NCBI GenBank assembly: GCA_019459485.1
Contig: JAIBEZ010000112.1
Location: 1-64,000 of the forward strand
Source: Prolixibacteraceae bacterium
GTDB lineage: Bacteria; Bacteroidota; Bacteroidia; Bacteroidales; Prolixibacteraceae
Direction of reading: 5' to 3'
DNA length: 64,000 nt
How positions within the stretch are numbered: the stretch's first letter is position 1; each line of letters opens with the position of its first letter. The notes beneath the pieces were generated by a model that was not told where the DNA came from, did no database searches, and was given only the letters and a program-made list of their open reading frames with translations. Positions 1 through 64,000 of this stretch are shown piece after piece. The translations under genes and the position numbers were made by a program.

Positions 1-499
1 TCCACGACTGCTCCTTTGTGAAAACCGTGGTGTTGGTTTTTGAAACCACTACATTTTCGGCTGCTTCATGCGCTTCGTGATGTTCTGCAAAAACAGTTAC
101 TTCAGGAACCAATACTTCGAAATTGCCTTTTTCGTTGGTGATCTCAAATTTCAGTGTTCCTGTTCCTGCGGTTTCCGGCTGAATATCAAAACTGTAAATG
201 CCTTTTCGGGTTGGGCTGTCGAGCGTCTGGCTTACTTCTTTGCCGTTCACTATCAGGCGAATGGTCATGCTTCCGCTTTCCATTGCTTTAAAATCGGGCA
301 ATTTTGAAAAATGCGAAAGCACATTTGCGGTTTCGCCAACAACAAAGGCGTCGGCCTCTGCAAAAAGTTCAAAATCGGTAGAATAAGTGGTGTATTGAAA
401 TTTTACTTCTTCGTGTTCTTCGTGCTGTTCAGCATTTTGTTTGCCTTTGCAACCAGCCAATGACAGAGCAAGCAGTACAATTAATAGTTTATTTTTCAT
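1..499 (-). CDS. Efflux RND transporter periplasmic adaptor (CusB/CzcB-like), N-terminal part, runs off window edge
   Basis: Reverse strand from ATG at 499: MKNKLLIVLLALSLAGCKGKQNAEQHEEHEEVKFQYTTYSTDFELFAEADAF...; lipoprotein signal, His/Glu-rich N-terminus typical of Bacteroidota CusB-like proteins; not in the supplied ORF list because it is open at the edge. Confidence 0.7.
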   Translation of the reverse strand, partial: MKNKLLIVLLALSLAGCKGKQNAEQHEEHEEVKFQYTTYSTDFELFAEADAFVVGETANVLSHFSKLPDFKAMESGSMTIRLIVNGKEVSQTLDSPTRKGIYSFDIQPETAGTGTLKFEITNEKGNFEVLVPEVTVFAEHHEAHEAAENVVVSKTNTTVFTKEQSW

Positions 500-602
500 T
501 TTGGGTGCTGTTTAAATTTTGAAAATAACTGGTCAATGAATGCACTTGATTTTGAGGCGACAAGTGTAATTATCGCTGGCATTCATTCAGAGAATCAAAG
601 AT

Positions 603-1037
603 TTAAACAATAGGAGGTGCCCGTAACCCTATGGAAGCAGTTACTAAATGGAAATAATCGGATGATAAAAAATGAAGTTTTGTGGCAGATGAATCTAATG
701 ACACAAATATGTCCGATTCATTGTCAAATAAAACGCATTGAAATACATCAAAATCAGGAAGATCATTATCAGAATCAAAACTCCTGAAATCTTGTTTTAC
801 CAGATTTGAAGGAATTGCGACGGCTTGCTTTAAAACACAACAATCCGACTCACTGTTGCCATCATGCTGGTGATCATTTTCTGAATTACCATGATGAAGA
901 GAATGGCTATCTGTTTGACAATGTGAATTTACAATACAAACTTGTTCCTGATGGTGATGATGGGGAACAACAGCATGAACCAACAATACAATATTGGCAA
1001 GAAGTATAAAAAATATGGCTGTTGTTCTTTTCACCAT
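603..1037 (-). CDS. Small His-rich secreted/membrane protein (DUF6769-like), putative metal binding
   Basis: 144 aa, signal peptide then HHHH and many His/Cys; adjacent to CusB-like gene. Confidence 0.5.
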   Translation of the reverse strand: MVKRTTAIFFILLANIVLLVHAVVPHHHHQEQVCIVNSHCQTDSHSLHHGNSENDHQHDGNSESDCCVLKQAVAIPSNLVKQDFRSFDSDNDLPDFDVFQCVLFDNESDIFVSLDSSATKLHFLSSDYFHLVTASIGLRAPPIV

Positions 1038-1090
1038 TCAAAAATTGGTTTCTGCGAAGTTAACGCAAAAATCTTTGAGTTTGTTCAAAA

Positions 1091-1513
1091 TTATCTTTTT
1101 CCTACCGCCAGTTCATCCATCATTTGCTTAAATGACTTAAACAGGTTTGATGCCTGATTATACAATTCCTCATTCGCTTTAACAGCTTCCAGCATTATTT
1201 CCATGTTCATTGTTGAAAGAATGGTTTTGTCTCCACTTTCATAAACCGATAAGGTACAGGGCATAAATGTTGAAAACTCAGGATTTGAGGTGAGCATCAT
1301 CGATGCAGTTTTCGCCTGACAGATATTGTAAACAAATACTTTCCGTTGGATTGGAAAGCCTTTTGTTTCAACGATATCGTGATAAATGTAGGCTTGCAAC
1401 AAGGCTAAGTTGAATTTCTGACATGCAGCTTCAACCTGCCCGGCAATTTGTTCGGCAGTCAGGTTGCTATTCGTTTGGTGCATGATCATTTCCATCATTT
1501 TTTCGTTTCCCAT
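1091..1513 (-). CDS. DUF302 domain protein
   Basis: 140 aa ORF; pattern resembles DUF302 (EAACQKFNLALLQAYIYHDIVETKGFPIQRKVFVYNICQAKTASMML). Confidence 0.6.
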   Translation of the reverse strand: MGNEKMMEMIMHQTNSNLTAEQIAGQVEAACQKFNLALLQAYIYHDIVETKGFPIQRKVFVYNICQAKTASMMLTSNPEFSTFMPCTLSVYESGDKTILSTMNMEIMLEAVKANEELYNQASNLFKSFKQMMDELAVGKR

Positions 1514-1526
1514 GATTTTTTGTCTT

Positions 1527-1847
1527 TTAAAAGGTTACAGTTTTATCGGCCCAGAGCACCAACTCTACGCAATCGACCATTGTGGAGATGGGGCAGGCTT
1601 CGGTACTGTCCAACTGCCGCGATTTAAGGCAAGTGCCACAAGCCAAAATATCGCCACCAATTTCAACGAACTTCTTCAATTGCTCATCAACATTGTACTT
1701 TTCGTGGGTCAAGCCTTCGCATTCAACAGCTTCGCCCATCAGAAATAGTTTCACTTCGTGTCCTGTTTTTTTTGCTGTTACGGCAAAACGAAAAGCATTC
1801 CATGCCTTTTCAAACTCTTTGGTTTCAAGAATAATTCCGATTTTCAT
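1527..1847 (-). CDS. DsrE/DsrF-like sulfur relay protein
   Basis: 106 aa; DsrE fold pattern, CGTC motif (GGDILACGTCLKSR). Confidence 0.75.
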   Translation of the reverse strand: MKIGIILETKEFEKAWNAFRFAVTAKKTGHEVKLFLMGEAVECEGLTHEKYNVDEQLKKFVEIGGDILACGTCLKSRQLDSTEACPISTMVDCVELVLWADKTVTF

Positions 1848-1858
1848 TGTTCTATTAT

Positions 1859-2272
1859 TTAAAAAGTTAATACAATTTTATTTTTACGGATCAGGTCATA
1901 CAAATCGGCCAGCGAAGAGTATTTGCAAACTTCCGGTTCATTGTTTTTACGGCTTTGCAAACAGGTTCCGCAACCCAGAATAACCCCACCGTTCTCTAAA
2001 AAATTGTCAGCTTGTTCCTTCATGTCTTTATCGGTCTTAACAAGATTGTCCAGTTCAACACCTTTGCCCAATAAAAATATGCTCACAGTATCGCCCTGAT
2101 TTTTTGAATAATTGGCCAGCCGCAAAGCATTCCAAACCGTTTCGGTGTCGTTTGAATAAATAACCATTCCGATGGTGGTAGGCGATTTTTTTTGCTCGTT
2201 GGACGGTTTTGCATAAATACTGCCTGCAAATACACATGTCAGAAATACCAGAATTACAATTTGTTTTTTCAT
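1859..2272 (-). CDS. DsrE family protein with N-terminal signal peptide
   Basis: MKKQIVILVFLTCVFAGSIYA signal; GGVILGCGTCLQSR; start moved from 2314 to 2272. Confidence 0.7.
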   Translation of the reverse strand: MKKQIVILVFLTCVFAGSIYAKPSNEQKKSPTTIGMVIYSNDTETVWNALRLANYSKNQGDTVSIFLLGKGVELDNLVKTDKDMKEQADNFLENGGVILGCGTCLQSRKNNEPEVCKYSSLADLYDLIRKNKIVLTF

Positions 2273-2288
2273 AAATAACTGATTTAAT

Positions 2289-3431
2289 TTATAATGAGAG
2301 TTTTTTAACTGCATTCGTAATCACTTCGATGGCGAAATCTATTTCTTCCCCTGTCGTATGTTTCCCGGTTGAAATTCGTACTGTCGCGGTAGCAGTTCTG
2401 AAATCAAGACTCATCGCCTGAAGGACAGATGAAATGGTTGTCTCTCCGGAATGACAAGCTGAACCAGTTGAAATTAAAACATCATTACCGATGAGAGAGG
2501 CCAAAGCGTGTGCACTGATATTTTCGAAAGCCACACTCAGCGTATTGGACAAACAATTTTCAAGATTGACGTTTACATGAACTTGATTGCCGAGCTGTGA
2601 GATCAGACCGTCGAGCAGTCTGTCGCGCGAAGCCTGCATGTTGTGCCGATTCTGTTTGAAATCGCGCAGAGCCACTTCGCATGCTTTTCCAAGTCCGACA
2701 ATTTGAATGACATTTTCTGTTCCCGGGCGAATGCCTTTTTCCTGTCCGGCGCCGTGCATCAGATTTTCGATTTGCGTTCCCTTCCGGATGTACAACGCGC
2801 CAATCCCTTTGGGCGCATAAAATTTATGTCCGGCAATGGTCAGCAGGTCAACTTCCAGTTTATCGACATCGGTTTCAATTTTTCCGACGGATTGGGACGC
2901 GTCGGTATGAAAAACAATTTTATTCTGCCTTGCAATAACACCTATTTCCTGAATGGGCTGAATGGTTCCAACCTCGTTGTTGGCGTGCATAATTGAAATC
3001 AGTACAGTGTCTTTTCGGATCACATTTTCAACATCCGTTGGATTAACAAATCCATATTTGTCAACCGGAAGGTAAGTGATATCCCAGCCCAAAGAAGAAA
3101 GATACTTACACACCTCAGTTACAGCCGGATGTTCAATGGACGAGGTAATGATGTGTTTGCCTTTCTGCTGATTTGCCATTGCAATTCCCCGGATCGCAAG
3201 GTTGTTGGATTCGGTGGCACAACTGGTGAAGTAAATTTCTTCCGGCTTACAATTGATCAATTTAGCAACCTGTTCCCGTGCTTTTTCAACGGCTTCTTTA
3301 TTGTTTCTTCCAATAGAATAGGAGCTGGAAGGATTTCCGTAGAACGACTCAATAAATGGAATCATTTCTTTTACAACCTCCGGATCAACCGGGGTAGTGG
3401 CGTTATAGTCGAGGTAAATCGGATGTTTCAT
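2289..3431 (-). CDS. Cysteine desulfurase (NifS/IscS-like)
   Basis: MKHPIYLDYNATTPVDPEV, PLP-Lys region TIAGHKFYAPKGIG, active Cys GSACHSG. Confidence 0.92.
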   Translation of the reverse strand: MKHPIYLDYNATTPVDPEVVKEMIPFIESFYGNPSSSYSIGRNNKEAVEKAREQVAKLINCKPEEIYFTSCATESNNLAIRGIAMANQQKGKHIITSSIEHPAVTEVCKYLSSLGWDITYLPVDKYGFVNPTDVENVIRKDTVLISIMHANNEVGTIQPIQEIGVIARQNKIVFHTDASQSVGKIETDVDKLEVDLLTIAGHKFYAPKGIGALYIRKGTQIENLMHGAGQEKGIRPGTENVIQIVGLGKACEVALRDFKQNRHNMQASRDRLLDGLISQLGNQVHVNVNLENCLSNTLSVAFENISAHALASLIGNDVLISTGSACHSGETTISSVLQAMSLDFRTATATVRISTGKHTTGEEIDFAIEVITNAVKKLSL

Positions 3432-3433
3432 GC

Positions 3434-4090
3434 TTAGTTGCTTTCCAATTGTTTTATTTTCCACTCCGGATAACCTTCATCGAGTCTCCTGACTTTGTAG
3501 CCTTTTTCACTAAGAACTTTCACGGCTTCATCGGCCAAAACGCAAAATGGTCCACGGCAATAAGCAATGATTTCTTTGTCTTTCGAAAAGTCTTTGAGAT
3601 GTGTCATCAGCTCGTTCATTGGGATGGAAACGGCTCCGGTTATATGTCCAAATTCAAACTCAACCGATGGCCGCACATCAAGTAGCAGAACATTTTCATT
3701 TCCAATCATGGTTTCAAGTTCATCGAGGTTGACCGCATTGAGCGATTTGTTGTCTTCGCGCTGACGGTTCATGATCTTTTCCAACTCGGCAATCTCGTGA
3801 ACGGCATATTTTATCACATGCTGGTAGAGGGATAAAAAATCATCGCTGACCAGTGAATAATAGACGTACTGTTTTTCTTTTCTTGACTTTACGATGTTGT
3901 TGTTCTTCAAAACCTGAAGATGTTGAGAGGCATTGGCAATGGTCAGATTGGTAGCTTGTACAATTCCTTCCACGCTTTTTTCGCCTTGCGAAAGCATTTC
4001 TATTATTTCCAAACGGGCTGGATTCGAGATGGATTTGAGCATTTTTGCAAGTCCATCATACATGGCATCTTTAAATTCGCGACCCTTCAT
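3434..4090 (-). CDS. ArsR-type HTH regulator fused to rhodanese domain
   Basis: 218 aa; ArsR winged helix (NPARLEIIEMLSQGEKSVEGIVQATNLTIANASQHLQVLKNNNIV) plus rhodanese loop AYCRGPFCVLADEA. Confidence 0.9.
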   Translation of the reverse strand: MKGREFKDAMYDGLAKMLKSISNPARLEIIEMLSQGEKSVEGIVQATNLTIANASQHLQVLKNNNIVKSRKEKQYVYYSLVSDDFLSLYQHVIKYAVHEIAELEKIMNRQREDNKSLNAVNLDELETMIGNENVLLLDVRPSVEFEFGHITGAVSIPMNELMTHLKDFSKDKEIIAYCRGPFCVLADEAVKVLSEKGYKVRRLDEGYPEWKIKQLESN

Positions 4091-4237
4091 TTTTAGCTAG
4101 TGTTAAAATGATTGGGCGAATATATAAAAGTTATTCAAGTATTCAATACTTTTATTGAATACTTGAATGCGATTTTCGAATACGTTGTTTGTGTATTTAA
4201 ATTGTGGCTTGCAATCCGGACAGCTACTTTTAGCACC

Positions 4238-4822
4238 TCAGAATTTCTGCCATTCAGGCTGTTCTTTGAAAAACTCTTTTTGATGCTTTTCCATTTCCTT
4301 CATTTGTTGCTGAAGCATTTTCATCATTTCGTCCATTGTTTTGGGATGCTGTTGGAATGGAGCCATACGGGGCGTTTTCGACAAAATACTATCATTTTCA
4401 TTAAACTGCCTGAAAAAATCCTCAAGACCCATAAAGTTCTGGCCAGTTGAGTCGTTTTTGAAATGAAAACTTAGGAACTGATTCAATATTGAATCGCTTT
4501 TACTTCCGAAAGGGCTGAAAAACGACTGGTCAAAATCATTAAAAAACGATTTGCCCAAAAAAGAACTATCAGGGAAAAAGCCGAAATGATCGCCAAACAG
4601 GTTCGGAAAATTTTCAGGAGAAATTGATTCTAATAGGGTAGTGTCGCCCGACCAGCTGTACGAATAGATGGAATCAAATTTAATCAGATTTCCATTTTCG
4701 TCGTATTCACGATTAACACGAATATCTTCTTTTGGAGCAACTTCATCCGATTTCGATTTTTGTGCCGTCATTTGCAGTTGAAAGCCGAATAACAAAGCCA
4801 GAAAAAACATACAGCGTTTCAT
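4238..4822 (-). CDS. Hypothetical secreted protein
   Basis: ORF with signal peptide MKRCMFFLALLFGFQLQMTAQ; no family recognised. Confidence 0.5.
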   Translation of the reverse strand: MKRCMFFLALLFGFQLQMTAQKSKSDEVAPKEDIRVNREYDENGNLIKFDSIYSYSWSGDTTLLESISPENFPNLFGDHFGFFPDSSFLGKSFFNDFDQSFFSPFGSKSDSILNQFLSFHFKNDSTGQNFMGLEDFFRQFNENDSILSKTPRMAPFQQHPKTMDEMMKMLQQQMKEMEKHQKEFFKEQPEWQKF

Positions 4823-5039
4823 TGTGATCAAGTTTAAATTCGAATTCAAAATTAAGCTCAAACTGTGAATTTAACTTTTAAAAAACCTTAAAAAAATTAA
4901 AATTTCAACAGCCAAAAATACTGTATTTTACCCTCTTTTTTTACCTGAAAGATTGATTTATCAGGCTTGTGCGAATAATTCGAAAATATGTTTTGTTTTA
5001 ATATCTTCGTCTATCTTTATTTTCAATTATAACTGAAGA

Positions 5040-5363
5040 ATGGAAAAATTAAAGTTTCGTGCTTTGGCTGATGAATGCGGACGGATTGAATTGATTGAGA
5101 TTGGAGGATTGATCACTCTTGAAACTGCTTTTCAGCTTAGAGATGAGATTGTTGCTGTTGTAAATAATTTAAGCAATCATGTAATAATTAATATCTTTGA
5201 GCTGGAAGAACTGGACCTTTCAGGAGTTCAGCTGATCGTCGCTTTTATAAGGCAAATGGATCAGATGAAGATAAACTATCGGTTCAACTGGAATATTGAA
5301 GAAGAGCAGAAGGCCCTTTTTGCAAATGTGGGGCTTGGAATTGATTTATTTATGAATAATTAA
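5040..5363 (+). CDS. STAS-domain protein (anti-sigma factor antagonist-like)
   Basis: 107 aa STAS pattern, LEELDLSGVQLIVAFIRQM. Confidence 0.75.
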   Translation: MEKLKFRALADECGRIELIEIGGLITLETAFQLRDEIVAVVNNLSNHVIINIFELEELDLSGVQLIVAFIRQMDQMKINYRFNWNIEEEQKALFANVGLGIDLFMNN

Positions 5364-5364
5364 T

Positions 5365-5730
5365 ATGTCAAAACAGATATTAATCGCGGACGATTCTGAA
5401 AGTATCAGGGAAGTGCTGGCATTCAGCCTTACAAATGCAGGATTTCAGGTTTTGGTGGCAAGTGATGGGGTTGAAGCGTTGCGTTTTTTTGATGGACGGA
5501 CAATTGACTTATTGCTGACAGATTTCCACATGCCGAATATGAACGGGCTCGAGCTGATTGCAAAAGTCAGGGAATTAGAGCAATACAAATACATTCCGAT
5601 TTTGGTACTCACAACTGAAAACCAGAAAAGCATCATTAAAAATGCAAAAGATGCCGGAGCAACAGGGTGGCTGTTAAAACCTTTCAATACCGAGAAATTG
5701 ATACAGACCTTACGAAAAGTGATTCGCTGA
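5365..5730 (+). CDS. CheY-like response regulator
   Basis: 121 aa receiver: LIADDSESIREVL, LLTDFHMPNMNG, LKPF. Confidence 0.92.
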   Translation: MSKQILIADDSESIREVLAFSLTNAGFQVLVASDGVEALRFFDGRTIDLLLTDFHMPNMNGLELIAKVRELEQYKYIPILVLTTENQKSIIKNAKDAGATGWLLKPFNTEKLIQTLRKVIR

Positions 5731-7793
5731 TGATTTTATTTCAGGAAAGATTTAAAGAGGAAGTCAAGGAGTATTTTGAGCGGTTGGAGACGGGATTACT
5801 TCTTCTGGAGCATGATACAGAGAATTTTCAGGCCATTGATGAAATTTTCCGGCTAATGCATTCAATGAAAGGCAGTGGTGGCATGTTTGGTTTCGATCTG
5901 CTGAGCGATGTTACACACGATCTGGAATCGTTGTATGAGATTTTCAGGTCGAAAAAAATGTCTATAAATTCGGAGGTAATCAGTTTTACGCTGAATTCGA
6001 TTGACGGCTTGCACCATTTGCTAGTTCAGGAACCCACAGAAGAGCATCATTTGCTGGCAAAAAAGATGAAAGCAGAAACACAGCTTTTGATTAACAAACT
6101 GATTCCATCCGACGAAAAATTTACGAAAAATGATGGTCCCGAAGGGAAGGCTAAAGATCGGAATGCCAATACTGACGATCAAACCACCTATTTTATTTCG
6201 TTTAAACCCGATGAAAATATATTTAAAAACGGCACCAATCCGCTTTATTTGATTGATGAATTAAACGCGTTGGGAGAATGCAATATTCAGACCTTCTTTG
6301 ATTTTCTTCCTGACCTGTCTGAGATTGATCCCGGTAAATGTTATACTTCGTGGGAAATGTTTGTTGCAACTGCTGAAGAAACAGATACTTTGCATGACGT
6401 TTTTATTTTCGTCAGCGATAAGGCCCGAATTGAAATAGAAAAAGTTTCTGCCGGAAATAAAATTCACAATGAAACCATTCTGGCCGATTTTCTGAATTCG
6501 AGACTTAACAAGGAATTCTGGACTCCGCCGGAACAGCAACCAACTGAAAATGAGACGGCAGATGAACTTTTTACAGAAGAGGAACCGGAACCATCAAATG
6601 AAATAAATGAACAGGAAAAGGGATTAAAAATGATTTCCCTGCCCAATTCCACTGTCAATACGATCCGGGTCGATTCGCTGAAGATTGATCAATACATGAA
6701 TTTGGTGAGCGAGTTGATTACTGCACAATCGCGGCTTGAGTTAGTGTCGTCAAAAATTAATCAACCCGATCTCGAAATGGTTACCGAAGCGCTTGACAAA
6801 ATAGGGCGGCAACTTCGCGAAAATGCTTTTGACATGAGTTTAATTCCGCTCCAAAGCATTGCTGTAAGATTTAAACGTTTGATTCACGATTTGTCGAAAT
6901 CACTCAATAAACAGGTAGAGCTGGTAACTGTTGGTTTGGAAACCGAACTTGATAAAAATATCATTGAAAAGCTGATTGAGCCGATGTTGCATATTATCCG
7001 CAATTCGCTCGATCACGGAATAGAAAGCACGGAGGAAAGGATTGCAAAATCGAAAAGTAGTGTTGGAATCATCACTATAAAAGCGTCCACCGTTGGCAGT
7101 TACGTTCAGATTGAAATTTCGGACGATGGAGCCGGACTGAATCCGGCAAAAATACGCAGCAAAGCTATTTCGAAAGGATTGATTTCAGAACAGGATAAAC
7201 TTTCTGAAAATGAACTATTTAATCTTATATTTGAACCTGGATTTTCAACATCTGAATTGGTAACCGATGTTTCGGGCAGGGGAGTGGGATTGGACGTTGT
7301 AAAGCGTAAAGTGCAGGAAATGAGGGGTACAGTAAAAATCACCTCTGAACCCGACAAGTTTACCATGTTTATTTTAAAACTTCCGCTTTCTCTCTCTATT
7401 ATTGACGGTTTGCTGACCCGGGTGGGCGAATATTATTATGTGGTTCCGTCATCAGGAATAAAAAAAATATATGCTGTTAACCAGCAGGTGCTGAAAAATG
7501 AATTCAGGCAGGTTGTGGAGCTGGAAGGTAATCAGGTTCCTTACCTTAATATGCACGAAGAATTTGAAAATGAGATAGATTTGCCCGAAAATCAGATAGT
7601 TGTAACCGTGTCGTTCGAAAATCAGGTTTTTGGGCTGGTCGTTGATGAGGTGATCCGCGAATATCAGGCGGTAATTAAGCCATTGGGGAAACTATTAAAT
7701 GCGCAGGACATATTTTCGGGAGCCAGTATTTTGGGAAACGGTCAGTTGGCGCTGGTAATTGATACAAATAAGATTATTCAAAAATATTCATAA
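5730..7793 (+). CDS. cheA: Chemotaxis histidine kinase CheA
   Basis: Hpt FRLMHSMKGSGGMFGF, dimer/HATPase with RNSLDHGIE, CheW-like C-terminus; start set at 5730 (overlaps RR stop). Confidence 0.93.
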   Translation: MILFQERFKEEVKEYFERLETGLLLLEHDTENFQAIDEIFRLMHSMKGSGGMFGFDLLSDVTHDLESLYEIFRSKKMSINSEVISFTLNSIDGLHHLLVQEPTEEHHLLAKKMKAETQLLINKLIPSDEKFTKNDGPEGKAKDRNANTDDQTTYFISFKPDENIFKNGTNPLYLIDELNALGECNIQTFFDFLPDLSEIDPGKCYTSWEMFVATAEETDTLHDVFIFVSDKARIEIEKVSAGNKIHNETILADFLNSRLNKEFWTPPEQQPTENETADELFTEEEPEPSNEINEQEKGLKMISLPNSTVNTIRVDSLKIDQYMNLVSELITAQSRLELVSSKINQPDLEMVTEALDKIGRQLRENAFDMSLIPLQSIAVRFKRLIHDLSKSLNKQVELVTVGLETELDKNIIEKLIEPMLHIIRNSLDHGIESTEERIAKSKSSVGIITIKASTVGSYVQIEISDDGAGLNPAKIRSKAISKGLISEQDKLSENELFNLIFEPGFSTSELVTDVSGRGVGLDVVKRKVQEMRGTVKITSEPDKFTMFILKLPLSLSIIDGLLTRVGEYYYVVPSSGIKKIYAVNQQVLKNEFRQVVELEGNQVPYLNMHEEFENEIDLPENQIVVTVSFENQVFGLVVDEVIREYQAVIKPLGKLLNAQDIFSGASILGNGQLALVIDTNKIIQKYS

Positions 7794-7796
7794 ACG

Positions 7797-8279
7797 ATGG
7801 CTGCAGAAATAATTTACGGACTAAATTCCTATTTTACCTTCAGGATTGGCAGCGAACTATTTGCTGTTAACATCGGTAATGTGACCAAAATACTGGGATT
7901 GACAGAAACGACCAAAGTTCCCAACTCACCGAGGTATTTTAAAGGGATAATCAATCATTTCGGAAGTGTTTTGCCGGTTTTCGACGGGCGCTTGAAATTC
8001 GGGTTTCCTGAAACTGAACCCACAAAAAATACCTGTATTCTGGTATTGGTTGTCGAAATTGAGGGTCACCCGGTCAGTACAGGCGTTATTGTGGATTCGG
8101 TTGAAAAGGTGCTGATTTTTGAACCTGAACAAATTAAACCGGCGCCTTCGATCGGGAAAGGTTTTAACAACGAATATATTTTCGGAATTGCCACTTTTCA
8201 AACTGAATTTGTAATCATTCTGAACATTGATAAAATATTTTCGGAGGAAGAAATTAATTTGATAATTGCTGTTGAATAA
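7797..8279 (+). CDS. cheW: Chemotaxis coupling protein CheW
   Basis: 160 aa CheW-type fold pattern, in che operon. Confidence 0.88.
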   Translation: MAAEIIYGLNSYFTFRIGSELFAVNIGNVTKILGLTETTKVPNSPRYFKGIINHFGSVLPVFDGRLKFGFPETEPTKNTCILVLVVEIEGHPVSTGVIVDSVEKVLIFEPEQIKPAPSIGKGFNNEYIFGIATFQTEFVIILNIDKIFSEEEINLIIAVE

Positions 8280-8294
8280 TAACTACCTAAATAT

Positions 8295-10076
8295 ATGATT
8301 ATGAGATTTGTTGACATGAAAATACGTACAAAACTGATGGGAGCCTTTGGTATCCTGATTATGCTCGGTTTTATTTTGAGTGTGAATTCTGTCGCCACTT
8401 TGTTGTTTTTCAAGAAAGATATAAAATCTTTTACCGGCGAATTTCTTCCCCAACTCGAACTTTCTTCCAACATCAGTACCCATACGCAAATGGTCGCGTT
8501 TAATATGGAAGGGTATTATCTGACAGGCAAATCAGAGTATTACAAATCGGCCAAAGTTGAATTGGAAGCGCTCAAAAAGTCAATTGGCGAAGGTGAACAG
8601 TTGCTTCTGGAGGCCAAAAAACTCCCGAAGTTAGAGCAAAACCTGAGTGAAGCCAGGATTAAAATTCCTCAATACGAGCAGAATATGCTTCTTTCGTACA
8701 AAATAAACCAGGATATTTTAGCTCTGAAGGAAAAAATTGAAAAGTTATCAGTTACATCTCCGGCGATAAAAACCAAGGCTGGACAGAAGTTGAACGCACA
8801 AGCCGCCAAAACTTCTGCCGATCATAAAGTCGCGCTTGCTGACCTGGCTGATAGAAATGCAAAATTTCAGGAATTATGGAAAGCAAACACGGCGATTTCA
8901 GAAAAATTAATTGAAAATTCGAATATTCTGCGAAATTCGGCAGTTGCATACACCACCGAGATCGCTTCAGGTTTTAATAAAACAATTGCCGCATCTATTC
9001 TCACGAAAGTAATTTTGGTAATTATTTCTTTGTTTTTTGCAATTTACATAGGTTTCTATATCTCAAGGCTCATCACAGTTCCACTTCTCAAAGGCATCGA
9101 GTTTGCCCGGAAAATGGCCAAAGGCGATCTTACTGCCGAAATTGATGTCAATCAGAAAGACGAAATTGGCCTGCTTGCATACAATCTTCAAATGATGGGA
9201 ACACGCATCAGGGACGTAATCGGCTATGTAGCTTCCACTGCCGATAACCTGGCATCGGCAAGCCTCGAATTGAGTTCGACCTCGCAGTTTGTTTCGCAGG
9301 GCGCTTCCGAACAGGCATCGGCTTCCGAAGAGGTTTCGGCAGCAATTGAACAAATGGCTGCCAATATTCAGCAAAACAAGGAAAATGCAAAACAGACAGA
9401 ACACATAGCTGCCAAAGCTGAAACTGATATTTATACCGGGAGCGAAAAAGTTACAAGGACAGTTGTTGCCATGCGCGAAATTGCCGACAAAATATCAATC
9501 ATTGGCGAAATTGCATTCCAAACCAATATACTTGCCCTGAATGCTGCCGTTGAAGCTGCAAGGGCTGGTGAACACGGACGTGGTTTCGGGGTGGTTGCTG
9601 CCGAGGTTGGTAAACTGGCTGAACGTAGCAAACTCGCAGCCACAGAAATCGATAAGCTAACCAAATCGAGCGTTTTTAATGCTGAAGAAGCAGGGAAACT
9701 AATGAATGAAATAGTTCCCGATATTCAGAAAACTTCAAGGCTCATTCATGAAATATCGGCTGCCAATCTGGAACAAAGCGCGGGCGCTGATCAGATCAAT
9801 TCGGCCATTCAGCAGTTGAACATGGTGACACAGCAAAATGCGGCTACTTCCGAAGAGCTTTCAACCAATGCCGTTGAATTGTCGGCCCAGGCAGAACAGC
9901 TTAAGGAAACCATTTCATTCTTTAAATTAGGTAATTCTGAGGGAGAAACTTTTCCGAAGAATAAGCATATAAAACCTCAGCCGCCGAAAAAAAATGTTGT
10001 TCCTGAAAGTAAAAAAAGGGTGGTAATCGACCTTGATCTGCCGGATAGTTCGGACGACGAATTTGAACGCTTTTAA
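8295..10076 (+). CDS. Methyl-accepting chemotaxis protein
   Basis: TM, helical sensor, HAMP, MCP signalling tip [41 protein letters not shown]. Confidence 0.95.
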
Positions 10077-10082
10077 ACTTTT

Positions 10083-10937
10083 ATGGTAAAATCGGAAATT
10101 ATTCAGATATCGGATGACTTGTTCCTGAAACTGGGAAAATTGATCACGGAAAGGTATGGGATAAAAATGTCCATCGAGAAGAAGGTCATGTTTCAGAGTC
10201 GGATGCAAAAACGTTTGCGCGAACTGAACATGTTTTCATTTGATGAATATGCCGGCAAATTATTGAATGCAAATGGCGGAACGGAAGAATTTTCGGTAAT
10301 GGCCGATCTTATATCGACCAACAAAACAGAATTTTTCAGGGAAAGGGCGCATTTCGATTTTCTGACAGATCTTGTGCTTCCTCAATTTCAGAAACAAATG
10401 CCGAATTACAGAATTCCACAAATGAATATCTGGAGTGCGGGTTGTTCAAGTGGCCAGGAGGCATATTCAATAGCAATCACAATAGAGGAATTTATCCGTT
10501 CTTCAGGATTTAATCTGAGCTTTTTTATTACCGCAACCGACATTTCGACCCGGATGCTTAAAGCGGCCAAAGAAGCCATTTACCCGATGGGGCAGGTTGA
10601 TGATATTTCATTGGATTGGAAACGAAAATATTTTTTGAAAAGCAAGAGCCTGAACGATCAGAAAGTGCGGCTTGCAAAAGAAATCCGCGATAAGGTTCGT
10701 TTTGCATATCTAAATTTAATGGACGATTCGTATGAGCTGAACGTTGATTTCAATGTCGTTTTTCTGCGGAATACATTGATTTATTTTGAACCCGCTGTTC
10801 AGGTTAAAATATTGGCAAAGGTGTTGGACCGATTGGTTGACGGCGGTTTTTTATTTATCGGGCATTCTGAATCGCTTATTAATATGAATCTGCCGATCAG
10901 ATCGATTGCCCCAAGTGTTTATGTAAAAAAAATATGA
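10083..10937 (+). CDS. cheR: Chemotaxis methyltransferase CheR
   Basis: CheR pattern NKTEFFRE, WSAGCSSGQEAYSIA, VVFLRNTLIYF. Confidence 0.93.
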   Translation: MVKSEIIQISDDLFLKLGKLITERYGIKMSIEKKVMFQSRMQKRLRELNMFSFDEYAGKLLNANGGTEEFSVMADLISTNKTEFFRERAHFDFLTDLVLPQFQKQMPNYRIPQMNIWSAGCSSGQEAYSIAITIEEFIRSSGFNLSFFITATDISTRMLKAAKEAIYPMGQVDDISLDWKRKYFLKSKSLNDQKVRLAKEIRDKVRFAYLNLMDDSYELNVDFNVVFLRNTLIYFEPAVQVKILAKVLDRLVDGGFLFIGHSESLINMNLPIRSIAPSVYVKKI

Positions 10938-10941
10938 GGTT

Positions 10942-11829
10942 ATGAATAATTTCGAGAATAAAAGTGACAATGAATTGGAAGATTGCAGAAAGCAGCTTTC
11001 CCGGCTTCAAGCTGAAAATGATGAATTAATTAGGAATCTTCACAACGTAAACGAAAAACTTCGGGATTCAGAGCGGCTGAAAGGCCATTTTATCAGCAAT
11101 ATAACGAACGAAATCATCAATCCGTTTGCAAGTATTCTTGGTTTGGCCGGAAACATTCAGCAGCTTAAAGAAGGCGAAATTACACTGGCTCACCGGATGG
11201 CTGAATTAATTTTCGAAGAATCCTTTCACCTCGATTTTCAGTTGAAAAATATCTTTGCAGCAGCGCTTATTGAAGCAGGCAAGGACGAACTTAAAATAAC
11301 AAGGTTCAGTTTAAAAGATTTAGGCGATCAGCTTATTCATTATTTTAGGGTACTGCTTCAAAAAAAGCAAATCCGCCTTTCGGTTGGTTTTACCAATGCA
11401 GCCGATTCTGATGAGGCAATCATGTTCTCGTCGGATAGGGAAAAACTGGATTTAATATTGAAGAATCTGGTTAGCAATGCCATTAAATTCAGCAACGAAG
11501 GTTCATCTATTGATGTTGAATTCAATAACGGGAACGGAATACTTTCGGTGGAAGTTTCTGATTTCGGAAAAGGCGTATATCCGGAATTCCGTAAATTAAT
11601 TTTTGACCGCTTTAAGCAGTTAGACGAAAAAATAAACTCAATCAATACAGGACATGGGCTGGGCTTGTCGATTGTTTTGGCTTATGCTGATTTGTTCGGC
11701 GGAAAAGTGAGCCTGAGCGATAATTTTAAAGGTGGCATCAGGGTAAGTATTTCAATTCCTGAATCTGCTGAAACAAACGATTGGGACGATCTGGAAGGAT
11801 TTTTACTTGATTCGGAAACGAGCTACTAA
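10942..11829 (+). CDS. Histidine-kinase-like protein with degenerate H-box
   Basis: HisKA-like coiled coil NITNEIINPFAS plus intact HATPase boxes (LVSNAIKFS, DFGKG, GHGLGLS). Confidence 0.85.
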   Translation: MNNFENKSDNELEDCRKQLSRLQAENDELIRNLHNVNEKLRDSERLKGHFISNITNEIINPFASILGLAGNIQQLKEGEITLAHRMAELIFEESFHLDFQLKNIFAAALIEAGKDELKITRFSLKDLGDQLIHYFRVLLQKKQIRLSVGFTNAADSDEAIMFSSDREKLDLILKNLVSNAIKFSNEGSSIDVEFNNGNGILSVEVSDFGKGVYPEFRKLIFDRFKQLDEKINSINTGHGLGLSIVLAYADLFGGKVSLSDNFKGGIRVSISIPESAETNDWDDLEGFLLDSETSY

Positions 11830-12317
11830 TGAGCAAAATCAGGCAAACGAGCCATTTTCTCCATCCTTCAACGATATGGGCCAGCAAGGAACCGCAATGG
11901 GTGACAACCATTCTCGGATCGTGTGTTTCGGTATGTTTGTTTGACAAGAGAACGTGTATCGGCGGGATCAATCATTTTATGCTTCCATACTGGAATGGTG
12001 AAGGATTGGAATCGCCGCGTTACGGAAGTGTGGCAATTGCCCAATTATTTCAAAAAATGCTTGAGTTTGGTGTTAAGAAAGAAGATATGGTATGTAAAAT
12101 TTTTGGAGGGGCAGAAATGCTGGCCGAGCAGGTATCCGTTTTTAATGTTGGGCGAAGAAATATCGAATTGGCAAAGAAGTTAATTTTAGAATTGGGAATT
12201 CCGGTGGCGGGTTCGAGTATAGGAGGAAAATTGGGCCGGAAAATTCATTTTAATACCGGAACTGGTGAGGTACTGCAAAAGTACCTGTTTAAAAACAATC
12301 AAAATGAAGCCAAATGA
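11829..12317 (+). CDS. cheD: Chemoreceptor glutamine deamidase CheD
   Basis: TILGSCVSVCLFD...GGINHFMLP catalytic Cys/His. Confidence 0.92.
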   Translation: MSKIRQTSHFLHPSTIWASKEPQWVTTILGSCVSVCLFDKRTCIGGINHFMLPYWNGEGLESPRYGSVAIAQLFQKMLEFGVKKEDMVCKIFGGAEMLAEQVSVFNVGRRNIELAKKLILELGIPVAGSSIGGKLGRKIHFNTGTGEVLQKYLFKNNQNEAK

Positions 12318-13372
12318 ACAGGAAGATTAAAGTTTTAGTGGTAGATGATTCGGCTGTCGTGCGAGATACATTGACTCAGATTTTAGAACAGGATTCGGAT
12401 ATAATTGTGACAGGCAATGCCTCTGATCCGTATGAAGCGGTAAAAAAAATAGCTGAAAATCTTCCTGATGTAATTACCCTCGACATTGAAATGCCCCGTA
12501 TGGACGGGCTTACTTTTCTGGCTAAATTGATGAAACAGCATCCTATTCCGGTGGTCGTTATATCATCGATGGCTGATGAAGGTTCAGAAAAAGGAATTCG
12601 CGCACTTAAACTTGGTGCCAGCGAGATAATTACCAAACCTAAGCTTTCGACAAACGAGCAGATGGAGGAATACAGTATCCGGGTTACAGATGCTGTGAAG
12701 GCCGCGGCCATGACAGAATGTGTCAGGCTGAAGACTTTAAAAGAAACTTTAAGTGATTCCGTTCATTATATTGATAAAGAAGTATTTGCGCCTGCTTTAA
12801 ATAAGAATTCAAATAAATTTATTTTAATTGGCGCATCAACCGGAGGAACGGAGGTTATATCGAAAATTCTAAAAAATCTAAGAACCGATCTGCCTGGTAT
12901 TCTCATCGTTCAGCACATGCCCGGAGAATTTACGGGAGCCTTTGCCAAACGATTGAATCAGGAGTGCAAACTAAATGTGAAGGAGGCAGAACAGGGAGAC
13001 ATCGTGCAACAGGGGAGTGTTTATATTGCAAATGGATACAATCATTTACTTTTGGTAAAAGAGAACGGGCAGTATAAATGCAAGCTGGAGATGGGACCAT
13101 TGGTCAACCGGCATCGCCCTTCTGTTGAAGTTTTGTTTCATTCGGCAAGCAATTTTCCGGCAAAAAATATTATTGCCATAATTCTCACAGGAATGGGATC
13201 TGATGGTGCAAAAGGTTTGCTCGAACTGCATGAAGCCGGCGCCATGACCATTGCACAGGATGAAAAATCGGCGGTAATTTTTGGGATGCCAAAAGAAGCG
13301 ATCAGGTTAAATGCCGCAAAACTGATTGTGAATCCGGAAGAACTGATTAATTGGTTAAATACGGCTTTTTAG
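12314..13372 (+). CDS. cheB: Chemotaxis methylesterase CheB
   Basis: receiver domain plus GASTGGTEVI, QHMPGEFTGAFAKRLN, LTGMGSDGAKGL. Confidence 0.95.
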   Translation: MNRKIKVLVVDDSAVVRDTLTQILEQDSDIIVTGNASDPYEAVKKIAENLPDVITLDIEMPRMDGLTFLAKLMKQHPIPVVVISSMADEGSEKGIRALKLGASEIITKPKLSTNEQMEEYSIRVTDAVKAAAMTECVRLKTLKETLSDSVHYIDKEVFAPALNKNSNKFILIGASTGGTEVISKILKNLRTDLPGILIVQHMPGEFTGAFAKRLNQECKLNVKEAEQGDIVQQGSVYIANGYNHLLLVKENGQYKCKLEMGPLVNRHRPSVEVLFHSASNFPAKNIIAIILTGMGSDGAKGLLELHEAGAMTIAQDEKSAVIFGMPKEAIRLNAAKLIVNPEELINWLNTAF

Positions 13373-13375
13373 TTT

Positions 13376-14959
13376 ATGAAAGAAAATACACAGCCTTCAA
13401 AAGTTCTGATTGTTGACGATGTTCAACTAAACCTTGACCTGATGAAAGATATACTTTCGGAGCAGGGTTATATGATCGCTACAGCAAAAAATGGAAAATC
13501 GGCCATTGCAAAAGCGAAAGCACATAAATTTGATTTGATTTTACTCGATATTGTGCTACCTGATATTGATGGATTTGAAGTTTGTCAGCACCTGAAATCC
13601 AATCCTCAAACACAGGATATTCCCATTATTTTCTTGACCGCAAAAAAAGAAAAAGACAGTATTATAAAAGGATTTCAGCTTGGGGCTGTCGATTATATCC
13701 CTAAACCGTTTAGTAAAGAGGAACTTCTGGCGAGGGTAAATTTGCATCTTACCCTTCGCAAAACGCAGGATGAGCTTATCCATTCCAAAGAATTGGCCGA
13801 AGCTCATGCAAATGCAAAGGCTAATTTTTTAGCCAACATGTCGCACGAAATAAGGACACCGATGAACGGAATTGTCGGTATGGTCGATATTCTGAAAAGA
13901 ACACAACTTACCGGCGAACAATCTGAATATCTGGATATTATTGAAATTTCATGCGCTAATTTGTTGTCAATTATCAACGATGTTCTTGATTTTTCGAAAA
14001 TTGAAGCTGGTCAGATCACCTTCGAAAATATTCGCTTCAATTTAAGCGCTGAGGTGAATGAAGTGATAAAATTGCTCAAATACAAAGCCAATCAGAAAGA
14101 GCTGGAATTTAGCTGCACGTTGTCCCCTGATATTCCTCAAATGTTGGTAGGTGATCCACTCCGTTTAAAGCAGGTATTGATCAATCTGTGCAATAACTCA
14201 ATTAAATTTACCTCCGCCGGATTTGTAAAAATAAAAGTTGAGACAATCAGCTGCAACGAAGATAAAATCAATCTAAGATTTGAAGTTCAGGATACCGGAA
14301 TAGGAATTTCACCTGAAAATCAATTGAAACTGTTTAAATCATTCTCACAGGCTGATGTTTCAACTACCCGGAAATTCGGAGGAACAGGGTTGGGACTTGC
14401 TATTTCGAAGAACCTGGTTCAGCTCATGAACGGGAATGTCGGAATTGTCAGTGAAGAAGGAAATGGGGCTATTTTCTATTTTAATTGCGAGTTTGGCGTA
14501 TCGCAGCAGGGTGTAAATCTTCTTTCAGACAAGGAACCTGACCCGTCAGAAATAACTGTTAAAAAACTTAAAATTCTTTTGGCTGAAGACAACGTAGTTA
14601 TCCAAAAAGTCGCTACCTTAAATCTGGAAAAACTGGGCCACTCGGTTAGTATTGCTGCCGATGGTATTAAGGCTGTTGAAATGTTTCAAAATGAGGTATT
14701 TGACATGATTTTTATGGACATTCAAATGCCTGAAATGGATGGGGTAGAGGCAACGGTGATCATTCGTGAATGGGAGCAAAATCACAATGTTGGGAACCGC
14801 ATCCCAATTGTTGCCATGACGGCCAATACGATGCGAAGCGATAAAGATCTGTTTACCTCGGCGGGAATGGATGATTATTTGGGTAAACCTTTTAATAATT
14901 CGGAATTAGTTCGTGTGATTGAACGTATTAACCAACAATTGGAGCGTAGAAATATTTAA
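13376..14959 (+). CDS. Hybrid receiver-kinase-receiver protein
   Basis: N-terminal receiver, H-box ANMSHEIRTPMNG, HATPase, C-terminal receiver. Confidence 0.92.
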   Translation: MKENTQPSKVLIVDDVQLNLDLMKDILSEQGYMIATAKNGKSAIAKAKAHKFDLILLDIVLPDIDGFEVCQHLKSNPQTQDIPIIFLTAKKEKDSIIKGFQLGAVDYIPKPFSKEELLARVNLHLTLRKTQDELIHSKELAEAHANAKANFLANMSHEIRTPMNGIVGMVDILKRTQLTGEQSEYLDIIEISCANLLSIINDVLDFSKIEAGQITFENIRFNLSAEVNEVIKLLKYKANQKELEFSCTLSPDIPQMLVGDPLRLKQVLINLCNNSIKFTSAGFVKIKVETISCNEDKINLRFEVQDTGIGISPENQLKLFKSFSQADVSTTRKFGGTGLGLAISKNLVQLMNGNVGIVSEEGNGAIFYFNCEFGVSQQGVNLLSDKEPDPSEITVKKLKILLAEDNVVIQKVATLNLEKLGHSVSIAADGIKAVEMFQNEVFDMIFMDIQMPEMDGVEATVIIREWEQNHNVGNRIPIVAMTANTMRSDKDLFTSAGMDDYLGKPFNNSELVRVIERINQQLERRNI

Positions 14960-14978
14960 AAGCTTTAAAACAGACAAA

Positions 14979-15383
14979 ATGGATTATAATGACAACAGTT
15001 ATTTGTGGGATGGGAAAACAGTTTTGATCGTTGAAGACAATGAAACGAGTAATATTTATTTTGAAGCTGCCCTCCGGAAAACAAAATCTCAACTAATATG
15101 GGCAAAAAATGGCCTTGATGCAGTTGAAATTGTTAGAAACAACCACGTCGATTTGATTTTGATGGACATCAATATGCCCAAAATGGATGGAATTGAAGCC
15201 ACCCGAATTATTAAAACCGAATTTCCGTCTATCATTATTGTCGTTCAAACTGCTTTTGTCCTTTCAGGTGAGGAAAAGTTATGCATGGAAGCCGGATGCG
15301 ACGAATTTATCACAAAACCAATTCGCCTGAAATATCTTCTTGATACCATCGATCATTATTTGGCCACAGTCAAAGAGAAATAA
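14979..15383 (+). CDS. Response regulator (receiver only)
   Basis: LIVEDNETS, LILMDINMPKMDG, ITKPIR; start chosen at 14979. Confidence 0.85.
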   Translation: MDYNDNSYLWDGKTVLIVEDNETSNIYFEAALRKTKSQLIWAKNGLDAVEIVRNNHVDLILMDINMPKMDGIEATRIIKTEFPSIIIVVQTAFVLSGEEKLCMEAGCDEFITKPIRLKYLLDTIDHYLATVKEK

Positions 15384-16567
15384 GCGCCAAATTGTGTCTC
15401 TTTATCAGGATCAACCAATGAAACAAAACCGGAACTTAGCTTCCCGTTTCTCATTTTTATTGGTTTTTCCAGAGTCATGTTATCAGCGAATCTCATGAAT
15501 TCGCCGCGGGAACCGTAAAAAAGCGCAAATTTTCCTGTTGTGCCACTATGAGTTTTCTTTTCAATTTGTGTTGTCAAAATCCCCATGTTCATCCTGCTGT
15601 TTATTTCTATGCAAGGCTGAATTTTCAATCCTTCTTTTTCTCGGTATATCATTGCGTCGATTCCTAAAAAACCACTGTGCAGTTTCGCATACACCGAGTT
15701 TTTCAGTGATTCTTTCAGCAACAGAGCCGTCGCACCGATTTTTGTCTCTATCTCCACGCTAATTACCTGAACGATTTCCGGGTGGATTAAAGTACTTTGA
15801 TACTGCCCATTCGAGTTGGTTTCGAAAACTGAAAATCCTAAATACTCAGGTTCATTGTTACTGATTTTAAACTGAAATGAAAAATCCAGTACTTTATCCA
15901 GAAAAGGCTCAGCGATAAGATATTTTTGCTGATTTAAAATTCCTGAAATCCATTGCTTATTTGATGTATTGAGTGTTGGTTTGCGGATAATCTGGATTCC
16001 TCGTCCGGAGGAACTCATGGGCGCTTTCAGAACCAGCGGAATATGCTTTTTCAGAAGTTTTTCAATTTCCTCAATGCTGTTGGCTTTTGTTCCGATCAGT
16101 TCCTGATCGACGAAAAATTCTTTGGGGTTTTGTTCCAGAAAGTCAGTCAGAAAATGCAGGGACGTAATTCGTTCAAACAATGTTTTGTGATCTTCCTTCC
16201 AGATATATACAGGACTTTCACGAAATTTGTGCGAACATTTTTCTTTCAGTTCTTTCAGGTAGAAGTGGGCAGCCGGACTCCAGCCCCAGGGGTAAATCGA
16301 TCCAATTGTTTCAGTTTTTCCTGAAATCAGTTCTTTCAGGGAACAAAATTCAGGCATTTCAAATCCTGCATCGGTTAATTTCAGTATGAATTCTTTGGAT
16401 GGCATTTTCTCAGTTAAAACGAAATCCCGCGATTTGCCGAAAACAAAAGGTAAAACAGAACAATCACGCTCAAATTCGCGCAGCAAGCGGGGCGGCATGT
16501 AGCTAAACGATCCGTTGGCAACTGCTAATTCGCAGGTTGGATTAAAATAGAAAACATCAGGAGCCAT
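15356..16567 (-). CDS. Hypothetical protein with ATP-grasp-like features
   Basis: 403 aa; PLVLKAPMSSSGRGIQIIRK ... EPFLDKVLDFSFQFKI ... QPCIEINSRMNMG. Confidence 0.55.
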   Translation of the reverse strand: MAPDVFYFNPTCELAVANGSFSYMPPRLLREFERDCSVLPFVFGKSRDFVLTEKMPSKEFILKLTDAGFEMPEFCSLKELISGKTETIGSIYPWGWSPAAHFYLKELKEKCSHKFRESPVYIWKEDHKTLFERITSLHFLTDFLEQNPKEFFVDQELIGTKANSIEEIEKLLKKHIPLVLKAPMSSSGRGIQIIRKPTLNTSNKQWISGILNQQKYLIAEPFLDKVLDFSFQFKISNNEPEYLGFSVFETNSNGQYQSTLIHPEIVQVISVEIETKIGATALLLKESLKNSVYAKLHSGFLGIDAMIYREKEGLKIQPCIEINSRMNMGILTTQIEKKTHSGTTGKFALFYGSRGEFMRFADNMTLEKPIKMRNGKLSSGFVSLVDPDKETQFGAYFSLTVAK

Positions 16568-16650
16568 GCAAAAAAATTGAATGAAGTGACAAATATAGAT
16601 TCTGAAACGATGCTTTTTGATGATTTAACGAAAAATAAACAACAAATTGC

Positions 16651-16680
16651 TTTGATTTGTCGATTTTGAATATACATTTG
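16651..16680 (+). promoter_or_regulatory. Bacteroidota-type promoter (-33 TTTG, -7 TACATTTG) for sulfite reductase operon leader
   Basis: TTTG 16651-16654, N18, TACATTTG 16673-16680; matches TTTG/TAnnTTTG consensus. Confidence 0.6.
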
Positions 16681-16718
16681 CAGAATCAAAATAATAACAG
16701 ACCGTAAAGTGTTTTTCT

Positions 16719-16820
16719 ATGTGTAATTTTTCTTCTGAAATAGCAAAAATGAATTCTGCCAGCAACATGGATATGTGTATGTGGTTAAATTCTCAATTTC
16801 AGAAGATAGAAAAATTGTAG
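16719..16820 (+). CDS. Putative 33-aa leader peptide MCNFSSEIAKMNSASNMDMCMWLNSQFQKIEKL
   Basis: Short ORF between promoter and intrinsic terminator; 5 Met and 2 Cys with M-D-M-C-M-W cluster. Confidence 0.6.
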   Translation: MCNFSSEIAKMNSASNMDMCMWLNSQFQKIEKL

Positions 16821-16877
16821 GTGGATTTTACAATGATATTTACAAGCTCTTCTGGAATCCGGAAGAGCTTTTTTTTT
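16731..16877 (+). promoter_or_regulatory. Putative ribosome-mediated transcription attenuator
   Basis: Seg1 TCTTCTGAAAT 16731-16741 pairs with seg2 ATTTCAGAAGA 16796-16806; seg2 pairs with seg3 TCTTCTGGAAT 16848-16858; seg3 pairs with seg4 CCGGAAGAGCT 16859-16869 then T8. Confidence 0.7.
16845..16877 (+). terminator. Intrinsic terminator in 5' leader
   Basis: AGCTCTTCTGG-AAT-CCGGAAGAGCT followed by TTTTTTTT. Confidence 0.85.
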
Positions 16878-16895
16878 ACAATAAGTTAATAATAA

Positions 16896-17126
16896 ATGGC
16901 AGAGAAATCATACAGGAGCATAGCTAAATCGGTATCGTGGCGCACGATCGGAACACTTGATACCATTCTGATTTCGATGCTTATTACCGGAAAACTCGAC
17001 TTGGCTCTTGCAATCGGAGGGGTGGAAGTATTTACCAAAATGATACTTTACTATTTGCATGAAAGAACCTGGAACAGAATAAAATTCGGGCGTATTAAAA
17101 ATACTGGAAGTGATTATCAGATTTAA
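16896..17126 (+). CDS. DUF2061 small membrane protein
   Basis: 76 aa; SYRSIAKSVSWRTIGTLDTILISMLITG...HERTWNRI pattern of DUF2061. Confidence 0.8.
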   Translation: MAEKSYRSIAKSVSWRTIGTLDTILISMLITGKLDLALAIGGVEVFTKMILYYLHERTWNRIKFGRIKNTGSDYQI

Positions 17127-17139
17127 TACAACTAAAGTA

Positions 17140-17622
17140 ATGACGAAGAACTATTTGCCCATATCAATTGATATTTCTGATGGAAAAATACTGATAATTG
17201 GAGGCGGACACAGTGCATTGAAGAAAATCAGGATTTTACAGCGTTTTGATGCGAACCTTGAAGTTGTTGCCGAAAACATCATTGACGAGATTCTTGCAAG
17301 TGGAATTACCTGTTTCCAAAAACGATACGAAAAGAGTGATCTGAAAGGCTACCTGATGCTTTATTCGTGTACCAACAACGAAGAACTCGACCGGCAGATT
17401 GCACTTGACGGGAGGGAAGCAGGTGTTTTAGTCAACATTCACGACAAGCCTTCGCTTTGCCAGTTTGTTTCACCAGCTATCTATAAAGATGGAAATATTA
17501 ATGTTGCAGTAAGCTCAAATGCCCAGGACGTTTATGAATCCATCCGTTTACGCAATCTGATTCAGGAATATTTGGAAAAGGAAAAAGAAGGAAAAAGAAG
17601 GAACAGGCAAGGGCACAGGTAA
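17140..17622 (+). CDS. Siroheme synthase N-terminal-like (precorrin-2 dehydrogenase)
   Basis: YLPISIDISDGKILIIGGGHSALKKIRIL Rossmann motif; start chosen at 17140. Confidence 0.85.
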   Translation: MTKNYLPISIDISDGKILIIGGGHSALKKIRILQRFDANLEVVAENIIDEILASGITCFQKRYEKSDLKGYLMLYSCTNNEELDRQIALDGREAGVLVNIHDKPSLCQFVSPAIYKDGNINVAVSSNAQDVYESIRLRNLIQEYLEKEKEGKRRNRQGHR

Positions 17623-17698
17623 AGGCTCAGGCTTGGCGGAAGTGATCAGTTAGGCATAACCTGGAACTTGAAACTTGAAACCAAAAAACTCAATATTT

Positions 17699-19474
17699 AT
17701 GACCATACAATTAAGTCCTTTAAATGAACAACAGTTAGGCGCTTTATCAAGTCTTTCGGCTGGATTAAACAGGGAACAGTTACTCTGGTTAAACGGCTAT
17801 TTTCAAGGATTGCTGGCATCATCATCCGGTGTACCGCCAGTCAATGTAGCTGTTCAGGCAAAAAGCAATAAAAAACTAACAATCCTGTACGGTACTCATA
17901 CAGGACGAAGCAAAACCATTGCAGGAAAGCTGTCTGAAAAGCTCGCCAACAAAGGTGTTGAAGTAAACGCCATCGCACTTGACGAGTATAAAACCCGTCA
18001 ACTTGCGTCAGAAACCAATGTGGTTTTCATCGTCAGCACGCACGGCGAAGGCGAACCACCGGCAATGGCTGAAGATTTCCACGCTTTTATTACCGGAAAA
18101 CGCTCCCCGAAATTACCCGGACTAAGCTACGCCGTGGTTGCTTTGGGCGATAAAAGTTACAAACTGTTTTGCAAAACCGGTATTGATATCGACCTTGCGC
18201 TTACCCATGCAGGAGCGCAAACCATTTTGCCCATTTTGAAACTGGATGTTGATTTTGAAGAAGATGTCGATCGCTGGATCAATCAGTTCGCCAATGTTTT
18301 TGCCGAAACTGAAGCAAGTTCAAATGTGTTTGAAAGTGTCAGTACTACTGCCAAAGTTCAGGAATACACCCGAAGAAATCCTTTTCAGGCAACTGTACTC
18401 GATAAAGTAAAAATTACCGGACGTGATTCTGACAAGGAAGTTTATCATGTTGAGTTGTCGCTCGAAGGCTCTGGCATAACCTATGAACCGGGCGATTCGG
18501 TCGGAATTCTGGCCAGTAATCCAACAGTTTTGGTCGATGAAATTTTGAGATTCAAAGGATTTGACGGTTCAGAAGCAGTGACAATTAAAGAAGATGAATT
18601 TTCAATTAAAGAGGCACTTTTAAATTACCTTGAAATTACTGTTTTGACCCGCGATGTTATTCAGAATTATTTTGAAAAAACAGCTGATCCAAAGCTTCAG
18701 GAAGTAATTGAAAATGAAGAAAAATTGGATCAATATCTATACGGACACGATGTTTTGGACTTGCTGGAGGAATTTCCGGCAGAACTGACTGCCCAGGAGT
18801 TGGTTCAGGTTCTGCGTAGTTTTCCTGCCCGACTGTATTCCATTTCATCCAGTCAACTGGCAGTAGGCGAAGAAGTTCACATTACCGTTTCGAGGGTTCG
18901 CTATTCAAGAAATGGAAGGGAACGTTCCGGCGCATGTTCAACTTATCTGGCCGATCAAATTGAACCCGATTCGCTTGTTCCCGTCTTCATTGAGAAAAAC
19001 CCGGCATTTAAACTTCCTGAAAATGAAGAAACTCCGGTCATTCTGGTAGGAGCGGGTACAGGTGTCGCTCCTTACCGGGCATTCCTTCAGCACCGCGAGG
19101 CCAGCAATCAGAAAGGAAAAACCTGGCTTTTCTTTGGCGAACGGCGGTTCAGTTCTGATTTTCTATACCAGCTTGAATGGCAAAAACTGATCAAAGACGG
19201 TTATCTCGAAAAGATTGATGTAGCCTTTTCGCGCGATCAGGAGCAAAAAATATACGTGCAGCACCGGCTTATCGAACAACAAAAAGAAATCTTTGAATGG
19301 CTGAACAAAGGCGCAAGTATTTACCTTTGCGGCGATATGAAACAGATGGCCCGGGATGTTCAGAAAGCATTGTTGCAAATTTTTGAGACGGAAGGTGGAA
19401 TGAATGAAGAAAAAGCCATTGAATTCCTGAAAAAATTAAAAAAGGAAAAACGGTTTCAAACGGATGTTTATTGA
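17699..19474 (+). CDS. cysJ: Sulfite reductase flavoprotein subunit
   Basis: flavodoxin YGTHTGRSKTIAGKL, FAD/NAD domains RLYSISSS, GAGTGVAPYRAFLQHR; C-terminal FQTDVY. Confidence 0.92.
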   Translation: MTIQLSPLNEQQLGALSSLSAGLNREQLLWLNGYFQGLLASSSGVPPVNVAVQAKSNKKLTILYGTHTGRSKTIAGKLSEKLANKGVEVNAIALDEYKTRQLASETNVVFIVSTHGEGEPPAMAEDFHAFITGKRSPKLPGLSYAVVALGDKSYKLFCKTGIDIDLALTHAGAQTILPILKLDVDFEEDVDRWINQFANVFAETEASSNVFESVSTTAKVQEYTRRNPFQATVLDKVKITGRDSDKEVYHVELSLEGSGITYEPGDSVGILASNPTVLVDEILRFKGFDGSEAVTIKEDEFSIKEALLNYLEITVLTRDVIQNYFEKTADPKLQEVIENEEKLDQYLYGHDVLDLLEEFPAELTAQELVQVLRSFPARLYSISSSQLAVGEEVHITVSRVRYSRNGRERSGACSTYLADQIEPDSLVPVFIEKNPAFKLPENEETPVILVGAGTGVAPYRAFLQHREASNQKGKTWLFFGERRFSSDFLYQLEWQKLIKDGYLEKIDVAFSRDQEQKIYVQHRLIEQQKEIFEWLNKGASIYLCGDMKQMARDVQKALLQIFETEGGMNEEKAIEFLKKLKKEKRFQTDVY

Positions 19475-19665
19475 AAGTCAGAAGACGGGAGACGGGAGAC
19501 CGAAGATGAAAGACCGGAGTCAGAAGAATGAAGCATATAACATTATATGAATATCCGGTTGTGCACCCATGTTATCATTTGCCGTCTGCTTCAGCTGACG
19601 GATAAATTGATGATCGCGAACAATGGCTTTAGCCACAGTATTTTGGGCTAAAGCCCATGATCACT

Positions 19666-19710
19666 GCTCAATTAAACCCGTTGCCTAAAGGCGAACGGCA
19701 AAGGATATTT
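19666..19710 (+). repeat. REP-like palindromic element, copy A
   Basis: GCTCAATTAAACCCGTTGCCTAAAGGCGAACGGCAAAGGATATTT; similar to 49771-49836 (inverted) and tail of 37082-37111. Confidence 0.6.
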
Positions 19711-19770
19711 TTACATTATTCAACTGTATCGGTCATAGACAGATACTCATATAACATTAAACTGAACACA

Positions 19771-21471
19771 ATGAGCGATAATATAAATTGGAGTGAATTA
19801 TCAGAAACTGAAAAAATTAAATACGAAAGCAACTATTTACGTGGCACGCTGGTCGAAAGTCTGGCTGACCCGATAACAGGTTCAATTGCATTTGCCGACA
19901 CGCAGATATCCAAGTTTCACGGAATGTACCAGCAATTCGACCGCGATCTGGAGAAAGAACGCAAACGTCAAAAGCTGGAACCTGCCTTTTCGTTTCTTAT
20001 TCGCGTTCGAATTCCGGGTGGGGTAGTGAGCCCGTCGCAATGGTTGAAAATGGATGAAATTTCGGAACAATATGCCAACCATACGCTGAAACTGACTACC
20101 CGTCAGACGTTTCAACTGCATGGGGTAATTAAAACCAACCTGAAGAAAACCATTCAGGCAATGAATGATAGTTTGATGGATACGATTGCTGCCTGTGGCG
20201 ATGTCAACCGAAATGTGATGTGCCATCCGAACCCGGCAGAATCGCCGTTACACGCTGAAATGCACGAGACTGCCCGCCGGATCAGCGAACATTTGCTGCC
20301 ATCAACTACTGCCTATCACGAAATCTGGCTCGACAAGAAATTGATTGCGGACAGCAAACAGGATGTTGAACCAATCTATGGCGACCGGTATCTTCCGCGT
20401 AAATTTAAAATCGCGGTGGTACTTCCGCCTTACAATGACTGCGATGTGTTTTCACAGGATTTGGGTTTCATTGCCATTGTTGAAAATGGAAAAATTGTTG
20501 GTTACAATGTAGCCGTTGGCGGAGGATTGGGTTCAACCTTCGGCATTCCGGAAGCTTATCCGAGATTGGCCGACGTAATTGGCTTTTGCCTTCCGGACCA
20601 AGTGCTTGAGGTGTCTGAAAAAGTGTTGCTCGTTCAGAAAGACAACGGAAACCGGCAAAACCGCAAGCTTTCCAGAATGAAATATACCATTGACAATCAT
20701 GGTGTCGACTGGTTTAAAAAGGAAGTGGAGAAGTACCTGGGTTATGAATTTCAGGAAGCAAAGCCCTTCGCTTTTATTCGCAATGGCGACCGGCTTGGCT
20801 GGAAAAAAGGCACAGATTCGAAATGGAACCTGACTCTTTTCGTTGAAGGAGGACGCGTTGCCGACAAAGGGGATTACAAAATGAAATCAGCTTTGCGCGA
20901 AGTGGCTCAAACTATTGCCGGTCAATTTATCCTGACTGGAAACCAGAACGTGATTATTGCAAATGTGACTTCCGAAGAGAAGAAGAAAATAAGCCTGATT
21001 TTAAAAGAAAACGGCGTTCTACCCGGTGAAATTTCAGGCCTTCGCCAAAATTCAATTGCATGTGTCGCGCTGAATACCTGCGGTTTGGCTTTTGCTGAGG
21101 CTGAAAGGTATCTGCCAATACTGATCAGCAAAATTGAAACAATTCTCGATCAGCACGGTTTGTTAAAAGAAGAAATTGTGATTCGGATGACCGGTTGCCC
21201 GAATGGTTGCGGAAGGCCGTATCTGGCTGAAATTGGCTTTGTCGGTAAATCAGAAGGTCACTACAACCTCTATTTGGGCGGAAATTTCATCGGAACCCGC
21301 CTGAATACCCTGTACAAGGAAACGCTTACCGAGGACGAAATCCTGGCCGAATTGAAGCCAATCATTGCCGATTACGCCGCAAATCGGACTGAAGGTGAAA
21401 AGCTGGGCGATTTTGTGATCCGCAAACAATACGTGAAAGAAACATTGAAAGGCTCAGATTTCAGACATTAA
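19771..21471 (+). CDS. cysI: Sulfite reductase hemoprotein subunit
   Basis: siroheme/4Fe-4S motifs CVALNTCGLAFAEAER and RMTGCPNGCGRPYLAEIGFVG; start chosen at 19771. Confidence 0.93.
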   Translation: MSDNINWSELSETEKIKYESNYLRGTLVESLADPITGSIAFADTQISKFHGMYQQFDRDLEKERKRQKLEPAFSFLIRVRIPGGVVSPSQWLKMDEISEQYANHTLKLTTRQTFQLHGVIKTNLKKTIQAMNDSLMDTIAACGDVNRNVMCHPNPAESPLHAEMHETARRISEHLLPSTTAYHEIWLDKKLIADSKQDVEPIYGDRYLPRKFKIAVVLPPYNDCDVFSQDLGFIAIVENGKIVGYNVAVGGGLGSTFGIPEAYPRLADVIGFCLPDQVLEVSEKVLLVQKDNGNRQNRKLSRMKYTIDNHGVDWFKKEVEKYLGYEFQEAKPFAFIRNGDRLGWKKGTDSKWNLTLFVEGGRVADKGDYKMKSALREVAQTIAGQFILTGNQNVIIANVTSEEKKKISLILKENGVLPGEISGLRQNSIACVALNTCGLAFAEAERYLPILISKIETILDQHGLLKEEIVIRMTGCPNGCGRPYLAEIGFVGKSEGHYNLYLGGNFIGTRLNTLYKETLTEDEILAELKPIIADYAANRTEGEKLGDFVIRKQYVKETLKGSDFRH

Positions 21472-21493
21472 TCGTTGGCTAAAACACATCAAA

Positions 21494-22327
21494 ATGGCAA
21501 TAGAATCAATATCAATACTTGGATGCGGATGGCTGGGAGTGCCGCTTGCAAAGCATTTTCTGGAAGCCGGATCTACAGTGAAAGGTTCGGTTACTTCTGA
21601 AGAAAAGTTCGAAATGCTGCACGATGCAGGCATTTTACCCTACCGGATTGTTTTATCCGATACGGAAGTCATTCTGGATGATCCTGATTTTTTCAAGTGC
21701 GATGTATTGGTCATTTCCATTCCACCGCGCAGAATCGAAGATATTGAGCAGGTTTTTCCATCGCAGATCCGACGGTTGATTCCATTTATCGTGAAGGCTG
21801 GGATTCAAAAAGTGATATTTATTTCCTCCACTTCCGTATATCCCGATCAAAACCAACTAGCACGTGAAAGTGATATTTTGTTTCCTGATAAAGCAAGCGG
21901 GAAAGCGCTGCTCGAGGCAGAGAATTTATTGAAGGAAGAATCCGGGTTTAAAACCACCATTGTTCGGTTTGGCGGCTTAATTGGCGCCGACCGCAATCCT
22001 GCACGTTTTCTCCTGAAATCGGCGCAGCCAATAGCCAACGCGCCAGTAAACCTGATTCATCAGGACGATTGTATCGGAATAATTTCAGCTATTGTCAAAC
22101 AGGAACTTTGGGGCGAAACGTTGAATGCCTGCTGCCCTGAACATCCGATGAAAAAGGACTTCTACGAAAAAGCGGCCATTCAATCAGGATTACCGGTTCC
22201 GCTTATTTCCGAAGAACTTGCCGCCTTTAAAACCATCGACAGCAGCAAACTTATCCGGTTGCTCAATTATCAGTTTATCTATTCGAGTCCGATGGATTAT
22301 TTAGACCAGACCGAAGACAAGACATAA
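21494..22327 (+). CDS. NAD-dependent epimerase/dehydratase-like protein
   Basis: SILGCGWLGVPLAKHFLEAG Rossmann; FISSTSVYP. Confidence 0.8.
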   Translation: MAIESISILGCGWLGVPLAKHFLEAGSTVKGSVTSEEKFEMLHDAGILPYRIVLSDTEVILDDPDFFKCDVLVISIPPRRIEDIEQVFPSQIRRLIPFIVKAGIQKVIFISSTSVYPDQNQLARESDILFPDKASGKALLEAENLLKEESGFKTTIVRFGGLIGADRNPARFLLKSAQPIANAPVNLIHQDDCIGIISAIVKQELWGETLNACCPEHPMKKDFYEKAAIQSGLPVPLISEELAAFKTIDSSKLIRLLNYQFIYSSPMDYLDQTEDKT

Positions 22328-22443
22328 ATAAATGGCAAAGAGAAAAAGTAAAAATAAGTTTCTGAAATAACTGTAATTCTTGATTCGGGATTCTTTAATC
22401 TAATTTTTAATTCATCATTCAACATTTATAATTCATCATTCAA

Positions 22444-23178
22444 ATGTCCTCACTCATTTCCATAGTTGGCGCGGGTCCAGGCGATCCTGAATTACTTACG
22501 GTAAAAGCGCTGAAGCGTATTCAGGAAGCGGATTGTATTTTACACGATGCATTGGTGAGCGATGAAATTATGAATCTTTCAAGGCCTGGTGCTCAACGCG
22601 TTTATGTTGGAAAATTGTATCAGGATGGACAGGATCAGACCGACCGGCAAGAATGGATCAATCAGCTAATTATTGAATTGGCAGGAAAAGGACAAAAGGT
22701 GGTTCGCCTTAAATCAGGAGATCCGATGATTTTTGGTCGCGGAGCCGAAGAAATCCGCTTTTGCATTGAAAACAACCTGAACTACGAAGTAATTCCCGGA
22801 GTAACTTCAGCGCTTGGAGCCGCATCACTGTATGGAATCCCGCTAACAGAACGTGGCAAGAACAGCATGGTGCTTTTCGGTACAGGCCATTACTGTGAAG
22901 GCGATTTTTGCGACCTCGAATCGTTCGTTTCAGTCCTGAATTCAGGTTCACCGGTGATCTTTTTTATGGGGCTGAATAAACTTGTGAAACTGGCAAATCG
23001 TCTGATGGATCATGCTGTTTCCCCCGAAATAAAAGTTCAGATTCTAAGCAAAGTTTCGCAGCCCGATGCTACCACTTTCGAAAGCACACTCGGAAACATT
23101 GAGCAGCTAATGGCCAATGAAAAACCGCCTATGCCAGCGCTTGTTATTATTGGCAAAAATGCGAAAAAGTTAAGGTAA
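22444..23178 (+). CDS. cobA: Uroporphyrinogen-III C-methyltransferase (SUMT)
   Basis: SIVGAGPGDPELLTVKALKRIQEADCILHDALV; VVRLKSGDPMIFGRGAEE; VIPGVTSA. Confidence 0.93.
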   Translation: MSSLISIVGAGPGDPELLTVKALKRIQEADCILHDALVSDEIMNLSRPGAQRVYVGKLYQDGQDQTDRQEWINQLIIELAGKGQKVVRLKSGDPMIFGRGAEEIRFCIENNLNYEVIPGVTSALGAASLYGIPLTERGKNSMVLFGTGHYCEGDFCDLESFVSVLNSGSPVIFFMGLNKLVKLANRLMDHAVSPEIKVQILSKVSQPDATTFESTLGNIEQLMANEKPPMPALVIIGKNAKKLR

Positions 23179-23188
23179 CCAATCTGAA

Positions 23189-23823
23189 TTAATTGGCTTT
23201 AAATCTGTATTTCGCAGTTAACAAAGCCCCATTATTTCTGAGAGAGAAGTCAAATCCCCTGGTCTTATAAGGACTGCCTGCATAAGTGCTTTTACTGTTT
23301 TCGAAAAAATAATTTACCGATGGATTTGCTTCTACTCCCAATAGAAAATGCTCGTTAAACTGGTAGAAAAAACCTATTCCCAAGCCCATTCCCGGCATAT
23401 ATTTAAAGACCTTATTTTCCCTTTGACTTACTGGAATGGCAGGATTTTCAGTGGTATGGTTGGAGTAATTGTAATTCATTTGCGCATTTAGCCCATAAAT
23501 AAATGCGAACCTGTCCGCAATTGATTTTTGCTTTTCTACCCCAATCAATATTCCACCATTAAGATGGCTGTCGGTCGTTATAAACGAACCCATTGCAGGT
23601 TGATTTTTCCTATAAGTACCGGCGACATTAATCAACCCGATTTTAAGCCAGGTTACTTCAGAAATGCGTGAGGAATATTTAGTGACAAATTATCGAAACC
23701 CAGATTGCTGGTCGAAACTGATATTTCATTTTCTGGAACAGATGATATTTCAGATTTTTGTCCATATACAGCGCAATTGGACACAAATAATAAAGAAACA
23801 ATTGAAAAGAACAGTTTTTTCAT
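23189..23823 (-). pseudogene. Frameshifted outer-membrane beta-barrel protein
   Basis: N-terminal frame from ATG 23823 (MKKLFFSIVSLLFVSNCAVYGQKSEISSVPENEISVSTSNLGFDNLSLNIPHAFLK*) breaks near 23660; barrel continues in another frame (SRISEVTWLKIGLINVAGTYRKNQ...). Confidence 0.65.
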
Positions 23824-24196
23824 GGTGAATGATTTTTGGTTTTATTCAATAACGCCAGAAAAATCATATTATTATTGATTATGATGTTCTATTTTCAAAC
23901 AGATGTTTTTCATTATTGCACCTGTCAGACAATTCTATGTGTTTTTCTCTTTTTTTAGCTCAATACCTTGAATTATCAGTATTGACCAAAACTTTATGGT
24001 TGAAAAAAGCAAAGGATATATTTATGTCAATAAGTCAGAAGGAATTTATTTTTCCTGAAATTATTTCCGCATATCAACTAATTAGCAGTCAATTTGTCTT
24101 GCAGAGTAGAGTAAACCTGAAACTTGTTTCATTGGCAAACCATTTGATCGCCTCAATTCTGTATCTTTAATCAGGAAACAATTAAAAACAGAATAT

Positions 24197-26785
24197 ATGA
24201 ACTTTAATAATTTCACCATCAAGTCGCAGGAAGCTATCCAATATGCTTTTACGGTGGCTCAGGGCAACAATCAGCAAGCCATTGAAACAGGGCACATTTT
24301 GAAAGGGCTTTTTCATGAAGCCGAGAATGTAGTTGGGTTTTTGCTAAAAAAACTGGGCGCCAATCCCGTAGTAATTCAGCAAGCATTGGATCGCATTGTT
24401 GAATCGTACCCAAAAGTTACCGGCGGTGAACCTTATTTGTCTCAGGATTCAAACAGGGCTTTGCAAAAATCAATCGCCATCATGCAGGAAATGAACGATC
24501 AGTTTGTTTCGGTTGAGCATATTTTAATGGGACTTTTGGAAACCGGCGATACCATTAGCCGGATGCTGAAAGATGCCGGAGTGGCCAGAAAAGAACTGAA
24601 TATTGCAGTAAAAGAACTCCGGAAAGGCGCGAAAGTAGATAGCCAGAGCGCCGAAGATAAATTTGATTCGCTCAACCGTTTTGCAGTCAATCTGAACCAA
24701 CGAGCGCGCGACGGAAAACTCGACCCTGTCATTGGTCGTGACGATGAAATCCGGCGAATTTTGCAGATTTTATCGCGCCGCACAAAAAACAACCCGATTT
24801 TAATTGGCGAACCGGGAACCGGGAAGACCGCCATTGCCGAAGGACTGGCCCAACGAATCGTGCGCGGCGATGTACCCGAAAACCTGAAATCGAAACAGCT
24901 TTTTTCGCTCGATATGGGCGCCCTGATTGCGGGTGCCAAATACAAAGGCGAGTTTGAAGAACGGTTGAAAGCAGTTGTAAATGAGGTGATAGCTGCCGAT
25001 GGCGAAATTGTTCTTTTTATCGACGAAATCCATACGCTGGTTGGAGCTGGCAAAAGCGACGGAGCGATGGATGCCGCCAATATTCTGAAACCAGCCCTGG
25101 CGCGTGGTGAACTTCGCGCCATTGGTGCAACCACTTTAAATGAATACCAGAAATATTTCGAGAAAGACAAGGCTTTGGAGCGCCGTTTCCAGATTGTAAA
25201 TGTGGATGAACCCGATACTTTGAGCGCCATTGCCATTTTGCGCGGACTGAAGGAACGGTACGAAAACCACCACAAAGTGCGTATCAAAGATGAAGCGATC
25301 ATTGCTTCGGTCGAACTTTCGCAGCGGTACATCACCGAAAGGTTTTTACCCGATAAAGCCATCGACCTGATGGACGAAGCTGCAGCCCGTCTGCGCCTGG
25401 AAATGGATTCTGTTCCGCAGGAACTGGACGAAATAGATCGTAAAATAATGCAATTGGAGATCGAACGGGAAGCCATCAAACGCGAGAAAGATGAGAAAAA
25501 GCTTTCTATACTGAATGAGGAAATTGCCAACCTGAAACAGGAACAATCGAAATTCAGGGCTCAATGGCAACTCGAAAAATCACTTATCGATGGAATTCAG
25601 CAAAATAAACAGGAAATAGAATCCCTAAAACTGGAGGCTGAACAGGCTGAACGCTCCGGGGATTTTGGGCGGGTCGCCGAAATCAGGTATGGAAAAATTC
25701 AGGAGGCTGAAAAAGAAATAGAAAAGCTGAAAGCAGAATTAAACAGCCGTTCGGCAGAGCATCTGATCAAGGAAGAGGTCGATGCTGAAGATATTTCGCA
25801 AATTGTTTCGCGGTGGACGGGCATTCCGGTTTCCAGAATGTTGCAGAGTGAAAGGGAAAAATTACTTCACCTTGAAGATGAACTTCATCACCGTGTGGTT
25901 GGTCAGTATGAAGCCATTCACGCAGTTGCTGATGCGGTAAGGCGGAGTAGGGCGGGGCTTCAGGATGAAAAACGGCCGATCGGTTCGTTCATCTTTTTAG
26001 GCTCAACAGGTGTTGGAAAGACCGAATTGGCAAAGGCTTTGGCCGAATTTCTGTTCGACGATGAAAACATGCTGACCCGCATTGATATGTCGGAATATCA
26101 GGAGAAATTTTCGGTAACCCGGCTGATTGGTTCGCCCCCCGGATATGTTGGGTACGACGAAGGTGGTCAGTTAACCGAAGCGGTGCGCCGGAAACCTTAT
26201 TCGGTGGTTCTGTTTGACGAGATTGAAAAGGCGCATCCTGATGTTTTCAATGTGCTGCTGCAAGTCCTTGATGACGGTCGTTTGACCGATAACAAAGGAC
26301 GGGTTGCCAATTTCAAGAATACAATCATCATCATGACATCTAATATCGGTTCTCATCTGATTCAGGATAGGTTCGAAGAAATGAACGAGCGAAATCATGC
26401 GCAAATTGAAGAACAGACCCGTACCGATTTGTTCGATTTGCTCCGAAAAACCATTTCTCCTGAATTTCTTAACCGGATTGACGAAGTAATCATGTTTACC
26501 CCACTGACCAGAAAAGATGTGCATGAAATTGTAAAATTGCAGTTCAACCTAATCATGAAGCGTATTCCTGATAACAAGTTTACGATCGATATTTCGGAAG
26601 AAGCCATCGACTGGCTGGCAGCAGTTGGATATGACATTGCTCATGGCGCAAGGCCGGTAAAAAGAATACTGCAAAAATATGTGCTGAACGATTTGTCACG
26701 CGAAATCCTGGCAGGAAAAATGGAAAGCCGAAGCAAGGTGATAATCGGAGTAGAGAACGATGAAATTGTGTTCAAATATGAATAA
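24197..26785 (+). CDS. clpB: ATP-dependent chaperone ClpB
   Basis: 862 aa, two AAA domains ([34 protein letters not shown]), middle coiled coil. Confidence 0.97.
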
Positions 26786-27347
26786 TAACCGAATCAATTT
26801 TCAGGCTAAAACTTCCGGATTGTTTCTCTGAAATTAGGAACCCAATCTGCTTTAAATTCAATTCTTTCAGGGGAGGAACATTACTTAGTGTTCTTCCCCT
26901 GAATGTTGGAGTAAAATCGACCGGTGAGAATTCGTGTTCTGTCCACTCATCCTTTTTTGTTCCGAAGTTGCAGGCATAAGCAACGCCGTCAAAATTCGCA
27001 TCTGAGCGGATTCTGAAACTGTATGTTTTACCGTCACCCTTTACCCGCAAAACTATTTTCTGAAAATTCCCGGTTGCCAGGGCTTTTAGCAATGCCCTTA
27101 CCGAAGCAAACCCGCCATTGTTTTCGAGCGAAAGATTGCCCCAAAAGTCAGCCGTCTGATCTGTATTGATTCTGAAACGGCCTTCTGACATTCCGCCCAT
27201 CACCCCATCGTTGATGATCTGCCATTCCAGATGATTGTCAGGGTTGAAATCTTCGAGTATTATTTTGTTCGTTGTCAACATGTTGTTCTGTTTATTCTGA
27301 ATTGTGACTGCCAGTAAAATTGTTAAAATTATCAGCATTGGGTTCAT
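26772..27347 (-). CDS. CIA30 family protein
   Basis: [17 protein letters not shown]...GFASVRA CIA30-type pattern. Confidence 0.8.
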
Positions 27348-27508
27348 AAATCTTTTGAATTTAAATTCTGTTGGTTTAACCTGAAGATGATCGAATGGTT
27401 CATGCTTTTTTAAATTACGATGGAAGAAAATTTTATAATCTTGTGTTGTTTCAATTATAATGGAAATAGTTTCTATTTTTGGGTAAAACCACTATACCAC
27501 TGAAAACC

Positions 27509-30250
27509 ATGAAACGACTTCTCTTATTAATTCTTCTCGCCATTCTTTCAGGCTTTGCTGCCATAGCGGAAATTACCCCCGAAAAACTTACCTGCGAATA
27601 CCTGCAAAATCCTCCAGTGGTTGATGTTGCCCAACCCCGGCTGGCATGGGTGAACATAGCCGACAAAGGTGAACGCGGACAAACACAAACGGCCTGGCAA
27701 ATCAGGGTGGCTACTTCAAGAAAACTGCTGGAAAAACCTGATTTATGGGATAGTCAAAAAGTCGTCAGCAAGCAAAATAACCGGGTCCTTTATGCTGGAA
27801 AATCTTTGCAATCGCGCACTGAATGTTGGTGGCAAGTTCGGGTTTGGGACAAAAACGGAAATGTTTCAGACTGGAGCGAACCTGCTTCCTGGCGGATGGG
27901 AATCCTTTCTGCATCGGAATGGAAAGCCAAATGGATCGGCGCACCCTGGCAAGGCGAAGAAACACTTCCCAAGCCATCAAATCCGGGCGCTTTGCTTCCT
28001 GAAAAATTACCGCCGCCGGCGCCCATGTTCAGGAAAGAATTCAGACTTAATAAAAGGATTGAAAAAGCAGTGGCTTTTGTTACCGGACTCGGGTATTTTG
28101 AATTGTACCTGAACGGTGAAAAAGTGGGTGACGATGTACTGGTTCCGAATCAAACCAATTATGCGAAGCGTCCGGGATTAATCAATGAAGGTATTCCGCT
28201 GGAAGATAATTTCAGGGAATATAAGGTAATGTACCTGGCTTACGACATTAAAGACCAGTTAAACAGAGGCCGGAATGTCCTCGGTGGAATGATCGGAAAC
28301 GGTTTTTACAATCCGGCCAAACACTGGACTGCTGGATACGGAACTCCCCGTTTTCTGGTACAGGTTTACGTTACTTATGAAGATGGAACTGAGGAGATCA
28401 TTGTCAGCGACGAAAGCTGGAAGGCTGCGCAAAGCCCCATCCTGATGGACATGGTTTATTACGGAGAACACTACGATGCACGGAAAGAGCAGGCAGGATG
28501 GAGCGAACCCGATTTTGATGATTCAGAATGGCAGCCTGTGGCGATTCGTAAATCTCCGGAAGGAAAAATGGTGGCTCATACCGCCAATCCTGACAAGGTA
28601 ATGGAGCGACTGGAACCAGTTAAAATTGAAAAACTGGCCAATGGAAATTATCATGTCGATTTTGGTGTTGAGGTTTCGGGTTGGATTCGGCTGGATCGGG
28701 TAGTGGGTCCTGAAGGACATAAAATTGACATCAAATACCTCTGCAATACTTATTCAGGCGACAATTCATATATTTTCAAAGGAGAGGGGCGGGAATCGTA
28801 TGCAGCCCGTTTCAATTGGTTTATTTTTAGTGCTGTCGAAATCGTTAATTGGCCTGGCGAGCTCAAAGCCGATCATATTACTGCCGAAGTGGTTCATACT
28901 TACGTGGAGGAATCGGCCACGTTCGAAACCTCGAATCCACTTTTTAACGACATCAACAAAATATGGCGCAGAAGCCAGACAGACAACATGCACGGCGGCA
29001 TTGCCAGCGATTGTCCGCACCGCGAACGCTCAGCCTACACGGGAGATGGGCAGGTTGCCTGCGTAATGGTAATGCACAATTACGATGCGCAGAATTTTTA
29101 TCACAAATGGATTCAGGATATTTTGGGCGCACAGGATTTAAAAACCGGATATGTTCCAAACGGCGCGCCGTGGCAGCCGGGTTGCGGAGGCGGTGTGGCC
29201 TGGGGAGCAGCCATTTGCGTCATGCCCTGGGAATTTTACCTGCATTACGGTGCCAAAGATATGCTCGAAGACAATTTCGTTGGCATGAAGGAGTACGTCC
29301 GCTACATGCAAACATGGGTTGACAAAGATGGGATCATGCATTCGAAGCGGGTTGGAAAAGACGGCAAAGTGCTTAAATGGTTCAACCTGGGCGATTGGGT
29401 TGCTCCCGGAGTTTTGCCTCCTGATGAAATGGTTCACACATTTTACTTGTGGCGATGTGCCGACATCACAGCTCAGGCGGCAAAAGCGCTGGGCAGATCT
29501 GACGATGCAAAAAAATATGCCGACCTGGCCGAACAAACCCATAAAGCTTTTCAGAAAAAATTCTACAATGAGAAAAAAGGTAGCTACGGAAAAGCCGGGG
29601 GTAACATTTTTGCCCTGAAAATGGGAATTCCTGCCGATCAGTACCCAAAAGTTATTGCGGCGTTGAAAGCCGACATCAAAGCCAATAAAGGGCATTTGGA
29701 TACCGGTATTTTTGGCACCCAGTTCTTCTTCGAAGTGCTGTCGGAAAATGGGATGCACGATTTGGCTTACGAAGCAATTAATAAAAAAGAAGAACCCGGC
29801 TTTGGCCACTGGCTAGAACTGGGCTCGACCACCACCCGCGAACAATGGAGCGAAGAAGGTTCGCACAATCATCCCATGTTTGGCGGTGGACTTGTTTGGT
29901 TTTACCGGAAACTCGCCGGAATGAATGCTGATCCGGATCAGCCTGGTTACAAGCATATTGTTTTCCGTCCGCAACCGGTTGGTGAAGTTACATTTGCGAA
30001 GTATTTTAACCAGACACCTAATGGAGAGGCAGGTATTCACTGGAAAATGGAAGATCAGCAATTCGTTGTGCAGATAACTGTTCCGGTTGGGAGCGAGGCA
30101 ACTGTTTATGTGCCCATACTGAAAGAGAAAAGTATAACCGAAAACGGACGCTCAATTGCCGATTCGAAAGATATAAAATTTCAGAAGGAAGAAGATGGTT
30201 ACCAGGTATTTGCCGTTAAAAGCGGACTGTATCAGTTTGTGTCAAAATAG
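27509..30250 (+). CDS. Alpha-L-rhamnosidase (GH78-like)
   Basis: EITPEKLTCEYLQNPPVVDVAQPRLAW; GGIASDCPHRERSAYTGDGQ; signal peptide. Confidence 0.92.
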   Translation: MKRLLLLILLAILSGFAAIAEITPEKLTCEYLQNPPVVDVAQPRLAWVNIADKGERGQTQTAWQIRVATSRKLLEKPDLWDSQKVVSKQNNRVLYAGKSLQSRTECWWQVRVWDKNGNVSDWSEPASWRMGILSASEWKAKWIGAPWQGEETLPKPSNPGALLPEKLPPPAPMFRKEFRLNKRIEKAVAFVTGLGYFELYLNGEKVGDDVLVPNQTNYAKRPGLINEGIPLEDNFREYKVMYLAYDIKDQLNRGRNVLGGMIGNGFYNPAKHWTAGYGTPRFLVQVYVTYEDGTEEIIVSDESWKAAQSPILMDMVYYGEHYDARKEQAGWSEPDFDDSEWQPVAIRKSPEGKMVAHTANPDKVMERLEPVKIEKLANGNYHVDFGVEVSGWIRLDRVVGPEGHKIDIKYLCNTYSGDNSYIFKGEGRESYAARFNWFIFSAVEIVNWPGELKADHITAEVVHTYVEESATFETSNPLFNDINKIWRRSQTDNMHGGIASDCPHRERSAYTGDGQVACVMVMHNYDAQNFYHKWIQDILGAQDLKTGYVPNGAPWQPGCGGGVAWGAAICVMPWEFYLHYGAKDMLEDNFVGMKEYVRYMQTWVDKDGIMHSKRVGKDGKVLKWFNLGDWVAPGVLPPDEMVHTFYLWRCADITAQAAKALGRSDDAKKYADLAEQTHKAFQKKFYNEKKGSYGKAGGNIFALKMGIPADQYPKVIAALKADIKANKGHLDTGIFGTQFFFEVLSENGMHDLAYEAINKKEEPGFGHWLELGSTTTREQWSEEGSHNHPMFGGGLVWFYRKLAGMNADPDQPGYKHIVFRPQPVGEVTFAKYFNQTPNGEAGIHWKMEDQQFVVQITVPVGSEATVYVPILKEKSITENGRSIADSKDIKFQKEEDGYQVFAVKSGLYQFVSK

Positions 30251-30295
30251 AAATAGTAAATCCGGCAGAAAAAGGAATCTACCAATATTTAGTGC

Positions 30296-30318
30296 TGAGG
30301 CGGATGGTAACCGCCTCA
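30296..30318 (+). terminator. Hairpin terminator-like after rhamnosidase
   Basis: TGAGGCGG-ATGGTAA-CCGCCTCA followed by ATCTTTTA. Confidence 0.5.
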
Positions 30319-30347
30319 ATCTTTTAAATTTCAGATTTATATAAAAA

Positions 30348-31841
30348 TTACTGACAATGAATATATCTTCTCACCAGATCCCTTGCTGCTTCGGGGTTTC
30401 CTTCCAGTTCTTTGCTTAAATTTTTATCCTGAAAGGTAGTCAGCGAGTCGATTGTATGGTCGATCAATCGTTTTGGGAAGATGCCATTGTTCTCAAATAT
30501 TTCACGCTTCGATTTTAATCTTTCAGCCGATTCTACACAGGAGGCCGGAAGTTGTTGCAATTCCTGTTTGGGCAGACTCCTGAAAATATTTCCTTCCACA
30601 TAAAGCTGATCAGCCAGTTCGAGCGCATTGGGCAGTTGGATTCCATGCAGTGAGGCAACGATGAGTCCGGCCAGAATCAGGTGAATATTTGCACTTCCAT
30701 CCGGAACACGGAACTCGAAAGTTTGCCGGCTATCACCATTTTTGGCCGACACTTTCACATCAGGATTTGCCAGGGCAGCCATGTTCTTTTTGCCATTCCA
30801 GCCCAGCGGAACGCGAACCAGCGCCGATCGGTTCCGATCGCCCCAGCAGATCCGTGTTGGTGCTTCCTGATTGGGAACCAGACGCAGGTAGGAGGTAGGG
30901 ATGGTGTTTCCAAAAGCTGTCAGAGCATCGGCAGCGTCGAGTATTCCGGCAATCATTTGGCGTGCTGTAACCGATAGTTTCCCATCTTCCAATACGATGT
31001 TTTTCCCGTCTTTTTCAACCAGCATGTGAAAATGCAGGCCACTGCCGGCTTTTCCAACGGTAATCTTTGGCGCGAAACTGATTTCAACTTTTCGTGTTTC
31101 GGCCAGCATTCGCAAAATCCATTTTGCAACGATGAGTTGATCGGCAGCTGATTCAGGATCGGTGGGCAAAAACTCGATTTCGTGCTGTTCAAAAGCTTCG
31201 TCGCCCAGCGAAAAGTTGCCAACTTCGGAATGCCCGTATTTTATTTTTCCACCACAGGCAGCAATCAGTTTGATGGCTTCCTTGCGCATTCCCTCGAATT
31301 TGGCGAAGGGTTCCGATTCGTGGTAGCCTTTCTGGTCGGTTGCCGGGAAAAGCCCTTCGTGTTTGCTGTTCACGTAATATTCCAGTTCACCCATCATTTT
31401 CATGTCCATTCCGGTAGTTTTGCGGAAATGCGTAATGGCTTTTTTCAATACGTTTTCAGGAGAAAGCTCCAGCTGATTGCCTTCGAAATCGAAAAAAGAA
31501 CAAAGCAATTCCAGCGCGGGATCTTCCTGAAATGGATTGATGAAAGCCGTGCGGTAGCGCGGAACAACATATAAATCAGAACTTCCGGTTTCCATAAACG
31601 GGAAAAGGCTCGAACCATCCACACGTTCGCCAAAAGTGAGAATGCTTTCCAGATGCTCGTGTCCGGTGATTACAAAATTAAGGGTTTTTAAACGTCCATC
31701 GTCGGCTACATACCTGAAATTCAGTTGCTGAATCCGGTTTCCTTCGATGTATTTGATTAGGTCTTCGCGCGTAAATTGTTCGGCTGGTTTTTGAAGATAG
31801 CGCACCAGCGGATTCGGATTAAACGAGAATTGACTTTCCAT
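30348..31841 (-). CDS. Glutamine synthetase family protein
   Basis: 497 aa; GSGLHFHMLV, NQEAPTRICWGDRNRSALVRVP, FEFRVPDGSANIHL. Confidence 0.9.
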   Translation of the reverse strand: MESQFSFNPNPLVRYLQKPAEQFTREDLIKYIEGNRIQQLNFRYVADDGRLKTLNFVITGHEHLESILTFGERVDGSSLFPFMETGSSDLYVVPRYRTAFINPFQEDPALELLCSFFDFEGNQLELSPENVLKKAITHFRKTTGMDMKMMGELEYYVNSKHEGLFPATDQKGYHESEPFAKFEGMRKEAIKLIAACGGKIKYGHSEVGNFSLGDEAFEQHEIEFLPTDPESAADQLIVAKWILRMLAETRKVEISFAPKITVGKAGSGLHFHMLVEKDGKNIVLEDGKLSVTARQMIAGILDAADALTAFGNTIPTSYLRLVPNQEAPTRICWGDRNRSALVRVPLGWNGKKNMAALANPDVKVSAKNGDSRQTFEFRVPDGSANIHLILAGLIVASLHGIQLPNALELADQLYVEGNIFRSLPKQELQQLPASCVESAERLKSKREIFENNGIFPKRLIDHTIDSLTTFQDKNLSKELEGNPEAARDLVRRYIHCQ

Positions 31842-32161
31842 GGCATTTGAAATTTAAGAATCGGGAAAAACAAAAAAGATGACCTCGATTTGAACCACCG
31901 AACTTAGATGATTCAGTGCTTACAAATGCTGCGAAAGGTCATTCATAACTGGTGATTAAAATCAATAAAACAGTAAAAAAATGAAAATTCCTGTACCAAA
32001 GACAAAAGAGGCGACTCTGGACAAAGCCATATTACCACAGCATTCGTTATAGAACCGTTTTATTTTGTGTGGAGTGCTGCATTAATTGTTCATGATTGAA
32101 CTAATTTCGTATATTTAATCATAAATAGGCTTGGCAGTTAAACTCTTTCAATTGGGTTTTT

Positions 32162-32875
32162 ATGAATTGCTTTTCGGATAAAACAGAATTGCTCCTGTTC
32201 ATATCGGCAATCGCGGTTGCTACAGTTGGATTCTTGAGTTATTACTATTTGTCGGTATCAGGATCAATTATAAGTCTGCTAAAAACAGAAAAGGGAAAAC
32301 CAATTTATGTTTTATACCAGCGCCTTCTGGGAGTTGTCATTTTAGGATTTTTGCCGTTGGTTGTTATTTTTATTTCAGGAACAAAAAAACTCAGTAATTT
32401 TGGTGTTGTCTGGCCGGATTCAGAATCTTATTTCTGGACAATGATACTTTCATTGGTAATTGTTCCAGTGTCTTATTTTAATTCACGAACAACAGAGAAT
32501 CTGAAAATGTACCCTCAAATCAGAGAAAAAGAATGGTCAACCGGAATGTTGATAATAAGTGCATTGAGTTGGATCGCTTATCTTTTAGCCTATGAATTTC
32601 TTTTCCGTGGATTCCTCTTTTTTGCAGCGCTACCTGTTTTAGGACTGTTTTTCTCGATCGTATTAAATACGATCATTTATGCATTGGTTCATCTTCACAA
32701 AGGGTTTAAAGAAATTACTGGATCAGTGCCTTTGGGAATTTTGCTTTGTTACCTTACCTATCTGACAGGTACTATTTGGGTCGCTGTTTTTACACATATC
32801 ATTTTGGCATTATCAAGTGAATGGTTTTCACTCTGGGCTCATCCAGACATGGTTGTTAAAACGAATCGGCTATGA
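32162..32875 (+). CDS. CPBP-like intramembrane protease family membrane protein
   Basis: multi-TM; AYEFLFRGFLF ... IIYALVHLHKG ... FTHIILAL. Confidence 0.65.
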   Translation: MNCFSDKTELLLFISAIAVATVGFLSYYYLSVSGSIISLLKTEKGKPIYVLYQRLLGVVILGFLPLVVIFISGTKKLSNFGVVWPDSESYFWTMILSLVIVPVSYFNSRTTENLKMYPQIREKEWSTGMLIISALSWIAYLLAYEFLFRGFLFFAALPVLGLFFSIVLNTIIYALVHLHKGFKEITGSVPLGILLCYLTYLTGTIWVAVFTHIILALSSEWFSLWAHPDMVVKTNRL

Positions 32876-33858
32876 AGATATTTGTAAGTGGTGCAACAGG
32901 TTTTATCGGAAGCAGGCTGGCATTGCGGCTGGCAAACGACGGGCATCAGGTACACGCCCTCTATCGGGACGAAAACAAAACAGCAATCATTAAACATCCG
33001 AATATTAAATTGTTCAAAGGCGATATTCTGGATTTTGAAAGCCTGATAAAGCCTGTTGAGGGTTGTTCCCAAATCTATCATACCGCTGCTTTTGCCTGTG
33101 TTTGGGACAAAGATCTGTCGTTGATTTACCGGCAAAACATTGAAGGTACAATGAATATCGTCAGGGCAGGTATAATTTCAGGAGTTGAGAAGATCGTATG
33201 CACATCGACCGCAGGAGTGCTAGGCCCATCCTTTTTTGGCGTAATGGTTGATGAAAATACTCCGCGCCCGTTAAGATATTTCATTGATTATGAAAGGTCA
33301 AAAATGATGATGGAAACAATTCTGAAAACACTTTCAATAACTGGTCCTGAGATTGTAATCGTAAATCCAAGTCGGGTTTATGGCCCTGGAATTCTAAGTG
33401 AAAGTAATGGCATTACGCGCATTATTCAGGATTATTTACATGGAAAATGGAGAATAATTCCAGGCAATGGGAAAAGTATTGGGAATTATGTCTTTGTCGA
33501 AGATGTTGTGACTGGCCATATTCAGGCAATGGAAAAAGGAAAATCAGGAGAAAGGTATGTATTGGGTGGCACAAATATGACCTTCAATGAATTATTCGGT
33601 GTATTGGAAGAATTAACAGGAAAGAGATATTTTATGATTCACCTGCCGCTTCCAATAATGCAAATGATTTCAAAAATTATGCTGCTAATTGCCCGAATTT
33701 CGGGAACAGCTCCACTTATCACTCCGGCTTTGGTTCGAAAATACAATCATAACTGGAATTTATCAAGTGCAAAAGCTGAGAGGGAGCTTGATTACAAACC
33801 GGTAGATTTTAAAACCGGTGCAGGAATAACGATTAATTGGTTAAAAAACTTGAATTAA
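32872..33858 (+). CDS. NAD-dependent epimerase/dehydratase
   Basis: MKIFVSGATGFIGSRLALRLANDGH; extended SDR. Confidence 0.88.
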   Translation: MKIFVSGATGFIGSRLALRLANDGHQVHALYRDENKTAIIKHPNIKLFKGDILDFESLIKPVEGCSQIYHTAAFACVWDKDLSLIYRQNIEGTMNIVRAGIISGVEKIVCTSTAGVLGPSFFGVMVDENTPRPLRYFIDYERSKMMMETILKTLSITGPEIVIVNPSRVYGPGILSESNGITRIIQDYLHGKWRIIPGNGKSIGNYVFVEDVVTGHIQAMEKGKSGERYVLGGTNMTFNELFGVLEELTGKRYFMIHLPLPIMQMISKIMLLIARISGTAPLITPALVRKYNHNWNLSSAKAERELDYKPVDFKTGAGITINWLKNLN

Positions 33859-33862
33859 AAAT

Positions 33863-34666
33863 ATGAACCGAACAGTTTATACACTGATTACCGGCGCCAG
33901 TTCAGGTATTGGCAAATCAATCGCATGGTATTGCGGAAGTTTGGGGATGAATCTGGTTCTGGTTTCGCTGCCTGATGAAAGTTTGGAAAAAGTTGCAAAT
34001 GAAATTGCAGAAAAGCACCAGGTAAAGACCGCTTTTTTCGAAACCGACCTGACCAAACATGATTCACCCGAAGAAGTCTTTGGCTGGACCCAGCGCAATA
34101 ATCTGGATGTTAATATTTTGGTTAACAATGCCGGTGTGGCCGGAGCTTCAGTTTTCGAAACGTCGGATGTCAAATACATTGATGACCGCATTTTGTTGAA
34201 TATTAGAGCTCTCGTTATGCTGTCGAGGTTTTATCTGCCCGTTTTGAGAACTCATGAAAAGTCGTATATCCTGAATGTGGGTAGTCTTGCAGCTTTTTGG
34301 CCAATTCCATATAAGAGTTTATACTCCTCAAGCAAAGTATTTGTGTTGTATTTCAGCAAATCCATACGCAGCGAATTGAGAGGAACCGGGGTAAGTATAT
34401 CTGTACTGTGCCCAAATGGAGTGAGAACAAATGGTACAACCAATGTAAGAATAAATTCTCACGGAAAAATCGGACGGTTAACCGAGTTAAGCGTCGGTGC
34501 AGTTGCCAAAGCTGGGATCGATGGAATGCTAAAGCGAAAATTTGTAATTATTCCAGGTAGAATAAATTGGCTCGTCCTTGCCTTAGGAAAGATTCTTCCC
34601 CCAGCAATTCTGCAAAAATTACTCGCCAAAGAGTTTATGAAAGAAGTGCTGGCAACCCGAAATTGA
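33863..34666 (+). CDS. Short-chain dehydrogenase/reductase
   Basis: TLITGASSGIGKSIA, LVNNAGVAG, YSSSKVF. Confidence 0.9.
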   Translation: MNRTVYTLITGASSGIGKSIAWYCGSLGMNLVLVSLPDESLEKVANEIAEKHQVKTAFFETDLTKHDSPEEVFGWTQRNNLDVNILVNNAGVAGASVFETSDVKYIDDRILLNIRALVMLSRFYLPVLRTHEKSYILNVGSLAAFWPIPYKSLYSSSKVFVLYFSKSIRSELRGTGVSISVLCPNGVRTNGTTNVRINSHGKIGRLTELSVGAVAKAGIDGMLKRKFVIIPGRINWLVLALGKILPPAILQKLLAKEFMKEVLATRN

Positions 34667-34736
34667 ATCAATAGGGTGAATCATTTCAGTTTGAAAGTCT
34701 TAAATGAAATTTTCCCCTGAATTATTGCAATCGACC

Positions 34737-34772
34737 ATAAAAAAAAGAGCCACTCTGTTCGAATGGCTCTTT
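34737..34772 (-). terminator. Intrinsic terminator of rhodanese/YeeE operon
   Basis: minus strand AAAGAGCCA-N11-TGGCTCTTT then T-run. Confidence 0.8.
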
Positions 34773-34777
34773 GCATA

Positions 34778-35404
34778 TTAGCAACCGCCGGCTGCTCCTT
34801 TTTTCTTCTTGGTTCTTTGAATGACCGGTTTGGGTGCACTAATATTGGATGCCGGACCTGCTGCCGCAGCATCTGATCCGCCGCCCAATGCCTGGTTGGC
34901 GCCCAGCCTGAAATTGTATTTTGCAATTTCTTCGTTCGGACTGCCTTCTGCTGGTTTTTCAGGATTAAGAATAGTTTCGGCCCAATAGTTTAGTCCACCC
35001 TGAAGCACGTAATTGTTATTGTAGCCTAACTGACGGGTAATCATCCATGCCTGGTTGGCATCGTTGCTGCTGTTCGAATAGAAAACGTTTACTTTTACGT
35101 CCTGATTCAATACATCATCGAATTCGCTGCTTAGCAAACTTTCGAGTGGAATATTGATCGCGTTGGGCAGACTGAATTTTTCAAACTGATCTTTGCTTCT
35201 TACATCAATCAGTTGAAGTGAAGGATCTTTGTCAATCAGCATTTGGGCAATTTCGTCGGGACCCATAAACTGACGGTTTTCCATTACTTCAATCAACAAT
35301 TCTTCGGCTGTCAATTTGTATGGACGGGTAGTGTTTTCGGGTACGGCAGCAATAATAAGTCCAAGTGGAAGGATTGCAATTGCAAGTATTTTTAATGATT
35401 TCAT
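34778..35404 (-). CDS. Rhodanese-like secreted protein without active-site Cys, C-terminal KKKKGAAGGC
   Basis: LQLIDVRSKDQFEKFSLPNAINIPLESL ... VNVFYSNSSNDANQ ... GGLNYW; ends GGC-COOH. Confidence 0.85.
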   Translation of the reverse strand: MKSLKILAIAILPLGLIIAAVPENTTRPYKLTAEELLIEVMENRQFMGPDEIAQMLIDKDPSLQLIDVRSKDQFEKFSLPNAINIPLESLLSSEFDDVLNQDVKVNVFYSNSSNDANQAWMITRQLGYNNNYVLQGGLNYWAETILNPEKPAEGSPNEEIAKYNFRLGANQALGGGSDAAAAGPASNISAPKPVIQRTKKKKGAAGGC

Positions 35405-35416
35405 AGTCCGGATTTT

Positions 35417-36022
35417 TTAATGTTGATTAATTTTGTAATCGTCGCGGGCAAATTTCTTTTCAGCCCATTCGCCCACCCAAAACATGGCAAGTGCCACCAG
35501 AATGATAAGGAATGTCATCATGCCACGTGATGTGCCAATCAGATTGTTTAGCAAAGGATATCCCAAATCTTTGGCTTTGTAAAATCCTTCCCAAAGCGGG
35601 TAACCTTCGGCAAAAATGAAAATGCCAATAAAAAGTCCGCCAATAAAGGCCAGCGCATCTAATTTACCAATGGAGGCTGCCGCGAAGGATGTTCCGGGGC
35701 AATATCCGCCCAGAATAAACCCAGCACCCATAATCACCCCGCCACCAATGGCTGACCAAAGGAAGGTCGGATTGATATAAATGAGGCTGAGATCGAGCAT
35801 GCCGAACAAGCTGAGGAAGAGAATACCGATCATGCCTACAATCGCCGCTGTGAAGAATACTTTCAGCACGGTGGTATCGTATCCGTAGAACATTCCGGCA
35901 AGTCGACGACTGGAAGAGAATCCGTTGATTTCGAGCACAAAACCGAACGCGATGCCAATTATGAAGGCAAAGAAAAGATTGGTTTCAGGTGATATTATTT
36001 CATTTACTACTAAAGGTCCCAT
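35417..36022 (-). CDS. YeeE/YedE family (TsuA-like) sulfur-compound transporter half
   Basis: AGMFYG..., GGYCPGTSFAAASIGKLDALAF. Confidence 0.88.
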   Translation of the reverse strand: MGPLVVNEIISPETNLFFAFIIGIAFGFVLEINGFSSSRRLAGMFYGYDTTVLKVFFTAAIVGMIGILFLSLFGMLDLSLIYINPTFLWSAIGGGVIMGAGFILGGYCPGTSFAAASIGKLDALAFIGGLFIGIFIFAEGYPLWEGFYKAKDLGYPLLNNLIGTSRGMMTFLIILVALAMFWVGEWAEKKFARDDYKINQH

Positions 36023-36190
36023 ATATTGAAGGATTGAAGATTTGATTTACTGAATTAACTTTAAAACTTGAACGAATATCCAATACTCAATAACCAATTT
36101 TGAATATCCAATAAAAAAATAAAATTTCAAATTAAATGAACGCTTTGCAAGTGGCTAACCTGGAACTTGAAACTTTGAACCTGGAACTTT

Positions 36191-36715
36191 TCAGATCCAA
36201 AGTTTGCGGGCAAAATAGGCCAGTCCGAATGCGGTTCCGAAAATGGCGGCCATGGTGACAAATCCGCCAACCGACAATACGGCCATTCCGGTTAGTGCCG
36301 ATCCGCTGGTACATCCGCGTCCCAGTTGCGACCCAAACCCGAATAAAATGCCGCCAATAGTCGCGAATATTAGTCGCGTTTTGTTGGTGATTTTGGGAGA
36401 TTTTTCAACCTTAAATTTTAATCTTCCGGCAAATGCTCCTGAAATAAAACCGCCTACAACAACTCCCATCATTTGAAAAACCAACCATGCTTTCCATGGA
36501 TTTTCTTTGGCGCTGCCATATTCTTTGAAGTAAGTGGCGGTGGCGGCATGTGCAGGTGCAATGGCTTCAACTCCTGCAACTATCAAGCTTTTTGGAGCGC
36601 CACTGGCTCCCAGTCCGCGTCCCGAAACCCAGAATGCAAATACCAGCACCAATCCCAGCAAAGCACCGCCGAGATAAGGATTCATGTACTTTTTAGGTTT
36701 ATTGTCTTTTGTCAT
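36191..36715 (-). CDS. YeeE/YedE family transporter half
   Basis: FGSQLGRGCTSGSALTGMAVLSVGGFV. Confidence 0.88.
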   Translation of the reverse strand: MTKDNKPKKYMNPYLGGALLGLVLVFAFWVSGRGLGASGAPKSLIVAGVEAIAPAHAATATYFKEYGSAKENPWKAWLVFQMMGVVVGGFISGAFAGRLKFKVEKSPKITNKTRLIFATIGGILFGFGSQLGRGCTSGSALTGMAVLSVGGFVTMAAIFGTAFGLAYFARKLWI

Positions 36716-36813
36716 ATTTGTGTTTTTATAGTTTTTAATTTCTTGTTTCGATGTTTCTTATTGCTTGTTGTTTTTTATTCCTTATTTCTTATTCGATATT
36801 TCTTGTTTTTTGT

Positions 36814-36881
36814 TTTCAAGAGTTTTTATCCCTTCCGTCCGAAAGAAGGTTTTTGTTTTGTTCAAATTTAATCGCGGACGG
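36814..36881 (+). repeat. Interspersed repeat unit 1 (CCGTCCG...CGGACGG)
   Basis: TTTCAAGAGTTTTTATCCCTTCCGTCCGAAAGAAGG...AATCGCGGACGG. Confidence 0.75.
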
Positions 36882-36901
36882 CTTTCTGTTTTTCTATTCA
36901 T

Positions 36902-36935
36902 CCCGGGGTTGCGTTCGTCCCTCACTTACCCCGGG
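36902..36935. repeat. Perfect 8-bp inverted repeat CCCGGGGT/ACCCCGGG
   Basis: CCCGGGGT 36902-36909, ACCCCGGG 36928-36935. Confidence 0.7.
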
Positions 36936-36993
36936 TTATTGATATTTTTCCCTTTCAGGGAAAGAAGAATTCAGATAACAATCTTCTCAATTC

Positions 36994-37060
36994 TTCAAGA
37001 GTTTATTTCTATTCCGTCCGAAAAATGGTTTTTGCTTTTAATAACCTTAATTGCGGACGG
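36994..37060 (+). repeat. Interspersed repeat unit 2
   Basis: TTCAAGAGTTTATTTCTATTCCGTCCGAAAAATGG...TTGCGGACGG. Confidence 0.75.
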
Positions 37061-37081
37061 AACTGTTTATTTGTCTTCTGT

Positions 37082-37111
37082 CCGTTCGCTGAAGCGAAAC
37101 GGCAAAGGATA
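37082..37111 (+). repeat. REP-like palindrome with GGCAAAGGATA tail
   Basis: CCGTTCGCTGAAGCGAAACGGCAAAGGATA. Confidence 0.6.
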
Positions 37112-37171
37112 CTGCTCTTTTCAACATGTTCTTTTATCCACAACTTGAACCCTTATTTCTTGTTTTCTTTC

Positions 37172-37239
37172 TTTCAAGAGTTTTATCCCATTCCGTCCGA
37201 AAGAAGGTTTTTGCTTCTAATAGCCTTAATCGCGGACAG
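37172..37239 (+). repeat. Interspersed repeat unit 3
   Basis: TTTCAAGAGTTTTATCCCATTCCGTCCGAAAGAAGG...AATCGCGGACAG. Confidence 0.75.
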
Positions 37240-37505
37240 CTTACCGTTTTATTCGTTCAAACTATAAATATTCCGCTTCTAAAAGAGCTAATCGTAATTT
37301 AGAGTTTGGCCATTTGATGTATGGAACAATTTTAAAATATCCAATAACCAATCTCGAATAACCAATACACAACTTCTGTAGCACACTTGGAACCTGAAAC
37401 CTGATACTTTGAACTCAATATTAAATATCCAATATCCAATCTCGAATAACCAATATTCAACTTCAGGGCGATGTACTTGGAACCTGAAACTTGGAACCTG
37501 AAACT

Positions 37506-38447
37506 TTAATAGAGCCACCGGCTCATTTGCCCTGCAAAAACGATGATGAACCGCAACATGATACTTCCAAATAAAACCAGAACAACCGGAATTATAACCG
37601 GAACTTTGATATGTTTTAATTCCATTATTTCAAGTACTGCCGGAACTGCCATTCCCAACACCACCACGAAAATCCAAAATGGGGCTGTGTATTGACCTCC
37701 CAGAAATAAATTCGCTGCATCAATCTGAACTGATGTGCTGGCCAAAAATCCCATGAAAAGATGTGTAATCAGGAACAATTCGATAACAATCAACAGCAAA
37801 TCGATTTTAGCGAATAAAATGCGCTCTTTTTCAGACTGTGCAAATAGAATGATGGTTGCCGCACCCGCCGATAAACCGGAAGTCAGGAACAGTGGCCCAA
37901 GAATCGACGTATTCCAAAGCGGACGGGCATTAAAGGCTGACAACAGGATACCGGTGTAAATTCCCAGAATGACTGCATAGATAATGATTATCCAGGCCAG
38001 GTAATATTTATACTTCACCAGGAAAGCCTCGATCTGTTTTAAAATGTCGTATTTCCAGTCCCATTTCGGGAAATATTCGCGGATATGCAAAGCCACCCAA
38101 ACCATCGAAAGGGGAGTGATGGCCATTAAAGTCCAGGCACCCCACGACATAGGCGATTGTAAACGAACGGTGGTATAAAGTTGCCAGAAAAAGAGTTTGT
38201 GCTTCAAATCGAGAAACAAGGCAAACAATCCGAGTACCAGCAAAAAAGGAACAATAATTGGCGCACGGCGCACTGCCCCCGGATATTTGTCTTCTTTTCC
38301 CAGAATGGTGTACAATGCGGCAAAAAACAAAATACCGGCTGCCAAACCACCCAGAAACAGATATAGTGGAATTTGCCAGTGCCAGATCTCCAGATAAGGA
38401 TCAATGTGCGGATTTAACCGTCCGCTTGTGATGATTTCTTCTCTCAT
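37506..38447 (-). CDS. NrfD/PsrC-type membrane anchor subunit
   Basis: 313 aa multi-TM; HWQIPLYLFLGGLAAGILFFAAL. Confidence 0.88.
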   Translation of the reverse strand: MREEIITSGRLNPHIDPYLEIWHWQIPLYLFLGGLAAGILFFAALYTILGKEDKYPGAVRRAPIIVPFLLVLGLFALFLDLKHKLFFWQLYTTVRLQSPMSWGAWTLMAITPLSMVWVALHIREYFPKWDWKYDILKQIEAFLVKYKYYLAWIIIIYAVILGIYTGILLSAFNARPLWNTSILGPLFLTSGLSAGAATIILFAQSEKERILFAKIDLLLIVIELFLITHLFMGFLASTSVQIDAANLFLGGQYTAPFWIFVVVLGMAVPAVLEIMELKHIKVPVIIPVVLVLFGSIMLRFIIVFAGQMSRWLY

Positions 38448-38458
38448 TCCTATTCAGT

Positions 38459-38992
38459 TTAAATAAGGTAGTAAACCTGTGGTTTTGTTCCGGCCTCCGG
38501 AATTAGTGTTTTGTGTTTGCGCTTTTTCAGAACAATTGATACTTCGCTGTTCGGATCTTCCAGATCGCCAAAATACATGCACTTGGTTGGACAAACCGCC
38601 ACGCAGGCAGGTTTTTCCCCTTTTTCGATCCGGTGAATGCAGAAGGTGCATTTATCGACGTATCCATCAGGATGCGAATACCTTGCATCGTATGGGCAGC
38701 TTGCAATACAGGCGCCACAGCCAATGCATTTGTGGTGGGTTACCACAACAATTCCGCCTTTTTCGTAATGACTGGCACCGGTTGGGCAGCAGCGTACACA
38801 AGGCGAGTTGTCGCAATGGTTGCAGCGTTCCGAGCGAAGTTCAATCTCCAGCTGCGGATAAGTTCCGTCGGTTACTTCAACAATCCAGTCGCGGCAATAC
38901 CCGATCGGTACATTGTTTTCAGTCTGACAAGCTACCACACAGTCGGCACATCCGACGCATTTTTTTGTATCAATGGCCATTGCATATCTCAT
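38459..38992 (-). CDS. 4Fe-4S electron-transfer subunit (PsrB/NrfC-like)
   Basis: CVGCADCVVACQTENNVP, CNHCDNSPCVRCCPTGA, CIGCGACIASCPYDAR, CTFC. Confidence 0.93.
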   Translation of the reverse strand: MRYAMAIDTKKCVGCADCVVACQTENNVPIGYCRDWIVEVTDGTYPQLEIELRSERCNHCDNSPCVRCCPTGASHYEKGGIVVVTHHKCIGCGACIASCPYDARYSHPDGYVDKCTFCIHRIEKGEKPACVAVCPTKCMYFGDLEDPNSEVSIVLKKRKHKTLIPEAGTKPQVYYLI

Positions 38993-41232
38993 GATTTTGC
39001 CTCACTTTCTTTCTCAAACCTGAAGGTTACAAAATTTCCCCTCATACCGGTTCCGCCCATGATCGGGTCGATTAATACACGTGTGATAAGTTGCGAATCG
39101 CTGGCGCCTCTGCCGTGCGATCGCGTTAATTTTTCATTGTTGTGCCCAAAACCATGTACCATATATACCGAATCAAATCGGATTCGCTCTGTTATGCGCA
39201 CCTTGATGGTAAAATCAGAAACCACTCCGTCCTGATTTTCAAGATAAACGGGCTGTTCGTTTTTTAATCCCCATTCTTTGGCCACTTTTGGATTCACCCA
39301 AACCGTGTTTTCATCCATCAAATCAGTAAGGTTCGGATTGTTCGCGGTGCGTCCGAAGGTATGCATCGGGGCACGGCCATAATTCAGGTGGTAAAATCCT
39401 GAAGGTGGCTCCATGTGAGGTGTGTAAACCGGCATGGCATCAAAACCTTCTGCCGCAATAATTGTAGAGTACAATTCAATTTTTCCTGAATCGGTACCGA
39501 ATTCAACAGGCATATCTTCTTCAAAATAAAGCGGTCCCGATTCACGAGGATAGTTTTTTACGCCAATTCGTTTCATTTCTTCCAGCGAAGATCCTATTTG
39601 CTGAAGTTGCCATTCCAGCACATCTTCAAAGTTTTCCCATTTAAAATAGTCGCCAAGTCCCATCTTTTCCGCCAGTTTTTTTGCAATCCAATAAGCAGGT
39701 TTGGTGTCGTAAAGTGGTTCTGTGGCGGGCATTCGCAGTGCAATATCCGGATTCCGGCCATGCACCACCCTGATGTCGTCCCACCGTTCAAGGTAAGTAC
39801 ATTCAGGTAAAACAACATCGGCAAACCCTGTAATTTCCATGGGCATGGTATCCACCACCACGAGCAATTCCAGATTTTTAATGGCTTCGATGGTCTTTTT
39901 TTGATCAGGCAAAGTCATTATAAGGTTTGTGCCGTTCACAATCCATGCTTTAATACTGCAATCCAGATCAGGACTTGGAATGGTCGCATCGCAAACTCCT
40001 GAAGCAAGCGCCAGGTCGGCTAAAAAGTATTTTCCACCCATTGCGTCGCGCCATGTTTTGGTCGGCTTCGGAAATGGCGGATGCGGAAATTCAGGAACTT
40101 CCAGTTTCTCCGGAATAAAAAATCCACCGCGGCGCCCCCATGATCCGAGCAGCGCATTTAGAATCGCAACCGCCCGTAAACGTTGAGTATCATCGCCATA
40201 CCAGGTCACGTGCCGTCCGGGATGAATGATCACAGCAGGAGAAGCGTCACGCATCTCGCGGGCTGTTTCTCTGATCACATCAGGAGCGATCGTTGTAATT
40301 CCGAACGCCCATTCAGGAGTATAGTTTTTAACGTGTTCTTTTAATTGCTCAAATCCTGAAGTATGTTTTTCGACGTATTTTTTGTCGTACCATTCGTTGT
40401 AAATAATCTCGTGAATCCACGCCAGCAGGAGTGCGATATCGGTGGCAGGTTTGATGGGCAGCCAGAATTTCGATTTGCTGGCAACAGTTGAGAACCGTGG
40501 GTCAACAGTAATAATAGCAGCGCCTTTGTCGATGGCATCCGACATTTCCTGAACCTGACCGTTGTGCATATTTTCGCCCAGATGCGAACCAATCAATACC
40601 AAACAGCGGGTATCGCGGATGTCGGTTGGTTCCGGAGAATCAAGCCCTGCACCGAAAGTTGCGATAAACGCCACCTCGCGCGGACCGCGGCATTGCGCAT
40701 ACGAAGGAGCTGCAATGTTTCCCGATCCGAAAGCTTTCAGCAGATTGCCGAAATAATGACCGCCGGAACCGTGGGTGAAAAGAGCTGTACATTCAGCGCC
40801 ATGTTTTTCTTTAATTAGTTGCATTTTTTCAGCTACTACATCCAGCGCCTCGTCCCAGCTTGCTTCGCGGAAAGTTTGTTTTCCGTCGGCTCCGGTAACG
40901 CGAATTAGTGGAGTTTTTAACCGATCCTGATCGTAGTACATTCCAACGCCGCCGGTTCCCCTTGGGCAAAGACGTCCGTTACAATTGGTATCGTCATCGT
41001 TTCCGACAACCTTTTTGATTGAGCCATCTTCGTTTTTGTGCACCCAACCGGCACATTTCCAGAAGCAAATCTCACAATAAGTTGGAGTTCGCTGTAAACT
41101 CATCGGACCTAAATCACCCAATCCTTTTTTCTTAAAATCAGGAACAGAGGAGCGTAGATATTGACTTCCGAAGATTAGGCCAGCAGCACTCAGCGATGAT
41201 ATTTTTATAAAATCACGACGTTTTTGAGCCAT
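38989..41232 (-). CDS. Molybdopterin oxidoreductase catalytic subunit (PsrA/PhsA-like)
   Basis: Tat-like RRDFIK, CEICFWKCAGW...CPRGTGG, molybdopterin family. Confidence 0.9.
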   Translation of the reverse strand: MAQKRRDFIKISSLSAAGLIFGSQYLRSSVPDFKKKGLGDLGPMSLQRTPTYCEICFWKCAGWVHKNEDGSIKKVVGNDDDTNCNGRLCPRGTGGVGMYYDQDRLKTPLIRVTGADGKQTFREASWDEALDVVAEKMQLIKEKHGAECTALFTHGSGGHYFGNLLKAFGSGNIAAPSYAQCRGPREVAFIATFGAGLDSPEPTDIRDTRCLVLIGSHLGENMHNGQVQEMSDAIDKGAAIITVDPRFSTVASKSKFWLPIKPATDIALLLAWIHEIIYNEWYDKKYVEKHTSGFEQLKEHVKNYTPEWAFGITTIAPDVIRETAREMRDASPAVIIHPGRHVTWYGDDTQRLRAVAILNALLGSWGRRGGFFIPEKLEVPEFPHPPFPKPTKTWRDAMGGKYFLADLALASGVCDATIPSPDLDCSIKAWIVNGTNLIMTLPDQKKTIEAIKNLELLVVVDTMPMEITGFADVVLPECTYLERWDDIRVVHGRNPDIALRMPATEPLYDTKPAYWIAKKLAEKMGLGDYFKWENFEDVLEWQLQQIGSSLEEMKRIGVKNYPRESGPLYFEEDMPVEFGTDSGKIELYSTIIAAEGFDAMPVYTPHMEPPSGFYHLNYGRAPMHTFGRTANNPNLTDLMDENTVWVNPKVAKEWGLKNEQPVYLENQDGVVSDFTIKVRITERIRFDSVYMVHGFGHNNEKLTRSHGRGASDSQLITRVLIDPIMGGTGMRGNFVTFRFEKESEAKS

Positions 41233-41565
41233 GTTGTAGTTTAATTATGAATTATATGCAAACATATAGAAAACTAGATATAGAAATATGTGCCAATATC
41301 AGTACATTGGTGTAATGTCGGTTTTGTTTGCTCTTAAAAGGTAGAAACTTTATTTGTAATTTACTGAAATTCAGTGCCGGATTGATTCAATATGGTGCAA
41401 TTTAGATTGTTTATAAATAACGGGTTGATTCTTATTTAGACATTTTCTAAATACGACGGGAAAAGACTTATTAATGGAAATAAGTAAGTTTTTCCACCAT
41501 AAATCAGGAATGTAACGGAAATAGTCAAAAGTTCATCATATTTGTAACAAACAAATGATCAAAAT

Positions 41566-42144
41566 ATGCCAAGACCAAAACGAATACGAAAAATGACAAA
41601 TCCCCCGCATTTCAAGGGATTCAGGCCAATTAGACTTCCGGAGGAAAACAATCCGGTAATTATAAATTACGAAGAATATGAATCTATCCGGTTGAGCGAC
41701 TTTGAATTGTACAGCCATCTGGAAGCCTCGCGAATAATGGAAATTTCGCGCCCCACTTATACGCGCATTTATGAAAGTGCAAGGCGAAAAGTTGCGCAGG
41801 CCTTTGTGCTGGGCAAAGCGATTGTGTTTGAAGGTGGCAAAGTGTATTTCGACAGCGAATGGTATTCGTGTAACAATTGTGGCTGCTGGTTTAATCACCC
41901 TGCAAAAGAAGTGGAGATCAGAAATTGTACACTCTGTGGTTCAACTGATATTGAGCAATATACCGAAAATACCCAGTTAAACCCATCCGAAGATATTTGT
42001 ATTTGTTCGAAGTGTGGATTTGAAAAGGATCATTCACCGGGTATGCCATGCCGAAAAGAGATTTGCCCTGCCTGCAATTCCCAAATGACACGGAAGGGTA
42101 CTACTCATCAGCATGGAATGGAAGACAGAAACTGTAATTCGTAA
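41566..42144 (+). CDS. DUF134 HTH protein with CxxC zinc-ribbon tail
   Basis: MPRPKRIRKM...FKGFRPI, SRPTYTRIYESARRKVAQAFVLGKAI. Confidence 0.85.
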   Translation: MPRPKRIRKMTNPPHFKGFRPIRLPEENNPVIINYEEYESIRLSDFELYSHLEASRIMEISRPTYTRIYESARRKVAQAFVLGKAIVFEGGKVYFDSEWYSCNNCGCWFNHPAKEVEIRNCTLCGSTDIEQYTENTQLNPSEDICICSKCGFEKDHSPGMPCRKEICPACNSQMTRKGTTHQHGMEDRNCNS

Positions 42145-42147
42145 GAT

Positions 42148-42471
42148 ATGAAAGTAGCAATCACATCAACCGGAAATAGTCCGGAAGCAAAGCTCGACAG
42201 CCGTTTTGGACGTTGTTCGCATTTCGTAATATTCGACACAGAAACGCTTACCACAGAGTATATTCCAAACCCAAACAAAGAAAACATAGAAGGAGCAGGA
42301 CCGGCATCAGTTCAGTTAATTGCATCGAAAGGCGCAACAAAAGTTGTATCCGGCGAGTTTGGCGCAAAAGTAAAATCACTTTTCGATAGTCTTCAGATAC
42401 AATTGGTTGTGTTGAAAAATCCTGAGAAAAGCATAAGTGAAATAATAGAATTGCTAAGCCATAAAAATTAG
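42148..42471 (+). CDS. NifX/NifB-associated dinitrogenase iron-molybdenum cofactor family protein
   Basis: MKVAITSTGNSPEAKLDSRFGRCSHFVIFD. Confidence 0.85.
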   Translation: MKVAITSTGNSPEAKLDSRFGRCSHFVIFDTETLTTEYIPNPNKENIEGAGPASVQLIASKGATKVVSGEFGAKVKSLFDSLQIQLVVLKNPEKSISEIIELLSHKN

Positions 42472-42548
42472 GAAATCAACTTGTTTTTTTGATCGTTGCC
42501 AAAATTCAAAGACTCGCTATATAATTGTTTGGGAATTCAAAAATTTCA

Positions 42549-42590
42549 GAAAAACAAAAAGCTCCTCAAAAGAAGAGCTTTTTGTTTTTT
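42549..42590. terminator. Likely terminator between convergent genes
   Basis: AAAAACAAAAAGCTCcTCAAAAGAaGAGCTTTTTGTTTTTT. Confidence 0.75.
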
Positions 42591-42640
42591 GTGATTCTTA
42601 CACCGCGTAATGGCATCATTACATTGGCATATCCGGAATG

Positions 42641-44698
42641 TTACAACTCAAAAACCGAATCGTCGATGCCTTTATTTACTTCCACACTTGAAACGACGAT
42701 GTCAAATGACTGAGGGCCAGCTGACTGTTTCAATTTAAACGGGAATAAAACACCTTCAACCAAACGGTAGTCAGAATAAAGTGTTGTTACACTCACCGGC
42801 CCTTGCTGGGCTATGGATTTAACTTTCAGCCCGCTTTTCTGGTCGTAAAAATCAACCGTATTTTTACCTGAAGGTAAATTCATTTGTACTTTCCATGCAG
42901 GTTGGCCATCAATGTCTTCTGAGCCTTTCAGTTCAGCGGTGATTCCCATTTTTTCAAGATATAATTCGGCATTCATGGTCGATTGAGCCAACATCTCTTC
43001 CAGTTCGGCACCTGCCAGTTCTTTGTTTCCCATCTGGCTTTTCACCATTGCTTTAACTCCATTGCAAACCTGTTTCGACAAGACATTCACACCCATCAGT
43101 GTTTCAACACTTATTTTATTTGGCGCTTTCTGTTTGCTAATGATTTCAATTTTCATCCCTTGCATTTCCATACCCATCTTGGTTGTTACATCATTGACTT
43201 TTACCAGCTTTTCCTTACCTCCGACAGCCTCCACATATTTTGAAATAACATCCATCCCTGTCAGGTTTGAAGGAGCTTCCATTGCTTTTAGAGGGTTGCC
43301 ATAAAAATCACGCTGTTCAACTTTGCCATCTTTTGAAAACTTTGCCATTGTTTTTTGAAGCTGATCGGCATTTCCAACTGCAATGATATTTGCATTTTCA
43401 GGTTTTAAATATTTTTTTGCCAACTCCTGAACATCGGCAACCGAAACTTTGCTGAGTTTTTCGAGGTAAGTGGTATAATAATCTTTAGGCAGTTTGTATT
43501 TTTCAATGTTCAGGGCAAATCCGGCGATGGTCAGGGGATTTTCGAGCGACCTTGCAAACGACCCGTTCATCCTGCTTTTTACCTGTTCCAGCATTTTATT
43601 ATCAACGGGTTCGGTGATCATCCGGTTAATTTCAAAAAGCAGTTCAACCATTGCACTGTCGGTTGCTTCGCCTTTTACTTCTCCGGAAGCATTGAATGAC
43701 CCAACCAACTTATCTGTATTCAATGAAGAATAAGCACCGTAGGTATATGCTTTCTTTTCCCTTAAATTGGCATTGATTCGTGATGAAAGGCTTCCGCCGC
43801 CCAATATCGAATTCATGACGCTGGCTTTAATTGCATCAGGATTGCCGGGTTTAAATTCAAGTGGATAACTTACCATTATTGCCGATTGTACGGCGCCGTC
43901 CCTGTTGCCGATGACCACCCTTGGCGATTTATTCAATTCAGGAAAATTATATTTATGAGTTGGTACAACACCTTTCTCCCATTTACCAAAGTACTGTTTA
44001 GCCTGCGACTGTGCTTCCTTTAAAGTAATGTCGCCGACAATGATCAGGTAAGCTGCATTTGGCCTGAAATAGGTTTTGTAATATTCTTTGCATTTATCCA
44101 AAGTGATGCTTTCAAAGGTTTTTTCAGAATTTATTTCCCCGTAAGGATGTTTATTACCGAAGATCACCGCCGAATTAATATTGTTTGCAATTGAATTCGC
44201 ATCATTCTTAGCTGTTTGGATACCGGAAATATTTTGTTTTTTCAATTTTTCCAACTCTTCAGCAGGAAAAGAAGGATTATACAAAACATCGCTCATGATA
44301 GCAAGCAGATCACCACTGAATTTTGTTAAAACCGATCCTGAAATTCCGGTTGGAAATGTATTTAACGACGCTCCGATAAAGTCAATGGCTTCGTCGATTT
44401 CTGCTTTCGTTTTGGTTGTTGTGCCCGCCCTTAAAAGATCGCCTGTTATTGCTACATAACCAGCCTGGTTTTCTTCAAGAACAGGATCAATATCAAGGCT
44501 GAGCTGATAGGTTATTTTCGGAATTTTGTGATTCTCGACAACAATTACTTTTAAGCCATTGTCCAATGTGAAAAGCTTGTAATCGCCAAGTTGTATTTTT
44601 GGCGCAGGTCCCGCATTGGGACGAATACTCCTGTCGAGCTGGGCATTTACCGTGGTGGCTAGAAATAGTATAAATAAGGAATAAACTAATTTTTTCAT
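42641..44698 (-). CDS. M16 family peptidase, non-catalytic type, with C-terminal extension
   Basis: M16 fold; HxxEH region replaced (GYVAITGDLLRAG). Confidence 0.85.
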   Translation of the reverse strand: MKKLVYSLFILFLATTVNAQLDRSIRPNAGPAPKIQLGDYKLFTLDNGLKVIVVENHKIPKITYQLSLDIDPVLEENQAGYVAITGDLLRAGTTTKTKAEIDEAIDFIGASLNTFPTGISGSVLTKFSGDLLAIMSDVLYNPSFPAEELEKLKKQNISGIQTAKNDANSIANNINSAVIFGNKHPYGEINSEKTFESITLDKCKEYYKTYFRPNAAYLIIVGDITLKEAQSQAKQYFGKWEKGVVPTHKYNFPELNKSPRVVIGNRDGAVQSAIMVSYPLEFKPGNPDAIKASVMNSILGGGSLSSRINANLREKKAYTYGAYSSLNTDKLVGSFNASGEVKGEATDSAMVELLFEINRMITEPVDNKMLEQVKSRMNGSFARSLENPLTIAGFALNIEKYKLPKDYYTTYLEKLSKVSVADVQELAKKYLKPENANIIAVGNADQLQKTMAKFSKDGKVEQRDFYGNPLKAMEAPSNLTGMDVISKYVEAVGGKEKLVKVNDVTTKMGMEMQGMKIEIISKQKAPNKISVETLMGVNVLSKQVCNGVKAMVKSQMGNKELAGAELEEMLAQSTMNAELYLEKMGITAELKGSEDIDGQPAWKVQMNLPSGKNTVDFYDQKSGLKVKSIAQQGPVSVTTLYSDYRLVEGVLFPFKLKQSAGPQSFDIVVSSVEVNKGIDDSVFEL

Positions 44699-44722
44699 GA
44701 TTTTACTTTTTTTGAATGAGGA

Positions 44723-46048
44723 TTAATTTTTTGATGGTTTGGGCAGGTAATATAAAACTACCCGGTTGTCTTTCCTGAAATATTCGTTGGCAACACGTTT
44801 AAGGTCTTCCTGTGTTACCGCGAGGTATTTTTTCAGGTCGGTATTAATCCTGTTGGCATCCTTAAAATAAGTATAATTCTCAGCGAGGGCATTTGCCCTG
44901 TTTGCAATGGTCGAATTTTCAGTTACAATCTGGTTCTCAATCTGGTTTTTTAACTTCTGAAATTCCTTTTCAGGGATTAAATCCTTCTGCACTTTTTCTA
45001 CTTCTTTGTCCATGGCAGCCTCAAGAGCAGCACAATCGAGCCCCATATTTGGCAGGGCTAAAATAATTGCCAATCCCGGATCTTCAAATGGGAGAGGGAT
45101 AGCAGCCACTTCAATGGCGAGTTGCTGATCATCTACCAATGATTTGTATAACCTCGAACTTTGCCCGGTTGCAAGCAGTTTGCTCAACATTTCTACCGCA
45201 TAATAATCATCGCTCCCCATGGCCGGGATGTGATAGGCCTGGAATACCGCAGGCAACTGGATATTGTCGTAAATAGTATCTCTTACTTCTGTATGTTTTA
45301 TTTCTTCAATCAAACCTGGGCGGTATATTTCACCCTTTTTTGCCGGAATATCGGTATAATATTTTTCGGCAAGTTTTTTTGCATCTTCAAAATTGATATC
45401 ACCTGCTAACACCAGTACTGCGTTATTCGGGACATAATACGAATCGTAGAATTTTTTAAATTCCTCGTCTTTGGCAGCCCTGATATGATCGGCATTTCCG
45501 ATTATAGGCCACCTGTATGGATGTTTTTTATATGCTCTTTTTAATGTTTCCTCTACAAAAGATCCGTATGGTCGGTTATCAACAGTCTGTTTTTTTTCTT
45601 CAATAACGACTCCCTTCTGTGTGGCAATTCCAATTGAATCAACGCGTGCATGGAGCATCCGTTCCGATTCGAGCCAAAGACCAAGCTCAAGCTGGTTCGA
45701 AGGAAGAATTTCATAATAATAGGTTCTGTCCCAACTTGTGTTTGCATTTAGTGTACCACCGGCGCTTTCAACAATTTTATCATATTGAAAACGGTCGATG
45801 TTTTTTGTCCCTTCAAACATCAGGTGTTCAAAAAAGTGCGCAAAACCGGTTCGGTCGGGTTGTTCATTTTTTGAACCGACATGGTACATGACCGAAACTG
45901 CAACAATTGGTACAGAATGGTCTTCATGCACGATTACGTGCAACCCGTTTGGGAGGTCAAACTCCTTAAACTCGATTTCGGTTGCCTGGGATGTTTTCCC
46001 AAAAACAACTACAAAAGCAGTAATTACTAGAATCAGGATTTTTTTCAT
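44723..46048 (-). CDS. M16 family zinc peptidase (catalytic)
   Basis: GFAHFFEHLMFEGTKN, signal peptide. Confidence 0.93.
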   Translation of the reverse strand: MKKILILVITAFVVVFGKTSQATEIEFKEFDLPNGLHVIVHEDHSVPIVAVSVMYHVGSKNEQPDRTGFAHFFEHLMFEGTKNIDRFQYDKIVESAGGTLNANTSWDRTYYYEILPSNQLELGLWLESERMLHARVDSIGIATQKGVVIEEKKQTVDNRPYGSFVEETLKRAYKKHPYRWPIIGNADHIRAAKDEEFKKFYDSYYVPNNAVLVLAGDINFEDAKKLAEKYYTDIPAKKGEIYRPGLIEEIKHTEVRDTIYDNIQLPAVFQAYHIPAMGSDDYYAVEMLSKLLATGQSSRLYKSLVDDQQLAIEVAAIPLPFEDPGLAIILALPNMGLDCAALEAAMDKEVEKVQKDLIPEKEFQKLKNQIENQIVTENSTIANRANALAENYTYFKDANRINTDLKKYLAVTQEDLKRVANEYFRKDNRVVLYYLPKPSKN

Positions 46049-46144
46049 GTGGTTATAATTTTTTTTTTGAAATATTTGTATTGATACTGTAATTATAATT
46101 ACAAATGTTCAGTATTAAATAAATTCTATCCGGCTTTAAAATAT

Positions 46145-46846
46145 CTATTTTGCCAATAAGAAACCTCCCACAAAACCGACTGGTAAAGTAATATACCATT
46201 TCTCAAGGATAGATTTTTTACGGGTGACTGTGATGCTTGTCGCTGTTGTAACAGTGGCATTCGGATCGGCCAGTGAAAAGTTGACGATGGTTCCTTTTGG
46301 CTTCTGTTCGGTTACAATATTAATCCCGGTTTTGTATTTGTAATTAAAATCGAGATTCTTGTTTTCGATAGAGCCATTCAGACTTAAAAAATCATTTGAC
46401 CAATCGAATTTTGCGATTTTGATTGTATCGGTATTGGTAATTCTAAAAGTGTCGCGAATAATTGTTGAACCTGAACCAAGTGCCTCAATTTTTGCTTTTT
46501 GCACATTGATAATATTCCGATATTTTATTCCCTGACTTCTCAATTCCTTCGCTGTTAATTCGAGTGTTTCGAGTGACTCTTTCAGGTTGCGTTTTTCGAT
46601 TTCTACGGATGCAATTTTAAAGGTTAATTGTCCGGTTTTTGATTTATGTACCGAAACTGAATCGTTCAAGGTTGCCAGTTCAACATTGGCAAGTTGTACT
46701 TTATCTTTCAGTTTGCGTATTGAAAAAAATTGAACCAGGATTATCAGGATAATAATTGCGATCCCGATAACAATTGCGATTTTCTGAATGGTTGGTTTCA
46801 TGTTGCTTATTTTAGAAAGTTTGACATTATTCTCTATATTTTTCAC
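46145..46846 (-). CDS. Hypothetical membrane/coiled-coil protein
   Basis: N-terminal TM, coiled coil, C-terminal hydrophobic GFVGGFLLAK. Confidence 0.5.
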   Translation of the reverse strand: MKNIENNVKLSKISNMKPTIQKIAIVIGIAIIILIILVQFFSIRKLKDKVQLANVELATLNDSVSVHKSKTGQLTFKIASVEIEKRNLKESLETLELTAKELRSQGIKYRNIINVQKAKIEALGSGSTIIRDTFRITNTDTIKIAKFDWSNDFLSLNGSIENKNLDFNYKYKTGINIVTEQKPKGTIVNFSLADPNATVTTATSITVTRKKSILEKWYITLPVGFVGGFLLAK

Positions 46847-47173
46847 ATGCGTTTACTAAGATAAATAAAATGAGTATAATAATCACTCTTCAAAATGCAA
46901 TTTTTCGAACTGTTTTATCTGAAGCCAGGACTACAAATATTTCTACAAAAATATGGTTCACTCATTTGCGGTAGAAGCTCTTTTTTAGGCAATCTTTTTC
47001 GAATATCAGCATTCTTTGTTAAAAAAATACCGAAAACGCTTGTAAATGATGGCAACCGGCTGTAAAAACAGTTTTTTTTTATTCTGAATCTATCTTTTAA
47101 TAAGTATTTAATCTTTCCTATTTAAACTGAATAAGTTATTTTTACCACCATTATTAATCAAGAAAAATTATTT

Positions 47174-48979
47174 ATGAGTTTCCATAATAACCCGCACACT
47201 TTTCATATCCCCGTTATGGGCCTGGGATATTCCATTGATTCACCTATTAAAGTAGCTCATTATGGCATTTCCTCTGTAATTTCGCTGGTCGATGATATTT
47301 CGATGGAAAAAATGAGGGAGTTTTATTGTAAAAAATTCAACTTGCCTTTTCAATCTATTCCACCTAAAACGGAAGATCACCGTGCCAAACGCATAACAGC
47401 TTATCTGAATACCGTTCAGGAAATTGTAAAGCATAAGTTTGAAGGTCTGAAAAATTCTGTTTCGCATACCGAAGAAGAATTGGATAAATACATTAAAATG
47501 TTGCCCGATTTTTCTGATCTGAAGTTGAAATTCAATCAGATGGTCAATACAGGTCAGATGAAGCAAAAACTTTCGGATTGGCTGAGCGAAAACCTGGTCG
47601 CCGGCGAGATCGATGTAAACATCATGTCGAAACTTGACCGCGATGCTTATGCAGGTAACGAGAAATTACCTTCAATTTTCAGTGACGCACAATCGGCGCT
47701 TCGTGGATTTGCCCTGAGCGATTTAAGTTCTTCACTGGTACTTTCTGCCGGAATGAACCCTCGTCTTTACAGTTATCTGGAAGAATTCGAAGATTTTTAT
47801 CCGAATGCTAAAATGGAACTGAAGAAAAAGGTGATTTTGAAGGTAAGTGATTACCGTTCAGCCATCATTCAGGGACGTTTTCTGGCAAAGAAAGGAATTT
47901 GGGTATCTGAATACCGTGTTGAGTCGGGTCTAAACTGTGGTGGGCATGCTTTTGCAACCGATGGTTTTTTACTGGGGCCGGTTCTTGAAGAGTTCAGGAA
48001 CAGCAAAGAACAATTAATTGAAGCTGTTCACGAAATTTATATAAAGGCGCTTGCCGACAAGGGAAAACCTGTTCCGGAGAAACCTTTGCTGGTGAAAATT
48101 ACAGCACAGGGTGGAGTTGGGTCAAATACCGAACATCAGTTTTTACTTGAATATTACAATTTGGACTCGATAGGGTGGGGAACCCCATTTTTACTCGTGC
48201 CGGAAGCTACCACAGTTGATGAAGAAACCCTGGAATTACTGTGCAAAGCAAAAGAAGAAGATCTTTACATGAGTGAAGTTTCGCCATTAGGTGTTATTTT
48301 CAACAATGTACGCGGTAATGGAATGGATCTGAAAAAGGAAGCACAAAATAAAGCTGGTAAATATGGTTTCCCATGTACAAAGAAATACCTTGCTCTGAAT
48401 CCGGTTCCTGAAAAACAAACTATCTGCACCGCGTCAAAAGAATATCAACGCGATAAAATTCTGGAGCTTAAAGAGCAAAACCTAAATGAAATGGAGTTCG
48501 AAAAGCAGCTCAGTAAAATAACAGATAAAGCTTGCTTGTGTAACGGACTTACCGCTTCGACCTTGATGGTGAATGATTTGGATGTTAAAATGGAAGGCAC
48601 TGCCGTTAGTATTTGTCCCGGACCGAATCTGGCATATTTTTCAAGCCTTTATTCCCTAAAAAGGATGGTTGATCATATTTACGGACGAACCAATGTAATG
48701 GAGCGCACCGACCGTCCAAATTTATTCGTGAAAGAAATACAAATGTACATCGAATATCTTGGCGGAAAGCTTGAGGAAAGTGTTCGACCTTTTTCTGACA
48801 AGCAAAAGAAATACTTCGTTACGTTTTCTGAAAATATGGAGAAAGGAGTTGAATACTACAAGGAACTATTCCAGAATTATAGAATCCAACTCGACGATTC
48901 GACTTCGAAGAATAATTTGTTGCAGGATTTGGAAAATATGAAGATGCAGCTTTTAAACCTGAAAGCTAAAATAGTATAA
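47174..48979 (+). CDS. Conserved hypothetical, Cys-rich, possible TIM-barrel (nitronate monooxygenase-like) N-terminus
   Basis: 601 aa; HIPVMGLGYSIDSPIKVAHYGISSVISLVDD; NCGGHAFATDG; CLCNGLTASTL; SICPGPNLAYFSS. Confidence 0.5.
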   Translation: MSFHNNPHTFHIPVMGLGYSIDSPIKVAHYGISSVISLVDDISMEKMREFYCKKFNLPFQSIPPKTEDHRAKRITAYLNTVQEIVKHKFEGLKNSVSHTEEELDKYIKMLPDFSDLKLKFNQMVNTGQMKQKLSDWLSENLVAGEIDVNIMSKLDRDAYAGNEKLPSIFSDAQSALRGFALSDLSSSLVLSAGMNPRLYSYLEEFEDFYPNAKMELKKKVILKVSDYRSAIIQGRFLAKKGIWVSEYRVESGLNCGGHAFATDGFLLGPVLEEFRNSKEQLIEAVHEIYIKALADKGKPVPEKPLLVKITAQGGVGSNTEHQFLLEYYNLDSIGWGTPFLLVPEATTVDEETLELLCKAKEEDLYMSEVSPLGVIFNNVRGNGMDLKKEAQNKAGKYGFPCTKKYLALNPVPEKQTICTASKEYQRDKILELKEQNLNEMEFEKQLSKITDKACLCNGLTASTLMVNDLDVKMEGTAVSICPGPNLAYFSSLYSLKRMVDHIYGRTNVMERTDRPNLFVKEIQMYIEYLGGKLEESVRPFSDKQKKYFVTFSENMEKGVEYYKELFQNYRIQLDDSTSKNNLLQDLENMKMQLLNLKAKIV

Positions 48980-49034
48980 TCAGCGAAGTTAAAGAACCAA
49001 AATTTAAATTTTGGTTCTACAGAATTAATCATAG

Positions 49035-49076
49035 AAGCAGTCAATTCTTAACAAAAGGAATTGGCTGCTTTTTTTT
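49035..49076 (+). terminator. Intrinsic terminator
   Basis: AAGCAGTCAATTC-N10-GAATTGGCTGCTT then T-run. Confidence 0.85.
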
Positions 49077-49307
49077 ATAGTGCTGATTATTTTAGGATTA
49101 AAAGAAATTTATTTCAAGTAGAAGTATAATCATGAAACGTGTTATGCATATTACATTGCATAAAATGGTACAATATTTAAAAATGTACTATATGAATTGT
49201 AACGAAAGTAAAAATCATGCGTCATAGAATTAGAAAAAGCTCAGAAACAGAAAAAAAACAATTCAAAAACAGGAACAATTAACTCAAATATTTAAGGAGG
49301 CAGCGTC

Positions 49308-49583
49308 ATGAAAACAGAAAATACAAAAGTTCAGGTTCGGAAAAAGGCACTCGAATATTGTATCCTTGTGCAAGTCGATAATAAACCTTTTCATGTTTGT
49401 GATATTATTAGGTTGGTAAAAGAATCTAAGGTGATAATAGAGGAAAAAATAATCAATCCTCATTTCAAGCACTTAAACGCAGATAATTTATATCGCAGAT
49501 TGGATGATTCCAACACACAATCAGCAGACAAAAAAGTTCATTTATTATGGCTGTGGACTGGCATTTTAAATACCGATCATTAA
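49308..49583 (+). CDS. Hypothetical protein
   Basis: 91 aa ORF preceded by AGGAGG-like site, followed by terminator. Confidence 0.5.
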   Translation: MKTENTKVQVRKKALEYCILVQVDNKPFHVCDIIRLVKESKVIIEEKIINPHFKHLNADNLYRRLDDSNTQSADKKVHLLWLWTGILNTDH

Positions 49584-49630
49584 CATCGTTGTTAAAAGTG
49601 TCGCGAATCCGGCGGGATAGGTAAGAAAAT

Positions 49631-49664
49631 AGGGTTGAGCTTGTGAGCCTAACCCTTTTATTTT
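49631..49664 (+). terminator. Intrinsic terminator
   Basis: AGGGTTGAGCTTGTGAGCCTAACCCTTTTATTTT. Confidence 0.75.
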
Positions 49665-49770
49665 CAGCTTGTAGTGGTGACAAAATCTTGTATTAATACC
49701 ACAAATATCATTGAATAAGTAAAATCGTTCAATGAATATCCGGCTATATACCTTGTTTAATAATGTAGAA

Positions 49771-49836
49771 ATATCCTTTGCCCCCGATTTTTATCGGGGC
49801 AGGCTGTTCGCCTTTAGGCAACGGGTCAAATTGAGC
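49771..49836 (-). repeat. REP-like palindromic element, copy B (inverted, with internal extra hairpin)
   Basis: reverse complement GCTCAATTTGACCCGTTGCCTAAAGGCGAACAGCCTGCCCCGATAAAAATCGGGGGCAAAGGATAT. Confidence 0.6.
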
Positions 49837-50410
49837 AAAGATTACAGGAAAAGTTGGTATGGATGTATTCATCATTTATAATTTCTCTCACCCGATTTGT
49901 CAATCACTTCATTCATTTCCCTTCATTGCCATTCCGGTCATCCGTTGAAAAACGTCTGGAAAATTCTGGGACCAACCATGCACCTAAATTTTTGGAGCAT
50001 GGAGCGCTGTTTTTACGCAATTTGACACATCAATCAAAATTGTATTCTGTGAAATAAAGTAATCTCAATTTAGGGTTTTCATCTTTTTCAGAATTAAATC
50101 AACACGAATTTCCAAATAAAAAACAGGGTAAATTAGAAAATACAAAGCAATTCAGAAAATAATTTTTACCATTCGACAGTTGAAATGACCCTTTCGCCAG
50201 ACAAAACATATAGGTTCATGCTTTAGCTAAGTAAAACGAACATAAATAAATTTCTAAAAGTGATATATTCTTAGCTTTAAAGTGGAAAATTCGGAAAAAG
50301 TGGAATGAACAATCATGAAAGTGCATGGTGGAAAAATCAGGCCGGAAAGCGAAGTTGGAAAAGAAGGCAAATTTCGCCCTCGTTACCAAATAATAATACA
50401 CATTTCATTC

Positions 50411-52108
50411 ATGGGAAAAATTGAAAAAGCTATCAATTTTATATTTGCAGAAGACGAGGATTTGACCATAGAAAATCGGGTGTTTTTATCTGCAATTATT
50501 ATTGGAATATTTACCAGTCTGATTGGATCAGTCATAAATCTGGTACTCAACACATCTGTATTTGCAGCAATTATTCCACTTCTATTATCAGTAATATTAT
50601 TCATTCTTTACTATTTTGTAAGGTTTAAAAGAATACATGAACCTTATATTTTTCCCGTTATTGTCATCTCAATATTCGGTATTTCAGTCATTTGGGTTTT
50701 TAATGGCGGAATAAACGGGTACAACGTCATGCCCGGATTTGTAATTCTAATTCTTGGGTTAATAACTGTTTCGGATATAAAAAAGAAGTATGTGATAATT
50801 CTCTTCCTGAGCTCTTTCACATCCATTTACCTCCTTCAATTCTATCGGCCCGACTTAATAGTAAACTTTGACAACGAAAATGATCGTTGGATGGACTCCA
50901 TTTTTACATTGTTTTACTCTTCTTACTTTGTTTTCTTGATCATCAAATTTCTCCATGAAAATTACACAAGGGAAAGAATTAAAGCGAACGAAAGCGAAGA
51001 GAAATTTCGCTTCATGACAGAAAATTCAGGCGATACAATCTGGCATTTGGATTCGAACTATTGCTTTGATTATGTCAGTCCTGCTGATGAGCGTATGCGA
51101 GGCTTTAAAAAGGAAGAAGTCATTGGAACACCGATCTGGAGTCTGCTTAAGCCGGAAGGCATAGAACACGCCCGCAAAGTTACTGTTAAGCTTTTGGAAG
51201 ATGAACAAAAAGGAATCAAAACCGGCACAATCCGATTTGAGCTGGAACTAAAATGCCGGGATAACAGCTGGATTTGGGCAGAAGTAAATTCAAGTACCCA
51301 CTATAATGCTGATGGCACAATGGTTGGATTGAACGGGGTTATCCGCGACATTAGTTTACGCAAGAAAGCAGAGCAGGAAATTTTGTTAACTAATGAGGAA
51401 CTAAAAGGTCTTGTTGCCACCAAAGATAAATTATTCTCAATCATTGCTCACGATCTGCGAAGCCCATTCAATAGTTTTTTGGGGCTGACACAAGTGATGG
51501 CAGAAGATCTACCCAACCTAACCATGTCTCAGGCACAAGAGATGGCAGTCTCAATGAATAAATCTGCAACAAATCTGTACCGTTTGCTTGAAACCCTTTT
51601 GCAATGGTCACAAATACAAAAAGGAGCTCTTTCTTTTAACCCTGAAGTCATTTTTGTGAATCAAATTCTAACTGAAAGTATAGCAATGGTTATTGAACCA
51701 GCAAAAAATAAAAGAATTGAAATAACAACTGATATTTCTGAAGATCTAACGGTTTTTGCCGACAGTAACCTACTTCAAACAATAATCAGGAACCTTATAT
51801 ATAATGCCATAAAATATACCGTAAAGGGAGGAAAAGTTAAAATCTCGGCTAAAAAAAATACAGTTAGCAAAAATGTTGAAATATCGGTAAAAGACAATGG
51901 TATTGGAATGGATCAGATAATACTGGACAATTTATTTCGGGTTGATTTGCAAACCAGTAGAAAAGGCACCGAAGGCGAACCATGCTCTGGCCTTGGGCTT
52001 TTGCTCTGTAAAGAATTCGTCGAGAAACACGGCGGTAAAATATGGGTCAAAAGTGAAGTCGAAAAAGGAAGTACATTCTACTTTACAATTCCAAACCTTC
52101 AAAACTAA
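50411..52108 (+). CDS. PAS-domain sensor histidine kinase
   Basis: N-terminal TMs, PAS, H-box SIIAHDLRSPFNSFLGL, HATPase. Confidence 0.9.
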   Translation: MGKIEKAINFIFAEDEDLTIENRVFLSAIIIGIFTSLIGSVINLVLNTSVFAAIIPLLLSVILFILYYFVRFKRIHEPYIFPVIVISIFGISVIWVFNGGINGYNVMPGFVILILGLITVSDIKKKYVIILFLSSFTSIYLLQFYRPDLIVNFDNENDRWMDSIFTLFYSSYFVFLIIKFLHENYTRERIKANESEEKFRFMTENSGDTIWHLDSNYCFDYVSPADERMRGFKKEEVIGTPIWSLLKPEGIEHARKVTVKLLEDEQKGIKTGTIRFELELKCRDNSWIWAEVNSSTHYNADGTMVGLNGVIRDISLRKKAEQEILLTNEELKGLVATKDKLFSIIAHDLRSPFNSFLGLTQVMAEDLPNLTMSQAQEMAVSMNKSATNLYRLLETLLQWSQIQKGALSFNPEVIFVNQILTESIAMVIEPAKNKRIEITTDISEDLTVFADSNLLQTIIRNLIYNAIKYTVKGGKVKISAKKNTVSKNVEISVKDNGIGMDQIILDNLFRVDLQTSRKGTEGEPCSGLGLLLCKEFVEKHGGKIWVKSEVEKGSTFYFTIPNLQN

Positions 52109-52283
52109 ACATCATGTTTGCCAAAGAAGGCTTGCATCATACGGGCTGTAATGTGTCAATTTATCGCATGAACCGATAGCAAGTAGAATCATGGCTAGCA
52201 ACCCGCACCAAATTATCTTCACATTTTTTTTTATGTTTCTGATTACCGACCGCTTTTCTTGTATGAAAGACTGTGCCGAATGA

Positions 52284-52487
52284 TCAAAATATCAGCATCA
52301 CGCTCACCACGTTTCCTGCTGGCAGTAGCTCTATCCGTTCTTCGCCGTGTAGCCAGTCCAGCGCCAGTAGTACCTCTTTCTCTTGCAGGTTAGCCATGTC
52401 TCTTAGCTCATCCAACGACATAATTCCTTCTTCTTCCAGAATGGTCGTTAAGGTGGAAGCAACCGTTTTTATTATTTCAAGCTCCAT
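52284..52487 (-). CDS. Small winged-helix (DUF2582-like) protein
   Basis: 67 aa MELEIIKTVASTLTTILEEEGIMSLDELRDMANLQEKEVLLALDWLHGEERIEL. Confidence 0.65.
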   Translation of the reverse strand: MELEIIKTVASTLTTILEEEGIMSLDELRDMANLQEKEVLLALDWLHGEERIELLPAGNVVSVMLIF

Positions 52488-52859
52488 AGTTTTTTGTATA
52501 TGTTAAAACAACCGTAAAAGTTTAAACTTCGGTTTATTTTGTACGACCTGGGGTAATAGGATCATACCCGAAGGTGTTAAAATAGATCTTAGGTTGTAGT
52601 AAATTGTTTTTTAAATTAATTCTGTAATATCGAATTCTGCTTCAATAACCTGAGTTCGATTGGTGCAATTCAGTAAGCGATTGTTTTCTTTTTGATACGT
52701 TCTTTCCGGGCTACAGTATCCATTGTTATACTATCAAAACCAAAAGTCCCTTTTTACAAAGATTCTTCTAATCTCCCGGTCCCGAATATTCCGGACCGGG
52801 AAGAATAGAAAAAATATCTCTTTTCAGAACTCAATTGGGTTATTCATAAGATCATCCAA

Positions 52860-55800
52860 TTAATTAAACGATTTCACATCAGGAAGCACATGCTCTATAT
52901 TCATTATTTCTTTCAGTCGTTTTTTCTCGTTCATTTGATCCTTCTTCAGCATTTTTGAAACAAGCACGTAAATTACCGGAATAATTATCAGCGACAGGAA
53001 CATCGAACTTATTAAACCACCGATCAGTACCCAGCCAATACCGCTTTTCCATTCGGCACCAGCTCCACTCGAAAGTGCCAGCGGAAGCAAACCGAAGATC
53101 AGCGCCAGGTTGGTCATCAAAATCGGGCGGAAACGCAGGCTGGTGGCTTCAACAATGGCATCGTAAACTTTGTGTCCTTTTTCAACCAAATCGTTGGCAA
53201 AGTCAACCACCAGGATCGCATTTTTGGCTACCAATCCCATCAACATGATGATACCCATGATAGAGAACAAGCTCATGCTTTTTCCGGCAAGTGCCAATGC
53301 CAGCAAGGCGCCGATAATTGACAAAGGCATAGAGAACATCACCACAAACGGATAGGCGTAGCTGTCGTAAAGGGCTACCATGGTCAAATAAACCAGGAGA
53401 ATTGAAGCAATCAAGGCAATAAGCAAGCTACCAAACGATTCAGTCTGGTTTTCAAGATCACCGGCATAAACTACATCAACGCCAATGGGTTTCTCTATTT
53501 GTTCCAGTTTTGTCTGAATTTCTTCGCCAATGGTACCGATTGTATTTCCGGCAACCTGCCCGGTAATGGAAACTGCCGGTAATTTGTTGAAACGGGTTAA
53601 CATCGCAGGGCCTTTCTTTTCAGTAACAGATGCAATCTGTTTCAGTTTAACAATGCTACCGGTGCGGGTAATCAGCGACATGTTTTCAACGTCGTCTTTA
53701 CTCTTTTTGTTGAACTCGTCGAGCATGATGTTGATGTCGTACTCTTCACCTGATTCTTTGTATTTCAGATCATTGTCGCCAGCAAATGCGATACGGAGTT
53801 CAGCTCCAACTTCGCCAAGGGTTAGCCCCATTTTGGCCAGTTTGTCGCGATCAATTTCAATGTTCAGCTCCATGTTTCCTTCTTCGTCCGAGCTTTCGAC
53901 ATCGGTCGTACCCTGGGCTTTTTTGGCCACCTCCAGCACTTTGGCTGCATATTGCTTCACTTCCTCGTAATTGTTTCCACGTACGATCAATTCCAACGGA
54001 CGGGTGGTTGTTCCCATAATACTGACGGCGTTTACTGTAAATTTCGGCCCTGCAAACAGTTCAGCCATTGCGTTTTTTGCCTGAATACTGAATACTTTTG
54101 ACGAAACATCCCGTTTCTTTTTGTCCACCAGTTTGACATTTATTTCAGCAACATTAGGGGTTTCGTTAAATGACATACTTCCCCCTTCTGAACCAACTTT
54201 GGTGAAAAGCAACTCTACTTCAGGAAACTGCAACAGCCGTTCTTCAACTTTTGCGCACATTTTTGCAGTTTCGTCGAGCGTCGCATTTTTTTCAAGCTCT
54301 ACTTTCATGATAAATTCACCATTATCGCCCGCATCCATAAATTCAGTCTGAATATATCCTTTTGAAACAAGCGAGAATGAAGCCACTAAAAGCAGGACAA
54401 CCGAAACCAATGTGATGGTTTTATGACCCAAGGCCCAATGCAAAGCCGACATGATGTAACTTTTTATTCCGTTGATCACCGATTCAAATCCCATCAGCAA
54501 ACGGTCAAGCAAATTGTTTTTCTTCAGTATTTTAATTTTTCCGAAGCGGGAAGTCAGCAACGGAACCAGCGTAAACGATACGAGCAAACTGATTAAAATG
54601 GAAAAAACGATGACCATTGAAAATGAGCGAAGCAATTCTCCGGTAATTCCACCGGACAGCCCAATTGGCAGGAAAACGGCAATCAGCACAATGGTAATTG
54701 AAACCACTGTGATGCCAAGTTCTTTGGTGGCGTCGAGCGATGCCTGCCAGCGATTTTTGCCTTCTTCCATGTGCCTGTAAATATTTTCCAGAACCACAAT
54801 GGCATCATCAACAATAACCCCAACTACGATCGACATGGCCAGCAACGTAAGCAAGTTAAGCGAAAACCCGAAGAGCATGAAGGCCACAAAAGTCGAAACA
54901 ATTGAGGTTGGAATGGAGACAACCACAAACAACAGGTTGCGGAAACTGTGCAAAAACAGCAACATGGTGATTGACACCAGAATAATCGCAAATATCAAGT
55001 CAACCATTACGCTGTTAACGGCATCTTTCGTAAACTCTGAAGAGTCGCTGGCAATGATGAATTTCAGGTTTTGGTCGGCGTATTTGGTTTCAATTTCTTT
55101 GAAAAGCTTATGCGTTTCATCACTGATTTCAACCGCATTTGCACCACTTTGTTTCGTAACAGATAAACCAATGGCCTGAGTTCCATTGATGCGGGCCATT
55201 TTTGTACTTTCTTTATTTCCGTCAACTACGGTGGCCACGTCTTTTACTTTGATGGTCGAACCGTTGGCTGATGTGCGAAGTATCAGCTCCTTAATTTCGT
55301 CAACTGAAGTAAACTTTCCGCTTAAACGGATCAGTGAACGGGTCTGATCGTCTTTAATATTTCCGACCGGAAAATCGAGATTCGATGCCGTAATCATCTG
55401 TTTCAGCAACGACAGAGAAATGCCATATTGTTGCAATTTCTGGGCATCGGCTTTGATCTGAATCTCGCGTTGATTACCACCGATGATTTCAACCTGGGCA
55501 ACACCTTTAATCTGAGAAATGTAAGGGACAATATTTAAATCGATCAAGTCGTAAAACTGTTGTTCCGGCATATCTGATGAAGCAGCGATACTCATGATGG
55601 GCATCATGTTCATGTCCATTTTCATAAATCGCGGCAGTTCGGTATCCTCCGGCAATTCGCTTTGAATCATGTTCACTTTACGCTCACAATCCTGAAGCGA
55701 AATATCGGCATCCATGTCGTCTTTTAATTGGATTACGACAATTGACATGTTCTCGAATGAATAAGAATTGAGCTTATCGATTCCTTCCATGCCCGAAACA

Positions 55801-56009
55801 GCATCTTCAATGGGTTTGGTTACAGAGCTTTCCACCTCGCTGGGTGCGGCTCCGGGGTAAACTGTCATCACCACATTAACGGGTATGTCAATGTTCGGGA
55901 TCAGTTCAACATTCAGGCGGGTGTAGCTGTATATACCAGCCAGCGCCAGAATGGTAAAGATAACTACCGGAATGGTCGTTCTTTTTATTGAGATATCGGT
56001 TATATTCAT
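52860..56009 (-). CDS. RND efflux transporter permease (AcrB/MexF family)
   Basis: 1049 aa; VTVYPGAAPSEVE, ISMPLSI-like MFSMPLSIIGAL, 12-TM RND pattern. Confidence 0.96.
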   Translation of the reverse strand: MNITDISIKRTTIPVVIFTILALAGIYSYTRLNVELIPNIDIPVNVVMTVYPGAAPSEVESSVTKPIEDAVSGMEGIDKLNSYSFENMSIVVIQLKDDMDADISLQDCERKVNMIQSELPEDTELPRFMKMDMNMMPIMSIAASSDMPEQQFYDLIDLNIVPYISQIKGVAQVEIIGGNQREIQIKADAQKLQQYGISLSLLKQMITASNLDFPVGNIKDDQTRSLIRLSGKFTSVDEIKELILRTSANGSTIKVKDVATVVDGNKESTKMARINGTQAIGLSVTKQSGANAVEISDETHKLFKEIETKYADQNLKFIIASDSSEFTKDAVNSVMVDLIFAIILVSITMLLFLHSFRNLLFVVVSIPTSIVSTFVAFMLFGFSLNLLTLLAMSIVVGVIVDDAIVVLENIYRHMEEGKNRWQASLDATKELGITVVSITIVLIAVFLPIGLSGGITGELLRSFSMVIVFSILISLLVSFTLVPLLTSRFGKIKILKKNNLLDRLLMGFESVINGIKSYIMSALHWALGHKTITLVSVVLLLVASFSLVSKGYIQTEFMDAGDNGEFIMKVELEKNATLDETAKMCAKVEERLLQFPEVELLFTKVGSEGGSMSFNETPNVAEINVKLVDKKKRDVSSKVFSIQAKNAMAELFAGPKFTVNAVSIMGTTTRPLELIVRGNNYEEVKQYAAKVLEVAKKAQGTTDVESSDEEGNMELNIEIDRDKLAKMGLTLGEVGAELRIAFAGDNDLKYKESGEEYDINIMLDEFNKKSKDDVENMSLITRTGSIVKLKQIASVTEKKGPAMLTRFNKLPAVSITGQVAGNTIGTIGEEIQTKLEQIEKPIGVDVVYAGDLENQTESFGSLLIALIASILLVYLTMVALYDSYAYPFVVMFSMPLSIIGALLALALAGKSMSLFSIMGIIMLMGLVAKNAILVVDFANDLVEKGHKVYDAIVEATSLRFRPILMTNLALIFGLLPLALSSGAGAEWKSGIGWVLIGGLISSMFLSLIIIPVIYVLVSKMLKKDQMNEKKRLKEIMNIEHVLPDVKSFN

Positions 56010-56018
56010 GATAAGCGT

Positions 56019-57083
56019 TTATTGAATAATTTTTACACGGTCACCGTCGTTCAGGTTTAACTGTCCGCTAACAACAACGCGATCTTCTTTTTTAAGGCCA
56101 CTTACAACTTCAACGAATTTTTCGTCACTCTCGTTGATAATGATGTCCTTCTTCACTGCGATATCACCTTCAATCACAAAAACCGACGGATTTTTCATAC
56201 TTCCTGTAATCGCAGTTTTTTCAATCAGGATGGTTTCAGAAGCCTCTACCGGAATCTGCACTTCGCTGAAAAGTCCGGCTTTCAGGTGCTGGTCTCCATC
56301 GTTGTTATCCATAATCACTTCAGCATCAAACTTCATCGCATTGTCAGCTTTTTCGCCAATCGAATTAATCTTTCCGGTAAATGTTTTTCCGGGGAAAGCA
56401 GGAATGATCACATTGACCACCTGGCCCTTTGCCAGTTTAAAAATGTCTTTCTCCGGAACTTTCACCCATATTTTCAGTTTCGACGTGTTTACAATTTCGC
56501 AGATGGGCATTCCACCTGAAATAAACTGTCCGTTTTCAACCAGTCGTTTGTTGATGACACCTGAGATTGGCGCTTTTATTTTGGTGTCGCGCAACGCTTT
56601 GCGAGCAGTTATCAGGTCGGCTTCCGCTTTTTTCAACCCAATGCGTGCTTGTTCCACGTCGTGTTTCGGGATTGCGTTGCCTTGTTCGAGGCGCTGTAAA
56701 CGTTCAATATCCTTGGTTTGCTGTTCGAAATTGGCTTCAGCAACCAGCACATTGGCGGCAATGGTTTCATCGTCAACCTCAACTATCACCTCGTTTTTCT
56801 GTACACGGTCGCCCACGTTTTTGTGTATTTTTTTTACCTTCCCCTGAGTTTCTGATAAAACCACCAGTTCTTCGGTGGCACTCACCGTTCCGGTGGTCGA
56901 AATTTGTTTACTGATTGTTCCGCTTTGCGGTGAAACGATTCGCACAGGAACTTCTGAAATGGTTTGCGAGGCCAATACCGTTGTAGTTTTAATTTTTTCT
57001 TTGTTTGAATTTAATCTATACGCTGCCAGACCTATTAATGCAAGGATTATCAGCGCAACGGAAATTTGTTTTAAAGTCTTCAT
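56019..57083 (-). CDS. RND periplasmic adaptor subunit
   Basis: HlyD/MFP pattern; IVSPQSGTISKQISTTGTV, IKAPISGVINKRLVENGQFISGG. Confidence 0.94.
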   Translation of the reverse strand: MKTLKQISVALIILALIGLAAYRLNSNKEKIKTTTVLASQTISEVPVRIVSPQSGTISKQISTTGTVSATEELVVLSETQGKVKKIHKNVGDRVQKNEVIVEVDDETIAANVLVAEANFEQQTKDIERLQRLEQGNAIPKHDVEQARIGLKKAEADLITARKALRDTKIKAPISGVINKRLVENGQFISGGMPICEIVNTSKLKIWVKVPEKDIFKLAKGQVVNVIIPAFPGKTFTGKINSIGEKADNAMKFDAEVIMDNNDGDQHLKAGLFSEVQIPVEASETILIEKTAITGSMKNPSVFVIEGDIAVKKDIIINESDEKFVEVVSGLKKEDRVVVSGQLNLNDGDRVKIIQ

Positions 57084-57091
57084 TTTCTATT

Positions 57092-58432
57092 TTAATTGAT
57101 TAAAGTTTTTAATTTTCCTGTGGCTTTGAGGAGTTCTATTTCGGCCAGTTTATATTTCAGAAGTTGTTGGTTAAACAAATTTTCTGCCTCCAAAAGCGAA
57201 GATTCAACATTCAGCAGGTCGGTGAGCGAGGCCATTCCTTCGTCAAACTGAAGTTTAACCTGTCCGTACACTTCGTTGGCTAACTCCTTATTTTCCTGCT
57301 GATCCTGTATGTTCGACCACGAAGAAAGAAGCGAATTGACCGAATTCTGATACCCTGTTTCCAAATATTTCTTATTCAGATCGAAATCTTCCTGATTCTG
57401 CTGGAACTTCAGTTGCGACTGCAACACCCGGTTCTTCCTCATGCCTGAACTGAAAATGGGGATGGTGGCTTTCAGTCCAACGGTATTCATGTTATTGAAA
57501 TCTTTAAACTTAAATTCAGTAGCATAGCTTGAATAGGTGAATTGCCCGAAAGCAGCCAGATTCGGATAAAAAGCCGCTTTGTCTGATTCTATCTGCAAGC
57601 CAGCCAGCTCGTTTTGTTTTTTCATCAACTGGTAATCAGGCAATATATCCAATACAAATTCCGACATCACTGGTTTTTGATAGGCCATTTTGTCCACAAG
57701 GGCTGTATCCAGTAAAAGTTCCTTTTCGACCGGAATGCCTGAAATAATTTTCAGGATTCGTTTTTGCATCTGAATACCGTTTTTAAGCGTTTCCCGTTGT
57801 GTTTTCAGGTTGGTCAGGGTTACTTTTAAACGACTAACATCAGTTTGTTTAACGAAGTCGTTCTCGTACTGAAGTTTCAGTATGTTGTATAGTTTTTCCA
57901 GGTTATGAATATTGTCATTCAGGATTTTCAGGTTCGAATAATTCATCAGCACCTGGTAATAACTTGCCGATACATCGTGAATAACATCTTCTTCGGTCTT
58001 CTGAAGCATAAAATTGTAAAGATCTTCTGCTTTTTTAACCTGTTTCACTCCGGTGAGATACGACTTGCTGTAAAGTAGCTGGCTCACAGTTACTCCAGCC
58101 GAGGTGGTGTGAAGGGCTTTAATGTCTGACAATCCGCCCAATAGAGGAGCTATATCTTCAGGCAAAGCATCCATCATTTCCTGCGAAATGTTGATTTCCG
58201 GAATTCCCATTCTGGAATAATCCAAACTTCCATCTACCTGTGGAAGTCCGTTTGCGATCACTTCTTTTGTTCTCGAAGCGCTTTCAGATCGTTGCAGTGC
58301 TGCTTTTTTCATTTCATGACTGTTTTCAACAGCCTGTTTTAGCAGGTCGTTCAGCGAGTACTGCTCCTGGCTTTTCCCTTCCTCCGGAAATGTTAAAAAC
58401 GCAAGTAATAGTAAAATTGCTAATTGTTTCAT
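57092..58432 (-). CDS. TolC family outer membrane efflux protein
   Basis: 446 aa; signal peptide, TolC coiled-coil repeats. Confidence 0.92.
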   Translation of the reverse strand: MKQLAILLLLAFLTFPEEGKSQEQYSLNDLLKQAVENSHEMKKAALQRSESASRTKEVIANGLPQVDGSLDYSRMGIPEINISQEMMDALPEDIAPLLGGLSDIKALHTTSAGVTVSQLLYSKSYLTGVKQVKKAEDLYNFMLQKTEEDVIHDVSASYYQVLMNYSNLKILNDNIHNLEKLYNILKLQYENDFVKQTDVSRLKVTLTNLKTQRETLKNGIQMQKRILKIISGIPVEKELLLDTALVDKMAYQKPVMSEFVLDILPDYQLMKKQNELAGLQIESDKAAFYPNLAAFGQFTYSSYATEFKFKDFNNMNTVGLKATIPIFSSGMRKNRVLQSQLKFQQNQEDFDLNKKYLETGYQNSVNSLLSSWSNIQDQQENKELANEVYGQVKLQFDEGMASLTDLLNVESSLLEAENLFNQQLLKYKLAEIELLKATGKLKTLIN

Positions 58433-58459
58433 TTTTAGTATATTGTTCTGATATTAATA

Positions 58460-58485
58460 ATTAGTTCGAAATTAAAAGAACCAAA
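58460..58485. promoter_or_regulatory. Putative operator upstream of TolC-RND operon
   Basis: ATTAGTTC-N10-GAACCAAA, same geometry as 59002-59027. Confidence 0.5.
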
Positions 58486-58497
58486 TAGATAAAAAAA

Positions 58498-58965
58498 TTA
58501 TTGCCCTTTTTTGTATTCAATTTTTAATTCATCCAGTTTCCGAATAAAGAATTCCATCCCGGTTGAAATAGTCTTTAAAAACATTGCGTTGCGCGAATTC
58601 GGATCTTTTTTTAATCCAATAATCTGCTGAATGGTTTCCAGATTTTTTATCATCTTGGCTTCCATATCATTAATGAATCCATCTATTTCACCGGAAAAAA
58701 AACGGAAATACCGTTTGCGGTCGCCAGGATAGGTAACATACTCGATGATGCCGCGTATCTCCAGATTTTTAAGCGCGGTACTTACCGAACTTTTGCTGAT
58801 TTTCATTTCTTCAACAATCTCTTCGAAGGTATATTCTTCCTTATCCATGACCATTAACAAACCTAAAATACGCGCTGGAACAGGCTGAAAACCTTCACGT
58901 TCATTTTGTCGCCCGATGTATTCGATCAGCTCCTTTTGCTTTTTTAATCTTTCTGATTCTTCCAT
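58498..58965 (-). CDS. GbsR/MarR family transcriptional regulator
   Basis: MEESERLKKQKELIEYIGRQ...TFEEIVEEMKISKSSVSTALKNLEIRGIIEYV; start set at 58965 rather than 59016. Confidence 0.85.
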   Translation of the reverse strand: MEESERLKKQKELIEYIGRQNEREGFQPVPARILGLLMVMDKEEYTFEEIVEEMKISKSSVSTALKNLEIRGIIEYVTYPGDRKRYFRFFSGEIDGFINDMEAKMIKNLETIQQIIGLKKDPNSRNAMFLKTISTGMEFFIRKLDELKIEYKKGQ

Positions 58966-58984
58966 TTTGTGATTAATTATGGCG

Positions 58985-59027
58985 CAAATATAATAGGTTT
59001 TTTTGGTTCGCAACAAACAGAACCAAA
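58985..59027 (-). promoter_or_regulatory. Promoter plus palindromic operator of GbsR/MarR regulator
   Basis: minus-strand TTTG-N21-TATATTTG; overlapping perfect inverted repeat TTTGGTTC-N10-GAACCAAA at 59002-59027. Confidence 0.65.
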
Positions 59028-59192
59028 TATTTTTACAATTTTAACAGATTAATTTAATTTCGTTCAGGATTACTTCTTTTTGCGTGATATCAATGCTTCA
59101 ATTCTAAAAGCATTCCTTAAAGTTGAACTGATATTATTATGACCTTTGTGATATATAATAATTTTATCTGCTCGTATTTCTATAGTTCGATG

Positions 59193-59390
59193 GTGTTATA
59201 CCCGTATGTTTTTTAAAGAAATTGTACAGAAATGCTTCGAAAGGGTAGTTGAGCTGCAATTCGCGATTATTGGTGTACCTTTTTACCAAACGAAAAAACT
59301 CTTCCTGCATTTCTTTTTTCTTTTTCTTTGACTGAAGTTTATCTCATTGGCAGCAATTACATTATTGTATAAATCCATGTAGATAGGGTA
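59193..59390 (-). pseudogene. Degenerate gene remnant (possible AraC-type C-terminus)
   Basis: DKLQSKKKKKEMQEEFFRLVKRYTNNRELQLNYPFEAFLYNFFKKHTGITPSNYRNTSR* in one frame, preceded by DYPIYMDLYNNVIAANE in another. Confidence 0.35.
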
Positions 59391-61299
59391 ATCGAGTAGG
59401 AGAAACGGGATTATTTCCCGTTTCGTCCTCTCACACCACCGTACGTGCCGTTCGGCATACGGCGGTTCATAGAATTTAGAGCATTGTTATAAACTTCGGT
59501 AAACGAAAATAACCCAAGGTCTTTGAGGTAATTATTTGTCAGTGAACATGCTAAAATAGGACTATTGGATGTGTGCCAGTAGCCTTTTCTTGTATTGGCA
59601 TATTCCCACGCTTTGAAATAGTTGATGCCTAATTTGACAAGATTCTTATGTCTGCATCCAATTTTCTTCCATTGCTTCCAAAAACACATCCGTAACCTTC
59701 GGCGCATCCATTCATCAAGACGTTGGCAATGTTTTCGCATATCGGCGATCTTGTAATAGTTGACCCACCCTTTGATCAGCAAGTCCAAATCTGTTATTCG
59801 CTCCTCAATGCTTTTCCCATTGCTCCGCTTGGTATAGGTTTTAACTTTCGCTTTTATTCTGGCCAAGGTTTTAATATGTAGTTTCACCTTTACGCCATCT
59901 TTGGAATAATAAAAACTAAAACCTAGAAACTTTCGCTTGGTCGGGCTATCAACAGCACTTTTCGTCTGGTTCACCTTTAGTTGCAATTCCTCTTCGATGA
60001 ACTTTCCAATACTGGCCATTACCCTACTGCCTGCCCTCTTGCTTTTGACGTAGATGTTACAGTCATCCGCATATCGGCAGAAACGATGGCCTCTTTTCTC
60101 CAGTTCTTTGTCCAGTTCGTGCAACATCACATTCGATAATAACGGGCTTAATGGACCACCTTGAGGTGTCCCTTCGTCCGATGGACTGAACAGCCCCCCA
60201 ATCATTACCCCGATTTCAAATACGCCCGGATAAGTTTCAGTAAACGTTTGTCTCCTATCCTTTCGGACAAAAGGTACATCAGTTTATCGTGGTTTACCCG
60301 GTCGAAGAATTTCTCCAAATCAATATCAACTACTGTTTTATACCCTTCGCTGATGTACGCCTGTGCCTGTTTGATGGCTTGGTGTGCATTGCGATTGGGG
60401 CGAAAACCGTAACTGTGCGTGGAAAACTCTTTTTCAAATATCGGCGTCAATATCTGGGATATCGCCTGTTGGATCATCCGGTCGGTTACCGTGGGCAACC
60501 CCAACAATCTCACTCCTCCATCCGGCTTGTCTATCTCGACCCGCTTGACCGGCTGGGGTTTGTAAGTACCTTCCAAAATACTCTGCTTAAAACTTTCGCC
60601 TTGTTGCCGCAAGAATGGCAGAAGTGATTCTACCTTCATCTTGTCAATCCCGGGGCTGCCATTATTCTGTTTTACCCGCTTATAAGCTTCGTTCAGGTTG
60701 CCCCGTTCCAGAATTGTTTCAAGTAAGTACCTGGTGTTTAATTTGCTCTCGTCTTTCAATTTTGTTCCCGCCTTGGTATAGCTCGGCTCTCCTGCATTAA
60801 CTCGGGCTTCCATCCCTTCTTCCTGCTGGTAGTTCCGGAATTGTCCGGAATTGGCTGCTTTCTTTACTTTGTCCATGAGGATTACAAAATTTAAGACATC
60901 CTACGTTCTGCCCTTCTCCCGAGTAATCGGAGTACTATGGCTTCTGCTGACTTCTGACAGTTCAGTCACACATTACTGCATGGGTTGGTGCTTCTGAAAA
61001 AAAAACATCCGCACCGTTTCGGTCAGATCTCCCCGGGTAAGAACGATAACTTTCATCTCATATACCTGTTGCATTTACTCCAAAGGGTTCGGGTAGTATG
61101 GGACTTTGCTTTGTTGCGCAAGCTCGTCCACCCTTTGTAAGCCTTGATATGCACTTCCTGTTCGTCAGGCCGAGATTTTGCCGCTGGGCTTCCTTCAGAT
61201 TCGCAGTCACCCGCGACACCCTTGCCTTTGGCTAATGATTCCTACTACCAAGCTCATAGCGGACTTGCACCGCCAAGTTATCACCCATGCCGGGCGCAC
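59391..61299 (-). mobile_element. Group II (class IIC-like) intron
   Basis: 5' end GTGCGCCCGGCATGGGTGATAACTTGGCGGTGCAAGTCCGCTATGAGCTTGGTAG at 61299; domain V-like CCGCCGTATGCCGAACGGCACGTACGGTGGTGTGAGAGG at 59428-59468; encoded RT; 3' end about 59391 is inferred. Confidence 0.85.
59411..60876 (-). pseudogene. ltrA: Group II intron reverse transcriptase/maturase split by frameshift
   Basis: ORFs 60205..60876 (ends LIRAYLKSG*) and 59411..60205 (VMIGGLFSPSDEGTPQGGPLSPLLSNVML, YADD) join with 1-nt change at C-run 60208-60211. Confidence 0.88.
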
Positions 61300-61300
61300 G

Positions 61301-61339
61301 AAAAAAAAGCCACAAAATCAATGATTTGTGGCTTTTTGA
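61301..61339 (-). terminator. Terminator of former tRNA locus, adjacent to intron 5' end
   Basis: minus strand AAAAAGCCACAAATCATTGATTTTGTGGCTTTTTTTT immediately before C|GTGCG. Confidence 0.85.
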
Positions 61340-61360
61340 TTGGGTTTGGAACCCCATTTT

Positions 61361-61393
61361 GTCGGGGTGACAAGATTTGAACTTGCGACCCCC
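61361..61393 (-). other. Displaced tRNA-Pro 3' fragment (att site)
   Basis: minus strand GGGGGTCGCAAGTTCAAATCTTGTCACCCCGACA: T-arm plus CACCCCG acceptor 3' strand; no matching 5' half (CGGGGTG...) upstream. Confidence 0.75.
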
Positions 61394-61547
61394 CGCCCCC
61401 CAGGCGTAGAGTTTTATTCTTATTTTTGTTTGTATCTATTTATAAATCATTATATTTGACCTGAAATACAAATAGATAGATTTTCGATCTTTTTAGGTGT
61501 AGTTATGAAATAAACGGCACTAATCCGGCACCCTAAATATTTACAAT

Positions 61548-62846
61548 ATGGCAGCAAAGTATTATTCATTCAAGATTGATCGTGAAGAGGGAAAAATTTT
61601 AAAAGATGGTAGTCGTCCTATTGTATTGGTCATCCGAAAGAAAGGACAGCGCAAAAAGATTTATTTGGGCATTTCAGCCAATGATTACATTAGCAGCAAC
61701 AAAGAGGTAAAAAGCCAATGGAACGAAGAGTTTCAAAGGTATTCCACAGATGGAAGGAAAAAAGACTTACACCCAGACAGAGATTCAAACAATAAATGGT
61801 TAGATGAAAAATCCGTACAATGTGCTGATATTGTCAAAGAATTTGAGAAAAATAAAACTGATTGGACATTGAGCCAGTTTGAACAGGCACTTTTGAACAA
61901 ATCCAAAAAGTCGGGAATTGAAGCGTATTTTATACAATTCATTGAAAAACTTGATGTTGCAGGACGATATGGTAACAAAAAATGCTATGAACAAGCCTTG
62001 GATCTTCTGCAAAAGTTTGATAGTAGTTTCGGGAAAAGGATATTCAATGAGATTGATTTAAAGTATGTAAAAAGGTTTAGTGAATTTTTAGCTGGACGTG
62101 GTTGTGTCGGTAATACTCAAAAATATTATATCAAAACTTTACGGTCACTTATGAACAAAGCCATAAAAGACGGAGAATGTTCAGCGGTTAATTATCCTTT
62201 TGGAAAAGATGGATATTCGATCGCAGCACTTGCACAAGAAACCGAAAAAAGATATTTGCCGAAAGAATACATTGAAATGATGAAAACAGCAGAGTTAAAG
62301 ACCTATCCATTGAAATGGAGCCGGAACCTGTTTTTGTTTTCATACTATGCTCAAGGAATGAGCGTTGTTGATATGGCAGCATTGACCGAAAAAAACATCG
62401 TAGTGGGAGAGGGAGGTAGCCGCTACATTGTATACAGGAGACAAAAGACTGAAAGCAAAAACACAAGATTCATCCGAATTAAAATAACTGAAAACCTTCA
62501 AAGCCTGTTGGATTGGGCGAAGAAAGATAAAACCCGGATTGATGAATATCTTTTGCCCATTGTCAGCATTGACGGTTATGAAGGGCAAAAACTATACACC
62601 CATATAAAAGATCGCTACAAACGATACAACAAACACCTAAAATCATTAGGTGATGAACTTAAATTTGAAGGTATCCGGCTAAGTTCCTATCAATCAAGAC
62701 ATAGCTATGCCATGAGGTTGAAAAATTCAGGCATCCCTGAAGACGTGATAAGTGAAGCTTTAGGCCATAAAGACCTAATGACGACTAAAACATATCTTGA
62801 CTCATTCCAGAACAATGAAATTGACAAAGCAAACGAAGTACTCTAA
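61548..62846 (+). CDS. Tyrosine recombinase / integrase of an integrative element
   Basis: C-terminal SSYQSRHSYAMRLKNSGIPEDVISEALGHKDLMTTKTYLDSF; SAM-like N-terminal domain. Confidence 0.92.
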   Translation: MAAKYYSFKIDREEGKILKDGSRPIVLVIRKKGQRKKIYLGISANDYISSNKEVKSQWNEEFQRYSTDGRKKDLHPDRDSNNKWLDEKSVQCADIVKEFEKNKTDWTLSQFEQALLNKSKKSGIEAYFIQFIEKLDVAGRYGNKKCYEQALDLLQKFDSSFGKRIFNEIDLKYVKRFSEFLAGRGCVGNTQKYYIKTLRSLMNKAIKDGECSAVNYPFGKDGYSIAALAQETEKRYLPKEYIEMMKTAELKTYPLKWSRNLFLFSYYAQGMSVVDMAALTEKNIVVGEGGSRYIVYRRQKTESKNTRFIRIKITENLQSLLDWAKKDKTRIDEYLLPIVSIDGYEGQKLYTHIKDRYKRYNKHLKSLGDELKFEGIRLSSYQSRHSYAMRLKNSGIPEDVISEALGHKDLMTTKTYLDSFQNNEIDKANEVL

Positions 62847-62879
62847 AAATAGAGATTAACCAAAATATTATAGACATAA

Positions 62880-63923
62880 ATGGAAAAGGAACCCAATGCT
62901 CAAACAGACCTTGAAAAATTGCTTCTTTCAGTTACTTCATTGCAATTTCAAAATCAACTGACACCGGAATTAAAAAAATCTAAAGCGAATCAGGAGCTTC
63001 TTCACAAAGCAAAATGGCAATTATTTGACGATCAGATTCAAAAAAGAATAGGACTGATTAATGGCGAAATAACTTTCTGGAAGGATCAAACACCAACCTG
63101 TAATATCTATTTGGTAAAAACTTACGCCTCAGTTAAACCTATACTTGATATTTGGGCTGAAATGAAGCCGATAACAGATAAAATGATAGTAGATTTTATT
63201 GAAGGATGGGCTATGTCAAGATTTACTTTATTGCCCTTAAAACTCACTACAGAAGAAGACGATGAAATTATAAAACTCTTGCAGCCGCCTGTAACTGTTT
63301 TTAAGGAATTTCTCTCCTCGACATCTTGGCAGGAGTATCTTGTAAATAGGTGTATCCCTGAGACAAAGACAATTATAACTCGGTTTAATTCATTTCAGGA
63401 AGACACAGTCAATGAAAGGGATGCCATTTTATCATTTATACGAGATAAAAAGGCAATGCCGTTTAATAAAGAACAAGTCGACATGTTAAAAATGGAATAC
63501 CTGAAAAACCAAAATCAATTTGTTGATGAATATCGTAAGTTGACCAACGAATCAGGGAATGAACCTGGTAAGATTAGAAAAAAGCCTGGTAGAAAAGCAA
63601 GTGTTGCAAAGCCAGTTATAGACCTGATTATTGGTATGGATGATAAATATAAGGATATTTTTCTATCTGATTTAAAACGAGATATTAAATGCAATGAGCC
63701 TGTTGAGTTGGTTTTTATGCTCAGAGCTTTAGTTGAGTTAGGATATGTTTATCAAGGCGTAAGACGAGAATTATTCTTATCATTCTTGACTTTTTACGGT
63801 AAGGAACCTGATTTTGTATCTATATCTGGTCAAAACGATGATTGGATAAGAAAAAATAAAGAGCTACTTGACAGGATGAAGAATTTCATTTCAATAATAA
63901 TAGAGAAAAATATAATTACCTGA
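62880..63923 (+). CDS. Hypothetical protein, integrative-element cargo
   Basis: 347 aa ORF directly downstream of integrase; basic KKPGRKASVAKP linker. Confidence 0.55.
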   Translation: MEKEPNAQTDLEKLLLSVTSLQFQNQLTPELKKSKANQELLHKAKWQLFDDQIQKRIGLINGEITFWKDQTPTCNIYLVKTYASVKPILDIWAEMKPITDKMIVDFIEGWAMSRFTLLPLKLTTEEDDEIIKLLQPPVTVFKEFLSSTSWQEYLVNRCIPETKTIITRFNSFQEDTVNERDAILSFIRDKKAMPFNKEQVDMLKMEYLKNQNQFVDEYRKLTNESGNEPGKIRKKPGRKASVAKPVIDLIIGMDDKYKDIFLSDLKRDIKCNEPVELVFMLRALVELGYVYQGVRRELFLSFLTFYGKEPDFVSISGQNDDWIRKNKELLDRMKNFISIIIEKNIIT

Positions 63924-64000
63924 CTTGTTTTTAATTGTGTAAATTAATCAGGCAATTTAAAACAATTTAAGTAGCTGTAAATCAATAGAATATATTAAAT

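Follow-up and report, generated by a model that had tools for sequence, protein, structure and literature searches.

Leader-peptide attenuation is a classical mechanism. In the enteric trp-type attenuators (trp, his, thr, ilv, leu and pheA), a short ORF rich in codons for the end product precedes an intrinsic terminator, the leader RNA has the alternative pairings 1:2, 2:3 and 3:4, and segment 2 lies just downstream of the control codons. According to a 2010 paper, which itself described His leaders of Bacillus, no leader-peptide system had until then been shown beyond the Proteobacteria and Actinobacteria (PMC2965389). Cys-run leader peptides precede the cys operons of Mycobacterium and Propionibacterium and cbs of Bifidobacterium (PMC1262725; PMC9031893; PMC13236596). 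The mycobacterial leaders have no conserved terminator hairpin (PMC1262725) and are described as acting by translation attenuation through leaderless short ORFs; two papers cite them as shown to be Cys-responsive (Canestrari et al. 2020, cited in PMC9031893 and PMC13236596). In Bacteroidota, the Trp-associated Bacteroid-trp RNA motif is known (RF01692; PMC2864571), and a 2021 transcriptome of Flavobacterium psychrophilum gave 'strong clues' that leader peptides attenuate amino-acid operons generally (PMC9723704). Both are candidate cis-regulatory leaders before amino-acid genes, but the operons of the latter are unspecified and the portion of its main text available to us contains no Met/Cys example. 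SAM riboswitches and Met T-box leaders also place Met/Cys genes under terminator/antiterminator control, through an aptamer or a tRNA-binding RNA.

The leader described here precedes a sulfite reductase operon of a Prolixibacteraceae bacterium and lies in a stretch of 64,000 nucleotides that was analysed as a whole (the window). Its elements and the genes that follow are listed below.

16651–16680, plus strand: presumed Bacteroidota-type promoter, TTTG ... TAnnTTTG
16719–16820, plus strand: putative leader-peptide ORF
16731–16741, plus strand: segment 1, proposed protector of segment 2
16767–16781, plus strand: control codons for Met and Cys (M D M C M), where the ribosome is predicted to stall
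16796–16806, plus strand: segment 2, antiterminator 5′ arm, within the QFQKI codons
16844–16858, plus strand: segment 3, shared by the antiterminator (as 3′ arm) and the terminator (as 5′ arm)
16859–16870, plus strand: segment 4, terminator 3′ arm
16896–17126, plus strand: DUF2061 protein, opening the operon under presumed control (Pfam PF09834, E 4.3e-22)
17140–17622, plus strand: siroheme synthase-type NAD-binding protein (Pfam PF13241)
17699–19474, plus strand: sulfite reductase flavoprotein cysJ (Pfam Flavodoxin_1, FAD_binding_1, NAD_binding_1)
19771–21471, plus strand: sulfite reductase hemoprotein cysI (Pfam NIR_SIR, NIR_SIR_ferr)
21494–22327, plus strand: NAD-binding epimerase-like protein (weak Pfam NAD_binding_10/Epimerase)
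22444–23178, plus strand: uroporphyrinogen-III C-methyltransferase SUMT (Pfam TP_methylase)

The first-pass annotation had read this leader as a Met/Cys-sensing attenuator of trp type. It had proposed folding of alternative structures, a search for compensatory changes in relatives and a search of Rfam, and it had named lack of conservation of the ORF or of the pairings as a refuting outcome. The operon it had described (DUF2061, siroheme synthase, cysJ, cysI and SUMT) is recovered by Pfam, with the epimerase-like gene as an addition between cysI and SUMT. Like the enteric systems, the leader combines a short ORF rich in end-product codons, the three alternative pairings and an intrinsic terminator, with segment 2 just downstream of the control codons. 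Unlike them, its control codons specify Met and Cys and lie between segments 1 and 2, not within segment 1.

The ORF comprises 33 codons followed by TAG at 16818 and encodes MCNFSSEIAKMNSASNMDMCMWLNSQFQKIEKL. Codons 17–21 read M-D-M-C-M. Inspection of the sequence thus bears out both the ORF and the Met/Cys cluster at the positions first proposed. The leader is among the Cys-poorest of its kind, with two Cys codons, one of which is codon 2. Upstream, TTTG at 16651 and TACATTTG at 16673 match what we take from general knowledge to be the Bacteroidota promoter consensus; the match is not proof. From it we infer a transcription start near 16687 and a 5′ UTR of ~30 nt. The Mycobacterium Cys-run type is therefore not matched by this leader, with its inferred ~30-nt 5′ UTR, mixed Met/Cys codons and intrinsic terminator. 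No strong ribosome-binding site is visible on inspection, so translation of the leader cannot be read from the sequence. Apart from one weak match on the minus strand, nowhere else in the 64 kb does a strong terminator follow a short ORF containing a Met/Cys cluster. The divergent gene upstream of the leader (15356–16567, minus strand, 403 aa) has no Pfam match, and a group II intron lies at 59391–61216 on the minus strand (Rfam RF02001, RF01998, RF00029).

The three pairings exclude one another. Segment 1, TCTTCTGAAAT, is complementary to segment 2, ATTTCAGAAGA, at 11/11 positions (−12.2 kcal/mol as an isolated duplex), and segment 2 pairs with segment 3 by 10 Watson-Crick pairs and one G-U (11 pairs, −11.7 kcal/mol), both as first described. 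The terminator with its T run also stands, but its boundaries had to be moved. The 5′ arm starts four bases earlier than had been drawn, and the last three bases assigned to segment 3 form the loop. The stem has 12 pairs (16844–16855 with 16859–16870) around the loop AAT, followed by the T run to about 16878.

Compared with dinucleotide shuffles, the 196-nt leader is more stable by 4 sd, and the terminator is within the minimum-free-energy structure in every complete fold. In stepwise folding without a ribosome, 1:2 forms first and then 3:4. With a ribosome at the Cys codon and all upstream RNA blocked, 2:3 is dominant at transcript ends 16855–16865, before segment 4 is completed, while a ribosome at the stop codon gives 3:4. 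A difficulty raised at the outset persists, because segment 1 lies outside the footprint of the stalled ribosome. When only the footprint is blocked, 1:2 dominates the equilibrium ensemble at transcript end 16858 (10.4 versus 2.1 expected pairs for 2:3), although the lowest-energy structure is 2:3. A ribosome stalled inside the 1:2 loop must therefore hinder this pairing sterically (by strain), kinetically (by timing) or through a trailing ribosome.

DUF2061 relatives were sampled from named genomes and from 141 genomes of the GTDB family of the window. This gave 55 distinct leaders upstream of DUF2061, one from an Ignavibacteriae MAG (L036) and 54 from the family or its close named relatives (Prolixibacteraceae, Draconibacterium and Sunxiuqinia). 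With L036 and the divergent L140 excluded, 53 leaders were measured. Every listed leader has a short ORF in which Met and Cys cluster (MCMCMC, MMCMCC and the like), a terminator of the CCCTTCTG..CAGAAGGG type was detected before DUF2061 in nearly all, and the promoter pattern recurs at matching distance in many relatives. In the leaders 16.6% of residues are Met and 12.1% are Cys, whereas the neighbouring genes have 2.1% and 1.1%. Of 121 ATGTGY hexamers, 120 are in the frame of the leader ORF. Codons in segment 2 are CAG (49/49) and AAG (40/41), against a preference elsewhere in the leaders for CAA over CAG (12:4) and AAA over AAG (85:20). The spacer from the stop to segment 3 occupies all three phases (15/15/23). 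These features are those of a translated ORF under a superimposed RNA constraint; translation itself is inferred, as there are no translation data.

In the 53 leaders, the last Met/Cys codon precedes the start of segment 2 by 12–21 nt (mean 17.6), and segment 2 precedes the stop by 9–21 nt. When the last control codon occupies its A site, a ribosome shields some 12 nt of the RNA downstream, so segment 2 is expected to be free during a stall and covered when the ribosome is at the stop. The geometry predicted beforehand, in which a stalled ribosome spares segment 2 and one at the stop codon covers part of it, agrees with these distances.

For covariation, anchors were placed independently of pairing and slid registers served as control. 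The 2:3 pairs are formed in 97.9% of cells versus 40–64% in slid registers (at most 63.5%), and the 1:2 pairs in 84.1% versus 42–61% (at most 61.1%). The compensatory changes that were sought are seen in 2:3 across the family, at both ends of the pairing. One outer pair alternates between G-C, G-U, U-G and U-A (paired in 46/48), the other between G-C, A-U and G-U (45/48), with compensatory exchanges G-C/T-A and G-C/A-T. In one clade, a segment 1:segment 2 pair runs through the series T-A, T-G, C-G. For each of 1:2, 2:3 and 3:4, pairing is also stronger between the segments of one leader than between segments exchanged among genomes, and none of 2000 permutations equals the observed value; as the permutations ignore relatedness, this is supporting evidence only. 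The refuting outcome was thus sought and not found: the ORF, the cluster, the position of segment 2 and the 2:3 and 3:4 pairings are conserved family-wide.

These data bear on whether translation is involved at all. Two readings without translation, a constitutive intrinsic terminator behind an ORF that arose by chance and a 5′ UTR structure recognised by a protein or ligand, would fit the terminator in every complete minimum-free-energy fold and the lack of a visible strong ribosome-binding site. They would not account for the frame, the codon composition, the synonymous constraint, the spacing of segment 2 or the occurrence on the operon strand only (below). No Rfam family matches the leaders scanned: at gathering score, neither the leader of the window nor those in ten other loci had a hit, and no SAM riboswitch or Met T-box was found at them. 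We consider an explanation without translation very improbable. A chance ORF with a plain terminator is rejected on frame, codons, synonymous constraint, spacing and strand bias.

The Met/Cys-rich nascent peptide might instead be the sensor itself, as an arrest peptide responding to copper, zinc or thiol stress and working the same RNA switch. Met/Cys motifs can bind soft metals. A nascent-protein copper sensor is reported in another system (PMC9973294). However, the residues differ in number and order from leader to leader (MCMCMC, MMCMCC, CCCCC, MMMCMM), as would not be expected of a fixed binding site, and outside the cluster the choice of residues obeys RNA constraints. The downstream genes that were identified serve sulfur amino-acid synthesis, with none for metal handling. 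A peptide sensor appears very unlikely to us, if slightly less so than a switch without translation.

We conclude that the leader is very likely a trp-type ribosome-mediated attenuator sensing charged tRNA-Met and tRNA-Cys. This rests on what is observed: the architecture, how it is conserved and covaries, the constraint on frame and codons, the spacing, and the reappearance of the design ahead of sulfur amino-acid genes; there are no expression data. With both charged tRNAs ample, the ribosome would pass the cluster, reach the stop and cover segment 2. Segments 3 and 4 would then pair, and RNA polymerase would terminate before the DUF2061-siroheme-cysJ-cysI operon. If either charged tRNA is short, the ribosome is predicted to stall at the cluster, its leading edge not quite reaching segment 2, which could capture segment 3 before segment 4 is made. 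No terminator would form, and the operon, which makes sulfide for Cys and Met, would be transcribed. Without translation, 1:2 should form and termination would be the default. The aminoacyl-tRNA signal, the contribution of both amino acids and the kinetics are inferred.

Leaders of like architecture occur in family genomes where DUF2061 opens the operon. Where DUF2061 is internal to another operon, no leader is found directly before it, and in Prolixibacter denitrificans the leader is at the operon start, before cysD (L031). Two cultivable carriers are P. denitrificans DSM 27267, whose leader spans L031:1593-1688, and Draconibacterium aestuarii Z1-6, with its leader at L025:3714-3812. The assembly of the window contains a second cys operon (G000:C16:22258-24485; L111, L171), with a CysI 84% identical and its own Met/Cys leader MSQFSSEIVLMNSDSAMCANMYMCMCSHLSFQKVNRI. 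It is either a paralog or a contaminant contig from a sister species (assembly contamination 3.67%). In the same genome, ATGTGYATGTGY has a leader-like context only at this second copy (L151), a search of CTTCTG-type terminators found no leader but this one, and no Met/Cys leader lies within the 9–14 kb surrounding the metY-like and cysD-like genes. The strict pattern TGTATGTGY...CAGARG...CTTCTG, searched in 297 genomes of the class, has no match outside the genome of the window, because segment 2 and 3 sequences differ between families. What is conserved is the design, not the sequence.

A detector requiring a short ORF, a Met/Cys cluster and a strong terminator gave 15 matches on the operon strand of 80 DUF2061 loci and none on the opposite strand. 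Among these matches, the Ignavibacteriae leader (L036) precedes DUF2061-cysH-cysD, and Flavobacteriales leaders lie between cysN and sulfite reductase (L058, L067, L068). A further sample took sulfite-reductase loci from genomes across the phylum. Leaders precede sulfite reductase in L225, L228, L230 and L232, cysH in L227 and L231, and a rhodanese-like gene with CysI in L169 and L170. Two leaders in series precede cysH-cysD-cysN in L166 and metY in both L207 and L248; in L248, metY is followed by an OsmC-like gene, an alpha/beta-hydrolase (metX-like) and homoserine dehydrogenase, with a metH-like gene next. The tandem leaders (L166:4246-4577, L207:2675-3060 and L248:222-501) are complete, with separate terminators, and are possibly two-stage attenuators. 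Another leader, at L165:7379, has a SAM-II riboswitch about 250 nt away on the opposite strand (L165:7045-7124, minus strand), so that two sulfur sensors adjoin. Among 128 sulfur-gene loci, Cys/Met is the commonest residue pair, with 29 loci on the operon strand and none on the opposite strand; shuffled residues would give 0.2.

In 20 such leaders, the sequence that follows the cluster pairs with the 5′ arm of the terminator at a mean of −12.0 kcal/mol, versus −6.8 kcal/mol when shuffled. The segment 2/segment 3 sequences differ (CAGAAG/CTTCTG, CAAGAGG/CCTCTTG, GAGGGGTT/AACTCCTC and GGTAGTGG/CCACTACC), and the architecture thus recurs with unrelated sequences in other classes. By the binding-energy criterion L230, L232 and L241 show no convincing 2:3 pairing; segment 2 of L031 lies outside the stretch searched. 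Most of 40 wide sulfite-reductase regions have no such leader within the fetched region, so that the device, though widespread, is by no means universal. In many of the Flavobacteriia loci L026–L045, DUF2061 is preceded not by a leader but by an apparent C-terminal fragment of a regulator resembling Rrf2 (Pfam Rrf2, below cut-off); such a protein regulator possibly stands in for the attenuator.

The leaders outside the family also help in judging which amino acid is sensed. The same switch could respond to one amino acid only, most likely Cys, with the other codons carried along or tuning ribosome speed. Cys is the rarer residue and the direct product of sulfide, the mycobacterial cys-operon leaders use Cys runs only, and some distant leaders (e.g. 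L225 and L228) are Cys-dominated. Against this, every one of the 53 family leaders carries three or more Met in addition to the start and 52 carry two or more Cys, leaders outside the family mix Met and Cys too, and Met dominates the second of the two leaders ahead of metY in L207. Sensing of one amino acid remains possible, though we think it unlikely; that Met and Cys are both sensed, rather than Cys alone, is somewhat less certain than the attenuation mechanism itself.

Taken at the level of the phylum, we lean towards a Met/Cys leader-peptide regulon in several GTDB classes of Bacteroidota, covering sulfate/sulfite reduction (cysH, cysDN, cysJI and the other sulfite reductase) and methionine synthesis (the metY operon), in which leaders would share design but not sequence and tandems would give a steeper or two-signal response. 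Leaders before sulfur assimilation genes, sometimes two in tandem, distinguish this system from the enteric one. Cys-codon ORFs before cysteine genes also occur in Actinobacteria, an unrelated phylum, but as Cys runs rather than mixed Met/Cys clusters, and a predicted translated ORF takes the place of the aptamer or tRNA-binding RNA of SAM riboswitches and Met T-box leaders. In the open literature (subscription papers and supplements were outside the search) we found no description of a Met/Cys leader with an intrinsic terminator in Bacteroidota. The initial statement that no such attenuator is described there accordingly held in this search for the Met/Cys specificity but is too strong for leader-peptide attenuation generally, in view of the F. 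psychrophilum study (PMC9723704) and the Bacteroid-trp motif. Attenuation as such and actinobacterial Cys leader peptides are known.

Little was found on how Bacteroidota control sulfur amino-acid synthesis, and the attenuator offers a concrete switch with single-codon predictions. The pair of control amino acids is unusual in that both, Met and Cys, are products of the pathway, and the terminator-based cysteine attenuator contrasts with the terminator-less cysteine leaders of mycobacteria. That unrelated sequences carry the same design suggests either that it was invented repeatedly or that sequences drift fast while the logic stays constant. Since Rfam models need shared sequence or structure, such leaders escape them, and many more may be hidden before operons of the phylum Bacteroidota.

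Follow-up and report, generated by a model that had tools for sequence, protein, structure and literature searches.

Background

The trp, his and pheA attenuators exemplify the principle of ribosome-mediated transcription attenuation. To our knowledge, little has been described about the regulation of sulfur assimilation in the Bacteroidota. Several described systems bear on the locus reported here. Within the phylum, the Bacteroid-trp RNA motif (RF01692) was put forward as a candidate cis-regulatory RNA (PMC2864571), leader-peptide attenuators were reported upstream of amino-acid operons in Flavobacterium psychrophilum, with the amino acids and genes left unnamed in the main text (PMC9723704), and leader-like sORFs were reported for B. 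thetaiotaomicron (PMC7366714). Cysteine codons in leader ORFs are known from two other groups: mycobacteria, in which polycysteine leader ORFs precede cys operons and no conserved terminator hairpin was found (PMC1262725; for Cys leaders in mycobacteria see also Canestrari 2020, as cited in PMC9031893), and Rhodobacterales, in which the uORFC-8-2 motif upstream of cysS combines a uORF with Cys codons and a terminator (PMC8632094). Here we analyze the leader of an assimilatory sulfite-reductase operon that is located in a 64,000-nucleotide stretch of DNA from a Prolixibacteraceae bacterium; the whole stretch is referred to as the window.

Results

Layout of the leader and of the operon

The features of the locus are collected in Table 1. 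The initial annotation had proposed a Met/Cys-sensing attenuator at 16685-16880, and its coordinates and letters proved correct to the base, including the four segments, which it had delimited as 16731-16741 (TCTTCTGAAAT), 16796-16806 (ATTTCAGAAGA), 16848-16858 (TCTTCTGGAAT) and 16859-16869 (CCGGAAGAGCT). The pairing of segments 1 and 2 (1:2) is likewise present, but the helix is longer than had been stated and continues in the fold via AATTTTTC / GATAGAAAAATT. The folding energy of the complete leader is -49.6 kcal/mol, whereas shuffled sequences average -34.1 (z = -4.0; 0/200 shuffles), and the terminator (16844-16870) consists of a 12-bp stem with a 3-nt loop, followed by T7A. This 3:4 hairpin is the sole terminator-like site between 16560 and 17000, where 0.1 would be expected from shuffles, and since the upstream gene (15356-16567) is divergent from the leader, it would act solely on the transcripts of this leader. 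The cluster of the window contains one Cys codon (with a further Cys at codon 2) and is followed by a Trp codon where relatives carry Cys; a Cys-poor cluster (MDMCMW) characterizes the window's own clade, which counts against the interpretation given below.

Table 1. Coordinates of the leader elements and of the genes that follow them in the window.
Feature	Position	Strand	Description	Evidence
Promoter motif, Bacteroidota-type	16651..16680	+	-33 TTTG and -7 TACATTTG; TTTG-N18-TACATTTG	sequence motif
Leader ORF	16719..16820	+	33 codons, product MCNFSSEIAKMNSASNMDMCMWLNSQFQKIEKL	homologous Met/Cys ORFs precede the same operon in relatives
Segment 1, extended	16724..16741	+	5' arm of 1:2 hairpin	fold; cognate-vs-swapped test
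Putative control codons	16767..16781	+	Met-Asp-Met-Cys-Met, codons 17-21	relatives have an MCMC-type cluster in this position
Segment 2	16795..16807	+	partner of 1 or 3	13 nt past control cluster
Segment 3	16844..16855	+	terminator 5' arm	alignment, pairing, terminator scan
Segment 4	16859..16870	+	terminator 3' arm	pairing, terminator scan
T-tract	16871..16877	+	part of intrinsic terminator	terminator scan
DUF2061 membrane protein	16896..17126	+	first structural gene	PF09834, E 4e-22
Siroheme synthase N-terminal domain protein	17143..17622	+		PF13241; TIGR01470
cysJ	17702..19474	+	sulfite reductase flavoprotein	TIGR01931 above cut-off
cysI	19771..21471	+	sulfite reductase hemoprotein	TIGR02041 above cut-off
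SUMT	22444..23178	+	uroporphyrinogen-III C-methyltransferase	TIGR01469 above cut-off

The promoter motif starts 68 nt 5' of the leader ATG, from which a 5' leader of about 30 nt would be expected. The motif recurs 54-83 nt before the ATG of 31 leaders, mostly at -68; all 31 belong to the cysJI group, and shuffled regions contain the motif in 0.9% of cases. With respect to the operon itself, Pfam and NCBIfam returned the content that had been annotated before (DUF2061, siroheme-synthase N domain, CysJ, CysI and SUMT), together with an NAD-binding protein listed between CysI and SUMT.

A small hairpin (ATTGTA/TACAAT, 16814-16836) lies directly past the stop codon and is possibly a pause hairpin; it varies within the genus (GGTG/CACC, GGC/GCC) and in the alignment the more distant leaders are without it. 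Elsewhere the window contains a group II intron (59391-61216, - strand; RF02001, RF01998, RF00029).

Conservation upstream of cysJI

Homologues of the DUF2061 gene were sought in 61 related genomes and the DNA upstream was read. A short ORF with MCMC-type codons precedes the same-genus orthologues with intact upstream DNA and several orthologues of other genera; these ORFs end over CAGAAGG or a variant thereof, and are followed by CCCTTCTG ... CAGAGGGGC and a T-run. The carriers are Prolixibacteraceae, including Sunxiuqinia and Draconibacterium aestuarii, and one Ignavibacteria MAG. All dissected cysJI leaders (25/25) keep the Met/Cys cluster, the spacer, the 2:3 complementarity, the terminator and the T-tract. 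A covariance model (R1) built from 24 dissected leaders matched in 86/141 genomes and 18/23 genera of the Prolixibacteraceae; these matches come from related sequences, which do not count as independent cases, and R1, through which the larger set was collected, had itself been trained on the first 24. In 394 genomes of other Bacteroidales R1 gave 3 weak matches, none with a convincing leader. The initial annotation had staked its proposal on conservation in relatives, and we found the ORF, the cluster, the spacing and the three pairings conserved, with compensatory changes.

The DUF2061 loci of Flavobacteriaceae and Campylobacterales have no such leader, and in the Flavobacteriaceae a different ORF, which looks like an Rrf2-type regulator, takes its place; the presence of DUF2061 as such therefore does not entail the leader. 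One of the relatives (G013) has two additional DUF2061 copies of more distant sequence, which are also without a leader, and one locus (L093) initially taken for an MCMCFC leader was dropped because no terminator lies at the right place. In Prolixibacter-like genomes (L143; G028:C12:90186-90322) the leader lies further upstream, separated from DUF2061 by ~2.3 kb and two other genes. In the assembly of the window DUF2061 occurs a second time (G000:C16:22258-22635; L028, L116), preceded by a leader of its own that has diverged and resembles that of another species (L009); this copy may therefore represent contamination (3.7% reported).

Covariation and coding signature

Within a 24-sequence alignment, 97.7% of the cells of pairing 2:3 contained standard pairs, with 13 double-change cells (4.7 in shuffles; 0/500 as high), and 97.2% of those of pairing 3:4, with 17 double-change cells (5.7 in shuffles; 0/500 as high); because the sequences are related, the shuffle p-values are not strict probabilities. 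When the partner was slid by 1-3 columns, pairing fell to 44-62% (2:3) and 36-68% (3:4). An alignment-independent test, in which region 2 of each leader was combined with the terminator arm of the same leader or with those of other leaders, gave -13.9 kcal/mol for cognate versus -11.5 kcal/mol for swapped 2:3 duplexes over 34 dereplicated cysJI leaders (p 0.0002), and for 1:2 duplexes the values in the same set were -14.2 versus -10.9 kcal/mol (p 0.0002). As examples, one leader (L027) combines CAGGAGG in segment 2 with CCTCCTG in segment 3 and CTTCCG in segment 1, where most leaders have CAGAAGG, CCTTCTG and CTTCTG, respectively, and another (L006) has TCTCCTGAA in segment 1 opposite TTCAGGAGG in segment 2. 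For the cysK leaders alone (see below) cognate and swapped duplexes did not differ significantly (p 0.15 and 0.34), because the segments there scarcely vary.

By its pattern of substitution, the leader ORF evolves as a coding sequence: dN/dS was 0.52 within the window's genus and 0.28 for the cysK leaders. Its Cys codons switch between TGT and TGC. The frame of segment 2 relative to the ATG is constant in 39/40 leaders, and the distance from stop to terminator is represented in all three phases.

Geometry and proposed mechanism

The end of the cluster and the start of segment 2 are separated by 7-15 nt in 24/25 leaders (24 nt in the other one). A stalled ribosome covers ~10 nt beyond the A-site codon, and this spacing would therefore barely suffice to free segment 2. 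Downstream, 8-16 nt separate the 3' end of segment 2 from the last base of the stop codon in 24/25 leaders, so that a ribosome at the stop would mask its 3' half. Partition-function folding with ribosome footprints, for which general (E. coli) numbers were taken and which yields model outputs, gave the following medians for the cysJI leaders: with the ribosome at the cluster, segment 3 was paired upstream (antiterminator) with a probability of 0.73; with the ribosome at the stop this was 0.11 and the terminator 0.96; and in the naked RNA 1:2 reached 0.79 and the terminator 0.96. In the window the 3:4 duplex is more stable than the 2:3 duplex (-17.5 vs -12.8 kcal/mol), and antitermination would therefore have to be kinetic, as in trp.

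The hallmarks of a trp-type attenuator can be recognized in the locus: a cluster of codons for the product amino acids in a short ORF, a 3:4 terminator before the first gene, a 2:3 pairing that excludes 3:4 and lies just past the position of a stalled ribosome, and a 1:2 pairing able to prevent 2:3. On the evidence of sequence, we consider it very probable that the leader is a trp-type ribosome-mediated transcription attenuator by which the assimilatory sulfite-reductase operon is controlled in response to the charging of tRNA-Met and tRNA-Cys. With both tRNAs in charged form, a ribosome translating the leader would reach the stop at 16818 and cover the 3' half of segment 2, or alternatively depart, upon which 1:2 would form; with segment 2 occupied either way, 3 would pair with 4 and RNA polymerase would terminate in vivo at 16871-16877. 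When charging of Met or Cys tRNA falls short, the ribosome would stall on the codons at 16767-16781 with its front edge just before segment 2, which could then pair with the emerging segment 3, block the terminator and allow transcription of the operon.

Between the end of segment 1 and the cluster lie 25 nt, which places segment 1 outside the stalled ribosome. It lies 5' of the control codons, so that the loop of the 1:2 hairpin holds these codons, whereas in trp they are part of segment 1. The 1:2 hairpin is most likely the default state in the absence of a ribosome or after its release, and a trailing ribosome near the start codon would be the simplest block to 1:2 during a stall.

Related leaders on other sulfur genes

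The weaker R1 matches were fetched and the genes next to them identified. Within the window's genus, 17 of the 20 judgeable cysK genes carry a leader, with clusters such as MYMCCC and MCMCCC, a segment 2 of other sequence (GGGGAAGG, GGAGAAGG) and a terminator with CCTTCC. In other genera, similar Cys-rich leaders precede osmC, cysM and sulfite-reductase genes (L158, L163, L167, L168), and Met-dominated leaders (NMMMCMIMSMSMCMMMSMC; MSMMMAMFMMMWM) precede metY-metX-aspartokinase/homoserine dehydrogenase operons at L153 and, judged by the sequence start, also at L159; at both (L153, 140-399; L159, reverse strand, 95-330) a second Met leader is found just upstream of the first. Tandem Met or Met/Cys leaders before met operons also occur at L249, L252, L254 and L264. 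A phylum-wide sample of 399 genomes contained an R1 match in 23, the window's genome included, and of the other 22 matches 16 precede a gene for O-acetylhomoserine sulfhydrylase (metY; called by NCBIfam at L254 and by near-identical N-terminal sequence at the others). Further matches precede genes for a sulfate-binding protein (L247), rhodanese and sulfite reductase (L256), peroxiredoxin and PALP (L250), and OsmC and a Cys/Met PLP enzyme (L261). At a few of the phylum-level loci (e.g. L245, L254, L263, L266) the segments were read by eye, because automatic assignment had failed there. A SAM-I riboswitch was found only as a second element, directly 3' of the leader or model match, at seven distant metY loci (L245, L246, L253, L257, L260, L265, L266; seven genomes of one family); at L260 it lies downstream of the model match and at L245 leader and riboswitch each have their own terminator.

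Because the sequence model is ignorant of gene function, the coherence of the genes behind the R1 matches is independent support. The codons match the pathway downstream, with Cys prevailing before cysK, Met before metY-metX-aspartokinase and both present before cysJI, as sensing of aminoacyl-tRNA predicts. As far as comparison of sequences can tell, the cysJI leader belongs to a set of Met and/or Cys switches on sulfur genes of Prolixibacteraceae and other Bacteroidota.

Some searches delimit this set. The weak R1 matches at L169, L170 and L175 have no leader, the metY genes of the window's genus have none of the Met/Cys kind, and in the window's own genome R1 together with searches for MCMC/CCC/MMM patterns recovered only the two cysJI leaders and a terminator remnant at cysK. 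At the latter gene the leader ORF was lost and the terminator kept shortly past the upstream gene (G000:C17:191274-192315; L196, L269), as in two near relatives (G009, L191; G014, L195), and most other genomes of the genus retain the leader. A leader with a MACMC cluster and a terminator also precedes the gene for a DUF4395 protein (L165, reverse strand, 231-955), hinting at a sulfur role of DUF4395.

The same codon clusters bear on the question of what would stop the ribosome. Arrest by the nascent peptide (TnaC- or SecM-like and responsive to thiol, metal or sulfide), in place of uncharged tRNA, would agree with the conservation of the Cys/Met cluster at the protein level, and Cys/Met-rich peptides can bind soft metals. 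We nevertheless regard it as unlikely: the order and number of Met and Cys vary freely (MCMC, MYMCMW, MCCMCC, CMCCCQC, MMMCMC), unlike in arrest peptides, and the content tracks the pathway, from Met-dominated before metY-metX-aspartokinase to pure Cys (CCCC) before the peroxiredoxin/PALP operon. A metabolite riboswitch or protein-binding attenuator with an incidental ORF appears very improbable. The terminator and alternative helices alone would suit it and sub-threshold Rfam matches were seen (PyrR site, trpB motif, Phe leader), but the leader matched no Rfam family at cut-off and nothing fitting at E values up to 1, the SAM riboswitches (S-box, SAM-II) gave no aptamer match in the window, the conserved bases are those of the codon cluster and the pairing arms without an aptamer-like core, and the ORF carries a coding signature. 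A constitutive partial terminator behind a chance ORF can practically be dismissed, for although the terminator is strong and short ORFs do arise by chance, the ORF, cluster and spacing are conserved across genera and the antiterminator covaries with the terminator.

Discussion

Beyond the proposed tRNA-sensing attenuator of the cysJI operon, we lean towards the view that sulfur amino-acid synthesis in the Bacteroidota may largely be under a distributed regulon of leader-peptide attenuators, with a Met:Cys mix tuned gene by gene to each branch and at some loci placed in series with another leader or a SAM-I riboswitch, which would allow separate readings of tRNA charging and of SAM. In this regulon the cysJI leader would sit at the branch point and respond to Met and Cys alike, its control codons being held in the 1:2 loop. 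If this is true, the Met and Cys codons at the branch point and the stacks of leader and SAM-I would be clear examples of operons that read tRNA charging and cofactor separately. The leaders offer a concrete and testable answer on sulfur control in the Bacteroidota, as codon swaps predict the response per gene, and the window's genome, which has naturally lost its cysK leader, provides a ready comparison.

The initial annotation knew of no attenuator of this kind in Bacteroidota. In view of the Bacteroid-trp motif (PMC2864571) and the leaders of F. psychrophilum (PMC9723704) this was too broad. For the Met/Cys type, the literature (chiefly openly accessible main texts) yielded no description of such leaders before sulfite-reductase, cysK or metY genes of Bacteroidota, and Rfam has no family matching them. 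Going by the main text on F. psychrophilum, its attenuators share the phylum and the association with amino-acid biosynthesis operons, and some of the metY-type members may already be covered there (PMC9723704). Bacteroid-trp (RF01692) shares the phylum and, by its name, an amino-acid pathway; it is a different family and gave no match in the window. The mycobacterial polycysteine ORFs likewise place sulfur genes under the control of Cys codons in a short leader, but they are leaderless and reported without a conserved terminator hairpin or a Met cluster, whereas the cysJI leader has an intrinsic terminator and, as predicted from the promoter motif, would have a 5' leader. The uORFC-8-2 motif shares the Cys codons in a uORF and the intrinsic terminator, and differs in having two Cys codons inside the first stem, in the gene (cysS) and in its host (Alphaproteobacteria). 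In architecture the cysJI leader resembles the E. coli trp and his/thr/ilv/leu/pheA leaders, with which it shares a short ORF containing codons for the amino acid under regulation, the mutually exclusive 1:2, 2:3 and 3:4 pairings, the intrinsic terminator and a promoter close upstream. Unlike in these, the control codons lie between segments 1 and 2, segment 2 is part of the ORF at its 3' end, the codons represent two amino acids and the host belongs to the Bacteroidota. Trp-type attenuation as such is already known; the pair of amino acids and the position of the control codons in the 1:2 loop appear to be new.
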